A DNA stretch of 64,000 bases from the NCBI GenBank assembly GCA_011319805.1, contig SJRY01000294.1, positions 124,001-188,000 on the forward strand. Direction: 5' to 3'. Below the pieces are notes generated by a model. It was not told the DNA's origin. It made no database searches and saw only the letters and a list, made by a program, of their open reading frames with translations. Positions 1-64,000 of the stretch are shown here, in pieces; within the stretch, counting starts at the first letter, position 1, and each line of letters starts with the position of its first letter. This DNA is from Macrocybe gigantea. Taxonomy: Eukaryota; Basidiomycota; Agaricomycetes; Agaricales; Callistosporiaceae. The position numbers and the translations under genes were made by a program.

Positions 1-247
1 ATGGTGCACTAATGATGACGGACTTCAACGAGCACCAGTTGAGGGCATCAAACCTTCAATTTGCCGCTCACGTCTCCATATGCAGGATAGTATGCAGAAA
101 CAAGGGCGGAATCTTCTCTGTTTCACCCTTCATCTTGGGCTGGCTTTGTCAAAAGGCACACTGTCATCGACGTCACGACGTATGATAATTTTAGTATGAA
201 TGTGGACCATGAAGTGATACAAGCCGTTCACGATTCCTCGTGTCAAA

Positions 248-1710
248 TCATGGGGCGATCTGGAAGGCCAGCCTCAACGCATTCGCCCATGCCGCATACA
301 CAGACTCGCCGCGTGAAACGGCGGCCTGTTCGATGTGTATAAAAGCACCGGTGGCCAAGTCGGGAGCTGAGCCGTCGTGCAGACTGTCGACTCGGGCACA
401 CCATTCAGCATTCTGCCTACAATGTTCTTTGTAGCCCTGAGCTTGCACGAGCTGTCCGAAGGAAGCGATACGTTCCACTGAGGAAATATGTTATGCAAGT
501 GCGTCTTGAGTCGCTTGATGGCCGGTCAACACCATTGGTATACCATAGAGCGTCTTCTGAGGTGTTGGTTCGAGGTATGAAGTATATGGACCGTCATCGT
601 CATGTAATACTCACCTATGCCGCTTGACATGAATATCTGATCATATCTGCAGGTCGAGGCACCCTTGCCATGCAGCTGGATAAATGCGCATGTTTCACCG
701 GGACATCCGCCGTTAGCATTTTGCCACGCCATGGTAGCCTTACTAGCATCGAAGAACGGTTGAGACTGCATAAGGGCCGCGCTTCAGCATTTTGAGCTCA
801 AAGGTCGGTGTGCAATACATCACCTTGTCATGCGCCGGGTCCGTCTTATAGTACACTGCATTACCCCGAACGCAATCCGTGGACGCTTTGTACGCCAACC
901 GACTGCGACCAGCAATCAAAAGACTTTTCGCATTCATGGATTTGAACAACGCGGTCGCCTGCTCGGGAGTGTGCAAGTCGTAAGCAGGATGGGGCGCCGA
1001 GAAATGGAGATGCCGTGAGGCCCATGTGCGCGAAGCTGGCACGACGAACGTCCCCCATCCCTTGGCAAAATAACCGCCCAGCGACCGTGTCTCCGACAGA
1101 ACGCAGTAAGACGTTCGTCGCTTTCCGTGAACAGCGACACGGCATAGCTCTCGTCCAGAGATGGCGGAAGAGAGACCGACAAGCAGTCGCAATCGCTCTC
1201 GACTTGCAGCAAGGCAGAGATAGTCTCTGACCATGCGGCACGTTGCTCCAGCGTGGGCTGAGCATCGTCGTATGTGGATTTGCTGTAATACCCCTCTGGC
1301 ACGGTGTACTGATCAAGGCATAGGACGAGTTGGCGAAGCGTCTTGACTGAACCGTGATTCAGACAAAGCGCTCCTCCATAGGCTGGGAATCCTAACCAGT
1401 ATTGAACGAGATTGAGAAAATAAATCAGAAAGGAATATAGAAACATTGCGTACTGGTGGTTCCTTGTGATTCGTTGCTCTGCATATAAATTGCAACCTGT
1501 GAACATCAGTGAAAGGAAATGCAGCTGCAAGTTCCGGAGCCTTGAGTTGGAGGCGAGGTTGCCTTGCGGCCTTGCATGAGGCAGATACAAAGTGTCAAAC
1601 ATATATAGCGCTCGCTGAAAATGGTCAAATCTATCGTGAGGTGTTGTCCACCCCATGGCGGTCTGTTGAATTGGAAGCTGGGAAGAATACGAGTGAGCAG
1701 TCATGCACAC
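248..1710 (-). CDS. Conserved basidiomycete protein of unknown function, frame-broken
   Basis: I do not recognise a named family. The reading is coherent across frames: a hydrophobic N-terminal part (LYSFLIYFLNLVQYWLGFPA) then PEGYYSKSTYDDAQPT, a middle block with AKGWGTFVVPA and SAPHPAYDL, the motif WQNANGGCPGETCAFIQLHG, and a C-terminal block FPQWNVSLPSDSSC ending near FIHIEQAAVSRGESVYAAW. Two normal introns fit at 766..823 and 557..614. The frame jumps near 1110, 515 and 355; at each, one added G or C restores the next block, so these may be assembly drops and not decay. The start at 1710 is the first Met of the open frame and is uncertain. It is probably membrane-attached or secreted, given the hydrophobic stretch. 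No substrate or pathway can be read from the sequence. Confidence 0.5.
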
Positions 1711-2076
1711 CAGTCACCGAATCGAATGTATGTATGTATAATTGAATGATTAGCCTTATTATGACCTGGAATATAAGTCAGATAAGAAACTCTGGTATTT
1801 ATGTCGGGAGAGCAGAGAAAGAATGATCGGTGAATGAGAAGAGGCAGGATCGTGAATATGTACCATGGATGTGGAGCAAAACCAGAGAAAATGCCCTGAA
1901 ACAGCGATATGGATATCAAACAGAGAGAAAAAAAAGTAAAACCGACGCAAGACTTTTCGGGATCCAAACGACAGGAAAGGGAAAGAAGATAAAGACAGCA
2001 GAAACATAGAATACCGGTAAAGAAACGAAGCCATCCCTTGAAAGAGCAAAAACGGAAATGAGAAAACTTTAACCAA

Positions 2077-5000
2077 TCAAAACACACCACCGTCCCAACT
2101 AGCTCTCTTCCTCTTGTTGTCGCTTCTCAGCATCAGATCCTGAGGGCAGACCGCGCTCTGGCCGCGCTGATGATGATGTGCACTACTAGAGCTAGCGTTT
2201 CTCGATGCCGAAGCCGCATCGACAACGTGACGCCCATGCTCATCTTGCCGTCCCCCATATGCACGTCGATGTTTGCGGAAGCAGTCGCTGATGACGTTGC
2301 CGATGGTGGTACAACTGCCGCCGTCGCGCCGGGCTGGTTCTGAGAAACGGTCTGGGGTACGAGCTGTCTTAGCGACGCTGGGATGCTAGAGGTCTTCATC
2401 ATCGGCATGGACGAGGTCGAGGTCGCGTCGTGGTTGGTAGCCGCAGCGAGAGTAGCATGCATGAAAGGCTGAGCCAGGTCCAAGGCCTGAGCCTGGCCCT
2501 GTCGCATGACATTTTGCACATTGTCGCCCAAATCACCCATACCACTGAGACCCACCATGCCTCCCAAACCACCGGCAGCGCCGTAATAATGCAGATCGAG
2601 GAAAGGAAGGTTGATATCCGAGTTGTTGACGGACATCCGCCAAGGATCCTGAGATACCGAGGACAATAGCACATGGGAAGGAAACAAGGATGACGCGCTG
2701 TGGTGTGGATGCTGGTGCTGGTGCTGCTGGTGCTGCGGCGGCGGAGGTCTACTGGGAGATTGCATGGATAGACTCTTCTGCATGATCTGAGCGCCCGCTG
2801 CAACGTCCTGCGTCGACGTCGACTGTCGATGCAGATGTGAGCGATGCTGCGGTGTTTGCGCTCGCACCTGCACCTGCCGCTGTCCCTCCGACTCATGCTC
2901 AAAGAAGATCTCCGGCGTCGCCGAATCAGACGTCTCCATCGCCGTTGTCTGGACGCCCTGCGACGTCCGCCCTGGCTGCAGCGGCAGCGACTGTGAGGAT
3001 CCCGAACGCGCCTCTGAAGGCGGGACAGATATTGACCTGCCGTGTGCCGAGTGGTAATGATGGTGGGACGTCGATCCTGACGGCCGTCTGGCGGACCTGG
3101 GGCGCATCAGTGGTGTGCCTGGAGGCGTTGAATGCAGGTCTGTGGAAGAAAGATCTACGAGGTCGTCTAAGCTGAACCTGTTCTGGCTCATCAACGACGC
3201 CGAGGACTCGCGCGACTCGTCCTTCGGCGGTGCTCCGATACTGAGATTGAGGTCAGTGGGAACATCATCCTCCATGCGTTCTGCGTGTCAGTCTGATCAT
3301 CCAGCGTGATCCCGGTGAGCTCGATCTCGTCGATACCCGACAACTGCAGGCCCACTCCCGACAACCCGAGCCCGGCACTTCCGAACCCATAATAATTCTG
3401 TTGCGGCTGATGCGTCCGCGCACCGAATATGAGGTCTCCTGCATAGTTGGAATGATGCGTGAAGCCTCTGAAACCGTTGGGCTGGAACAGCTCATCTGAA
3501 AAGGTCGAATGCGTCTCTCCGACACCCACTTCCGAAGAGAAATCGTGCCCAAGGGAGGTGGGAAGGAGATCATAGCGATCCAAGACGCCGTGATTGAGAT
3601 TATGGAACGAGAACGGCGAAGCGGGCGAAAGACCATCCGTCGCATCGACAAACGACGACGACGTGCTTCTGCTTCCAGAGTCGAGCCTCGGATTGGCAGA
3701 AAACCAATCCTGCATGCCCCACGCTGACTTGCCGATCATGCTGTTGTTATGCGCCATGGCTAGACCGAGGCTTTCCGTTCGCCGGCTGAAGGAAGGAGAT
3801 TGCGTTTGGCTCATGAGATAATCGGCGGAAAGATGCGACGATGTGGGCGAGGCTGCCGCAGTGGACCACGCATGCGCGGAATGAGTGGGGGTGTTGACCC
3901 CCGACGACCATGTCTGTGATGGACCGTCGAGATCGGTGTACGAAGTCTGAGATCCAGCCAAAAAGTCTGGGTTGTTCAACGACTCTGACAGTTGCTCAAT
4001 CGCAACGATGGCCATGTCGTTATCCTCGCCGTTCGTAGCCTGATCCACGCCGCTAAACGAATGTGACGTGGTTGCAGCGGGCGCGCTCTTTATGTTGGAC
4101 GATGACGTCGACACGTTGTCCACCAATATGGGCGTCCGAGGGGCCTTGAACACGAAATCACCATCGTCATCGCCAGAACTGTCCTCGTCTTCAGAACCAG
4201 CATGACTCTGGGGGACGCTCTTCGTCCCACCACGGAGCAGACCCTGATTCGAGTGCGCCCTTCGCCGACTCCGAACGGGACCCGTAGTCGACATGGACAA
4301 CTGATCGTCCGTCGCCGCGCGGAGGATAGGCTTAGCTGAGGTGCTGTCACCGTTCGCAGCTTTCTTCTTGGCTGTGCTGCGAGGTTTGTATCCAGCGGCC
4401 TTGTACAGGTCAGGATACGCGTTTCTGAACCTATCGCGCAGATCTGTCGAACGTCTGCCCTGCTCCTGGAATATGGGATCCTTGGCAATCGTCGCCCAGA
4501 CCGTGCCATGCTTCTCAAATCCGGCCTTTAGAGCCCTGTCCTCCTCTTCCGTAAACGGGCGGCGCTTCTTGCTACGCGTCTTCTCAAATAAGGACGTGCC
4601 ATCTGGCAACGTGGAGCGGACTTTGGTGGAGAGGTGTGTGCGTGCATTAGGGTAGTGTTGCTTGTACGCGTCTGGAAAATAAGTACGAAACCTAGACGAG
4701 AGTAACTTTTGTCAGACTGAATTCTGCCCAAGATCACTAGTGACGCGACGTGCCTGTCCTTTAAATCTACTGGTGAACGATTATCAAACTGTAACTCGGG
4801 GTCACTAAGAATGGCCTTCCAATTTCCAACGCCGTGCTAAAACGACGAACGAGTCAAGGCGTCAGGTCGACCATCCGTCCCTTCCATACAGCATTTTGAC
4901 TCACTTTATTGCAACCAGCGACTAACATCTCGGTCTCTTCCAACGTCCACTTCTTCCTCTGCTTCTTTTCCTGGACGACTTCATCCTCCGGGGAAGCAGC

Positions 5001-5407
5001 AATCTTCCTCATTTTGCCCCTCTTCTCAGGCATGGGCGAGTCCAGGACGACGCCGGCGCGTTGGCAGCAGCTGCCGTCGCCCCGGCAGTCGCAGAAGGAT
5101 TGGTCTCTGGGACGTGCGAGTCCAGCTTCGTATCGTCCCTGAAGCCCCATGGCTGGACCAGTCTCGGGGAGGCAGGATGGCCGAGCGAGACCCGTCGCTG
5201 CTTGAGCGCAGACGCAGCCGAGGATGAGGAACACGACGCTGTGGAGGAGAGACTGACAGTACTGCCCGCGGAAGCGGTCGGGAAGGGCGCCTTGAAGGAG
5301 AAAGTGGACGAGGAGGGGATTTGAAGCTTGTGATCAGAGGAGGCGGATGCAGAGGGCGAAGGAGATAATGGTGTCGGTCGCAGGGCATGCGAAGCAGATA
5401 CGGACAT
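2077..5407 (-). CDS. Telobox double-Myb DNA-binding protein (Tay1/Teb1-like)
   Basis: Exons read as complement(join(2077..2166, 2232..3280, 3337..4691, 4754..4836, 4905..5407)). Two Myb repeats sit early in the protein: RKKWTLEETEMLVAGCNK with HGVGNWKAIL and the telobox-type helix VDLKDRFRTYFPD, then RRPFTEEEDRALKAGFEKHG with STDLRDRFRNAYPDLY. This layout is that of Yarrowia/Ustilago Tay1 and fission yeast Teb1/Mug152, which bind TTAGGG-type telomeric or promoter repeats. The long rest is Ser/Pro/Gln/His-rich and disordered, ending in a basic tail NKRKRASWDGG. The Ser/Pro-rich N-terminus from 5407 joins the Myb frame only if one C was dropped near 5048; otherwise translation would start at 5033 (901 aa). 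The intron 4692..4753 has a GC donor. Expected site is the nucleus; whether it binds telomeres or promoters here is inference. Confidence 0.8.
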
Positions 5408-5991
5408 GCTGGCAGAGTCTTCTATCCTTCAATCAAAATGTGATTAATCTCGCGCGAGGAAAATGAAAGCTGGGGAAGAACGAGCAGCGATCTTGGGCGG
5501 TGCGGTCGGTTGGGTGAAATGAATCCGGGAGAGCACCTTCGTTTGGGGTCACGATGGGCTCGAGTCCTGCCTCTCGTGGCGAGAAGAAGTCAGCAGGAAG
5601 CAAGGTGATCGACGCAAGGCAAGCAGGAGGCGTGAATGATGGGAGGTTGAAAAGGTTCAGAATATGTGATTTCAAGACTTGAGCGCGCGCCTGCTGAAAC
5701 CAGTTTGTAGTTAGCGCCGTGCCGCGCAATGCGGCGTCCGGGGGTCTGTAAGAGACAGCAAGAAAACTAGGGCGAAGAAGTCCTGACGGACGCTTGCAAG
5801 GACGAGGTGGAAGTGGAAACACGACCAGGGCACGTTGTAGGGACGCCTTGTGGCAACTCAGCAGATGGTAACTGTACCACTTGCCTGTTTAGGCAACACA
5901 TGCATTCTTCATTTCCGTGGAACAAGACCTTGCAGAACGATAATCATGATGATTCCTCTACACATACAACACGACGACAAGAGAATGAACA
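5408..5991. other. Intergenic, no gene seen
   Basis: Lies between the 5' end of the Myb gene and the 3' end of RPN9, both on the - strand. It should hold the Myb promoter and the RPN9 3' UTR. The open frames here lack conserved features. Confidence 0.5.
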
Positions 5992-7534
5992 TCAAGCAGT
6001 CGCCAACACCTCGGGGGCAATCCGTTGTTCTACAGCATTCAGCTTGTGCAGCCAGTCGTCCAGCCTCTTCGCGAGACCTCCAATCTGTTCTCGGGATAGC
6101 ACGCGGGGCTGGACCCATGTAATTTGTGCTTTTTGGTCGACTTGGTCCAACGAACCACGGATGAGCTTCAGACTGCAAACGGAGAGGGCCAGTGTTAGCA
6201 GCAGGCAACGAACATGACGACAAGGACCGTTAACCTCAGAGCCTTCATAACCAGGTGCTCGACCTCATCGACCGGCAGTCTCGTTTCTTCGGCAATGGTC
6301 TGGAAACTCATCGTCCGGTTATCAGCGCTTCGCTTGAACACAGATTCTATTAACGCCATGAGGCAGATCTTCTGACGGAGGAACGCATAATTTTCTTGCA
6401 GGATGGGCTATCAATCAATTAGACGACGTAAGACGAAACGAGATCCAGTCCTCGAAACTGACCTCTTTCGGGAATAGCGGTGCGAGCGCCTCAAACTTTC
6501 CGATGCTGCCTTCGTTGAATGTGAGCAGGAGTTTCTTGAGCCATGAATGTGGAGTGTTGTCCAGAGCATCTAGTATAGGATGCACGAGCTAAGCTCAAAT
6601 GTCAAAAATTGTGCCCAAGGCATCAGATGGAGAGTGGTGGACTTGCCAGTTCACCAAAGTTGTATATCGTATCTCCAAGGAAGGCAGAAATGCTCAGATC
6701 ATGCGCACGCAACAATCGTTCGTCGGGCGACATGTCCTTGTCCACGTCCACACAAGCCAGGTACAGCAACGAATGTCTATAATACGGCGCATACTCCGCT
6801 TTCGCCTTGAAAACGCACCATCAAGACTCAGCGACAGAAACATGCACCGTCGGTCCCAAAAAATCGCACCTTGTAATAATCCGCCGCCACACCATAATAC
6901 GCAGCATTCACGCTGTTCTCTACGCCCTCCAGCGTGTCCAAGACCTTCCACGCGCTGTCCATGTCCGTCTTTGTTCCCTCCAGATCGCCGTACAGAAGCT
7001 TCGCATGAGCGATGCTGGCCAGTAGCAGAACATGCGCCTCCTTCGACTTGGCTGCATCTATCCGCGAAAGCAGCGACGTGAGGAACGACAAGTGCGTCTG
7101 TGGATCTGCGATGCATAGTGATCAAGCCCGCCATGTAGTCGCAGATAGAAAACAACTGACTGTCAATTTCCCTCGACACTTTGACACCGGTCTCGACCAA
7201 CCTCAACTGATTGATCCTACTCTCAAAGTCCCTCACGAATCTCTCAAACACATCGACGCGGTACGGCTTGGACAAAGGATCGTCGATGAACTCGTTCACT
7301 TTCAGCGTTAGTTGATGCCATAATCTAGGATAATGATGAATCGCGTCAGCACAGTTCGACAAGCCAAAATACGACAAAGGCAACGCACTTGCGCGTATGC
7401 AGCGTCCGGAACGATTCGAAATACGGATGCAGTTCTGGTGGTGTTCCCGAAAGCGCTGCTCCGATGAATTCGTCAAGGTTGAGCTTTGGCACCGACTGCT
7501 TCTGTGTGTCAACGGCCATTCCCGTGGACGCCAT
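5992..7534 (-). CDS. RPN9: 26S proteasome regulatory subunit Rpn9 (PSMD13)
   Basis: Seven exons, complement(join(5992..6172, 6235..6407, 6463..6588, 6647..6805, 6870..7105, 7161..7324, 7389..7534)), give 394 aa without any frame break, the usual length of Rpn9. Rpn9 is a PCI-domain subunit of the 19S lid that scaffolds the lid and contacts Rpn10. Family blocks seen: LWHQLTLKVNEFIDDP, SKEAHVLLLASIAHAKLLYG, NAAYYGVAADYYK, FGELLVHPILDAL, the PCI winged-helix part ADNRTMSFQTIAEETRLP with VEHLVMKALSLKLIRG, and the C-terminal helix VQPRVLSREQIGGLAKRL. The intron 6589..6646 starts with GCAAGT, a GC-AG intron. It is divergently paired with the gene at 7953. The clean seven-exon frame shows that parts of the assembly are accurate. 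Confidence 0.95.
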
Positions 7535-7952
7535 TATTGAGATCGTTTTCCAGGTTTTCGAGTCAGTACCTTACAGTTGCAGCGTCTCAAATCACCCAAG
7601 TTGGCGGCGACGCGTCGTCCTCATGTTGGTCTTGTTTAGATCGGAGGTTGTTATACAGCAGATGCAAGCAACGGAGATCCTTACGTAATCGCAGTATCTG
7701 CTTCCGTCTCGCCCCAACCGTTTCAGGAGAGGAGACAAAAACCATCTCAGTCTATGTGAAAACCTGCATAATGAATGGAACACCGATTTCCATAAGCCTT
7801 TCTTCTCCAGGACGTGTGAAGAGCCGATTTCGAAGAAGGCATCATTTTACATAATCACATGCTCTCACCCAAATGACTACTCCACGCGCTTTTAACACTC
7901 CTCGACCTGACTGGATCATGCCCTCCTCCTCTTTCTCCACAACCACTTTTCC

Positions 7953-9450
7953 ATGAGCGCCTCAACATCTGCATTAACAGCAAGCACCCGTCTTCGGCGT
8001 AGGATGCATTTTCTTAGCCGCTCCCATGCAAAAGACGCCACGCGTGCGTCTCCCTCCACGGGCACGGGTGTCAAGGATAAGCGCGGAAAAGACGAGGGCG
8101 AGGATTCCTCGGAAAGCGAGTATGAATCGGCCTCAGACGAGTCCGATGAGGCTGCTACCCGCAATCGAAAGTTAAGAGTCACAGACGATGAAGAAGAAGA
8201 ATATGCGAGTGACGACCCAGAGCTCGCGCCCAATCGTAGGCAATCACTGCCGAAACTCGACACGTCCGACCTACTCATCCATCCGGAACCTCCCATGTCT
8301 GACCCAATGTCGCCCAAGAGCCGTGCGTGGTACGAGTTCGATCTCGCCGTCGTCGTCGCGCTCGTCTCGCCTGTCGGAAATTGGCTCACTGGCGGTGACC
8401 ACATCAAGAATCTCTTGCTCGTCGTGTTCCTCATTCTGTACCTGCATCAAATTATCGAAGGTTCGTTTCTTCTCCCGCGATATCTAAGACTCCACTAGAT
8501 GCCCCCTGACCGACGTCATAACCTCAGTCCCATGGTCATTATACAAAAAATCCCGTCCCCGGCGCCGCGCGCCCCAGATCCCCGCCAAGGACGCTGAAGA
8601 GCGTTATAAACAGCTTGCTACTTCCGAGCTCCGCCTTCTCGAGATGTTCTTCCTCGCATTGACCGCCCTGTCTCCTTTTCTCGGGGCTGTCTTTCTCCAG
8701 TACGCTACCAAAGCCCTTGTCGGGCCCGAATCCGTGTCTTGGTTCAGCACCTCCTTGTTCGTCCTGGCGACGGGCATGCGCCCGTGGGCGCACCTCATCG
8801 AGCGGCTGAGCCAGCGGACGACAGATTTGCATGACGTCATCCACTACCCCTCCCCCGGACTCTCTGTCGACGACGCCCGACGCCATATGCATGACCTGGC
8901 GAAGCGGCTGGAGATCTTGGAGGCATCGCTGGAGCGGACCAACACAAAGATCTCGGACGCGAAAGAGGAGGTTCTCGAATATGTCGACGATACCGTTGAT
9001 GCTGTGGAGAAGCATGTCAGACGAAACGAGAGGAAGTGCGCAAAGTATGATGTGCGCGTCCGGGACATTGAACAAGTCGTAGTTGCTCTGCAGGACGTCG
9101 AAAGCGACAAACGACCCCCGCCCCGGCCTTATTCCGTGCTATCATACGTCGTTCCTGGCGGCTGGGGGTTAACCTCCTTCCTTCCGGCATGGCTTCCAAG
9201 CTCACCACCCTCATCCAGTCTCAGTCCGTCGTCATCGTATTCGTCTTCTGCGTCAACAAGGCATTATATGCATTCTCCTCGATCAATTACCTCCTCCGTC
9301 TCTGTCTTGGAACCTATACCAGAGGAAGATACCAAGTATCCTGTGCTAGCAAAACCATCTGGCCTTGCATCTGTCTTGCTCTGTCGTGTGGGGTACGTCG
9401 TGACGATGCCCCTGCGCGCTGTGCTTCGCATGATCACCAGGACGTACTGA
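7953..9450 (+). CDS. Two-TM coiled-coil protein, conserved hypothetical
   Basis: Two exons (7953..8460, 8528..9450) encode 476 aa with an intact frame. The N-terminal third is charged and acidic (DEGEDSSESEYESASDESD). A hydrophobic segment VVALVSPVGNWL followed by LLLVVFLILYLHQIIE forms the first membrane region; a second is MFFLALTALSPFLGAVFLQYA plus the next stretch. After this comes a long heptad-like helix (ARRHMHDLAKRLEILEASLER and onward) that looks like a coiled coil, a Ser/Pro-rich linker, and a hydrophobic C-terminus. Possible role: an organelle membrane or tethering protein, but nothing in the sequence proves it. An upstream ATG at 7873 is in another frame and stops early, so the start at 7953 is preferred. 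Confidence 0.75.
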
Positions 9451-9867
9451 TGTCTGTTTCTTGCCTGTCTGTCCTCGCTCTCGCTCCTTTGTGACAAATC
9501 GCACCGCTGTACTGTTTTATAATAATGCTGCGCTCGTATCGATATCTTGCTCCGCAACTCGTGTACTTTCAATGTGCCATACCATACATTATTGTATCGC
9601 TTTGTCATTCTTACGCTCCGCAATCCGTCGTTGGCTCATCGTTCGTTTCCATTTCGGACAAGTCAGTCCTGTTGACCTTGTAATCAATCAATCAATGTCA
9701 CCATTTCACATCATTCATAATTGGGATGTAATTTCGACAATACAGACGATAGAACGACAAGAGTCTAGAAGAGCAGAGAAATACCGAGGAAGTCCGAAAG
9801 GGAAGCAGTGTTCACGACGCCTCCGCTAGTCAATAGGAGTACCTTGATACTTTCACGAATCGCAACA

Positions 9868-10474
9868 TTAGAACGGGAAGATGTAACCCGCAATGCCTTC
9901 GTTGTTGTATCCCAGGTTGTTGATAGCATTGTTCCGCTCGGCCAACGAGGTGGTGTAGAAGTGGTCGATGCCAGTGGGACTGAACAGGCGGTAGAACGGC
10001 ACGCCGCCGCAAGATGGGTTGGGGTAGATCCAGCCCGCGATGCCCTCGTTGTTGTAGCCCAAGTTGCGAATGGCGTTGTTGCGCTCGGCGAGGTTGGTCG
10101 TGTAGAAGTGGTCCGTGCCGCTCGGGCTGAAGAGACGGTAGAAAGGCACGGTGCCCCTCTGACGCGTGGGGAAGATGTACCCGCCGTGCCCTCGTTGTTG
10201 TATCCCAGGTTCTGGACCGCGTTGTTGCGCTCGGCGGCGTTCCTCGTGTAGAAGTGGTCGATGACGCTAGGGTTGAACGTGCGGAAGAAGGGCACGACGC
10301 GCCTGGGGTCGGCACATCGCGGACGGGGCTGCATGTGTTAGTCCGACATCAGAACTCCAGCGAGCGAGGTGACAGGCGAGCTAGCATCCTCACCTGCTGG
10401 GGCTCTGCTGGAGCGCAGGAGACGCCTGTGGCAAAGACGCAAAGAGCAGACAAGGCAAAGAGGGAGAACTTCAT
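9868..10474 (-). CDS. Small secreted DUF5648-repeat protein
   Basis: Exon 1 (10394..10474) encodes a clear signal peptide, MKFSLFALSALCVFATGVSC. Exon 2 starts at 10328 and carries three copies of a repeat of about 45 residues: (V/T)PF(Y/F)R.F.P...DHFYT, then (N/A)ERNNA, NLGYNNEG.AG and YIFP or WIYP. This is the DUF5648 repeat found in secreted bacterial and fungal proteins; its function is unknown. The intron 10329..10393 is normal. Between repeats 1 and 2 (about 10175) the frame shifts; one extra G in the GGG run restores repeat end YIFP and the following repeat, so this is probably an assembly drop. A TATA box lies about 60 bp upstream, which fits a well-expressed extracellular protein. Confidence 0.8.
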
Positions 10475-10532
10475 AGTGTACGCTGTGGTCGACGAAAAGA
10501 GACCGTGTACATTCCAGTGAAGAGTTGCAGTC

Positions 10533-10540
10533 CTTTATAT
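10533..10540 (-). promoter_or_regulatory. TATA box of the DUF5648 gene
   Basis: ATATAAAG on the - strand about 60 bp before the ATG at 10474, a fitting place for a fungal core promoter. Confidence 0.5.
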
Positions 10541-11434
10541 CCTCGAAGAAAACAGGGTGATTAGGCTTCGTTACGGATCATGCTCAAGACATGGCATCAT
10601 AAGTTTTGCCATATTGCGCAAGCCTTGGAGGTGGAAGGAAGAGATATGATCCTCTTCACGGCGTAATGGAACCGTTCGTCAACGCGGGTGCCACATAGCT
10701 CAGTTCAGTCCAAATAGCCTTTGAAGCAAGACCAGAAATCGGCTATAACACCAGAGAGACGACTTGGTTGGCAAAAGGGGTCCGGTGCGCGTATTGTTCA
10801 TTCAATGGCGCACTAGATGGCGTCGTTAATGGACATTTGCGATGAAGTGGCATTAGCATCTAAAAGGTACCATGCTTTGAATCATGGGTGACCCGGATGT
10901 TCCAAGGATGTTTCTTCATCGCGTCGGGGAGGTCGCTAATACCATATATGACGCAGAGGATGAGAAGTGAACCAGCGGTCCTTCATATCAATGTGATTAG
11001 CCGCCCCGCACCGATCCGGAGGAGAGAGTAAAATGCCAACGAAGTGCGACAGAGTTGAGAGCCAAGAGAACGACATCATGTCGGTGTTCGTCATGTCACG
11101 TGGTAGTTGGAGGGGTTGCTTGTCCGCCCGCCACTCCGCCGCTTCGCGTCATGGGTGCCTTAGACCGAAATCAACGTCTTATCCAAATGCTTGCCTCCTA
11201 TTATGTCTGGAATTCCTCGCGCTCAGATGATACGTAGCATCTCGGAGCCGCCAGTTTCACTGATCGATGGCCTTCAAGCGCCACAACGGAGTGGTTCGAA
11301 TAAGAAAGAAAAAATACGTCAAGCTAACCCGCTAACCCCCAAAAATATGATCACGAATATTTAGTACTCGTGAGCATAACGAAGCTTTTTGGTTTGCAAG
11401 TTAAATTGGAATCCACATTCTTTCAGAACTGGAG
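10541..11434. other. Intergenic, no gene seen
   Basis: No frame here has codon content, splice structure or motifs that I can support. Confidence 0.5.
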
Positions 11435-12698
11435 TCAGACGATTGCGTCTGATGTGGTGTTGAAGTAAAGTGAGCTTGTCATTTGCGTCAGCGCTCGATC
11501 CTTGTCCCATTCGTCCCCATCTTTCCAATGGCCTGCACACGAGGACCGTACCGTCCGAAGCCGGGCCGCCAAAAAAAACAATAGATGAGACATGACGCCA
11601 AACTCACTAGTAACCTTGCCCCTAGACAAGTCATCCATCATCCTCTTGAAGCCATTCTCAATAGTCTCCATCGTCGCCGAGGCGACCCTGTGCTTCACGA
11701 AAGCCGTGAACAGTCTGGGAGACGAGTGGCTGCGGGCTTTTACACTATAACAAACTGGTCGGCCTGGCTTCGCTGCCGCCGGGGTGAGCATCGGATCGGG
11801 ATGGAAGGCGTCATCGGTTCCTGAGCTTAAGCTTATTAGATGAGACGCCTCCATCCTTATTCCATAATGAAATACCTTTAGTCCATTTAATAAGTGCAGC
11901 AAAGTCCAGGCATATGCCCAACCCCAACTCCAAATTGTCAACCATGTGCACTCAGCTGCGGTAAACTTTCGTAGGTCCGTTGCCCTGTTACAATGTCGAC
12001 CAAAGCCTCTCTCATCCACTCCTGCGTTCTCCATTTCCTGTATCTCCTTCCCCGAAAGTGGCTCATCATTGGACGGGAGCTCCATGTAATCCCCTTCATA
12101 GGACATATCGAACAGCGAATACCCAATTACACCAGCCAACTGGCCAAATATGTTCATGCGGAGGCGACTCCCACGCTTCGCCCTAGTCGCAAGACGCACG
12201 AAAGTGATACATGCGTTCGAAAGGGGTACCGTCCAAACGGTGCACGGTAGGTTAGTGTCAGATCGTGACAGTGGCACAAGCTCGTCGCGGTTGATTCCAA
12301 TCCATGAAAGTGGCAAAACCACAAGCCTTCGAGGCCGGAAGTAGTTGGCTTGTTTGCCATTGGGTTCCTCAATAACGTAGCGCAGGCCAAGGCCAGAAAA
12401 CTCGGACGTATATGCTGGAGGTAATCGTTTCTCATCGGCAGGGTAAAGGCTCAACTCTGCAGCGATATCGCGGACCCGTTGTAGCTGCTCGTCTGGCGTG
12501 ACAAAGAATAGGTCCTACCTAGTAATTAGCCCGCTGTGCGCTGTCGCCATGTATGCTCACTCACCCCATGTGGCACGAGGGGATAGCCAAGGCGTTGTAG
12601 CAGGCTAATCTCCACTCGATCAGAAGAATGTCGGAGGCCTCGAAACGTCTCAAGAGTTCGAGGATACGAGGCGGAAAGGTACCCTTGAGCGCCTCCAT
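11435..12698 (-). CDS. Conserved hypothetical gene, frame-broken
   Basis: I do not recognise the family. Exon 1 begins at 12698 (MEALKGTFPPRILELLRRFE, then IEWRLACYNALAIPSCHMG). After an intron of about 50 bp the frame continues with DLFFVTPDEQLQRVRDIAAE, SEFSGLGLRYVIEEP, FRPRRLVVLPLSWIGI, TVWTVPLSNACITFVRLATR and LFDMSYEGDYMELPSNDEPL. The intron only joins in frame if the GGG at the donor had one more G. A second frame change near 12020 moves into REALVDIVTGQRTYESLPQL, then the first frame resumes. The C-terminal part (11435..11930) contains MDDLSRGKVTSEFGVMSHLL and may include further introns. The changes near 12020 are not explained by a single dropped base, so real decay is possible. Confidence 0.4.
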
Positions 12699-13380
12699 GG
12701 TGTTTCCTGCTGTGCAAAGGAGATATTTTGTGTGGCCAAGTTAAGTCGAAGCTGTGTCAATGAGCACGTTTACCTACGTCATCCTTTTTGGTCTTGGCTA
12801 CTCGCTGCATTGATACTACCTGGCCCTCTTTACGGACGTACCCTTATTAATATGGAAAGTTCCTAAAACCCCTCGAGTCTGAAAATGCAATGGAAAGCTG
12901 AGCCTTACACTGCATATGCCTGTGCTCTATCAAGCCGGGGCAACGCGTCTCATTCTCCGAATGTGGAACTAAGACATCAGGTCTCAAACAACTGTTAATG
13001 ATGAAAGTTGAAGATGTTTGAATACCTGGACGCCGGCCGAAGCAAAGTGGCTTTATACCATTTCCACACTTCTCCGCTTATGATCACCGGCATCGCCATA
13101 TCTGCTTCGAGGTTATGTGTAGAAGTACGAACGTCATCAAGCCCAGTGCCGTTGTTTATTTTGTGAAGTTTCCATTTTAGGCATACACATTCACCCTGCC
13201 CAATTTGCTCGTCCCTTGTCGCTTACTCGTGCTCAGCACAGACTCGTCTGCAACGGGCAGGCGCCTTGTATTTTCGCTCGTGGATCGGCCTTTAATAATG
13301 TCCAGCTCCAAGCACACAGACAATGCCCCGCCTTTTGGTTGTTGCGTGAGACCGAAACTCCAGCGTTAACATCCCACTCG
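12699..13380. other. Intergenic, left edge of the receptor cluster
   Basis: No gene, tRNA or pheromone precursor could be supported on either strand. It should hold the promoter of receptor 1. Confidence 0.4.
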
Positions 13381-15395
13381 ATGCGCGCTGACCTGTCTGT
13401 CGTGTCCTTCCTGTGCGCTGGCCTTCTCGCCGTATTTCTTCCCGCTCGGCGCGTCCGTGGAAGCGTCGTCACACTCGCCATCGTCGCGTGGCTGATCGGT
13501 TGCAACCTTGTCCACGGGATCAATTCGCTCATCTGGAATGGCAACGTCCGCGTCCGCGGTGCTGTGTGGTGCGACATCAGTGAGTGGTGGTGTTGCATTG
13601 CCGTTGCGCTGTGTTGAAACAGACTGATGTGTGATTTTTTTTCAAGCGACGAAACTGCTGTTGGGTGCCATTGTGGCGCTTCCGGGAGCATGCGTCTGCA
13701 TGTCGCGCAGATTGGAGCTCGTCGCATCGACGCGAAAGCTGGCAGTGGATCCCACGAGCCAACGCAATCGCATATTATTCGACCTCACGCTCTGCTATGT
13801 TATTCCTTTGGTTTACATGATGCTGCGTACGTTTTCCTTGGCCTTCTTTCTCTCTACGATCGTTTCAACGAATCAGAACATTCAAGATTTCATCGCACAA
13901 GACCACAGGTTTGATCTTGTCCAAGATTTCGGCTGCTTTGCATCGATATACCCTTCAACACCCTCTTTAATGATTATGTGGATACCACCCCTTCTCATCT
14001 GTGGCATCTCATTTCTTTTATCTGGTATGTCCCACCGCATTTTAATCCAGCGCGTATGTTAACATTCTTAATGCTCTAGGATTTGCTATACACAATTCGT
14101 TCCGACACTCTACTGCTGGATTTTCTCATCATTTAGAGACGCGAGCTCCGATCACAACGTCTGTATTTCTCCGTCGTCTGGTGACTTCGCTCGTCGTTAC
14201 AGGAGTCCTGACAATTGTTTGCCTCTTCTCTGTATTTTCTATTTCCTCGTTCCAACGCTGGGGTCCATGGTCTGTCGTGCATGCCCATTTCCGCGATGTC
14301 CACGTCGTGACGTCCTCGGATGAAGCCAGGACTATCCAGTCGGTATGGTGGGGATGAAGGCGGTTTCCATTGCGTACATCATCCTCTCATTCGCCATCGG
14401 TGAGGAAGCAAGGGATTCCTTTAAATGGGTGCGAAACCGCTTGACCCAAGAAGACAACCCACACGACTCAGACCTTTTGCCCTGCCAACGACGTAAGTTG
14501 ATCTACAGGCATTCCCTCCCAGGTTATTCCAACTCATCTCTCAATGTCTTGCAGTACTCGGGATGTGCAGCCACAAGTCGCTCCTCGACATCTGAAGCTC
14601 GTCTGCAAAACCTCGATATGAAATCGGGTTGGGATGATATGCTAGAATCAAAACAATCAAAAGTCTGGTTTCCCTATCCGCAAATCTCCCAGCCCGTCGA
14701 GGTGTACCCCAAGCCCAACATCTACGCCTCCTCCGAGATCGCCTACTGCCGACGAGAAGTTCATAACATCGACCCTAGACTATTTTTCTTCTCCGACAGC
14801 CAAGTCTCTGACTGTGCATCCACCCCTTCCATCTCCTCCGCACGTATATGCGTCTCCCAAGAAGCTACACACAATGTCCCGTTTCCTTCGCCTCCCTCGC
14901 CGCCTCCAGCCGCCCCATTGACCCAGAGCCGTCACTCTTGGATAACACTACTTCACAGCGAAATGGAGACAAAAAGAAGCGCCACGAATCGGGCATATCG
15001 TCGCTTTTCGACGTGGCGTGGCCTCAGCCTCCCGCAACGTCCTCGCCTGCAAGTAGCTCCAAGGCCACCTGCCCAACTCGAACCTGAACTCGGACACCGC
15101 TTCCGTGTCAGACTCGCTTTCGTTCGGCCTCCCCCTATACATTCCCGCCACGCCGCCACACCTCCGCACGCGACCGTTCGATGATGCGAGCGTATCTTTC
15201 CCGCTTCCGGTCTCGGGGCAAGACAGCTGGCCGGAGGAGTCGCCGTTGTCGGCGGCGTCGAGGAAGCAGGTGAGCAAGAAGCCGAGCTTGAAGAGCTTGA
15301 GGAGCACGCGCAGTGGTCGTGAAGATCGTGGCGCGGGATACAGAGGCGAAGTCATCTATATGACGGTCGTAAAAGAGACCGTGGATTCAGTTTGA
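13381..15395 (+). CDS. STE3: STE3-like pheromone receptor 1 (7TM GPCR)
   Basis: Class D fungal GPCR that senses farnesylated pheromones. Exons: 13381..13579, 13647..13826, 13887..14024, 14080..14492, then probable tail exons 14571..14843, 14927..15052 and 15112..15395. Exons 2 and 3 are 180 and 138 nt, the same as in the other three receptors. TM1-2 (VSFLCAGLLAVFLPARRVRG and VTLAIVAWLIGCNLVHGINS), the conserved WCDI before intron 1, TM3-4 (LLLGAIVALPGACVCMSRRL), HFIAQDHRFDLVQDFGC, TM5 (MIMWIPPLLICGISFLLS), TM6 and TM7 are all visible. The frame breaks inside TM7 near 14350, where TGGTGGGGATGA would need one more G. The long Ser/Pro-rich cytoplasmic tail ends VVKETVDSV. As written the protein would lose TM7; I think an assembly drop is more likely than a null allele. 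Confidence 0.8.
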
Positions 15396-15568
15396 CGTTT
15401 TCTCTGTCTCATGTCTCTTCACTCTCTCACGCACCTCTGTGTATATGTATTCGGTTCGTTTCCCTTTAACATTTTTATGTCCAATTCTTCATTATCACAA
15501 AACACGAACAGTAAACAAGCTTCTCTCTCATTCGATGTACCTGTATCAATTACCACTATGTACTCTGG

Positions 15569-15584
15569 TAGTCCGGCCGGACTA
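15569..15584. repeat. 16-bp perfect palindrome next to the ribozyme
   Basis: TAGTCCGGCCGGACTA, one base from the hammerhead 3' strand. It could cap the 3' end of the element RNA as a hairpin or mark the element end. Confidence 0.6.
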
Positions 15585-15585
15585 T

Positions 15586-15643
15586 GACGGTTTCGCCCGT
15601 GCGAAGGGGCTCATCAGAGGGCTTAACCGCTGCCCTAACCGTC
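15586..15643 (-). ncRNA. Type III hammerhead self-cleaving ribozyme
   Basis: On the - strand the 58 nt divide exactly into a hammerhead: stem III GACGG, then UU, stem I AGGGC, loop AGCGGUUAA, stem I' GCCCU, core CUGAUGA, stem II GCCC, loop CUUCGCAC, stem II' GGGC, core GAAA, stem III' CCGUC. All conserved core bases are present, the 10.1-11.1 pair is G-C, A15.1 pairs with U16.1, and all stems are fully Watson-Crick. The cleavage triplet is GUU (fits NUH), so the cut is predicted between 15637 and 15636 on the - strand. The ends lie in stem III, which makes it type III. Activity is not tested, but chance assembly of this core and three perfect stems is unlikely. Confidence 0.88.
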
Positions 15644-15950
15644 TGTGCGAATCTTTAAGGTACTCCTAATTTATCCAATGGACGATTGCGCTCGGGCCGC
15701 AGCGGACCGCTGATGAGTCGCGTCCACCAGAGCTAGGTTTCGATGAGGGGGGTCAGCCTCCACTGGGTGGGATGCGCCCTATCCCGCGCCCAACGGACAT
15801 TGAGTGTGAGCGTTTAAGCCCGACACCGACCGACGGCCTGCTTGCACAGGACTTTTGTGCACCAAATTTGTGCGTAGGGCGGCGCGCCCCAAGCAGCACA
15901 GTGTCAGTCGGTCGTCTCCGCAGATAGGGCCGAAAGACGCAAAGTGCTCA

Positions 15951-15974
15951 GTCTTGGGGAGTCGAACCCAAGAC
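15951..15974 (-). promoter_or_regulatory. Pol III B-box-like hairpin
   Basis: On the - strand, 8-bp stem GUCUUGGG/CCCAAGAC with loop UUCGACUC. The embedded word GGTTCGACTCC (15958..15968) matches the tRNA B-box consensus. The stem is longer than the 5-bp T arm of a tRNA and no full tRNA cloverleaf fits, so I read it as a tRNA-derived internal promoter, not a tRNA gene. Confidence 0.5.
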
Positions 15975-16065
15975 CGACTCCCAACCACTTATAAAGCCCA
16001 ATCATTAATTTTTCCTAATGTAGTCACTCCTCTCACGAGACTCGCTCTCTTATTGTTCGAAGTGC

Positions 16066-16990
16066 TTATGTAATGCAGTTGAAAGACAATAGCTTGGGAG
16101 TGACTATTGTCTTCAGCAATGCGTCCAGGCTACAAAAGGTCCGTCCTCGCAGATGGAGGCCGTATAACATATTTCCTTTTACCCCACCATGCCCGTTTGT
16201 TTTGTCGACCAGCAGAGAAGTAGCGAGGGCTAGGGAGACAGTCATGACTATGAGACACGTTCCAGTGGGTGGTCTACTCGTTTCATCAATCGTCCTACTC
16301 AGCGATCGTTTGCTCTGCTCCTGGTAGGTTAGCGCCGTTCTACCGTCAAAATACTCCTTATCGTTCGATGGTTTTAACAACTCTTCCATGTGGGCAGCAA
16401 ATACAATGAGCTACGGCGAAATCAAGTGCGAGGGATTTGGACAAGGTTTTGTTGTACTCGAAACCGCCGGAGCAAGCTGCGATAGCTGATGACGCGCTGT
16501 CCTGGTGACTTTGTTCTCTGTTGGACTGAGCGATTATCTCTGCAAACCATCACGTGTGTATGCGTGTTATCTTTTTCGCTATGGGCGTTCTCATCAGACG
16601 ATGCCCTTTTCCAGCTGCCACGACGCATTTTCCACAGACGTTGAGCCCTTCCGGTTTGAGTAGGGCTTCGCTATCGCACCTCAACGCGGTATGAAGCACT
16701 TGACCCGTCCAATTTCGGCGATGACAAACGACCATCCAAATCAGGAAGGTGCTTGTCAAACGTTCCATCAGCCCAAATTTGGTTCCACAACAAGCTACTG
16801 TCCATAATTGGCAAAGGTATTTTGTACGTTTCCCGCCATTGCACCATCGAGCTAAGGAGAAGCTCTCATCAAACAACGTTTGCCGAACACAAGGGGATGG
16901 CCCAAATTGCGCACAAGGAGGGGGAGTCGGAGCATTCGCTCTTAAACCTGGCTGAACAGCGGGAAATGTCTTTCTTCGTCGTTCCCTCCA
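16066..16990 (-). other. Unexplained stretch with open, cysteine-bearing frames
   Basis: Two - strand frames are open for about 100 codons each (16066..16389 and 16550..16876). The second reads LWTVACCGTKFGLMERLTST and IWMVVCHRRNWTGQ and ends near GLNVCGKCVVAAGKGH, which looks like old coding sequence with Cys pairs, not like a receptor or pheromone. There is no good start or stop structure. It may be a fragment of a decayed gene or a transposon; I cannot name it. Confidence 0.25.
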
Positions 16991-17084
16991 GCTGATTTAC
17001 GCCCTTCGTGTGCTCTACGAGGTCTGCCCATCCCCTTGTGCATCCTGTGCAGATCAGTTAGACGCAGACGCCCACCACTGAGCA

Positions 17085-18854
17085 ATGGCTTATCCCAACT
17101 ATGTCTTTTCCATCTTTGCCTTCCTAGGCTTCCTTCTCTGCTGCATTCCGTTCCCTTGGCACTTGGAAGGTCTGTATATCTTCATAGCCAATTACCATTA
17201 AAGTCGAGCTCAACTCCTTCTCAGCGTGGAACACTGGAACGTGCCTCTACATGGCATGGACAGCGTTGGCCTGCCTGAACCAATTCATCAATTCCATCGT
17301 CTGGAACGGTAACGCTATAAATTGGGCTCCGGTGTGGTGTGATATCTGTGAGTGGCGAAACCGTTCTTCGCTTTTCCCGTGGGAAGTAAATTGAATGCGG
17401 GCGATCTCATTCTTAGCCGCGAGGATTATTGTCGGCACCGCTGTCGCGATTCCTGCCGCTTCGCTCTGCATTAACCGACGGCTCTACCACATTGCTTCTG
17501 TGCGATCAGTCACTGTCACCAAAGCTGAGAAACGGCGGGCAATACTGGTCGATTTGGCTATCGGCCTTGGCTTGCCCATCATGGAGATGATCCTGCGTAT
17601 GTCTGTTACCCTGCCCCTTACCCTGCGGAATGTGCTGACAACATTGCTGCAATAGAATATATCCCTCAAGGACATAGATTCAACATCTTTGAAGATATTG
17701 GCTGCTATCCTTTTACCTACAATACTCCCGTGGGCATTGCCTTGGTTGAGATCCCTCCCGTTCTTATAGGTTGCGTTTCATTTGTCTATTGTGGTACGTC
17801 TGTCGAAATTTTCTGCTTGAAGCCTGGGGCCTCATTATTTCTCATGCAGCCTTGAGCATCCGCGCATTCATTAAATGCAATGCGCAATTCAAGGAGCTAC
17901 TCTCGGCCACAACAACCTCAGCAGCAACCGATACCTTCGCCTCATGTGCCTTGCCAGCATAGAGATGCTCTTCACCGTACCGCTCGGCATCTACTCCATC
18001 TGGGCCAACTCGACGGCCGGGCGGATTTCGCCCTGGAAGGGCTGGGCAGACACCCACTACGGCTTCTCCCGCGTCGATCAGATCCCAGCTATCTTGTGGC
18101 GCTTCAACAAGGAGACGCGCGTCGCGCTCGAGGTCACCCGCTGGTTCGTCGTCATGTGTGCGCTCATATTCTTCGCATTCTTTGGATTTGCGGAGGAGGC
18201 AAGGAAGAACTACCGCTCTGCCGTTCAGTCCGTCGCCAAGCGTGTCGGATATACGACGAGCACGTTCGGCTCTGGCATGTTCAGCTCCACGGGTATGTCC
18301 TACTTTTAAACAGGTGTCCGGAACTGCTTCATCTTACACCTTTCTTAGAACGAAAACCAAGGGGTCGGACATGTCTGGAACTACTGGAAGCATCCCTGTG
18401 TTCGTGCAGAAGCACACGCTCAGGAAAAAGGACTCGCTCGACTCCATCTCCGACATGTCCTTATCATTCAAGGACGTCGGCGGCCTGCTCGATGAGAAGG
18501 AGAAGCCGATCGTCTCAGATATCAACTACGACACCATTTCCTTACCGGATGCGGGAGGTGTGCTTGCGGACTACAAAGTCGAGCCCTACTCGCCCGCACC
18601 GTCTTCCGGTTCATCTTCGTCATCCAGTCTGTCGTCGCCACGCAATGGCTCGCAGACGTCGCTGCCGGAAAGTCGCGGTCACGCGGCCTGACTCGGAATG
18701 CATCGAGATTTCGTCGGTCAGGCGCATGTCCATCATTGGCATTCGGCATTCCGTGTCCGTCCCTGAGCCCGCGTTCAATCGCTCGTCACCGCCGAATCAT
18801 CCCACGGATACCCCCATACCCGCCTACAACAAAAACGCACACGATACTGTCTAA
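17085..18854 (+). CDS. STE3: STE3-like pheromone receptor 2 (7TM GPCR)
   Basis: Exons: 17085..17169, 17225..17347, 17417..17596, 17656..17793, 17850..18292 and 18349..18854. It has the STE3 pattern: NYVFSIFAFLGFLLCCIPFP with PFPWH after TM1, WCDI before the third exon, GHRFNIFEDIGC, TM5 VEIPPVLIGCVSFVYC, SSNRYLRLMCLASIEMLF, the FSRVDQIPAI motif and TM7 FFAFFGFAEEARKNY. It is unusual in having an extra intron inside the first coding exon; exons of 180 and 138 nt match the other receptors. The frame breaks near 17912 (between FKELLS and GHNNLSS), at the donor near 18292, and near 18675; one more G at each gives a continuous protein with a Ser-rich tail. Either three base drops or a dying copy; I favour drops. 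Confidence 0.8.
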
Positions 18855-19305
18855 ACCCTTGTCGTTCCTCTGGCTTTCTCCGCTATCTCCGTTATGCACT
18901 TTGCGACTCTTGCCCCTCAAACTCTCTTTGTTCAATTTACACTGCACCACTGTAGCATTAGCAAAACACGGTCCAACAGTTCCTTTACATTATTACATTA
19001 TGGTATTACTTAAATCGACGACCCCACACCATTAGGATGAATTGTAGCAATTTTTTGTCGGCGTACAAATTTCTTTCTTAGCTTGGCCTTTCATATTGTT
19101 GAATACAGCACGATGAACGCAAAGACGTAAGAAATGTGTGAGAGCCTAAGAAGTTTAATAACCGGTTGGGAGTTTGTGACAGCCATATACGTCTGCAGTG
19201 CATGTCAGATGTCGTCCAGATCGTCGTCAAGCTATCAAATGGCACATATAACGACCTAATCCGACAAACTTCTCTTCTGTGCAATGACCTCCTAGGCCCG
19301 GAAAA
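18855..19305. other. Intergenic, no gene seen
   Basis: AT-rich stretch between receptor 2 and the F-box gene. No CaaX precursor was found on either strand. Confidence 0.4.
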
Positions 19306-20758
19306 ATGTCGCTGGCAAATCAGTTACCGGCAGATATATGGATCTACATCGCTCAGTTCATCGCACCCAAGGACTTGCGCGATCTCTATGGCGTTAACAG
19401 GGTTTTTCTCGACCTCGCCTTTGACGAGCGATATTCGGAAGTCGATTTCCTCCAGGTGAACCACAAGACGACGAGATTCTTCGGCACCTACAGTGAGTCT
19501 CGTCTGGAATTTGTACCATCGCTGTTCTTTTGAGTCTTGACATGGGCTTTCCTACCAGGGACCCTAACATCGCCCTGAGGGTGAGGCGTCTACGGGTTAA
19601 CCCCGTCTGGTTTAACTTGCATTCCAGATTTCCGAGGCAGCCTTCTTCCACCATCGAGAAAGGCTGGACCTTCCTTTTCCGCTCGACAGTGAAACGACGA
19701 CCGAGCCACGCCACGGATGACTGGAACACCAGCGCTCAGAGGGCGCTCATCGATGACCTCACGATATCCGTCGTCGCGGGCTTCAAGAACCTCACATCCC
19801 TCGTCATCATGACGCGCTACTTTCCACATCCAAAAAGCCTGCCGCGTTTCCTGGCTACGTGCTGGAGCGCTTTCGGTCACAACCTCAGGCGATTGACGAT
19901 CAATGCCCCCCTCGGAGGCTTTCAGCCGCTTCTCCCCCGCCCGGCCGATCTTTCCTCCCTCGAAGAGCTAACGCTCCGATTTAGCAACGACATGTCATCC
20001 GGCGACGCCGCGGCCGATACGAGAAAGCTATCTAATCAGATAACCAGCTTCCTATCTGCACTCTCGCCGCAACTGCGAAAACTCAACATCGCGTCCGCGG
20101 CTCTTGGCGATCACTCCCAGCTGTTTCTTTCGCTGGGCCGCTTTCCTGTTCTTGCGACCTTATCCCTGGATATCGGCTTCTACCCGCCACTGCTTTCCGA
20201 CCAAACGGGCCTCACGCGTTTCCTTCTCACAAATGCCAGCACACTCAAGCACGTCCGGCCCAGCCGCACGAGAGCTTCCGCTCGCCGTCCATCCTGGGGC
20301 CGGCGTACAACCACTTCAGCAAATGGATGGTGCAAAACGCACGCGACGAAACCTTTCTGAGTAATCTGACCTCGCTTGTCATCTCGCCTTCCGCCGACCT
20401 TTCCTTCTCTCCCCCGTTCGACATTGCCAGCACGTATATCTACCGGTCCGCCGACACGTTACAGAACCTCGACCTGAGCGATCGCAGTCTTAGTTTCGCG
20501 GAGCTCCGGACCATCGTGTCTTGTTTTGTTCACCGCCCCACGGAACGGAGACTTAAGGTCTTGCACGCCAGGGTCGTTTCAATCAGCCCGCAGCTATTCG
20601 ACCTTTTGGCAGAAGGGTTGCCTGGTCTGGACGAGCTGGAGCTCAAGTTCCACGTGCTGCTCTGGGACGTCAGCCGGGAGAATCCTGCGCCACCTGACGA
20701 CCAGGCGCCTACCGACTCTGTGAGCAAAATCCTTGCCATCTTCTCAAACCTCACCTGA
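19306..20758 (+). CDS. F-box protein with LRR-like C-terminal region
   Basis: Starts MSLANQLPADIWIYIAQFIA then PKDLRDLYGVNRVFLDLAF, a typical basidiomycete F-box (LP.DIW..I..F... LR.L...NR.F). F-box proteins recruit substrates to SCF ubiquitin ligases through Skp1. The intron 19493..19558 joins cleanly to RDPNIALRVRRLRVNPVWF. The rest has regular Leu-rich segments (NLTSLVIMTRYFP, SLEELTLRFSND, LRKLNIASAALG, TLQNLDLSDRSL, LDELELKFHVLLW) that resemble LRR-like repeats of these proteins. The frame slips near 20264, where one more C gives HESFRSPSILGPAYNHFSKW and continuity. The stop at 20758 may be early, as coding-like sequence goes on to about 20990. It lies inside the receptor cluster but belongs to a large family, so a role in mating is not implied. 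Confidence 0.7.
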
Positions 20759-20990
20759 CTTTTTTGTCAAAATCTCCTCAGCACATACGATCCTTTTTGA
20801 GAATGATGTCAACGCGATTTTATCTAGAGTGGACGCTCTCTACATTGCGGATCTGGCAACGCTCTCATATGACGACGAAAACGGTTCAAGACATCTTACA
20901 AGCGTTGGGGAGGTCGATTCCGTCTTTGAAAGTTACCCACAGGCTGGACCATGCGAATAAGATTGGCGCCATCTTCAACTAAGCATCCCT

Positions 20991-21549
20991 CAATTCATGC
21001 TTCCTTGCGCGAATTGGATCAGGATATTAGGTTATTGTACGCTGCTATTAAATGTAATTTTGTATATTTCAACGTCATTGCAATTGAGTTTTGCGAATAC
21101 TGGTTCGAACACTCGGATACTAATTTGCCGACGGTGCGAAGTCCGTCGGTCAAAACTGCCCATTAACATGATGAGGGACGCCAGCCCGAATGATAATTTA
21201 TTGTGTCAATGGCATATAAAGCCAAGCAAGGGTTATCTTGCATCAAAACTAATAGAAAGATTTTGCCGCCTTGAATAGAAGGCAAATAACAGTGAGAATT
21301 TCTGATCGATACAACTTGAATTGCCGAATAAATAATCATGGCTCCAGGGAGCATTGCGGAAAAGAGGAAACGCATTGTGCACAAAGCTAGCATGCAGGGC
21401 AGCAAGTCAGAGATTTACGATGATAGACAGAATCGTTTAGATGCACGTACATAGTACAAGTTGCAGTGATAATTTGAACGAAATGGTTGGATCGCCCTGC
21501 GGCGAGTAGTAGGAGCTACGTTTGCGCTTGGGTTATCGAAGTCGCTGCA
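20991..21549. other. Intergenic, no gene seen
   Basis: AT-rich. I checked both strands for short CaaX-ending frames and found none that I trust. Confidence 0.35.
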
Positions 21550-21746
21550 TCATGCCACGATGCAGAACCACGTCGAGCCGGCACCAGACCCCCGAACTTC
21601 GAAATCCACGGGTATATCGCTCTCGACTGTCGAGACAGCAGAAAGCGCAGGCGATACGGCTGAAAACTGGGGGATGGGGGTTCAGAGAGAACGAACGCGT
21701 CCGGCTCGCTGTCAAGCGTGAGGTCGAGTGTGGCGAAAGTGTCCAT
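21550..21746 (-). CDS. Pheromone precursor candidate 4 (CaaX = CIVA), split frame
   Basis: Starts MDTFATLDLTLDSEPDAF and, in another frame, ends IPVDFEVRGSG then STWFCIVA and a stop. The C-terminal CIVA is a farnesylation CaaX box, and the IPVDFE stretch matches the sites before the mature peptides of precursors 2 and 3 (IPVDEER, IPVEFER). The two parts join if a 41-nt GT-AG intron is removed (21627..21667; donor GTTTTC, acceptor GACAG), giving 51 aa, or if one base was dropped. Most fungal pheromone genes have no intron, so a base drop is also likely. The usual Arg of the E-R processing site is Val here. Expected to be a ligand for receptors of another mating specificity. Confidence 0.65.
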
Positions 21747-22380
21747 TTGGGAGGTGAAAATATTTTATTGCGCTGCTTAGAGACGCCTGACGCGCTCAAA
21801 GTTTGTAGAGATTGCGGGGGAGCGCGCTGAGCGCAGAATAAATAGTTTGGTTACGCAAATGCTCTGGAGCGATACAAGAGCTGAATGGTTATCTGACGGA
21901 AAGAATAGAGGAGGTCGAAGTCTTTATACGAACATACGATGTTTGTATGCCGAAACCCCAGTGAAACAATGGGCAGGCATTATTCAATGTCCATTGTCTG
22001 GCTGACTTGCGCGTGGATTTGCGTGAAGATGATGACGAACAATGCCACAGCAGAATACATTGTTTCCTTCCTTATTAGGAAAACAACCTTCTGAATGTGG
22101 ACCGGAGTTCGAAAACGACAACTCACCCTCCTATCTGTTTTCTCACAATGAGTTTTCCGAGATATCCGCGGTAAAGGATAATATTTTGCCAGCATGAATT
22201 TTCCAGTTGGCTCAAAATAATTGCTCCAAACGAATTTGACATTACATGCTAATATCTACAGCAAGCGAACAGGTATCATACAGCAAGGCTTGTGAATTCA
22301 TGTCATGAGCGTTTTGGAAAATGCGAAGAGAGGTCAAAGTAGGGAACGTGATACGCAGATGAGTAAGTGAAAGGACGTGG

Positions 22381-23181
22381 TTATGATGGCGACCGTAGGC
22401 CAACGAAAGCACCGTCAATTGAAGAAGTCGTGGGAGACGCCATGGATGAAATCGTCGGAGAACCCGCGAGCACATCGCTCAATGGAAGTTTAGTAGATGT
22501 TGAGGATTTGACAGCCGATGGAGATAGTGGCGAGAGTGTCGTAGTCTCATAAGAATACGCGGACTGAGTGTCCCTGTCATCGAGAGTACGCGTCGCATTT
22601 GTGGAAGCTTCCGAGCGGAGGGATTTATATGGCGGAATGGAAGAAATAGTGGACATAGGTTTTGACGACGCGGGGATGATTTTGAGCGCAGAAATGGGGG
22701 CACATTTCACCGAGCTGTCAAAATGTCAGTTTGTGAATGAAACATGAGAAATGGTGAACATACTTCATCGCAGGAAGCAATCCGGAAGCACCGTTCTTTT
22801 CCTGGGAATAGGACTTTTGGCGGAAGATACGCATACTAATCCACTTAAAACATTTCTTATACTCATCTACCGCATCTCGGCCAAAGGCGAAGAAGGCAAC
22901 AAAAATGAGAGTCGAAGCCGGAACTGCTCACCACAACCCATAGGTGGTCACAATAAGTTGAGGTGTGAAGGCAGTCACATATACATCAATTCGTTGAAAG
23001 TTGGAGTGAACGTCGGCACAGTTAGTCCATGGGCGAATTGGAAATCGTAGTAAACGAAAGAGAATAAGATGTTATGGCCAAGGAGCATACCATATGTGTG
23101 GTGGACATTGGCATGAGTTGCAAGTGGCGCGATGTCTTGCAAATGTGACACGACGAATGAAGAAGTGTCGCAAAGCGAGCG
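22381..23181 (-). pseudogene. Decayed STE3-like receptor, TM6-TM7 and tail only
   Basis: Runs opposite to the intact receptors. From the intron acceptor at 23182 it reads ALRHFFIRRVTFAR, the start of receptor exon 4, then loses frame, and later NFQRIDVYVTAF and IFVAFFAFGRDAVDEYK match NFSRVDVYPALF and FFAFFSFGRDAVNEYK of receptor 3. A Ser/Thr/Pro-rich cytoplasmic tail frame follows (22381..22710). Several in-frame stops and small deletions break TM6. The exons for TM1-TM5 are absent: only about 430 bp separate it from the start of receptor 3. This is real decay, not a single-base problem, and closest in kind to receptors 3 and 4. Confidence 0.75.
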
Positions 23182-23615
23182 CTACAAGAAACGCGTGTAA
23201 GCATAGAACTTCAAACAGGTGAAAGCCTTTCCGACAATGTATCCTGATTGTCAGATTCCACATTAAGAAAACATCCTTCTGAAAGCGGAGTTTTAACAGA
23301 AGACATGCGATTTGGAATGAATGTCTGTTCCAAAAGAGAGGACGACCACAGGTCGCATAACTTTTAGCAGGACAGTGGATTTAACATTTGCTCTTCTGAA
23401 AAGTACACCGCAGGAGAAGTGCAAGAAGGGTTACGTATGGTTCATTACAGCCGGCTGAGTTTCAATTCTGAGGAGCCAAAGATTCGCAGTCCCACGCTTG
23501 AGACCATTGTTCTACCTTCCATTGTTCCGAGATACAAAATGGTGGTGGTGAAGATGAATTGGCGTTCTTTCCTCTGCTTGTTTCGCCACGCCATCCTTTC
23601 ATCATCTCCAGAGCC

Positions 23616-24961
23616 ATGTTGCACGAAGAGCTGCCCATTGGCGCATTCCTCTCTGCGTTTCTCGTTTTGATTCCTCTTCCTTGGCACTGGCGCGCTCGTA
23701 ACGTCGCGACACTCTCTATCATTGCTTGGTTATTTGCTTCGAACGTCATCTACGGTATCAACGCTATAATATGGGCTGACAACGTTGATATAATTGCTCA
23801 ACCGTGGTGCGATATAAGTAAGTCCCCTTCACCGCGTAACTCCATACTCACTTCTGATCGCCCTTTCAGCAACCAAATTTCAGATCGGCGCCACGATGGC
23901 TCTGCCGGCCTGCTGTCTTTGTTTATGCATCCATCTCGAAAGAATTGCATCCGTCCGCCATGTACAAGTTACCCATTCTCAAAAGCGCCGATATATGATC
24001 TTCGATATTGCCATGTGTTGGGGACTTCCTATAATATACATGGCTTTGCGTGAGCCGATACCTTTTTGAGGCTTCCAAAGTACTGACAAATGTTCCAGAT
24101 TATGTCGTCCAAGGCCACCGATATGATATCGTTGAGTACTTTGGTTGCCGCCCGACCGTGTACACTTCAATTCCTTCGATATTCCTCATCTGGATATTTC
24201 CTTTGATTATCGTTGTATTGACATCTGTATATGCTGGTGAGCAGACCTCGTGATCCCCAGTACTTGCCAACTAACACTATTCAAAGCTCTCTCTTTGCTA
24301 CATTTCTTCCGTCGTCGTGCTGCCTTCGCGATGCATCTTCGAGATTCCAAATCCGCTCTTAATACGTCGCGGTATTTGCGACTGATGGCCATGGCAATCG
24401 TGCAAATGTTCTGGGGTCTCGCCGTCATGGGAATCAACATGTGGTTTACGTGTAGAGCAGGATTGAGACCTTGGACAGGATGGGCCGATGTTCACTTCAA
24501 CTTTTCTCGCGTCGATGTCTATCCCGCCTTGTTCATCCCACCTTCTATCCTACGCTGGACGTTTTTCATATGGTGGACAATCCCTATCAGTTCCATCCTC
24601 TTTTTTGCATTCTTCTCTTTCGGACGAGATGCGGTCAATGAATACAAGGCTTGCGTATCATCGCTGCGGCGCTTGCTGCTCCCTTCCAGAAAACGCCCTA
24701 CACTCGCCCATTCGTCACGCTTATCGTACGTTACTGCTCTTCTCTCTAGGATCATATTACTCATCTTTGCCCCTTAGTCCCGTCAAACTATCACAAGGTT
24801 CAAATTCGCAGTCCATGACTCACATGTCCGAAGACTCTTGGTCGTTTGACCGATCCTCCAAGACGACGCCCGTCACCTACACATTTTCAATCGCATCATC
24901 AGATGTCACGGCCGTGCAGCCATCCCCTCCACCTGTGTATAATAGAGAGTGCGCTGTTTGA
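23616..24961 (+). CDS. STE3: STE3-like pheromone receptor 3 (7TM GPCR), intact
   Basis: Five exons, 23616..23817, 23870..24049, 24099..24236, 24287..24725 and 24778..24961, give an unbroken 380 aa protein. Seven hydrophobic segments are visible, with the fungal STE3 signatures: PLPWHWRARN after TM1, VIYGINAIIW in TM2, WCDI, LCLCIHLERIAS after TM3, YVVQGHRYDIVEYFGC before TM5, LNTSRYLRLMAMAIVQMFWG in TM6, LRPWTGWADVHFNFSRVDVY in the last outer loop, and FFAFFSFGRDAVNEYK ending TM7. The short tail is Ser/Pro-rich. It couples to a G protein that starts the mating MAPK cascade. A pheromone precursor (CIIA) lies 0.75 kb downstream on the other strand. The intron plan is the same as in receptor 4, so the two arose by duplication. 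Confidence 0.93.
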
Positions 24962-25713
24962 CATTCGTTCGTTGTATTAGTGCATCACTTATCAAGTCTT
25001 TCGTTAATTCGCCTGCTGCATTGTAATCATTCGCCTCTAAATAGTCATTGATGTATCTATCATATCTACCAGAACTCACGAGTCTTTCCTTCTATCACGT
25101 CCTGTGACGAGTGGCTGAATATAATGTATGCAGTACAATGCAATGTGGCCCTATGTTATGCCGAGAATGCTACTATATCTGCTACGGTCAATTAACGACG
25201 GAGGACAGTGCCGTGGCAAACGGGAAGCTTCCCAGCATCTCAGGGTTACCTTCGGCACGCACACCATCGGATTACTGTCCGCTAACCCGGGTCGTGGGCT
25301 GGCTTGCGAATGCATGAATGGGAGCTGCGAATCGTTGGCTTATGTACCTACTTGCTGCGTGTGGTGGTAGACACCGCTGGTAACAAGAACATCTCCCTGG
25401 CGAGCAAGGCATCCAAAGTAGCGATGAACGTATGAAGAAGACGAAGTCTGACTTAACTCAAAACTTTAAAGAGCTACAGAACCGGCCATGTACATCCATT
25501 GGGCCCCAAGATGAAAGATATATATAAAACATAAATAACAGAAAGAGATTTTGAGCATAGTGGTGTTATAATTATCAGAACGACGGCGAATAGCGTTAAG
25601 CTACCAGAGCGATCACGGAGACTTATCGTCGTCACCTTCGGAGGATTAGCAATCGCGGCGAGCATTTTGAACAGCATACCCACCTCTGGTGACAGTTGGA
25701 GAAAGACTGATGG
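24962..25713. other. Intergenic, no gene seen
   Basis: Between receptor 3 and pheromone precursor 1, tail to tail. Should contain both 3' UTRs. Confidence 0.4.
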
Positions 25714-25845
25714 TTATGCAATAATGCAGTAGCCCGGGTACCCAAGCCTGGAGTCTGCATCGACACATGGATATTCATCTTCTTCCCGAAATATGGCCGA
25801 GTTGGCGTGAGGGTCGAGTGATATCGAGGTTTGGAAGGTGTCCAT
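25714..25845 (-). CDS. Pheromone precursor 1 (CaaX = CIIA)
   Basis: 43 codons, single exon, MDTFQTSISLDPHANSAIF at the start and RLGYPGYCIIA at the end. The CIIA end is a CaaX box for farnesylation, cleavage and carboxymethylation. A processing site must lie in EEDEYPCVDADSRLG; the E-Y after the acidic stretch or the S-R could serve, as no standard E-R pair is present. An in-frame upstream Met at 25989 exists, but MDTF matches the start of precursor 4 and the length is typical, so 25845 is preferred. Confidence 0.85.
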   Translation of the reverse strand: MDTFQTSISLDPHANSAIFREEDEYPCVDADSRLGYPGYCIIA

Positions 25846-26205
25846 GGCGAAGATTGAATTCTTCAAAGCAGGCGCAGTCGAAATTGAGATGCCTGGATGA
25901 ATGCATAGGTATTTATCTGAACTATCTCCTGCGATTCTTTGATGTGTAAGGGGAGGAGCACACCAAAAAATCAACAAACAATGGAGCATTGTTCAGGGAG
26001 GCCATTGTGCCCCTTGATTTGGTAGCTCGCTTTCTGAATTCAAATTTAATCTTAATATTACGTAATACAAAGACGGTATAGTTTCTGTCGAACAATGGAC
26101 GGGAAATTTCGTTAAAACTCCTACCACTACGAGTTATGCAACACTGCACCATCGGAATTCTCTCTATATCGTCGTCCACTCGCGTATGCCCACCCGACCC
26201 GTGAC
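25846..26205. promoter_or_regulatory. Shared 5' region of divergent pheromone genes 1 and 2
   Basis: Precursors 1 (-) and 2 (+) point away from each other across 360 bp, so their promoters lie here. I did not find a motif that I can name with certainty. Confidence 0.4.
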
Positions 26206-26313
26206 ATGGATAGCTTCACCGCAATCGATGACTCATTTTATACCACTGATATACCCGTCGACGAGGAGCGATATGGAGGCGGTACGACCGTGGTCTTCTG
26301 CATCATATCATGA
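26206..26313 (+). CDS. Pheromone precursor 2 (CaaX = CIIS)
   Basis: 35 codons, single exon: starts MDSFTAIDDSFYTTD, then IPVDEER, and ends YGGGTTVVFCIIS. CIIS is a CaaX box; Ser at the last position favours farnesyl transferase. Cleavage after the E-R pair would give a 13-residue mature peptide beginning YGGG. It is short even for this class but has every expected part. Confidence 0.9.
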   Translation: MDSFTAIDDSFYTTDIPVDEERYGGGTTVVFCIIS

Positions 26314-27382
26314 AGAATGGTGAGATACCTTTGATTGTAACTTTCCAGGATTGTATCTCCTGAAAATTTCCGCTGCAGCGTCCTCTCCTTATACAATCTG
26401 CCTGGCGGCGTCAAAATCTCTGTATTCTGTCTGCCGTACGTGTCATTGACTATCATTTGTAACAATATGCAGAGGTTTACTCCACCCTGTTTATAGTCAG
26501 TGCGATTCGGAACAGTCTTGAATGTTCCTTCGCACATTCACCCTTTTTAGTCCTATTCAAAGTCTTCTTTTACCACTTCCCAGCAGCTGGAATGTTTGGC
26601 GAATAATGTACCTCCAGAGAGATGTATCTATACGTTATTTAAATCCACCAGCGGATAACCTTTGACCGTCCGAGAAACAATCAAAATGGTTTGACCAACC
26701 TACCCCAGATGAAGGTACAGCTGCTGCTTGACAATGGCTTAAGCAAAGGTGCCGTGCTGAGAATTCTTCGACTGAAGCTGCATAACGGGCTTTGTGGATC
26801 TTGCTCTTGAAGCATGTTAGTTAGTCTGCCTCTGCCCACTGAATGTTTTCGTCGCGTAGTATCTGCCCTGCCGATCTACCCACTTTTTTCTTTGCCAAAT
26901 TTCGCGCACACGGTTGAATGCCAACGGAAAAAAATAAAAACAAAAATAAGATGGCCGACAATGCACCCTTTTCCTGACACTGTCCATGTCAGCAGCAAAG
27001 GCAGATCCTGTGAAGATGTCATAATACATCTTGGTGAGCTTGTAGTTAGTCTCTCGTCGATTAGTTCACACCCTTCACAGATATTTGAACGAGTTGGATT
27101 ACGCTCTCGAGATGACGATGTTTACTTAGTTTCAGGAAATGGACGTGCATTGAGCCATTGTTTTGACCAAGACAATGGCCCAGCCATTGTGCGCCCCCTG
27201 ACTGGGTCTCGAGGTGCAACCAAACAGTTGAAATAAATTTGAATGATGGTAAGATTCTGTTCCAATTATTCTTTCTCGAACCTGTCCTCGCTTTCCGTAC
27301 AGCACCTGGGCCATTCGTTCATAAACTCTCGCTTTGCACAAAGCAAATTTAACACGCGATATATCCCACTACCTACACTGGC
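26314..27382. other. Intergenic between pheromone genes 2 and 3
   Basis: About 1.07 kb. Open frames on both strands lack CaaX ends and coding character. It includes the promoter of precursor 3. Confidence 0.4.
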
Positions 27383-27538
27383 ATGGACATCCTCAACATC
27401 TTCACTGCCATAGACCTCGGCTGCGATCAGCCAACCCTACCAGAACCCCCAGACTCGCCGGCTTCGACTGATGGCATCCCCGTCGAGTTCGAGCGCATGC
27501 CTGGCTACACATCGCACGGCTTCTGCACTATAGCATGA
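27383..27538 (+). CDS. Pheromone precursor 3 (CaaX = CTIA)
   Basis: 51 codons, single exon: MDILNIFTAIDLGCDQP at the start, a Pro/Ser-rich middle, then IPVEFER and MPGYTSHGFCTIA at the end. CTIA is a CaaX box. Cleavage after E-R would give a 13-residue mature peptide starting MPGY. It lies 0.6 kb upstream of receptor 4 on the same strand. Confidence 0.9.
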   Translation: MDILNIFTAIDLGCDQPTLPEPPDSPASTDGIPVEFERMPGYTSHGFCTIA

Positions 27539-28165
27539 GGCCTAGCGCTTTCCTACTTGGTCGTATCGAAAGACTTCCTTTGTGAGTTTTCGCCAGAGAC
27601 GATTCTCTCGCAAGGTTTCTCACTGAATCTTCAACGTAGTTGTGGTTGGCACTGGGCTTTGATAGCCTACCCTGCTTCGCGTCGTCAGGACGCCTGCTCA
27701 CTCAAATCACTTGTTTATGCCTTCACACCATCACACGGCCTACGTGCCAGTCTTGTTTCTTTCTATTTATAAAGGTTTAAAAGTTCTGCCTGGCTTGTAT
27801 CAATGTAGTAGTCTCCATTTCGTTCCATTGCAATGCAATTCTGCTTCAATCGGCCCTCATTGTGACTTGGTTACTGCACTGTCAAAGCCCGAGTTTGCTC
27901 AAAGCGGATGACAACGCTCGCACAACATGGATTATTCGGTCCGCAAGACGGGGTCGAATGCGACTAAGATTCCCTTAATGGCGTCCGCCTAACGGAGACA
28001 ATGGGCACGTGACTCGCCAACTTCTGCATTGATCCCCAAATTAGGAAATTGCCATTGTCGCCACAACTTTGGCTTACACTCATCGTGGCTACACTGAAAG
28101 ACTTTTATAATGGCTCTCGGGAAAATGACATTATTCTTTGACCCCCTCTACCATCCCCTGCTCCG
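27539..28165. promoter_or_regulatory. Intergenic, promoter region of receptor 4
   Basis: Contains the 3' end of pheromone gene 3 and the promoter of receptor 4. No specific site could be named. Confidence 0.3.
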
Positions 28166-29817
28166 ATGCAGCATCCAGAGCTCCCTATTTTTGCTTTTCT
28201 TACCGCGTTATTGGTCCTCGTTCCCCTGCCATGGCATTGGCGGGCCCGTAATATTGCGACAGTCTCCATCAGCCTTTGGCTATTCCTCGTCGACGTTATC
28301 TACGGTATCAACTCGATAATTTGGGCTGGCAATGTTAACATCGTTGCTCCAGTTTGGTGCGATATTGGTGAATAATTTTCTTGTCGGTCAAGCTCCAGAC
28401 ATGAACTCATGCCTTGCTGCAGCGACGAAGATTGTGGTCGGCGCCTCTTATGCCTTGCCTTTAGGCACATTATGCATTTGCAAGCATCTCGAGATGGTCT
28501 CATCGTCGCGCAAAGTACGATACGATGGATCAGATCGCCAACGACGAATTATTTTTGAGTCAGTGATGTGCTTCGCCGTTCCCTGCGTCTTCATGGTCTT
28601 GCGTATGTCACGCTTTCGTGCTATTTTGAAGCCCTTCTTGAATAACCTCCGCTTCAGACTATGTCGTTCAAGGACACCGATTTGACATATTTGAGAATAC
28701 GGGTTGCCAGGCAGCCCTTTACATCTCGATACCTGCGGTCTTCATCGTTTGGTTTCCGCAGCTTCTTTTCTCTCTCATCACCCTTATTTACGCCGGTATG
28801 GTATTTTTTTTTATCTCTCTTCCAATTACGATGTTTATTATTTTGCAGTTCTCGCGCTCCATCATTTCGTTCGCCGACGCCTTACCTTCGCAGCGCACCT
28901 TAAAAACTGCAATTCCGCTCTCACCACAAATCGTTACCTGCGTCTCATTGCCATGGCGGTGACCGAGATGGTCTGGGGTACGACTCTGACTACCTACAAC
29001 CTCTATAACAACGTTTCTCCCGGTCTGCGACCGTGGACTACATGGGCCGATGTCCATTCAAACTTCTCTCGCATTGATTTGTTCCCCGCCATCACCATCC
29101 CACCACAGTTTCTACGAAGCATGATGCTGTTCTGGTGGTCGATGCCCGTTTCGTCTTTCATTTTCTTCCTCTTCTTCGGATTCGGCGATGAGGCCCTTAA
29201 AGAATATGGTAAAATTTGGAATTGGTTCAATACCAAGGTTCTCAGGCGAAAACCCGGTAATGCATCACCATACACATCGTCGCTCAATAAAGGGTGTGTC
29301 CATTTTCCATTGTAACCTGAAACATGCTCACTACGGCCCGTCTTATAGCATCTCCCGTCCCTTGCATCTTGTCGAAATGAAGCAATCGAAGGACATGAAA
29401 CGACTCGACTCGACCGTCCTCACGGAATCCTCCTCCTTCAGCTTCTCGTCGACTTCTCCCACGAAGGCTCAAGAGGCCGAGAATGAACAATCCGCCATCT
29501 CCAGCCTGTCATACTATGCGCAATCCATAGACACGATGCATGAATCTCCCAAGTCCCATACCCTCGAGATCCCAGTGCCAGAACCTTACACGCCTTCTGC
29601 GCCCATAACCCCTCTGACGCCATCGACACCTTTGACACTATCCGATTCTGCCACTGTCGTGCAGCCTCAGACAGGGCGCGAACGCTCACCGAGCCCGGTG
29701 AGCGAGCGTCCGTTCGGCCCACCCAGTGTTTATCCTGTCTGGTCACTACGTCCTGACGCACAGCATGGCATCGTTCTCACGATACAGCGACAAGCCTCAG
29801 TCGATCAAATGGTATGA
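28166..29817 (+). CDS. STE3: STE3-like pheromone receptor 4 (7TM GPCR), intact
   Basis: Five exons, 28166..28367, 28423..28602, 28658..28795, 28849..29293 and 29349..29817, unbroken, 477 aa. STE3 signatures: PLPWHWRARNIATVS, VIYGINSIIW, WCDI, LCICKHLEMVSSSRK, YVVQGHRFDIFENTGC, FIVWFPQLLFSLITLIYA, LTTNRYLRLIAMAVTEMVWG, LRPWTTWADVHSNFSRIDLF and FFLFFGFGDEALKEY. Exons 1-3 are the same lengths as in receptor 3 (202, 180, 138 nt). The tail is about 100 residues longer than that of receptor 3 and rich in Ser, Thr and Pro (PYTPSAPITPLTPSTPLTLS), as is usual for phosphorylated GPCR tails. It sits directly downstream of pheromone gene 3. Confidence 0.93.
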
Positions 29818-30445
29818 CGAGCGCGACAGATGGGAAGACCCTGCCGCCGTTCGAGCTGAAAATTCTATCGACGACTTGCAACTTTCACGCCTCCACTTCC
29901 TTACAATTCTATGTTTATGTTTTTCGTTTTCTGGTTTATATATCTCACATTGATGCGTAATCATAATCTCCAATGTATTGGCAGCGTACTCCCCCACTCC
30001 CCACCTCCCATCATGTCTGGGACATTTCGTTAGGTGTCGTTACTTTTCAATTGTTTACAACCGCATTCTCTATCCATCCAAAGCTGCTTTCTTTGTTGTA
30101 CCTATAGAGCGGTGCCAATGATAAAAAACAATTCAATAGCTATATGCTTGAATGTGGGCAAAGCAAACAAAGTAGCTAACAAGTGGCGGGGTGTAGGATA
30201 TGTTCGTCACAAGTGTGAACCAGTACATCATCTGTGAGTAGCCTGGTCGTAGGCCCAACAAACGTTAAGGACCTGAGATATGGTTATAGACGAGCGCGGC
30301 ATCTCATCGCATATCCACTGTCTCAGAAATTTGACGATGCGAGATGGCCAGGAACAAGCAATTCAGATTGTATCTCCTGGAGGAAAGCATCTAGCTAGCT
30401 TGCATCGGTAATGAGGGTTCGTGAAGAGCCGTTGAAACGGGTTAA
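29818..30445. other. Intergenic, right edge of the receptor cluster
   Basis: Convergent 3' ends of receptor 4 and the RGG protein. No gene seen. Confidence 0.4.
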
Positions 30446-31327
30446 TCATCCAAGCAGTTCGTCCAGAAAGTCTTGCATTTCCTCCTTTGAGCTTTTTGGT
30501 TTGGCATCGGCCGCGTCTGGGAGCGCTGGCGGCATGACAGCATCATCTGATCAGGATGGTCATCGCAGTTTCGGCATATGAGAGCACATTATTTACCAGC
30601 ATTCAAGTCGTGCGGCTTGGGTATCACAGGTTTTTTCTGCAGCTGTTCTTTCTTGGCTCTCAGACGCAACTTGAGATCTGAGCGAGTTGTTTGAAGGCGA
30701 AAGGGTAGTTAATCGGGAGAAGTAACATACCTCTCTGAGCGTCGGCGACAGCCTTTTCTCGGCTTAGTTCTTCGAGTTGGTCATCCCACTCAATCCGCTC
30801 CATCCTACCTTTCTTCGATTGAATCGAGACAGAAGCATTTGTGGAGATGTGAGCAAGTGAGCGGTCCACATCGTCGTCATCGACAGCAGGTACAGCGTCA
30901 ACCTCGGCGCCAGAGTCTGGTATTCTTTGTCTCCCCAGAAATCTGGACAAGTCAACTTCCGGTTCCTCTATGGGCTCTCCTACACACAGGAATAGGTCAA
31001 ACACTGACGAATGCATAAATCCTAAACAGGCGGACCATCTGATCCTAGTTCGGGCTCCGGCTCCGCGTATCGATCCGCATTGGAAGTAAGCTGTCTTCTT
31101 GAATACTTGCGCAGGCGCTCCGCCTTTGCTTCCTCATCTTCCTCCTCAGGTTCTTCGCCTTCAAGCAAGTGACGCTTGGAAAACTCCGCCGGTCTACCGT
31201 AGCCACGCCCTCTCCCTCTAGCGCGGAGGTACTTGCCGAGTCCTCCTCGGCCTCTTCCCCGGCCTCTCGACGACGTCGACGATTTCGTCTGCTCAGAAGA
31301 CAGTTCAGGCGTAGATGAAAGCGACAT
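30446..31327 (-). CDS. RG/RGG-rich conserved protein
   Basis: Starts MSLSSTPELSSEQTKSS, followed by an Arg-Gly region (RGRGRGRGGLGKYLRARGRGRG) of the kind that binds RNA and is methylated. Next come an acidic/basic helix (KRHLLEGEEPEEEDEEAKAE) and, after an intron near 30970-31020, EPEVDLSRFLGRQRIPD and a conserved-looking block RMERIEWDDQLEELSREKAV, then after a second intron DLKLRLRAKKEQLQKKPVIP, and a last exon ending SKEEMQDFLDELLG. The first intron joins in frame only if one more G preceded its GTTTAG donor. A nuclear RNA-related role is a guess from the RGG part. I do not recognise the family. Confidence 0.7.
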
Positions 31328-31525
31328 AATGAATTTCGTCGCGCTATGAGTTATCTCATGGTGAAGGAAAGCGAGTGATCTCAATGTTTGGTTGGCAGTC
31401 TCCAGACAAGCATTCTAAATTTGGCGCAATGCTCACGAGTCACAAAGAAAGAAACTGTCGTTCACAAAACAGCACTATCTGAAATTTTAACTACAAGAGC
31501 AAGAAAAAAAACGCAAAGGAGCGAG

Positions 31526-33011
31526 TCAGGGAATTTTCTGTCCGTAATCTGCACTATGGCCCTTAAGCTCAATCGGAGAGTCGAATGAAGAGCTGGCACA
31601 TGAAATGCCCAGAAGAAGAATCCAAATGGCGAAAAGAACGAAAATAATAAATATAAAAAATGTAAACGCGTAAAATACAAGTAGCAGAGCGAGTATGGTT
31701 CTCCATGGGACTGAAGGAGGTTGGGTGTCCAGATTCGCATTATTTTCTGGTGGTCGCCTTAGCTCAGAAGGCTGAGCTAACAGAGCGTCTCCAAGTTTGG
31801 TAGGGGAGACAGGCCAAGGCAGCAAAGACAGCTCATCGTGGTCTACACTGAGATTTGGTCCGTGCCAGCTCAAAGTGGGAGAAATTTCAACGTGAATTGG
31901 ATTGTGAGGTTGAGGGTAAGATGAAGGCTCTGATAGCTGCCGAGTGAGTGCCTTCACGGGCTGGGAATCGAGAAATAGGATCGTCGGCATGGATTTCCCT
32001 CTCCATCGGATGACTGGTGAGTCGGGTATCTGGACGCGAGGTGGTACAGACTGAAGTGTTGACATAATCAGCACGGAAAAAATGCAGTCGCAGACGATGG
32101 AATCTGACCCTTGGAGTAATATGATGAGACGTTGACGGGGGCGCGGAGCGTGGGGTAGATGGACGTGTCGAACAACCTAGATGTACAGGTGTGGAGGCGG
32201 GCGCCATAGGCTCTGGTGGGGCTACCAGCCGCTGTCTGGGAGATCGCGGCATCGCATCTCGAGTCCCAAAATTCGTGCGGGCGGAAACAGGGGATAACGG
32301 GCATTTGGTACGATTTTGGAAGAGCCTTTCTAGGAAACTGTTCTTCCGGGGAGTCAGGATTGGAAGGCAGTATCGCGGGCTCGAGGAAGGACCATCGAAT
32401 TCCGAGGCTAGAGAGGAAGAAGACGCCGATGCGTCGAGCTGTCATTAGTGATTAGTTGCAATTTTGCGATGTATACTACAAGCAAGCTTACGGATTCTGT
32501 GCTACTCTCCTCTATAATTGGCCCTTCTAGATCAGCCCGTCTGAGATAGCGGCCCCACACGAGAAATTCTTCAACTCTCTGTAAACCCGTTTATGAGTAT
32601 CGACCAGAAATGGATTCGTCTGATGCATACTTCTTGGGCTCTGTTAGAGCCGGGCGACTGTGGCTGCTCGATGCTTTTCACAGAAAAGTTTCCTTTATTC
32701 CTCTCTCGAGCTTCATGTTCGTCGTCATCATTGTTCGCCCAAAGGTCCCTCGCGTCTTCATAGGTATCAGCCATCATCTGCTGCCACATCAGCTTTGTCT
32801 CGGGCATGAAGACTTCATCGCTGAGGGATGAGTACTAAAAATGTTTCGACCGGTCAACGGTGGACCGGTAGCGGACAATGCAAAAGAAGCGACACACAGG
32901 AATTGTGGTACCGAGGAGCTCTTTCTTATCTTTGATGTACTCCAGCGCGGTAAGGGAAGTAGTGTTGAGCTTTAATGTGGGCCGTTTACGCTTAAGACCT
33001 TCCGCCGACAT
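31526..33011 (-). CDS. Hypothetical protein with a C-terminal membrane anchor
   Basis: Five exons, complement(join(31526..32050, 32109..32438, 32492..32578, 32631..32834, 32898..33011)), give 419 aa without a break. It starts MSAEGLKRKRPTLKLNTT and has a conserved-looking middle (KLMWQQMMADTYEDARDLW and RVEEFLVWGRYLRRADLEG), a disordered Ser/Pro-rich region, and near the end one strong membrane segment (ILALLLVFYAFTFFIFIIFV) followed by about 35 residues. This fits a tail-anchored protein or a single-pass protein of the nuclear envelope/ER. Five exons with all phases correct make the model firm; the function is unknown. Confidence 0.75.
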
Positions 33012-33775
33012 GAGCAGTGCACAAAATTTCGTCCACACTTGAAATGCGGCCCGTAAAAGCAGGAGAATAGAGAAATTTTCGGGAGAATGGAGGAGGGGTC
33101 GAAAAGGCCACAGTGTATCCCCGACCCATCCCTGCATATATATGCACCAGCTTTGGCTCTTTCACATTGGCTTACCTGCAGCAACAATGCGAGGGGGACA
33201 TGAGCGCGTACGAGCTGCAATCAGTCACCTACATAGGAGCGCTTACCGGATATGGTGAAAAATCGTTCGTCGACCCTGGAATTTCGAATAGGATGGGTAT
33301 CATCAACCTTCTACATTAGCACATCGTGGCTTGAAGAACTGCCTCTGTTGGAAAATAATTCTTGTTCAAGCAAGCCCCCGTTTGGCGCGACCTGCTTCCT
33401 TTCCTGCATGAACCTTTGACTGAAGACGACGATTCGCTGGTAAAGTCGAGGAGGCCGATGGTTTCTCGCAAAGCAGGATTTGTTGCAGAAAGATTCATTA
33501 GCCGTCACTGAAACTGCATTGCAGTCTTCGTCGCAGGTCGCCATTCGTTTGTCGGTGGATGTCAAGCCTCGCGGGCTCGGCATCGTTGGTTAATTTTGAT
33601 GTGCCATCATGTGAGCGCGTGGAGGCTGTGCCCATTGTTTGTTTCCGTCACACAACAATCCACGCTGTGATTCCGTTCGCTTAGACTTTCTTTGTCTACG
33701 TTCTTGCTTTTATCTCTGAATTTGGCAGAGCGTTCGATACGGTTTTCCGAAAGTGCTGAAAGCAAGCGCATCGTC
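33012..33775. other. Intergenic, no gene seen
   Basis: Promoter side of the preceding gene. A - strand frame of 90 codons (33311..33583) has no start context, splice signals or recognisable motif. Confidence 0.35.
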
Positions 33776-34178
33776 TAGGGCTGCGCACCGTACCGTATAC
33801 GGCATACGGCCGTATGACGACGGGTAGCAGACGGCTGACGGACGGTCTTGACCCGTACCGTCAAGCTGAGGTCAAAGATCATATACGGTACGGTACGGGA
33901 TCTTAAACGGTTAGAAACGGGTGTACGGTAAATACGGGTACAACTGTTCAATAAAATCTAGCGTTTCTTATCAATTTTTGTACGAGCAAATCTCAAGCAT
34001 TGTTTGCTAATCATAAGGATTCGGATTGTGGCTGATTGAAGACTTGCACGTCGCAAGGATATCATATCACGACCACCAGAAAATATGTGTTCAACAGCAA
34101 CCGCGGAACCTGTCATCTATTTGTCACAAAACCTAAGATAAGACTCCAGTAAATAATGTACCGAGATAGTGAATCCTA

Positions 34179-34606
34179 TCCTGACCCCACACATTGGCCA
34201 GTGTTGGAGGTCGAGTCGAGCTCCCGCCTCAACACGTTATGTAAGCGGGCTAGAAATTTTCGCTCGCTTCTGGTCGCCCGCCTCAGTGGTCCTACCAGAC
34301 ACACTGAGGCGTGAGTCCCGTATATTTATTTATTTTCTATTCCTTACTGAAGTACCTTGTAGTATACATTTAGGTACTTACATCACATACTCAGTGGTCC
34401 TACCAGACACACTGAGGCTATACATTTAGATTCCTGCATTCACGCGCCCCTTCGGTCCCTGCCTACGTCCAACAGCCAGACCCACCTTTCGTCCAGTCAC
34501 GCTTTTTGGCAGGAAATGATGTGACAGTACCGTGACAGGTGGCTGAACGGAGCTTTCTGATTGGCTTGGCCGAAAGGTAGGTCCTGGCCGATGTGTGGGG
34601 TCAGGA
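34179..34606. mobile_element. Nested TA-flanked MITE inside the hAT-like element
   Basis: 428 bp with 23-bp terminal inverted repeats (TCCTGACCCCACACATTGGC and on; one mismatch) flanked by TA on both sides (34177..34178 and 34607..34608). A TA duplication points to the Tc1/mariner group. It has no coding capacity and must be younger than the hAT-like element. Confidence 0.75.
34284..34418 (+). repeat. Two copies of a 29-bp hairpin repeat
   Basis: A unit that begins CTCAGTGGTCCTACC and ends CACACTGAGG occurs twice, about 106 bp apart, inside the nested MITE. The ends of each unit (CCTCAGTG and CACTGAGG) pair with each other. It may be the trace of a still smaller insertion. Confidence 0.6.
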
Positions 34607-35142
34607 TAGTATATCACGAGCAAGGCAAAATAGATTGGGAAACTGAGCGAATCAACAGACTCCACGATCACCTGATTAGTGAAGCCGTATAGCCGTCGAC
34701 GGCCGTTTCCATGCCGTATCCATACGGGTGCAGACGGGCACACGGCCGTACAATGGACGGCCGTCAGGAGGGAGATTTTCTGGCCAGACGGTACGGTGCC
34801 GTACAGCCGTACAGCCGGGCCGTATTGACCGTCGATACGGTTACGGTGCGCAGCCCTAGCATCGTCTGCAGGAAATACGAAGATTACAGTAGAATACAGC
34901 ACAAATTAAATATCAAGTCCAATACAAGGGTCATTCATATACAGTACAAGATGACGTCCATGAGCGTGATACGTAGACTACATTACTGGTAACAAATATT
35001 ATATACGAAATGTCTCTGCACGCAAACTAGTGTCTACAAGGAGAGAAAGGAATACAAAAGTCAACGAGAGTGCACCTCTGGATGATTCGTAAAGACAGAA
35101 CTAGAAATGCTGGGGGGTATCATGGACTACATCAAGGTATCG

Positions 35143-35877
35143 TCAGCTTGCAGATGCCGACTGAGAATAAAAGATATTCACCAAGCCAAGGAGATTTATC
35201 CAGCGTACAGTGCAAAAGTGCGATAACCGTAAATGTGACGAAGGCCTCACAGGCCGGCCAGTCAAAGGTACAAAAGGACGAATAGCAGGTTTCTCATATA
35301 TCTGTCTAGGAGTGAAACGTCGGAAAAGTAAGGCGCTCAGACAAGATAAACGACGTACAGAGTAGGTGACCGCATCAAGTGACGATGCAAAACGTGAATG
35401 ACCCGCTACCTGCTCCTCGACGCTCGTGATCACTGAAATCCGGCTCCTCCGACGCTGCAGAGGCATCAGAGGGCGGCGCAGAGGGCAAAGAGCGGTCAAA
35501 AGCGGGGCTGAGGCTGAGGCTGATATCGAAGAGGGCGAAAGAGTCCATCGAGAAAACGAAGAGTGCGAGGACGAGTTCGAAAGAGTGAGGAAGAGCGAAA
35601 GGTGATGATGGCCTGTGTCCAACAGGCTGAAGAAAAAAAACGTTCGAGATAAATAGGCTGAGAGGGTCCGTATGGTCCGTGTGGTCGAAGCACCGCAGCA
35701 GCCCACCGTGCCGATCTTATATGGCACTGACAAGGCGGCGACGAGGAGACAATTAGGCTTTCTCTCGATGACAGGACTCTCGTAATGCGCACTGGTTGTG
35801 TACTTCGCCTCGACTATCGGACCGGATATGGAAGGACACGAGAGCGAGACGCCAGAGAACTCGTTATTGTCCATGGC
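35143..35877 (-). CDS. Doubtful open frame of 244 codons
   Basis: From the Met at 35877 (MDNNEFSGVSLSCPSISGP) a single frame stays open for about 244 codons. The first 80 residues look plausible, the rest is Arg/Ser/Leu-rich and may be a shadow. A TATA-like run (GTATATATATTATAC on the - strand near 36000) lies about 120 bp upstream. No motif, signal peptide or homologue is recognised. Confidence 0.25.
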   Translation of the reverse strand, partial: AMDNNEFSGVSLSCPSISGPIVEAKYTTSAHYESPVIERKPNCLLVAALSVPYKIGTVGCCGASTTRTIRTLSAYLSRTFFFFSLLDTGHHHLSLFLTLSNSSSHSSFSRWTLSPSSISASASAPLLTALCPLRRPLMPLQRRRSRISVITSVEEQVAGHSRFASSLDAVTYSVRRLSCLSALLFRRFTPRQIYEKPAIRPFVPLTGRPVRPSSHLRLSHFCTVRWINLLGLVNIFYSQSASAS

Positions 35878-36750
35878 TGAGATGATGTCAGGCGCTTTCT
35901 GGGCGTTCCGGAGAACATAAACTGCGCTGCGGAGCAAAGATCGATTTCGAGCGTTCTATACTCTTGTTGCACGCTATGTTCACAACACAGCCTGTATAAT
36001 ATATATACGGAGGATATGACCACCCCTGCGGGCCTGCAAAGGAGAAGAAGATCGGAGACGCGTTGGCCTTCAGCTAGCCCCTAAGTTGCATTCACACCGA
36101 GCTTTAGTCGGCCGAAAACCAAGGCAGTGTGCTGAGCGCCAGTCGGGCCGTATCTCGGCATGAGAGATAAAAAGCTCTAGGTCCGTTGTGAGATTTCTTT
36201 TTTGTTCTTATTGTGCAGCAAAGACAATAGACGGGCGTCATGATTGCGATCGGGCGGCTCCTTGTCGTCATGCGTGATCCGGGCGGTGTTGATCATGGCG
36301 TGGAGGGGTGGAGGCGCTCCAAGACAGGTTGAACTTTTGGCGTGAATAGCTGAGCGCTGTGAACAGGTGTGGTGCGGTACGAGCCTTGTTTGAACACATC
36401 CGTTGCCTTTTCTGGCCATTAGGGTGGTATGACGAGTGTACCTAGCTATGACAATACAGATTTTGAAAAGTACTACAGGAACAGAGCATGCATCGATGAT
36501 GGGTTGACAAAGATTGTTCGGGTTAAGAATCACGGTACTTGGTGAATACGAGCAAAAAGAAACGCAGCCAAAATATTTGGGAAGATGGGGCAAGAACAGA
36601 ACAGGAAAAGCTAGATGCTCGAAAGAGGCTGCAGTTATCGCACAGCCTAGAAGCTGACAAGAGGACAACAAAGGTGCAATGAAGCAAAGATGAAATGATA
36701 GAAACGCAAAACTTTGACTGTGGGACACAAGGAAAAGAAACCGGTGCAAT

Positions 36751-38010
36751 CATCGCCTCGCACCATTCTGGGCATCCGTATGCGAGTTCAAAGGATCCGA
36801 CTCGTCCTCGCCATCGCCAGGCGGTAGCACGTCTGGGGTCCTGGGCGTTCTCAGCTCGATGGCCGATTCATTTTCATCCCCTGCCTCTATGGCCGCGGCT
36901 GCAGCGGCTGATGAAGGCCCCCTCGAATGTGTCGCATTTCGTCCGGTCACAGCACGCCACATCTGCCCAAAGCTGGACGGCATGCGCGAGTCCGATGGTG
37001 GAGGCGAGCCCGAACCCGTATCGCTCGCCGAGCTCCGAGTGCTCGTCCCGGTCGTTACAGACGACACCGTTGCCGTCGTCGCCGGTGTTGTTCGAGTCGA
37101 GTCGCTCGCCGGCTGCGGAGGGCGTACCCCGTGCCAGGAAGGTAGTCCAGTTCAACATATTTCGGCGGGCCGCCAAAGCTGTCGTACGCGGGGAGGACGT
37201 CCTTATCACCCAGCACGCCATCGTGGTCCGTGTGCACCTCGCCGGCTCCATCGCCTGCGGCGGCTGCGGAAGAAGGCAAGCGACCCCGCCCTCGTCCGTG
37301 TCGTGCGCGCGCGTGCGGCGGTTCGGCGGGTACGCGGCAGAGAGTGCGGCGGAGTATTGCGCGTAGGATTGTGGAGGAGGGACGAGGTCTGGTCCGGGGA
37401 AGAAGGTATACCGGGTGTGCGGCGGCGCGGGTGGAAGGCCCGTCGTGCGAGGGTAGCGTGAGCCGGCGTTGTTTGAGACGAGTGGTCATCGTTGAAGTGC
37501 GTGTGGGCATGCGGGTCGTGGAGAGAGAAAAAGCGGCTGAGGGGCTGCTGAGTCCGTCTAAGGCGATGATCCTGATGAGGAGTTCTTGCGTCATGAAGGA
37601 TTGATGTGCAAGGGTGAGGGGCGTTCGTACCTTCGGAGAATAAGACAGAGGATAATGAATATGATGACACCGAGGATGACATATTCGATTATGGTCTATG
37701 GAGACAATAAACGCATGGACACTACGAGAGTAAAAGCTCGACGTACCCGGGCCATATTGCTTTTGTCCTGCTTTCCGTTGTCCCCGTTCGGGGGTGGGAC
37801 GAGAGTGCTCGGATCTGGGAAAAACGGCATATTGCTCGTCGTCGTTGTCAACGACATCATGGACGTAGGACTGCCAGAGGAGGCGATGGGAGCCTGCGGT
37901 GCCCGAGGGAAGTGCAGTCGGGCGGCGGCGAGGATAGGGGTCGGTGTCGGTTCCGCAGAGGTCCTCGGAAGAACGGTATCGCGGGCATTCGTGATAATTG
38001 GAGGCGTCAT
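36751..38010 (-). CDS. Single-pass membrane protein, frame-broken
   Basis: Starts MTPPIITNARDTVLP with a Ser/Thr/Pro-rich outer part (SGSPTSMMSLTTTTSNMPFF), then after an intron one membrane segment (IIEYVILGVIIFIILCLIL) followed by Arg-Arg, and after a second intron a long cytoplasmic tail: RYTFFPGPDLVPPPQSYAQY, then DKDVLPAYDSFGGPPKYVEL, then a Ser/Thr-rich end with PRTPDVLPPGDGEDESDP. This type I layout with a PPAYD/PPKY-like tail is common in basidiomycete surface proteins of unknown role. The tail changes frame near 37460, 37285 and 37135; two of the three sites are GGGG runs, and one more base at each gives a continuous frame. Confidence 0.6.
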
Positions 38011-39339
38011 GACTTCGTGAAGAGCATTGAACTGTGTCCCGAAGGACGTAGAGACGGACTTTTCGGTGGAAAGATGAGCAGTGCTGCGAAATTGAATAGA
38101 CAGTCTGCGGGCGGTGTGTGGTGTTACGTAAGCGGCAAGCGTTCCAGGCCAAGAGCAGTTCGTGTCCGAGTCGGAAGCGATTTCTGTCACAAACTACGTC
38201 TTTTCTTACAGCGCACGTTTGAGTGGGTGCTTTCGGTGGTTTTTCCCTTTTGCACGCTTTTGAACGTTTCGCGCAGCGATGCGACCCAGTCTTTCCTTGT
38301 TAAAGTCTGGTCGCTCTGCATGGAAGGGTACGTCGAGGGAGTTGTGCATTTGTGTGCTCACCAACGTGAATCTTTTCAACTACCTCCAGGTCCATATTTT
38401 GTACCGTTCCCTAATTTGCGGGAAGCTATCATGAACCGCACTCCAATAAAGACCCAAGCGAGGTCGTGTACTATCTTGCCGAACTTTGTAGGGTGAGCCG
38501 TCAGTTTGTTTCCTGTGCCATTTTGTATTGTGTTGATGTTGCGAATAGCGCCAAGTTCATGGTGCATAATGGAAAGGATTACCTTCCCGTGCTGGTGACG
38601 CAGGACATGGTAGGGCACAAGTTGGGAGAGTTTTCGCATACGAAAAAGAGGTTCACGTACAAGTGCGTCTTCTTACATCTTGCATGGTTGTTTGACGGTT
38701 TGCTGATGCGTGTCGCCTTTTGCGTAGGGCTACGAAGAACCGGTGACACGCACGGCAGCATTTCACCTGCCATTGGGTTTCGGTTTCATTCCCTTGTTCC
38801 TGCTTTTCATGGGTTCGCGCGGATCAAGTCCGTCCATATGCACGACTTTGTTCGAGTGTTACAGATGAATTCTCCATTAATCAAGACAACCGAACGCAGA
38901 ATATTACAAAGGAATATGAAGCCTGCCCGAACTATCTTTTACAGGAAGGTAGCGATCTAAGCCATTTTCGACTTGTCGTTCCGTGAAAGCAGCAACGTTT
39001 TCTTTCATTTTCTTGGATTGAAAAGTATCTAAGTAGGTAGAAATGACCGGTTTCCTTGGTGATTTTTTTGAGAATGGGCAGGTCAATATTTTTTTCCGGA
39101 CAGATCCGGATCTGTGGCATAAACAAGAGCCCAGGTGACAATTGGCTGTTGTTGATGTTGTAAGCATCACCACCAGACAATATCCGCCCCTTCCTCGTCG
39201 TCCCCGACGCCCTTGACAACGCTGTCCTATACCCCTTCATCGTCATTTCCATTCTCCAGGTTCTCTGCGCATTGTCTAGCCCGCACCTTCTGAGCCCTAC
39301 CGTCGCGGTGCGATACCTGATTGCGATCCCCGTCACCCA
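38011..39339. other. Intergenic between divergent genes, no gene seen
   Basis: Holds promoters of the membrane protein (-) and CLA4 (+). Short open frames here lack support. Confidence 0.35.
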
Positions 39340-42109
39340 ATGGCTTTCCACCAGGTCACTGCAACGTCGCTGACGCCCTCCAGACCTGCCCCTCCAGCTC
39401 CTCAGCGTCGCGGTACCGACGGCTCGATGCAGCAGCCCCTCTACAGCACCAGCGCCGCACTCCTCAACTCGGGCTACAATCCGTCTTTCGCTTTTTCGCC
39501 TTCCTCCCTGCGTCGTCCTCATACTCTTCGTCGTACTCCGGCATCGGCGCCACTCCAGGCCGCGATGGCGACTCTGTGTCCAACTCGCAGATAATCAGAT
39601 GCGGTTCTGTCGGCGTCAAGGAAGAGGGCACCTTTTCCAGCTGGATGTGGAAAACCAAATGGCTCGTCCTCAAGGAGCAGACCCTGTCGATCCTCAAATC
39701 TGAAGTGCGTTACATCTCCACTGATTGCGATTACCGCCCGTGGCATGTCTTCCTTTGATGCGTGCTGATTTTCGTTCGTGTCTGCGCTTTTTCCAGTCAT
39801 CACTCCCTCAGACCGTGATATCGCTTCAAGACATCTCCAACATCGAACGTACCGACGCGAAACCATACTGTCTGCTCCTCGAAGCAAAGGAGAAGCGATA
39901 CTATCTCTCGTTCAAGAATGATGAGGAAGTCTACGGGTGGCAGGATGACGTCTACTCGCGCAGCCTCTCATGGGCGTGAGCAACCCCACCAATTTCGTGC
40001 ACAAAGTCCACGTTGGCTTTGATCCCGTGTCTGGTGCCTTTACCGTGAGTGGCTGTCTTTTTCATACGTTTTAGCGGCGTCCTTGGCATTTGCGATGTCG
40101 CCACCCCCATGTCCGTGTAACGTTGTGACTGACCCACTTGAAATTTCTTCCTTCGCTCAGGGCATGCCAGAGCAATGGAGCAAACTTTTGACTAAATCCG
40201 CCATTACTCGCGAAGATTATGCGAAGGATCCACAGGCCGTCCTCGATGTCCTCGAGTTCTATACAGATCATCAAAAACGAGAGATGGAAGAAATGGGTAA
40301 GTCTTCGCTTCTCCTTTCTTCCCCTCATTTTTACTGTCTTTTTTCTAACACTCAACTGAAAAATGATTACAATCTGGATAGGTGCGCCTGCGAGATTTAA
40401 TGCAGGCACAGGCCTCGGAGGAAGGGTAAGCTAGGCGCTTCGCTACCTTCCACATCGACTTCCTCCACTGTTCGCCCTGGTGCGAAACGCAAGATACCAT
40501 CGCCTGCCGGACTTGGTGGCGAAAGCGATCACTTGGCTTCTGCCGCTGCCCTCGCAGCAGAACGGGTGAATGGCTCGCATGCAGCTCCCGCCGCAGTTGG
40601 GATCTCGAGACCATCCCCTGCTTCACCGTCTTCCACACTCGTCGGAGGCATTCCCTCGGCTTCCAGACCTGCCCTGCACGGCCACTCCTGCTAGCAGACC
40701 CGCTCCGGCGCCGCCGCCAGCAGGTAGTGCGTCGCCGGCGGTGAAGCTGGACCACTTGCCCTCGACGGCTGAGCTCGGGGCGCGCAAACCTGCGGTCGGC
40801 CCGACGCCCGCGACGACGCTGCCGACGAGGAAAGAGTCCCTCCAGGCACAGGCATTAATGCAATCGCAGCAGCAGAAACACATCCAACGGGAGAGGGAAG
40901 GAGAAGCCTGCCAAAGCGGGTGGTATTGCGGAGGCAGAGGCGGCGTTGGTGAAGCCAAAGGAGAAGGAGAAGCGGATCAGCACGATGACGGAGGTGCAAA
41001 TCATGGAGAAGCTGAGGAGCGTTGTGTCCGACGATGATCCGAAGCAGCTGTATACCAAGATTAAGAAGGTTGGACAAGGGTGAGTTTCGCTGTTTTCTCC
41101 CTGTGCGGTTGTAAAATTTATCTTTTTTTCAGTGCGTCTGGACATGTGTATGTCGCGAGAGCGCATGGGACAGGGAAAAAGGTGGCCATCAAGGAGATGG
41201 ACCTTTCCCACCAGCCTAGGAAGGAGCTCATCGTGAATGAGATCCTGGTGATGAAAGAGTCGCAGCACCCAAACATCGTCAACTTCTTGGATTCATATTT
41301 GGTGAAGAACAACGAGCTGTGGGTCGTCATGGAGTACATGGAGGGCGGTGCGTTGACAGATATCATTGAGAACAACACGTTGGAGGAGGATCAGATTTCG
41401 AGCATCTGTCTTGAGGCAAGTTGACTTGCTGCGGAGTTATCGATGTTTGCTGATTGCACAGCACAGACTTGCAAGGGACTTAGACATTTACATAGTCAGA
41501 GCATTATACACCGGGATATCAAATCGGATAATGTACTTTTAGACGCGCAGGGACGCGTAAAAATCAGTGAGTCGCCGATTCAGCTCTGCCCGCCTCCATC
41601 AATCCATGAACGCTGACTCGATCCGTCTGCGCCGACAGCCGACTTTGGATTCTGCGCGAAGCTGACGGACCAGAAATCGAAGCGAGCGACGATGGTGGGC
41701 ACGCCGTACTGGATGGCGCCGGAGGTGGTGAAGCAAAAAGAGTACGGCGCCAAGGTGGACATCTGGTCGCTGGGCATCATGGCGATCGAGATGATCGAGA
41801 ACGAGCCGCCGTACCTGGATGAAGAGCCGCTCAAGGCGCTGTATCTCATCGCGACGAACGGCACACCGACGCTCAAGAAGCCGGAGGCGCTCAGCAAGGA
41901 GCTCAAGGGCTTCTTGGCCGTGTGCCTTTGCGTGGACGTGAGCAGTCGGGCGACGGCGAGCGAGCTGTTGGATGTGCGTTTGTTTTCTCCCTCCTGATGA
42001 GCAGTGGCTGATTCCTTTTGTGTTGTCACAGCACGAATTCCTCAGGAAGGCTTGTGCGTTGTCAGGCCTTGCGCCGCTCCTGAGGTTCAGAAATAAGCAG
42101 GCTTCGTGA
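39340..42109 (+). CDS. CLA4: PAK-family protein kinase Cla4 (PH-CRIB-kinase)
   Basis: Exons: 39340..39704, 39797..40044, 40161..40296, 40382..41079, 41133..41415, 41467..41566, 41639..41973, 42032..42109. A PH domain ([20 protein letters not shown] through [13 protein letters not shown]) is followed by a CRIB region ([28 protein letters not shown]), a Ser/Pro/Ala-rich linker and a Ser/Thr kinase domain: G-loop [12 protein letters not shown], lysine in VAIKEMDL, catalytic loop [19 protein letters not shown], activation site [14 protein letters not shown] plus CRIB plus TDFGFCAKL identify Cla4 rather than Ste20. Cla4 is a Cdc42 effector in polarity, septins and dikaryon growth. The intron 41416..41466 has a GC donor. 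Frame slips at about 39505, 39963 and 40430 and in the linker look like lost G/C bases; the kinase exons are clean. Confidence 0.9.
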
Positions 42110-43088
42110 ACTGCTTTCTCACTGTCTCCCTCCCTCGATTTTTCGGCCCTGTATGTGAACGTTGCGATGGGAAATTCCATGCTTGTAGTTTGTCTATAAT
42201 GAATGGTTTGTTGTTCTGTGCATTTCTTCTATATTGAACAGTTTATCTTCTGTCCTCTTATTACCCCCGTCTCCCGCTTTTCTTGTGACCGTGTTTCAAA
42301 TCCGCCTGTCCCCCCTCTTCTATCTATCCTCTGACGGTCGGCTTTTATTACCCCCTCTCGTCTTTCTCTGCTTCTCACCGTTACTCCCTGCTTCCTGTGC
42401 CGACATACATTGACACCTGTTTCTGGATTCTCTGTCATCGGAATTACATTTTTGGAAGATCTGGTTCTTTCGGGTTTGAAAAATCGCATTTGTGGTTTTT
42501 GCTCCCTCACTCCGCCGCTCCTCCCCTCTCCGTTTCGATCCAAGCAGCTTTTCTTCCGTCACACACGATAGCCCATCCTCCCTACCATTCTTCCTGCTTT
42601 TATATCGGAATCGGAGTAATGTACCATTTGATAGAGAAAAAAAACAACGTTTGCGCGGTTTTTTTCCTAATGATAAGATAAGATGGTGATTATCAAGCAA
42701 GTAGGGAAAGATTTGATTTGTGGATTGATCGATTGGCTCGCCCAATCCGGAAGGAACGAGAGCTTCTCTCGACCGACGTTCCTCTCAAAACCGGCACTGT
42801 CCACATCCATCGCGCTCGTCGACACCGCCGACGTTCCAAGCTCATTTAGCAGGTCTCGCTATTGTTTTCTTATACAAGTCCAGCAGCTTCATTGTTTTCA
42901 TTTCGATACGCGCGTTCCTTTCTCGGTTCCCACCTCCCACCCTTTCCTCTTCTTTAGAAGGCCATAGCAGAAACGGACTGAAGGGCGACGGCTTGGTTAT
43001 GTTCTGATTCCCAAGCGAGGATCACCAACCAGCCAGGTCTAACGCGCGCATACAACGGTTTTTTCTGTTCTTGTCTACTTCTTGTTCA
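42110..43088. other. Intergenic, no gene seen
   Basis: Pyrimidine-rich region with the CLA4 3' end and the promoter of the CNOT11 gene on the same strand. Confidence 0.4.
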
Positions 43089-45014
43089 ATGTCCGACGAT
43101 CCGACCGACGCTGTGCTCATCGCGCCCTTGCATTTCGATGCGCAGGGGGTGGAAGTGCCCATGGCGACAAGCACAACAACGACCATGGCGGCGGCGGTGG
43201 CAGTGGTAGCGCAAGCTTAGAGAGAAACGGAATTGGGAATGGAAGCGGAAACGAAAATGAGAGTGGCTTGGGCAGCGGTGCTGGGGCGAGAGGCGACGGC
43301 GGCGTGAGCTTTGGGATGGGCGGAGGTGCGCTGGTGGATCCGGTGCATGCGTCGGTAAAGCACCTGCTCTCGCGCGGCGCGACGCTGCCGTGCTCGACGG
43401 CCGCGCAGGCGTTCACGCAGCTCGTTCAGCCGATGTCACGCTTCCAGCTCGCGTTGGAGGCGCTTCTGCCGCTGCTGGACACGCGCGCGTCATCCGAGGT
43501 GAGTCTTTTCTGTTCTCGCGCTCCTTCGTGCGTCGGTCGATGGGGATCTCGGCTGACGATTCTCGCTCGCTCGTCGGACAGCTGGCCCAGCGTATCCTGG
43601 TGTCGTTTATCCTTTACTCGCTGTATGCGCCTCACCCGATCGCTATCAACCCGTTCAAGTCGGTTCTGTTCACCACCTTCGTGCATGAACGCGCCAAGGC
43701 CGTGAGCGTGGCCTCGGAAGGAGAGCCCAGCCCAAACGAGCAGCTTGTGTGGGTGCTGTGGAAGATTCTCAAGGGAGACGGAAACGATGTGCGCCCCCTT
43801 TTTCTGCTAGCTGCCTATCGTGCCTTGACGCGTGGCGTGGGACGCTGACATTCATCGTCCTCATTTCCCCCCTTTGGTGCCAGATTGGACCATATTCTCC
43901 CAGCACGCTGGCGCGATCGCCGTTACCCACAAAGCTTAGAGCAACTAATTTGAATCTCGATGATGAGGTGTACAATAATGTTTTCGACATGTCCGTCCTT
44001 CTGTCATGTTCATTTTTTGGATCTCACTAACTATATGCGCTTTACCTCTTTCGTTGATGCAGAGATGATTATACATATTCGTATTCATATTCGCAAAAAC
44101 TGGAGAATTACAGGACCAATTCTGAACATGCAAAGGATCTTAATGACGACGCGACGCGGCCCATAATTACTGCTGAACAAGACCAACGAGATGAACGCAT
44201 CGCACAAGCCATGAGTCTCCTATTGACCGCGAGGAGCGAGTACTGACACTTCCAGAACAAAGAGTACGTCTTTTCCCCTTTTAACAGAAAAGAAAGCGGA
44301 ATCGTGCATGTCTCGATGATAAAATGATCCATTCGTTTATCATCTTTCCCCCTTCACAGCTACTCAATCAGTCAATTCCTCAACTAGCAAACTCGAAAAT
44401 GATCACCTCGCTTGATCTGGCGCCGATCGTCTCTCATAATCCGACCTCGCTCACCCGCTGTTCGTCGGCCTTTTGACGTCAAAGTAGCACCACTTCCAAC
44501 GGCGACGGGATCAGCGAGCCGGTGCCTTCGTCGCAGATGTGAACATGGCGCACGACCAGCTACCGTCCCCATTCCTCGACGTGCTGCCGTACCTCCCCCT
44601 GCACTATCAACGTTTGACCTCCTTGGCCGGCTGCTCCGCGATCAGACGCCCATCTGCGGCGATCGATATACGGTCTCGAGCATAGTCAGAACAGAGGTAT
44701 TGGGCCGGTTTGTGCACGAGTGCATAAGATGGCTGGACCACGCGGAGAGGGAGGAACGAGAGGGTCTGATCAGCGATGATCGGTTCGCGAAGGGCGTGCA
44801 GAACGTAGGCACTTTGCAAGATCTCGGAAGAAAGTTTGCTGATGACGTTTCTATCGGAAAGCTTTGCCGGTTCTTCAACTCGCTTATCAAGCTCGGGATC
44901 ATCGATCCTGCTTCGGACGCAGATTCGACGGAGATGGCGCACTTTAGTCTGCGGAACGCACGCTTTGAAGACGCCAATGCGTTGTATCGCGTCTTTGCGA
45001 TGAGCCGGATGTGA
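43089..45014 (+). CDS. CNOT11: CCR4-NOT complex subunit 11 (CNOT11)
   Basis: MSDDPTDAVLIAPLHFDAQ starts a Gly-rich N-terminus. Then HASVKHLLSRGATLPCST and LALEALLPLLDTR, LAQRILVSFILYSLYAPHPI, NPFKSVLFTTFVHERAKA, EQLVWVLWKILKGDGND, IGPYSPSTLARSPLP, a C-terminal DUF2363 part with ITSLDLAPIVSHNPT, FLDVLPYLPL and TFDLLGRLL, and RYTVSSIVRTEVLGRFVHEC to the end SLRNARFEDANALYRVFAM. The order and the ending (helix with ...A..LYR.) match CNOT11, which joins CNOT10 on the NOT scaffold in mRNA deadenylation. Introns 43499..43581 and 43789..43883 are clear; more lie near 43970-44060 and 44260-44360. Frame slips near 43150, 44230, 44450 and in the stretch to 44600 need single-base changes, mostly a lost G or C. 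Confidence 0.75.
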
Positions 45015-46748
45015 CGAGCGTGGTCAAGGGATGGTTAACAATGGGGAAGCCGGTGAAGATGAGCTCATCTGTTGTCCTGCCGCTTTCTTTGGCTGTTATT
45101 TTATATCATTATGCCTTTTTTGCGTTGTCGTTTTCTTCTATGCTTCTGCTCCGGCTTCATTCGGTCGGTCTTGATCAGTTTGATGCTATGCCATGCTTCC
45201 TCGTCCAAGATTCTACTCAAAACCCATGTCAGCCCTATGCCCTTTTCTTTGATTGCCATCGAGGAATCACCTAGCTTCTCGTTCGATTGGAGCCACCTTT
45301 TTCTTCAATCCGCGCAACGTCGTGTTGTTGTTGTATTGTCTATCGTTCATTTTACATATATATGTCCTTTCTACATGTCCCATGTTCACCAACTAGAGCA
45401 TCCATCTTGTGCTCGCATGCTATCCATTGACAATATGCAGATTCCTCTCATCATCCAGACGGCCGATGCCAGGTCAATTCCAACCCGCCGATGTCATGAT
45501 GTCCCATGGGGGAACGAAGCACATGCATCAGACGATCCTGTCTAGCTCGCCGGTCAGGTCGTCCCCCGCATCGCGCAAAAAGTTCGCATCATGCATCAAC
45601 CTTGATATGTCTGATTATTCCAAACGCCCCGTTCGCCGTTCATTCGTCTTCTCAGTCGTTCTGCAACCATGACGTGCCAAAATCTTTCGGGAATACCGCC
45701 GGACTTATGCCTTTTTTCTTCCCATCCATCTTGTGCTCGCATGCTATCCATTGACAATTGATGCAGATTCCTGCAGATCATCCAGACGGCCGATGCCAGG
45801 TCAATTCCAACCCGCCGATGTCATGATGTCCCATGGGGGAACGAAGCACATGCATCAGACGATCCTGTCTAGCTCGCCGGTCAGGTCGTCCCCCGCATCA
45901 CGCAAAAGTTCCGCATCATGCATCAACCTTGATATGTCTGATTATTCCAAACGCCCCGTTCGCCGTTCATTCATCTTCTCAGTCGTTCTGCAACCATGAC
46001 GTGCCAAAATCTTTCGGGAATACCGCCGGTCTTATGCCTTTTTTCTTCCCGCCATGATGCGGATCAATATCCTTCGGGGATTGATGCAGATCACGATGAT
46101 GAATCTGATTCGACACCTGTCTTGAGGGGAAGAACGCTGAACATTCAATTCGTTGGAAATTTAGGATCACCTGTCGTTACGAAAAAGTTGAGATGTATAG
46201 CATTTTTCACCTCAAGAGGGGCGAGACATTTGTGGGATGTTTTCCAAGTCTATTTCAAGTCATGCGCGTATAGGAAATTTGATGTCTTCAAGCGTCCGCC
46301 TGCATCCCCTGAAGACCGCTCTAGACACCAAGAGAGATGGAAAACCATGAGCTAGATATACTTCCAACACAGTTGCATCGTTATAGATTATGGAGAGCTT
46401 TGTAGAAGGTAGGGGGGCATAACAACAGTGCTTGTCTAGGATCGTTGGAATGTTTCATCTTCTCCAGTTCTCAATACGCTGCCGCGATCGTTCGTCGTTC
46501 CGGATGTATAACTTGATCACACAAGCCAAGACTCCAGCTCTGCGTCGCTGGAGTCTATCTTCCCTTGGCTGGTGCGTCATCCAACCCCTTCTCAGCAGCG
46601 ACGTCTGTAGACCACCACGTATTCATTGGGCTGCGATTAGATATCAACACCCGCTCTTTAACATCGCACGACGGGCGGCTAGATGAGCCTGTTTTGCCTC
46701 GTGTTCCTATTTGACTGCGCGGTCAGCGCGTGTCGGCGTCTGCGTTCG
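45015..46748. other. Intergenic with a tandem repeat
   Basis: Downstream of CNOT11. Contains the 324-bp tandem repeat and a 119-codon + strand frame (45996..46355) that starts inside the repeat; I cannot support it as a gene. Confidence 0.4.
45399..46050 (+). repeat. 324-bp tandem duplication, two copies
   Basis: 45399..45722 and 45723..46050 are nearly identical, head to tail, with a few substitutions and small indels (for example near 45455/45780 and 45580/45904). The period is 324 bp. Recent local duplication; I see no transposon ends. Confidence 0.9.
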
Positions 46749-47898
46749 ATGGCTTTGACCACCAGGTTCTCCACGCACAGACGGACGAGCAGCGTTCAAG
46801 ATGTCGGACAGACGTTGGCGGACCTCGTCACGCAATACGATCCCCGTGTACCCTTCGGGAATTCTGGCGGTGGCGGGGAGAGAAGAGCGACGCCAGTGCC
46901 CAGCGTTGTTGCAGGCCCGAGCGGCGCTGCGGCCAAGCGCTCTCCGTCAGATGAAGAAGTTGCGCTGCGGATGCAGGTGGAGTACATGAAGAATGCGCTT
47001 CAGGCTATCGACGACGAGAGAATGGCTCGGTCGCTTGACGAAGGCGTCGAGGCAAATCATCCGTCTTTGAATATGCTCTCGCGCGCCGATCAACAGAGCA
47101 CCGCTGACATGCTACTTGCCCTCGAGATCCTGTTAGAGGAATCAGAGCCAGGGTGCGTCCTGAGATCCTGTAGTGTTCGCTCACAGCTTTGAACTCGTTC
47201 CCTAGATGCCCAGGAGAAGGCGATGATCTCAATAATGCGCCGGGACCCAGTTGTGGGGAACTAGAGTGTGTGGCGTTCCAGTTGTTTATTTCAAGCGATG
47301 TATTCTTCAGCAGAAGACTGACTTACGCTCTGATAGGCGTCGATGCATCGTGTGCGACGAAGTCATCGGAAGGGCGGCCCACCTGTTTACCCCGTGCGAC
47401 CACACGTTCTGCAGGGCCTGCATGACCGATTTCATGGAGGCGTGCATGAAGGACGAGTCGTTATTCCCTCCCCAATGTTGCAATCACCAGATACCCGCCA
47501 ATGACATTACTCCATTTCTCACTCAGCGGCACCTCGCGTTCTACAATGCCAAGATGGCAGAATTGCAAGTCCCAGCAGAGAATCGGGTGTACTGTCCCAA
47601 TCCCACCTGCTCTGCGTTTATGGGCTCGTCTGCAGAACCCGTGCGAGACTTGCACTGTCGCCAATGCGGAACGGACGTCTGTTCGGGCTGCAAGCTGCTC
47701 GCGCACCCTGGCGAATCGTGCACGGACAACGCCGAGATCATCCAAGTAAGGGAGTACGCCAAGGCTCGGGGATGGCAGACATGCCCCAATTGCAAAGCCA
47801 TCATAGAGCTGACTTCTGGGTGTTACCATATGACCTGTCGATGCCGAACAGAATTTTGTTACCGGTGTGCCATACGGTGGAAGAGGTGCAATTGCTGA
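46749..47898 (+). CDS. RBR-type E3 ubiquitin ligase 1
   Basis: Three exons (46749..47152, 47206..47265, 47337..47898) encode 341 aa with an intact frame. The N-terminus is an acidic helix region (EEVALRMQVEYMKNALQAID) typical of basidiomycete RBR proteins. RING1: CIVCDEVIGRAAHLFTPC then DHTFCRACMTDF and CC. IBR: YCPNPTCSAF, LHCRQCGTDVCSGC, HPGESC. RING2: CPNCKAIIELTSGCYHMTCR with CRTEFCYRC; the catalytic Cys should be the C of HMTC. RBR enzymes move ubiquitin through that Cys as a thioester. The protein stops shortly after RING2 (KRCNC), lacking the tail seen in the copy at 52.7 kb. Confidence 0.88.
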
Positions 47899-49172
47899 AG
47901 GAATTCCGCGGGGATTTGGAACATCACGAGACTCTGGGCCTGATTAGAATGGTGAATTGTAATCGTTCTGATGTGTCATTTGTAAAACGTAGACCTGCTT
48001 GTTGAGCGATGGTCGCCTTTTGCCTGGTGAATGGCCGATATGGAGTGTGAGGTATCACAGGTCCAATCAGAGCGCCTGTTCGTTAACGTTCTGAACCTTT
48101 CTGAAGGAAGGTCGATGCCACCGCCGTATGTTATTTGTCAGTCCCTGATTGTTTGGTTTTATATGTCCTCACTGCCATGTAGCATCGATGTCGTCTGAGG
48201 AAAGAGTGCCGGTATCTCATGCTAAAGATAGCCAGACACAAACATAACGCCGAATGTCAAGAAACGACGAATCCTGTATTGTTTGCATACACGTGAAACG
48301 CTTCGGTGAAACTCTGGCTGATCGGGTCCCTGCCGTCGAGACAGATACCGTCCATACCCCTTGTTGGTACTGTCATCCAGCAATCAAGAAGACGTCGAAT
48401 GTCGGCGATGGGGAAGGTTTCTTTTTCTGTAATGAGATGTCAATTGCCGTGGTAGTGACTGGGCCATTGAGTTGAGTGTTACAGCTCGCAAATGGGCTTA
48501 GAACTCGAAGAGACAGAGATCTGTGATTGATGGAGAAGCAAACGAATTGTTGTTTGGCCTGGCAGAGTGTTGCCAAACTACGCCGTTGACCGAATCCATT
48601 GCCGAAGTTTGATTCAGTTGGCAACCTTACAGGACGATTGCCATGTGGATCCTGATTGACATTGACGTCCACGTCGTGCTCCTCTAGACGCAATGCTGAT
48701 GCTACATTCATGGACATAAAGCGAATTCCGATTCCTCGCGGCCGGGGCTCTCACGGATTTAGTCAGTTGCCACCAGGGTGTTGACTTTCTCAACGTTCAA
48801 AGCTCCGTTCTATGTGGGGGCAGGATTAGTTTCAGCCTTCTGTCGCAGCTTTGACTCCCTCTTTATAAGCCTTCCACTCTTTTCGCCCCTGTCGCTGGCG
48901 ACATTCTTTTTTTTCTAACAGTGAGTGTCTTCCCCGTCATCATACCGGCTACGTATCTGTTCGCATGCCAAGTCAGTGAAGCTGACTTGAAGTCAATTTG
49001 TTCGTTCTCCTTAAGCGCAGTATCATCCGTGATTTGAGATCTTGAGAACTCAGTGGGCCTGTGCCTAACCTATATCTTCCGACTCCTACTCACCTCCAGG
49101 TATCAGTTCATTTTATGCCCACTATTTCTTGCTAGCAAGAGACTTCGAACGAACCCTTGGACTCACTTCACC
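47899..49172. other. Intergenic, no gene seen
   Basis: 1.27 kb. A - strand frame (48373..48717) is open but not convincing; see the rejected list. Confidence 0.4.
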
Positions 49173-50762
49173 ATGGCTCCGTTTGTCGCACCCGTGTCCG
49201 CTGAGTCGCTGCCCTCGGAGTCATTCCCCGTCCCTATCGTCGTCCCATCAAACATCGCGCTCCTGTTGAGTGCTTCGCTTCGTCTTGCTCCACAACTTAT
49301 CTCATCTAGGCGTATCTTGAAGTAATGGTCCCTTAGTGAGTATCCACAGCCGGACTTTTGGATCTCCTTCTCAACAGCCCTGCAGCTGTTGGGCAATCTT
49401 TTCGGTTATGGATTATTCGGAATCCTATGCACACAAGTCTGTGAGTGCCGAGACCTTCCCTCACTCATAAGACAGCGTTATCGCCTCACAGTCATATATT
49501 ATTACCGATATCCCTAAGGATGCAGATGGATAAAAGTATTGGGTAAGCCACGTCATATCAAACTTAGGCTAATACGAACGACCCTTGCGGGTGTCAGTTT
49601 GGGGAATATTCTTCGTCGACATCATCATCACGATTTTCGGAACAGTAGGGGTGTGGGATTCGCTTGCTGCAGGTTGGGGAGATTTGTCAGTCCTGTCTCC
49701 CCTCGATTGGCCCTACATTGTGTTGCCAATCCTTTCTGCTGGAGGTATGATTCAAAGTCCTCCTTTTCGAGACCCATTTTTGATTGAGTGATCTAGTGGC
49801 CTCTGCCGTGCACTTCGCTTTCAGCTACAGGATCTGGCGGTTCCGAAAATCATGATATTACCCGCCCTCATAATGACTGTAAGGCCTATCTCCGCGGGCT
49901 TAATTCGTCGTCATCTCGTTCATATGTCACCAGATTTCTCTAGTTTCTGGGCTATGGCCACGTTCTGCGGCATTCACGTACGGCAGTCTCTTTTGAGTCT
50001 CTAGAGCCTTTGTTGAGAGTTATCCCAAAGAGCATCCAGTTAGGAATCATTAGACTGAATGAGCTCACTCCATTTGTTATGGTATGTCCCAAATATCGCA
50101 GGTAAAAGCATTATATTCAGATTTGCAAAAGGTTGGTTGGGTGGTCTTCTCTTTGCGACGTTCTGATCACGATAGCGATGGTGTCTGCGGTGCGTTGAGC
50201 TTTTATCCTTTTCCTGCTCTGGGACTGATGTATTTAAAGCTTTTCCGAGCTGGTTCCAAGTCTGCCTTCAAAGAGACCAAGAGTTTGACGTCCAAGCTCA
50301 TTCGGTTGACCGTGGAGACCGGTTTGACGACGACGGTCGGAGCTCTTGCGGAGCTTATTCTCTTTGCCATTTTCCCCAACAATAATATGCACTTCCTTCC
50401 GTGAGTCATTGTATCTCTTCGTCCGCCACCATCAGCTGAAGGTTCCTTCAAAGATTCTTTATGTTATCTAAATTGTTCGTGTTTCTGACACTTTATTACT
50501 ACGCTAATCCTCACCCCCCGATAGATACAGCAACACCTTATTGGCGACACTGAACTCGAGGAGCACGTTTGCTCATGGATTGAATTCCACGCAGTCCAAG
50601 ACGCCCTCAGTCAACTTGTGGAGTAACGAAAGACCTGGTCCCGGCGTTCAGGTCACCACGGTGACAGAGCGATACGGAGAGTTCCGCATTGGAGCTGAAA
50701 TGGTCAGTCTACATGACTTGCGACCGAAGAACAAGAGTCTTGACCCGAACGGGACATCTTGA
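49173..50762 (+). CDS. DUF6534-type multi-pass membrane protein
   Basis: Starts MAPFVAPVSAESLPSESF. Later exons give membrane segments in the order of DUF6534 proteins: LLGNLFGYGLFGILCTQVY, then YYRYP..KDADG.KVL, VWGIFFVDIIITIFGTVGVW, LDWPYIVLPILSAG, VASAVHFAFSYRIW, and the family signature SLTSKLIRLTVETGLTTTVG with LAELILFAIFPNNNMHFLP, followed after an intron by YSNTLLATLNSRS. DUF6534 is a very large basidiomycete family of 7-TM-like proteins of unknown role. At least six introns are needed; the second exon needs one added base to stay open. The end at 50762 is the stop after LHDLRPKNKSLDPNG; coding-like sequence stops there. Confidence 0.75.
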
Positions 50763-51366
50763 AATTTATTTGTCATGTTAGAAATCGCCCCGTCGGATCG
50801 GTTCTGCGATCTACGTTGACCAGAAGACTCCAGTTTCAGTCCCGCCTCTCCCCGTTCCCCCGCGGCCAGAGCAGTTCAAAAAGTACGATGAGCCGGATGG
50901 CTTCGTCGATGTTTGAAAGAGTGCTGCGATATATTTATTTCGTTGTACTTTTACGTAGCTTTATGAGCAAAGGGACTTTTGAGGATTGTACGCAGTAATT
51001 TATGTTCCTCAAATAGTATTTCTATGAAGAACGACATGCCTGGGCCCCCCGCCATCGGTTCTGGACATGCCTATGTCCTTTACCGCCTTCCGCCAAAGTG
51101 TTACCTGACCGGACGTCCATATGCAACGACTTCGTGAGCGGAAGGTACTCTGCGGTTATCGTCTAGGCCAGAAGCATACAAGTGGCAGCTAGACGAAGCT
51201 CAGACTCTAGACCTCGCAATCGGATCCCCAGGATGCCATATCCGCAGCACTGATAATCTTCGGCGTCTACTAGGTGAAGGCGGCAAGGAGAGAATAGAAG
51301 GCTTCGAGACTCTTTCTCGGGCAGCCTCGTGTTCCTCTTATAGCTCTACCATCTGTTCAGCACAGA

Positions 51367-52110
51367 ATGAACGTTTCGATTGACGATGATCTGGAAACAT
51401 CGCGCCTCATAGCCCAGCTCATGCTGAAGGACATTGAAGAGTTCGAACGATTCCATAGAGGCAGAGTAACAGGCGGCGCCGTGCCGACTGTCGAAGACAT
51501 ACCATTCAGGTCTCAAGCAGAGGGCTATCGCTTAGCCTCGCAAATCGTTGAGGATCGCGCGCTTGCGAAAAGCATCGATTCCGCGCTCGAGATTGATCAG
51601 CCTCCCCTCGATCATCATCAGCGAGTAGAGCAGGCAGACGACGACGATCGTGAAACTGCGCTGAAGTTGCCCAACGAAATGGCCCTGCCTACTACGAAGA
51701 CCGAACCGCAACCAGCGGTGGAGAGTGTCTCTCTGCCTCCCGAGCCTGAGTTTGTTCATTCTCCATAAACCGTTTCCGCGATACCTGATATTTCACCCTA
51801 TGAAGACATTCACAACCCAAAGCGGAGCGAGGTGGGATAGCTACTAGTACACTGGTGGTGGTTTCTTCGGCCTCGTCTTCCTCGGCTCCGTAAGTTCACA
51901 CCGTTGACTTTTTTTTTTTGGAACCGATAACGTACCAAAAAATGCCCATTCAATACAGCCTCCAATCCGCAATGACCAGCCAATTACGATCGAAGGGACA
52001 ATCCTCGACCAATTTGAATGTTAGGTGAGATAGGCACCAGAGATCACTTCAGAGTAAATGACTGATTCCCATAGTGACGCTCGCGGAGACTCGACCAAAG
52101 ACGAGCTTAT
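51367..52110 (+). pseudogene. Truncated RBR ligase copy
   Basis: The frame 51367..51768 (MNVSIDDDLETSRLIAQLML, then EDRALAKSIDSALEIDQPPL) matches the N-terminal region of the RBR gene at 52715. Downstream it keeps the intron and the first bases of the RING1 exon (GGAGACTCGACCAAAGACGAGC near 52085 against GGAGACTCGATCAAAGAGGGA in the full copy), then similarity ends. So the RING1-IBR-RING2 part is missing. It may still give a short protein with the helix region only. Confidence 0.7.
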
Positions 52111-52714
52111 TTTTCTTCTTTCTTTTCTTCTCCTTTCTCTCTTTATTTGAATCCATGTTTGTGGCATGCCATATCGGTGTGGTCCGTGGTGTGTACGATC
52201 CACCATGCATTATGTACACATTCCCCTGAGACCCAAGCCGGCTCCCGCCCGAAAGCCATGCATTACAAGATGACCGACTGTATTTCTTTGTACTTTTACC
52301 TAGTTGTATGAGCAAAGGGACTTTTTGAGGATTTGAACATACACACTTACCCAAGTTCCTAAAATAGTATTTGCGCAAAGCCCCAGCGCTCTGTCGTTGG
52401 TCAATAGCACACCGACGCCCTCCAGCGCCTTCCACGAAGATGTTGCTTAAGCGGATGTCACTACGCAGCCACTTCGTGAACAGAAGCCACTCTGTATTAA
52501 GCAATCGTCGATTCCAGTTGGCAACTAGACGAAACTCATACTCTAGAATTCTCATTCGGATTCCCAGCGCCGCCACGTCCACAGCACTGATAATCTTTGG
52601 CGCCTACTAAATCCAGAAGTCAAGGGAAAATAAAAGGGCTTCGAGAACTTCGAAGAATCTTCCTCAGGTAGTGGCGCTGTTCTCTTATGACCCAATTTGC
52701 TTGCTCAGCGCAAC

Positions 52715-54176
52715 ATGAACATTCCACAACGCTCAACTGCAACTGACGATGACGCGGAAACTACGCTCCTCATAGCTAAGCTCATGCTGGAGGACATTGA
52801 AGAGGTTAACCAGTCTCGTAAAGGCAAAGCAAGATGGGACGCACCACCGACCGCCGAAGACATAGCGTTCAGGTTTCAAGAGGAGCACTATCGTTCTACC
52901 TTGCAACTTCTTGAGGATCAAGCGCTTGCAAAAAGCATCGACTTTGCGCTCGCGGCGGATGGGCCTCTCCTCGATTATCACCAGCAAGTAGAGCGGGCCG
53001 CGGTAGACGATCATGAAGCTGCGTTGAGGGTATCTAGAGGAATGGCCCTCCCTACGAAGACCGAATCGCAACGAGCGATGGAGAGTATATCTCTCCCTAC
53101 GGAGCCCGAGTTACGCATTCTTCCACGTCTTTTACACATTCGCAACCCAGGGCATCGACGAGTGGAATATCTACACAAAAGGAGGATGGTCCGAGCACGT
53201 CTTCCTCGGCTTCGTAAGTCCACACTATTGATAATGTATGAGAAATATCCGCTTGACGGCCAGGTATAGTCTCCCATCCGCAGTGATGAGTCTTCCGCAA
53301 TCAAATGGACAATTCTCGACGACCTCGATCGTTAGGTAGGATGGGCATTTGAGACCACTTCAGATTGGATGACTGATTCTCATAGTGCCGAGTGCGTCGC
53401 TTGTGGAGACTCGATCAAAGAGGGACTTTTACCACGTTTCAGAGCGCCATGCCAGCATTACTACTGCAAGGGCTGTCTCTCAGATCTGATAGCATCCAGC
53501 ACGCGCGATGAATCGCTCTACCCGCCACGATGCTGCAATCAGCCCTTCTCCTACGTGTCCTTCACGCGCTACATCTCCATCCAACTTCGTGCCATTTTTG
53601 ACAAGAAACGCGTCGAGCTCGATGTGCCCATGATGGACCGCATCTACTGCCCTACGCCGACCTGTTCGACGTTCTTGGGATCCTCAAAGGCCGTCCAGCT
53701 CAGGAACGTGTTCTGCCTCAAATGCAGCGTGTATGTCTGCGTGTCCTGCAAGCAGAAGGCGCACCCCGGAGAGAACTGTGGCGAAAGCGCTTCTATACTA
53801 CAACTGAAGGAGCTGGCACGAGCACGGGGCTGGCAGACCTGTCCAGCGTGCCATGCCATCGTTGAGCTAAACCACGGCTGCTACCACATGACATGCCTGT
53901 GCAAGTCCCAGTTCTGCTACGTCTGTGCTGTGCCATGGAAGAACTGCGAAATGCCCGCAATGGGACGAAGCAAGGCTATACGACACTGCGGTCCGTCGAG
54001 TAGAGCAAGCCCAGGGAAGAGCTCCTGTTGCTCCTGTTGTCTTTCAGGAGCGCGTCCGTCAGATGGCCATCAATCTCCAACAGAATCATAACTGTGTTTC
54101 ACACTCGTGGAAAAGACGCGATGGACGGGCAACCTGCGAAGAATGTCACTATGTTCTACGCGAGTTTATTTTGTAA
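52715..54176 (+). CDS. RBR-type E3 ubiquitin ligase 2
   Basis: MNIPQRSTATDDDAETTLLI begins an acidic helical N-terminus (KLMLEDIEEVNQ, EDQALAKSIDFALAADGPLL). After a Ser-rich linker and a 172-bp intron (53214..53385) come RING1 (AECVACGDSIKEGLLPRF, CQHYYCKGCLSDL), IBR (YCPTPTCSTF, FCLKCSVYVCVSCKQKAHPG) and RING2 (CPACHAIVELNHGCYHMTC, CKSQFCYVCAVPWKNC), then a C-terminal tail with CPQWDEARLYDTAVRRVEQ and a last Cys/His pair region (HNCVSHSW, CEECHYVL). The Cys in HMTC should be catalytic. The frame slips near 53115 (one C restores it) and near 53950 (here one base too many, or two too few). It is a paralogue of the gene at 46749, in a tandem duplication with the truncated copy upstream. Confidence 0.8.
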
Positions 54177-54416
54177 GAAATCTCTTCTCAACATAAAATG
54201 TTATTCGCTCATGGAATTTCAGGTTTGTCGCCGTGTTCGATGAATGCTGTGTCCGCTGTGCTCGTAATCGCCTCCCATGATATCTGGTAAGAGCTTGGAA
54301 CAGGGGATTGAAAGTAGACCTGTGCTACAACTTCTTGAGAAACACAAATTCTTGTTACGATATGACACTTTACACAGCTTTCACAATAATACACAAGTTT
54401 GATTGATTCTTCAAGA

Positions 54417-57400
54417 TTAATCCGCGGGAGTTACGGGTGTAGGCTCTATATTCCAGTAACTCTCTGCGTACTCGTTGATTGCACGGTCTGAGCTGAATTT
54501 GCCCATCTGAGAGGATCATTATCGGCATCGTAATGTGGCAATGGATGCAAATATCTACCTTCGCAGTGGTTCTTATCGATTTCTTTATCCATTCTTCTTT
54601 ATCCGCGTAAGCTGTATCTACCATTGCTAGAGCGGCGATGTCTGCATGCACATTTATCGTGAGCATTCCTACAACCAGGCCTCTCACTGGCAAACGCACA
54701 TGAATCAAAGTCATCCGTAATTAGATAGTAATCCCCTTGTCTGATTGTATTCAACAGCCTGCAGACGTGTGAGGGGCAGCATAAAAGACAGAGAATCCAA
54801 TCTCACGGTTCATAGACCAGGTCATCACCGAACAGCCCGGCGGAAACCTGGTTAAGGACGTGCGCCAGCGCGGGGCACTTCTCTTCTATGGGAACGGGAT
54901 GATACATGTGCTGGTAACGCAGGTCTTCGACAGCTCTGATAGGCATATGATTCTCAGAAGATGTGCATCAGAAATTACGCGAGTGACATACGGAGTAAGG
55001 TGTCCAAAGAAGACTGCTGACAGTTCAAGGCATGATGACCTAGTTAATGCGAAATACACTCACAGACGTTGCTTTCGCCGACCTGTCAAAGAGATAGATA
55101 AGACGTCGGCCAGTGACCACTAGCTGCAGGAAACACACCTCTTCCGCAATCTCAATATTCGCACCATCTTTCAAAATAACGCGTTATAGGATTTGAGACC
55201 CAGCAATAGTACGACCTACCGACGGTGCCGAGGAGCAGCCCCCCGTTGAGGCAGAACTTCATATTGGATGTGCCTGATGCCTCGGTCCCTGCAGTCGAAA
55301 TGTGTTGGCTGATGTCCGAAGCAGGGATCAAAATCTCTGCAAGGGACACGGAATAGTCGGGGAGGAAATAGAGGCTCAGATAATCCTTGGTGTCTGGATC
55401 GGCGTTGATGACTCTAGCAACGTTCACAATGAGACGGATTGTCTGAAAAACGTCAACTTCAGTCTCAACAAATTGACAGATCCACACGCACCAGTTTTGC
55501 AATGTAGTCTAATTAAATTACGTCAATCACTTCCTTGACCTGCTGAAACCTGGGAAGACAGACATACATGCTGGTGCTGCCTTGCCGGCAAAAAACACGA
55601 CCTTCTTGTTCACCTTCTTCCGCTCGGCAGGCGACATGTTTTTCAATATAAGGTACCTCTGGTTCAACATATGAGTGTCAAATCCATGTCAGTCATGAAA
55701 ACGCTTCTAACATGGATGACTCCGAGGATGTTTAAGGTCTGTCGCTGAGGTATAGAATTAGCCGTTGATTCTCAGTCGAGTTTTGAGTCTTGCATGCACG
55801 TACCTTGTACTCGTGAAGACGCTTTTGTTGAATTGAATTCGATGATACCTCAATTCCGTTGCTTACTGAAAAATAAGGTAAGCCGTACCTTGATCTGGAC
55901 ATCAAACATGGCATCCGTATTGACGGTGAAACCAAGCGTATTCAGAACGTGGTGAGCCAGCCTTTCTTTGTTCCTTTGCTTGATTGCTGCCCATTCGCGA
56001 CGGAAGCCTTTATCCTCTGCGAAGGGAAGAAGTCCCTCTAGCTTGGACAAATCTTTGAGCCATACGGCTTTATTGAGTTTTAGCGCCTTTGAAATGAGAT
56101 CGCTGAGTTCGGGATTGCACTGATGCACAATGTTGAATGATGTGGCTGTCTTTACAATGAAACCCAAGCGAACCTGATCTAGCCATCTGCGAGGAGTGAC
56201 TAGTAATCCTTTTTAGGATCATTTATGCTGGAGTTGATGTAGCCACTCACTGCCATTTGTGACGTTCCCAAACCTTGAACAGAATCAAGGATAAATATGC
56301 ATATGGCAATTGACTAGGAGTGGCACGAACTTGCTGATTCCCTCGAACTCTACAAAATCCTTGAATATCATCGTCTGAACCAAATCGCTGTGTAGCTAGA
56401 AATAGGTTTGCTACCGTTAGCGGTGGGCTCGTCATGATTGAGAACCACATACTTCAGCAACACCGTTGACTTTCCGACTACCTGAATAAATGCATTCAAT
56501 GGCATACATTGGTTTCCACATCTGCAGCCTTACCAATGCAGGCGAGGTGAGCCATCCTAACTTGTTTGACTTGCCCCTCTGGCAATTCACCTGTCAGACT
56601 TTTTCTCGCCAGTTTCTTTCTAATAAATACCTTCTATAAGAGACATTCTCGCCAACCTGTCGCGATCACCAGGGAATTTCCGTTCAACGGCTGTGAAGAC
56701 GTTATTAGTGACAATACTCAAGAAACCACGGGAGAGTGGATGAAACTGAACGTACATTGAAGGAAGAATCTTCGAACACGGTGACAGTTGGAAATCATTT
56801 AGAAATCAGGACGCTAATGCAAACTCACAAATTCTAAATATTTGAATAAGAAGGCGAGGAAGTATCAATACAAGAAAATACTCACAATGTCGTAGATAAT
56901 TTGCATATGCCTTGTTAACCATAAACCATAAGTCAACACGAAGCAACAAAGGAGCCTACCTTGGCAATACATGCTCAACCAAAGGCACAGGCCATTTCTC
57001 CAAGGCTTCCTGCAGATCCGAGCGACTTGAATGACAGCTCCTAAGTGACTATCAGAACAGGCACGTACCGGTAGGACAGTGTGATTAGTATAGAAGAATG
57101 TGTTGGTGACAATTTGCCAGGCAGCGTCCCAAGGCAATTCTTCATCGTCAATGAGAACTCTCATAAGCTCGGGAATGGCTAAAGTTGGGTGAGTCTAACC
57201 AATTCCCGTCAATAGCAGCATCAGAAAGTTAACAATGACATCGTACATCGTTCAGCTGGATGGCGACATCTCAAAGAGATATTAGATCATGTAAGCTCGG
57301 ATAAATGAACGAATTCACAATCTGGAAAGTGACCTAGCGGTTTGCCCATATTCTTGAAGCGACGCATGATATCTGCTAGGCTAGCCGCAGTCCAGAAACT

Positions 57401-59128
57401 TAATTTGAAGACAGGCAGGCAGGATTTCAGTATGGAGGGACTGGATAGTCCTATTACGAACGTACTATTGTTGCTTGAGTCGAAGTTCCTTTCCGACTTG
57501 AGAAATTCGAGTTAGGTCGTCGAAAAGAAAGGCAAATAGACCTTACAGGACCTATACGACATGCGAATCAGTCAGACATCACGATGTTGAACCAAGCCAC
57601 GAACGTATGGTCATTAGGGTACAAAACCGAAGTAATCGCCGCAGCACTATTGGACGACTCGACCGCTTTTTCATAGTTTCCGGCTAAAACGCCCGCGGGT
57701 CAGCATTTTCGGCCTAAAAAAGGCGTATTGAAACGCGCCGTTGAAGGAGTTCAGATCGAAACCCCGCTTGGGTCTGCTCTCCCAGAGTCTGAGGTTGTTG
57801 GTGGTTTGCGTCTTGTATCCAGGAATCATGACGTCGTATGCAACAGCGAGGACTTCCTGACCACCAGCCCAAAGGGCGCGTCCGCTACCGTCTTGCGCCC
57901 TCTCGGCGCGACCATAGAATCGGATGTTGTAAGTGACATCCAAACGAGGCAACTTCGTTCACATCGGTTGTTAGAAACGGATTCAGATATGAAGGCTCAT
58001 CCGAGTTACCTCCCAGGGTTCTGATGCTCCAACCACGGATCAGGCGCCTGTCAAACAAAAGATAAGAGCTGGAATGTCCGTGTATGCGCCTCAACTGACC
58101 TCGAGCTGCTCGCCCTCGGGCGAAATCAGCTGCTGGAAGATGCCGTACTGGTATCTCAGCCCATAGCCCCAAACTGGGAGTTCCTTGATAAGAAATGTCA
58201 GGTCATCAGACGCAGATGTCGGCATCAGCACATACCTGAGAAGCAGAAGAGTCGAGATAGCAAGCAGCCAATCGGCCTAGGCCACCATTCCCAAGGGCCG
58301 CGTCGCGCTCTTGTTCGAGGATATCTTCCATGGAGAAGCCGAGACATTTGACTCCTTCTATGTATTTGTCCTTCAAGCCGAGATTAAGGACCTGAAAAGG
58401 GTGTCAAATCTAATGTGAACTCAGAGATGAATACAGAACGTCGACCTACGGCATTGTCCAAAGTACGGCCCATAAGGAACTCGAGAGACAGGTAGTACGC
58501 TCTCTTTGGCGCTTTGCGCGTATATTGCAATTGTGTCTCGTTCCAATTCACCTGTGCACTAGTTAGAGTACTTGATATCGCTGTGACCGAAGATACCGCA
58601 TACAATAAGGTTATCTCGAACGGAAAACGCAGCGGCCTGATAAGCACCAAAGTTGTCTAATGCGATCTTCGTTAGCCATACGCAAGGCTGAATGTGGCAA
58701 ACAAACCAAGGTTGAAGGGCTGTCGAGCGAGAGAAGTCTGAACATGATTGACAAAAGACTTGATGATCGAATCGACATCTGGCCAATCGAACATTGAGCA
58801 CGGGCGTATCAGCGACGACTCGGTTGCATACCAGTGTCGACGCCTCTCATCGCATTCTTCCACGCCTTTTCGTCGCCCTTGGGCCATATCTCCTTGCCAG
58901 AGGTATCCTTCTCGGGCAGATAGCCTGTACATATCCACGATGCTACATCAGACAAGCCAAAGTAGAAGCTTGCACGCAATCCAAGGGATCACCTGTCAGT
59001 GTTCGCACATGGCGCCGAGGACGACCGGTCTGCCAATCGTCTTTGGGTCGATGGTGGATGTCATGGCCGTAAGCGGAAGAGCTGTGCAGCGGAAGAAAGA
59101 GACCCGTCTGGAACGGAGTCGAGGACAA
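54417..59128 (-). CDS. GPH1: Glycogen phosphorylase
   Basis: A many-exon gene (about 15 exons) whose pieces line up along the whole family. N-terminus [15 protein letters not shown], then [181 protein letters not shown], and the pyridoxal-phosphate region [15 protein letters not shown], whose Lys holds PLP. The end is [15 protein letters not shown] and [13 protein letters not shown]. It releases glucose-1-phosphate from glycogen in the cytosol. Expected length near 860 aa. I chose the start at 59128 because its exon splices in phase into the conserved RTLTG segment. Confidence 0.95.
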
Positions 59129-59980
59129 AAAAGGGCGCGGTACTTATACCGCAATCGTACGGCTTGATATCACGGAGAAGCGCGATCGACGTCATAGGGC
59201 TCAGATATGCACGACAACGAATCAATCACCTCTTTATTGCCCAACTAGCGTACCAGCTACCGGCATAGGAACGCCGCAAGCTTGCACTGACTATCGTAAA
59301 GGAATACTCTTTGAACGAGCTTTCGTTGCAACGTGGTGGACTTCCGGCTTCGCATGCATGTTGATCTGTCCAACATTGTTTATTTTCGACGACCCCAAGT
59401 TTGTGCAACAGGGGAAAGCGTTTGAATCTTCTGCAATTCCACCAAATACGAATGTTACAGGCCAAGAACAACCAAATTCCAGCCAAATATGAGCGACGAT
59501 AATATTCAGAAGGAGTAAGACAATAGCCAGACAGATAAAGACACACTGAGAGGTTGATCGAGAGCAAATGTGGAGGAAAGAGACAACGAAGTAAGGTAAG
59601 AAAGAGTGAGGGCAGTGATCATATGGAGACCAAGGGCAGCAAAGAAGAGAAGAATCGAACAACAGCATCCGCAGTCATAAGAAAGAGAGAGGGTGGGTTG
59701 GGTGAGATTGTAGAGACGACTTCCAGTCCGAAAATGATTGTCAGGATATCGAAGGAGACCATATCAAAAGAAAGGAGGAAATTACGGAAAAACGCCATCG
59801 GCTTATAGTCTGACTCGTAGAGGGTATCCAAGTCGGTACCGACTGCTTCAATACCGACGCTTTTCTTCGGGTCTAGATCATGGCGAATTGGCACATCGAC
59901 TCTAGGTTAAAAGTCAGGATGCATGGAGCCGTGAATGAAGACAAACATACCAGGACAAGGTATATACACACATGATGGGA
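59129..59980 (-). other. Intergenic, with a possible small membrane-protein exon
   Basis: Promoter region of the phosphorylase gene. A - strand frame (59619..59894) reads VDVPIRHDLDPKKSVGIEAV then YKPMAFFRNFLLSFDMVSFD and hydrophobic residues, preceded by an AG acceptor-like site, and another hydrophobic frame follows (59291..59600). These could be parts of a small intron-rich membrane protein, but no start, end or full splice model could be built. Confidence 0.25.
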
Positions 59981-62900
59981 TTAATCCGTGGTGACAGACG
60001 TAGGGGATTGGGCAGCATTAGTATCGGCGTTATCACGTTCCGTGAATTCGACCGTTAGTGCAGCAGAGGGTTCAGAAGTCACTGGCGCCGATCGAACATC
60101 TTCGGGCTCACTTGTGCCTATGCGTTCAACACAGCAATTGCCAAAATCAGCCGCCTGCACTGCACATCGGCAAATCATGACACAATGCCTACCTTGGGCC
60201 TCATCCTGTGCGGGCTGTTCCGGATTTGTCTCCGTCTCCTCAGCCACTACAGGTGTTTGATGATCCGTGTCTGCCGCTGCTACAGGCACGGGTTCATTAG
60301 CGCCCGGATTCGTTTCAGGCTCGGCAGTGGGCGAAGGGTCTTGCTCTGGAGCTGCAGAAGCGGCGGAGGCATCGTTGCGAGCTTCCTCACTCGGTTCCTT
60401 CACCTTGTCTCCGGCTCCTGCAGCTTGGTTCTTCCACTTGACGGATGCGCGCGTTGCAGGCTCTGGAATTGGCTCAGGGACGGCGGCAGGTCTCCAATGG
60501 GGGCAGCCGATGTCGTTGCATCGTTCGACGGCGTCAGCTCAGGTTCCACTGGGACTGGTTCGACTAGGACCGCTTCGGCAGCTACCTTGGAGCTGGCGTC
60601 GTCTCGAGGGATGGTTCGGGCTCCTCTGGCAGCAGCTGTTGTGGGAGCAGACTCGGACTCGGGCTTAGGCTCAGCATGTGCCTCACCATCCTCGACTTTG
60701 ACGGCAGATGTCTCCTCCACTTCCTCGACGATAATCGGGACCTTCTCGCTTCTTGCTTGAGTTCCGGTGAAGGCTCCTCCCGCACGACGGGTGCTGTGGA
60801 TAGGCTTTCGGAGCTTCAGGACTGGGCTCCACATTCTCTTCAACAAGTGCAGGCTCATCAGCGGGCTTCACAGGCGTGGGCGTAGGTGCATGCTGTTCCT
60901 CAATTGCGTGCTCAGGCTCTTGCTGAGCTTGGAGAGTTGGTTCAGGGGCAACGTCCTTGGCCTGCTCTGCGGGTTCCGCGGAGGAGTAGGAATAACTGCG
61001 AGAGCAGGCACTGGCGCAGTAGGAACAGCGACAGCGGGAGCGTCCTCTGAAGTAGCGGCTTCCTTAGGCACCCCGCAGCTCCATTCTCCGCCTTGACAGC
61101 TGATTCTACAGCAGGCTGGGATGAAGACTCAGGAGCCTCCTTCCCTGCTGCGGCCAATGCAATTGCGTCGACAGCAGCGCTCGTAGCGGCGACGGCAGCA
61201 GCAGCAGCGGGAGCAGCAGGCAGTGATGCAGCTCGGTTTTCCGCCTTCTCATTCACCGCCTCCTCCTCAGCCGTTTTCTTCTCTTCGGACGACGGCACCT
61301 TGGGCACCGGTGGCCTCTCCTCTTCCTCATTCAAAATCTCGCCCATCTCGCCCACGCGCGGGGCCTGCGTCGTCGCCTTCTTCCTACCCTTGGTCGCCTT
61401 CTCGCCCAAGTGGCCTTTTGTGGAGAAGAAGCTGAAGCGCTTCTTCGCCGTAGCGCCGAATGTGGTGTCCGATCTAAAGGAAGGTTTAGGTGAGGCCGCG
61501 CGTCCGCGCTTTGGAGACTCTGCCGTGCCCTGGCCGTCCGCAGAGCCGGGTGGCGGGGCGGGTGTCTTGAACGTCTGTTCAATGATGAGCCACTGCAGCC
61601 GCTTGCCCTCGATGTCAAGGCCGGCTAGGTCGGACTTGAACTTGCAGAGGATGAACGCGGGCCATTCAGACGATATGGGATCCAGGAGCGCGTCGGACCA
61701 GAAATCGATGAAAGCTTCGTCCAGCTGTGTCGTGGACACAAGCTTCGATTTGGAGACAAGGGAGGCGGGTTCAGGCTTGGGCACTTCAGGAATTGGCGCC
61801 GTGGTTCGAGGTACGTCGCCAGATTTCGAGCATTATTGGGAGACAATGAAGTACGCTTCGGCAGCTTGCTCGGTTTCGAAGGGGGATTGGTAACCTCAAC
61901 GTCCTTATCCAACGTGGGTGAGAGCGAAACGCTGACTGATTCGCTACCAAAGCCGATAGTCGAGAACTCGGCCCAATCGGTGCTGACAGAAGAAGATGAG
62001 AGGGATGTCGTCTTGGAAAGTTCCGTCGTAAGTTTGGCATGACCGCTTCCTGATGCTTGATTGCTATCAGGGGTTCTTAAGCCATCCAAGTCAGCTGACG
62101 AGAAGGAGCGATCGCGAACAGAGCCGTTTGGCCGAAGAGGGGAAATGAGTTGGAACGGCGATGAGACCTTGTCGCCATCAACAGGCAACAAGGCAAGAAG
62201 AGTGAGCGTTTCGTCAGCGAAAATTCGACTCAGATTGGGGAGATCGTTGGATGACGCGTTGTTCTCGTCACCACCGACCTTCTTGATGCTATTCCAAAGA
62301 TCAAGATAAGAAGAATTGTCCGCTGCTGTTTCCGCCTTAAATGCTTGTGATATCAGCCGCAAAGGGTGATACGCGGGCTTCTTGTTGCCTTCTGACAATT
62401 CAGTCTCTAGTAGCACATAGAGAGCATCATATTGCCGAGTCGAGAAGCGCGGCCGAGGTAAAAGATCGCTATCCGCAGCGGCCGTTTTGTTGTATGGGTA
62501 CGCCTTCACCAACTCTTCCAGGCGAGTTGGCATCCGGGATTTGAGGGCCTGATCTCTGTATAACCAGCAGAGTCAGGACATTGAATCGAATAGGGGTCTT
62601 AATAACGTACCTGATCCTTGCCAAGAAGAGGTGTTCCAACATACGTCCCATTCGTTCCCAACGTGCATAGAAGGAAGACCAATCGTCGCTCGCTTCGGTA
62701 CGTTGGGCAGTCAAGAGCCAGAGACCGAAGAACTTGGAAATCTTGCTGCCTGAAATGCCATTTGCTTCCGCACGGGCTGCAAGCGAAGAAAAGATTTCCA
62801 AGGTCGCGACGAGAAGCTCAAGGTGAGCGGCAGGAAGCTGTGGCGCTAGTGCTGTAGAGAACGCGTTTGGAGGATAATCGGATGATCGTTCAGCCCCAAG

Positions 62901-63678
62901 ATAGGTCTTGTACCAGATTCTTCCTTGCCAAAGATGTTGTTCTCCAATTGAAGATGTCTCAGGCCCCAGCGAAGAACGGCAGCCACATCGTGAGGAGATG
63001 ATGTTGAGGAAATTTCAGATTCGAACGCTGAGACGGCAGAAGTTGGGGTCGGAGAGAACGTGGTGATTGGGCTTTTGGGAGCCAACGAGTGGATAAACAA
63101 CGAAATCAGCTTCTTCTGGGTGTCGGCGGAAGCAGAATGCCAGTGAGGATGCATAATGCCAAGGGTTTCGAGGCCTGTCGCGTCGGAGATCAGCTACGTA
63201 GCACATTGCGTCAGGACGAGAACGACTTACCCCGAGCCGTTATGGCTTGGGAACATGCACGGACGAGGATGAGGGTCTCCAATGGCGTGAGCCGTCGCTG
63301 TCCGATGACCGAATCCGGGAGAAGGATCTGAGCATCGGGGTCAGCCTCGAAGACGACCCCGAGAGCGCGAGCAGTGGGATCTTCCTTCGGTCCCGGAAGC
63401 AGCAACGAGAGATGGGGGACTTGGACACGCTTCTCTGCCGGCTCTGCGGAAGAAGGGCGAGATTTGGCCCGGAAAAGCGCAAAGCTGCTATCCCTCTCCT
63501 TCTCCTTCCCATGACCGTTGCTCTTGCCGTTCACAGCGTCTGGGAAATTGGTGGCGCTCGGGGAAACGGCTTCGTACTTTCCCTCGAGAAGAGAACCATC
63601 AGACGCACGCGCATGCGGACGAGGGGGTTCCTTATCGTCCTTTTTACGTCCAAAGACTTTAGACAAAAACGAGGGCAT
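59981..63678 (-). CDS. MSB1: Msb1/Mug8-domain protein (RhoGAP-like fold)
   Basis: MPSFLSKVFGRKKDDKEPPR starts a short disordered segment, followed by the conserved domain: DIGVVF-like block ALGVVFEADPDAQILLPDSV, RRLTPLETLILVRACSQAIT, LETLGIMHPHWHSASADTQK, SSPHDVAAVLRWGLRHLQLE, AEANGISGSKISKFFGLWLL, SDDWSSFYARWERMGRMLEH and MPTRLEELVKAYPYNKTAAA. This matches the Msb1/Mug8 domain family; yeast Msb1 works with Cdc42, Rho1 and Bem1 in bud emergence. The second half is disordered, very rich in Ala, Glu, Pro, Thr and Val (VEPVPVEPELTPSNDATTSA), and ends QSPTSVTTD. Introns near 63170-63230, 62550-62610, 62890-62920 and 60120-60190 are seen. The Ala/Glu/Pro part changes frame several times between 60400 and 61800, so its exact sequence is unsafe. 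Confidence 0.75.
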
Positions 63679-63863
63679 AGCGTGGCCGAAATGAACGAGC
63701 TAAAATTAAGGACTGGCGAAGCCACGGTTCAACCACGCGGACGACGAAGACGACGAGAAGCAGACCTACAGAGATGGGAACCAGAACCAGAACCAGTGTC
63801 CTGCCCGACGGTGCTCGGTGGCTGGCACTGGTCAAGAGCGGCGAGGAAGAAGTTTCAACCAGC

Positions 63864-63876
63864 CACGTGCCACGTG
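63864..63876. promoter_or_regulatory. Pair of CACGTG E-boxes
   Basis: Two palindromic CACGTG words (63864..63869, 63871..63876) one base apart, 11 bp before the ATG at 63887 and between two divergent genes. Such sites bind bHLH factors (Pho4/Cbf1 type). Confidence 0.45.
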
Positions 63877-63886
63877 CTCCCTGAGG

Positions 63887-64000
63887 ATGTTAACCAAATC
63901 CGCCCTAAACACGGTTCTTGTTTGCCGCCCGCTGTCGCGCATGTCGACGACGACCTAGACATTCCCGAGACACGCCGACAAGAGGTGAGCTCCGTATCCT
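63887..64000 (+). CDS. 5' end of a gene cut by the window edge
   Basis: MLTKSALNTVLVCRPLSRMS reads like a mitochondrial targeting leader (basic, Ser/Thr/Leu-rich, no acidic residues). If one C is added in GACCTAG near 63955 it continues LDIPETRRQE and meets a GTGAGC donor at about 63984; as written it stops at once. The product cannot be named from this short piece. Confidence 0.45.

Follow-up and report, generated by a model that had tools for sequence, protein, structure and literature searches.

A type III hammerhead motif at the 3' end of a short dispersed noncoding element in the mushroom Macrocybe gigantea

We describe a noncoding repeat of Macrocybe gigantea that ends in a type III hammerhead motif and has elementless counterparts within the same genome. 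The window analysed here is a stretch of 64,000 nucleotides of contig SJRY01000294.1, in which the original prediction had placed a complete hammerhead on the minus strand, inside an element. Every base reported is present, from 15643 to 15586 and in the strand order of a type III ribozyme, and the motif forms the 3' end of a repeat of about 399 bp with sharp borders and seven copies (Table 1). Our preferred reading, which we hold to be probable though well short of secure, is that the hammerhead makes up the 3'-terminal module of a mobile element that is noncoding, non-autonomous and about 400 bp long; the element would move as RNA and insert nearly bluntly with a reverse transcriptase supplied in trans, and its RNA would cut itself between 15637 and 15636.

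Table 1. Features of the element and its surroundings, in window coordinates
Feature	Positions	Strand	Basis
Whole element, 399 bp; 5' end TCTTGGG at 15973, 3' end GGCC at 15575	15575..15973	-	Seven copies; empty counterpart C170
Eleven-base tail after the ribozyme, ATAGTCCGGCC	15575..15585	-	Alignment of seven copies
Type III hammerhead ribozyme (predicted activity)	15586..15643	-	Sequence, motif scan, RF00008, covariation with C3
Stem-loop II, GCCC/GGGC, 4 pairs, eight-base loop	15595..15610	-	Sequence, RNAfold
Stem-loop I, AGGGC/GCCCT, 5 bp, nine-base loop	15618..15636	-	Sequence, RNAfold
A-box-like word TAGGGCAGCGG, 1 mismatch	15627..15637	-	Weak: six other words in the window copy match too
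Predicted scissile bond, U15637 (position 17) / A15636 (1.1)	15636..15637	-	Inferred from fold
Body segment complementary 12/13 to stem I strand 15619-15631	15809..15821	-	Window and C259 copies
5'-terminal hairpin TCTTGGG...CCCAAGA, with a perfect B-box word inside it at 15958-15968	15952..15973	-	Sequence, copies
STE3-type pheromone receptor gene, with introns, extent approximate	13381..14354	+	PF02076, three pieces: 38.5, 94.7, 22.4 bits
Second STE3-type receptor gene, approximate, partial	17395..18306	+	PF02076, two pieces: 64, 114.2 bits

Copies of the element, 395-421 bp long, lie on seven contigs with one ribozyme at each locus. A 23-letter ribozyme pattern with up to three mismatches recovered these seven copies and one further locus, C3, and the reversed control recovered none. 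Pairwise identity among copies is 79.6-98.0%, except for the pair formed by the window and C259, which are identical across 399 aligned columns and therefore point to recent movement. Four of the seven copies have a counterpart that lacks the element (window/C170, C259/C137, C309/C276 and C89/C274); the flanks of C170 match those of the window at 99.6% over 2536 columns on the left and 90.7% over 631 on the right. These empty counterparts presumably represent the other haplotype. The C291 copy lies inside a separate dispersed repeat, six members of which were examined; they lack the element and are not alleles of the C291 site. This host repeat was seen at L053, L054, L059, L060, L069 and L070, about 80-87% identical over the flanks used. 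C205 was rejected as the empty site of C317, since the two have only the left flank in common, and none of the 46 matches listed for C257 is a counterpart (of 69 candidates, 40 were scored). Frames reaching into the element, read from stop to stop, span at most 98 codons; judged from frame lengths, it carries no reverse-transcriptase frame of its own such as defines a Penelope-like element. Protein searches gave no match, and an exact 18-mer had none in viral and prokaryotic contigs.

With the element read as TCTTGGG...GGCC, the target duplication is 2 bp in the window and 1 bp in C259, C89 and C291, and C309 shows no match. The largest duplications that can be read are 3 bp in the window, 2 in C259, 5 in C89, 4 in C291 and 2 in C309, the 5- and 4-bp readings arising because the target shares the first letters of the element. 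As judged from these junctions, insertion is nearly blunt. The 3' end is constant across copies and bears no A-tail, and C317 lacks the first 25 nt. Searches of three of the seven copies for repeats of at least 10 bp found no direct repeats, and hence no LTRs, and no inverted repeats joining both ends. SINEs typically duplicate about 5-20 bp of their target and carry a tail that is A-rich or made of repeats. The element is short, noncoding and dispersed like a SINE; its duplications are 0-2 bp at the consistent border (at most 2-5) and it has no such tail.

Within the motif, read on the minus strand, stem III is formed by GACGG/CCGTC together with U16.1 (15638) and A15.1 (15591), U17 stands at 15637, and the core segments CTGATGA and GAAA occupy 15617-15611 and 15594-15591. 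The cut triplet is GUU, one of the less favoured among hammerheads, and stem-loop I has what we take to be a resemblance to a tRNA D arm. The best RNAfold structure of the 58-mer contains the hammerhead stems and one extra pair; its folding energy is unremarkable, 25 of 200 shuffles being as good. A loop-loop pairing GCG/CGC is possible: it is complete in the common ribozyme row and appears as GCA/UGC in C291, whereas C317 and C3 each have a single broken pair out of the three. A second hammerhead built on the plus-strand word CTGATGAGTC (15710-15719) was considered and set aside as coincidence, the full motif being absent and the word occurring only in the window and C259 copies (2/7).

The original prediction also called the element pol III-type, which the sequence supports only in part. 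A perfect B-box word, GGTTCRANTCC, stands at the 5' end (one of 1500 random sequences has one), in a terminal hairpin retained within three mismatches by six of the seven copies and missing from C317. The A-box-like word, by comparison, carries a mismatch and lies at the 3' end, which is the wrong linear order; A precedes B, at a distance of 69 nt, only in a circle or tandem, and a word pair so arranged is also found in 5% of random sequences. A run of four T on the sense strand is absent from six of seven copies, and none of the seven has at its 5' end a canonical tRNA T arm, which was also considered. At C3, exact A-box and B-box words separated by 51 nt lie around the hammerhead fold, an observation for which no chance estimate was made.

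We infer cleavage, an RNA intermediate and a helper. Minus-strand RNA of the element would fold into the hammerhead and cut itself at the predicted bond, and the element would move through RNA that a reverse transcriptase acting in trans copies and inserts. The RNA route is favoured by the constant 3' end, by the 5' truncation of C317, the one copy to show this, and by the lack of long terminal inverted repeats in the three copies searched. The bases flanking the predicted scissile bond are present in each of the seven DNA copies, so the copied RNA would have been either uncut or religated, and we think an uncut template the likelier of the two. The same observation would suit a retrozyme-like cycle, in which dimeric transcripts are cut to monomers that close into circles, and reverse transcription of a circle, always begun at one internal point, leaves ends 62 nt downstream of the cut. 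Such a circle would bring the A-box-like and B-box words into promoter order, and plant retrozymes, in the available parts of two accounts, are also type III (PMC7229834, PMC7761336). Against this, no dimers or tandems occur at the seven loci, each with its single ribozyme, LTRs were not found in the three copies searched, and the promoter arrangement is one that 5% of random sequences also give. We consider this cycle possible but unlikely.

The ribozyme is the most conserved part of the element: across six copies (C259 was dropped as near-identical to the window copy), 7 of 58 ribozyme columns vary, compared with 2 of 11 in the tail and 106 of 338 in the body (p = 0.0025 for ribozyme versus body). 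Five of the seven copies share all 58 bases, every core base is intact in all seven, and three copy comparisons show no difference in the ribozyme with bodies differing by 17-20%. The seven variable columns are all transitions, and CpG decay could account for the paired changes in C317 and C291. Taken by themselves, the seven copies show no significant covariation (136/500 shuffles), and in C291 two stem pairs are broken and the minimum-energy fold differs.

The diverged locus C3 (L016:3278-3335), a single type III hammerhead with the rest of the element absent, contributes double changes at two stem II pairs, both C-G to A-U, and at two stem III pairs, one G-C to A-U and one A-U to G-C. With C3 added, 58 of 60 cells pair; the covariation score and the count of doubly changed pairs were reached by none of 500 shuffles and the number of pair types by 24 of 500. 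These fractions are not probabilities, and the test has four distinct rows only. A slid-partner control yielded at most one doubly changed pair. The Rfam alignment of C3 covers the same 58 bases (17.6 bits, E 0.27), and model R1, built without C3, scores it at 58.2 bits. C3 reads AAAA for GAAA and has lost the catalytic G12; its ribozyme is probably inactive. The persistence of a fold without G12 is one argument that the hammerhead might fold but not cut, whether as a recognition hairpin, say, or as a relic; the sub-threshold Rfam score (below), the ordinary folding energy and the less favoured triplet point the same way. The intact core of all seven element copies speaks against it, and we rank this reading below the retrozyme-like cycle, as improbable.

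Folding of longer RNAs adds a further consideration. In the full 399-nt RNA the hammerhead fold lies 5.2 kcal/mol above the best fold; its cost was 4.7-9.2 kcal/mol across four RNAs 149-399 nt long, and 1.2-2.1 kcal/mol across three shorter ones (69-99 nt). In the window and C259 copies, body segment 15707-15724 is complementary at 14 of 18 positions to the ribozyme core (15603-15620), and a second segment is complementary to a strand of stem I (Table 1); the C257 copy, searched with that threshold, showed no such stretches. The complementarity may reflect a self-inhibiting fold or chance, and alternative folding might protect full-length RNA. A viroid-like rod was rejected, the folding energy of the whole element being ordinary (45 of 100 shuffles as good).

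A DNA element, for instance a Helitron-like one, could carry the hammerhead as a passenger, and this would agree with the near absence of target duplication and with a 5' end that starts TC. Helitrons, however, end in CTRR and insert between A and T; here the 3' end is GGCC(G), and A^T is found at one of five target sites. A passenger would, moreover, have no need of a ribozyme conserved above the body. We give this possibility somewhat less credence than the fold without cutting.

The pattern CTGATGA-N16-GAAA occurs once in the window, compared with 0.06 expected (at least once in 6 of 100 shuffles), and the full motif, with core and four-pair stems, also once; a scan of 150 random 64-kb sequences matched in first-order composition found none. 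The original prediction had named the lack of a covariance-model hit above threshold as counting against it, and at the curated cut-off the window indeed has none: RF00008 gives 21.1 bits, in a match out of register (15632-15585), against a gathering score of 48.5. The identical 58-mer on C257 reaches 40 bits (E 5.1e-6 across the 41-Mb genome) and the C317 copy 42 bits (E 1.4e-6 genome-wide), the best of the copies scored, all of which lie below the gathering score. The genome scan scored 67 of 9057 candidates, and its counts are lower bounds. Because 7 of the 14 control genomes also yield sub-cut-off matches (E <= 10), weak RF00008 scores carry no meaning; the case for the predicted hammerhead is made by the strong E-values together with the copies and C3. 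Chance resemblance, which the low window score and the control matches might suggest, can be dismissed as extremely improbable in the face of the random-sequence scan, these E-values and the conservation and covariation described above.

A candidate for the helper was found in the same genome. Of the 18 RF00008 matches of the genome scan, seven are the element copies and the other 11 are copies of a single further repeat; taken one by one, these 11 matches are weak (18.1-22.9 bits). This repeat, seen on 11 contigs (L020, L022-L030 and L035), has a type I hammerhead arrangement, with stem I GGATGTC/GACATCC pairing 7/7 in 11 of 11 copies and GAAA kept in 10 (L035 has AAAA). Its minimum-energy fold is not a hammerhead, and RF00163 returned no match genome-wide, though RF00008 detects the family. 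Ten of the 11 copies end in ACACCCC-TAA, presumably complementary to the fungal telomere; copies start at different points and are partly tandem. A reverse-transcriptase frame is seen in L087 and L023, and C153 contains an open frame of 591 codons holding QLRGLAMGVADSP and YGRYIDD, which we take to be reverse-transcriptase motifs. A fragment of the C153 frame has 228 homologues at E <= 0.001; the 120 listed include several with PF00078 or PF26215 and proteins named from Armillaria, Phellinidium, Sanghuangporus, Mycena and Lyophyllum, names that by themselves make an agaricomycete host likely. The fragment matched no Pfam model, had two sub-threshold matches in NCBIfam and hit one antibody chain in PDB (E 0.17).

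In placing a hammerhead at the 3' end before telomere-complementary letters, this repeat is like the telomere-attached Penelope-like elements described in the available part of PMC6431247. A reverse-transcriptase frame followed by a type I hammerhead makes this telomere-ending Penelope-like element a candidate to supply the enzyme in trans; we assume it to be endonuclease-less, part of the frame having been read. An RVT_1 genome search, with 150 of 744 candidates scored, was uninformative on the helper, and no sequence common to the element and the proposed helper was seen. Hammerhead mutants of a Penelope-like element still inserted in vitro (PMC11167929), which warns against assuming that cleavage is needed. 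We offer only as a doubtful conjecture that the element could represent a new class of ribozyme retroelement in fungi: of SINE size, it would parasitise a Penelope-like element that bears a hammerhead and lacks an endonuclease, would be recognised via its 3' hammerhead and insert nearly bluntly, and would have its ribozyme superimposed on, and perhaps evolved from, a tRNA-like pol III promoter. Should the overlap of fold and tRNA-like promoter in C3 be real, it would bear on hammerhead origins.

Among known systems, the type III hammerhead of RF00008 shares core, stems and strand order with the element, whose own motif differs in its score, its GUU triplet and an activity that is predicted. 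Plant LTR retrozymes are likewise noncoding, non-autonomous and type III, but they are about 700 bp long with a 4-bp duplication and two LTRs, each with a type III hammerhead (PMC7229834, in part), whereas the element has about 400 bp, a single ribozyme, a different duplication and no LTRs found. Animal non-LTR retrozymes resemble it in being noncoding, about 170-400 nt and without LTRs; theirs are tandem units with type I hammerheads, according to the same partial source, whereas the element is a lone unit with a type III hammerhead. Penelope-like elements and terminons also have a hammerhead near the 3' end, and one with a reverse transcriptase occurs in this genome, but they are type I, whereas the element is type III and has no recognised protein-coding frame and no telomeric tail.

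The original prediction knew of no described hammerhead in a short pol III-type element of an agaricomycete, and this needs qualification. Five Hammerhead_3 loci are tabulated for Pleurotus ostreatus, so that type III was already on record in an agaricomycete genome; no element is described in the available part of that account (PMC5040776). In Yarrowia lipolytica, hammerheads lie in interspersed repeats (PMC3088659, in part). By description the two are like the element, the one as type III in an agaricomycete and the other as fungal dispersed repeats; those accounts, as far as available, give no borders, empty sites or mechanism, whereas the element has borders and empty sites. An agaricomycete study removed hammerhead transcripts by Rfam (PMC8893723, in part). 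We found no description of the roughly 400-bp element in the accessible portions of the open-licence literature, including PMC7229834, PMC7761336, PMC6155905, PMC10886601 and PMC6431247, and term look-ups in PMC10085705 and PMC7227769 gave nothing relevant. In the sources available in part, most mobile elements driven by hammerheads come from plants, where they are type III and have LTRs, or from animals, where they are type I and tandem. That range would be widened by a mushroom-type fungus with a recently active element that is a single unit and has a type III hammerhead at its 3' end, and filled and empty versions in one genome could provide a small system for asking what role the ribozyme has in mobility.

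The genomic setting agrees with the mating-type region originally proposed. The element lies between two STE3-type pheromone receptor genes, for which PF02076 was matched in five of five pieces, four of them above the Pfam cut-off of 29.2 bits. Both genes are on the plus strand, and the ribozyme is therefore antisense to both; an insertion at this place could mark mating-type haplotypes.
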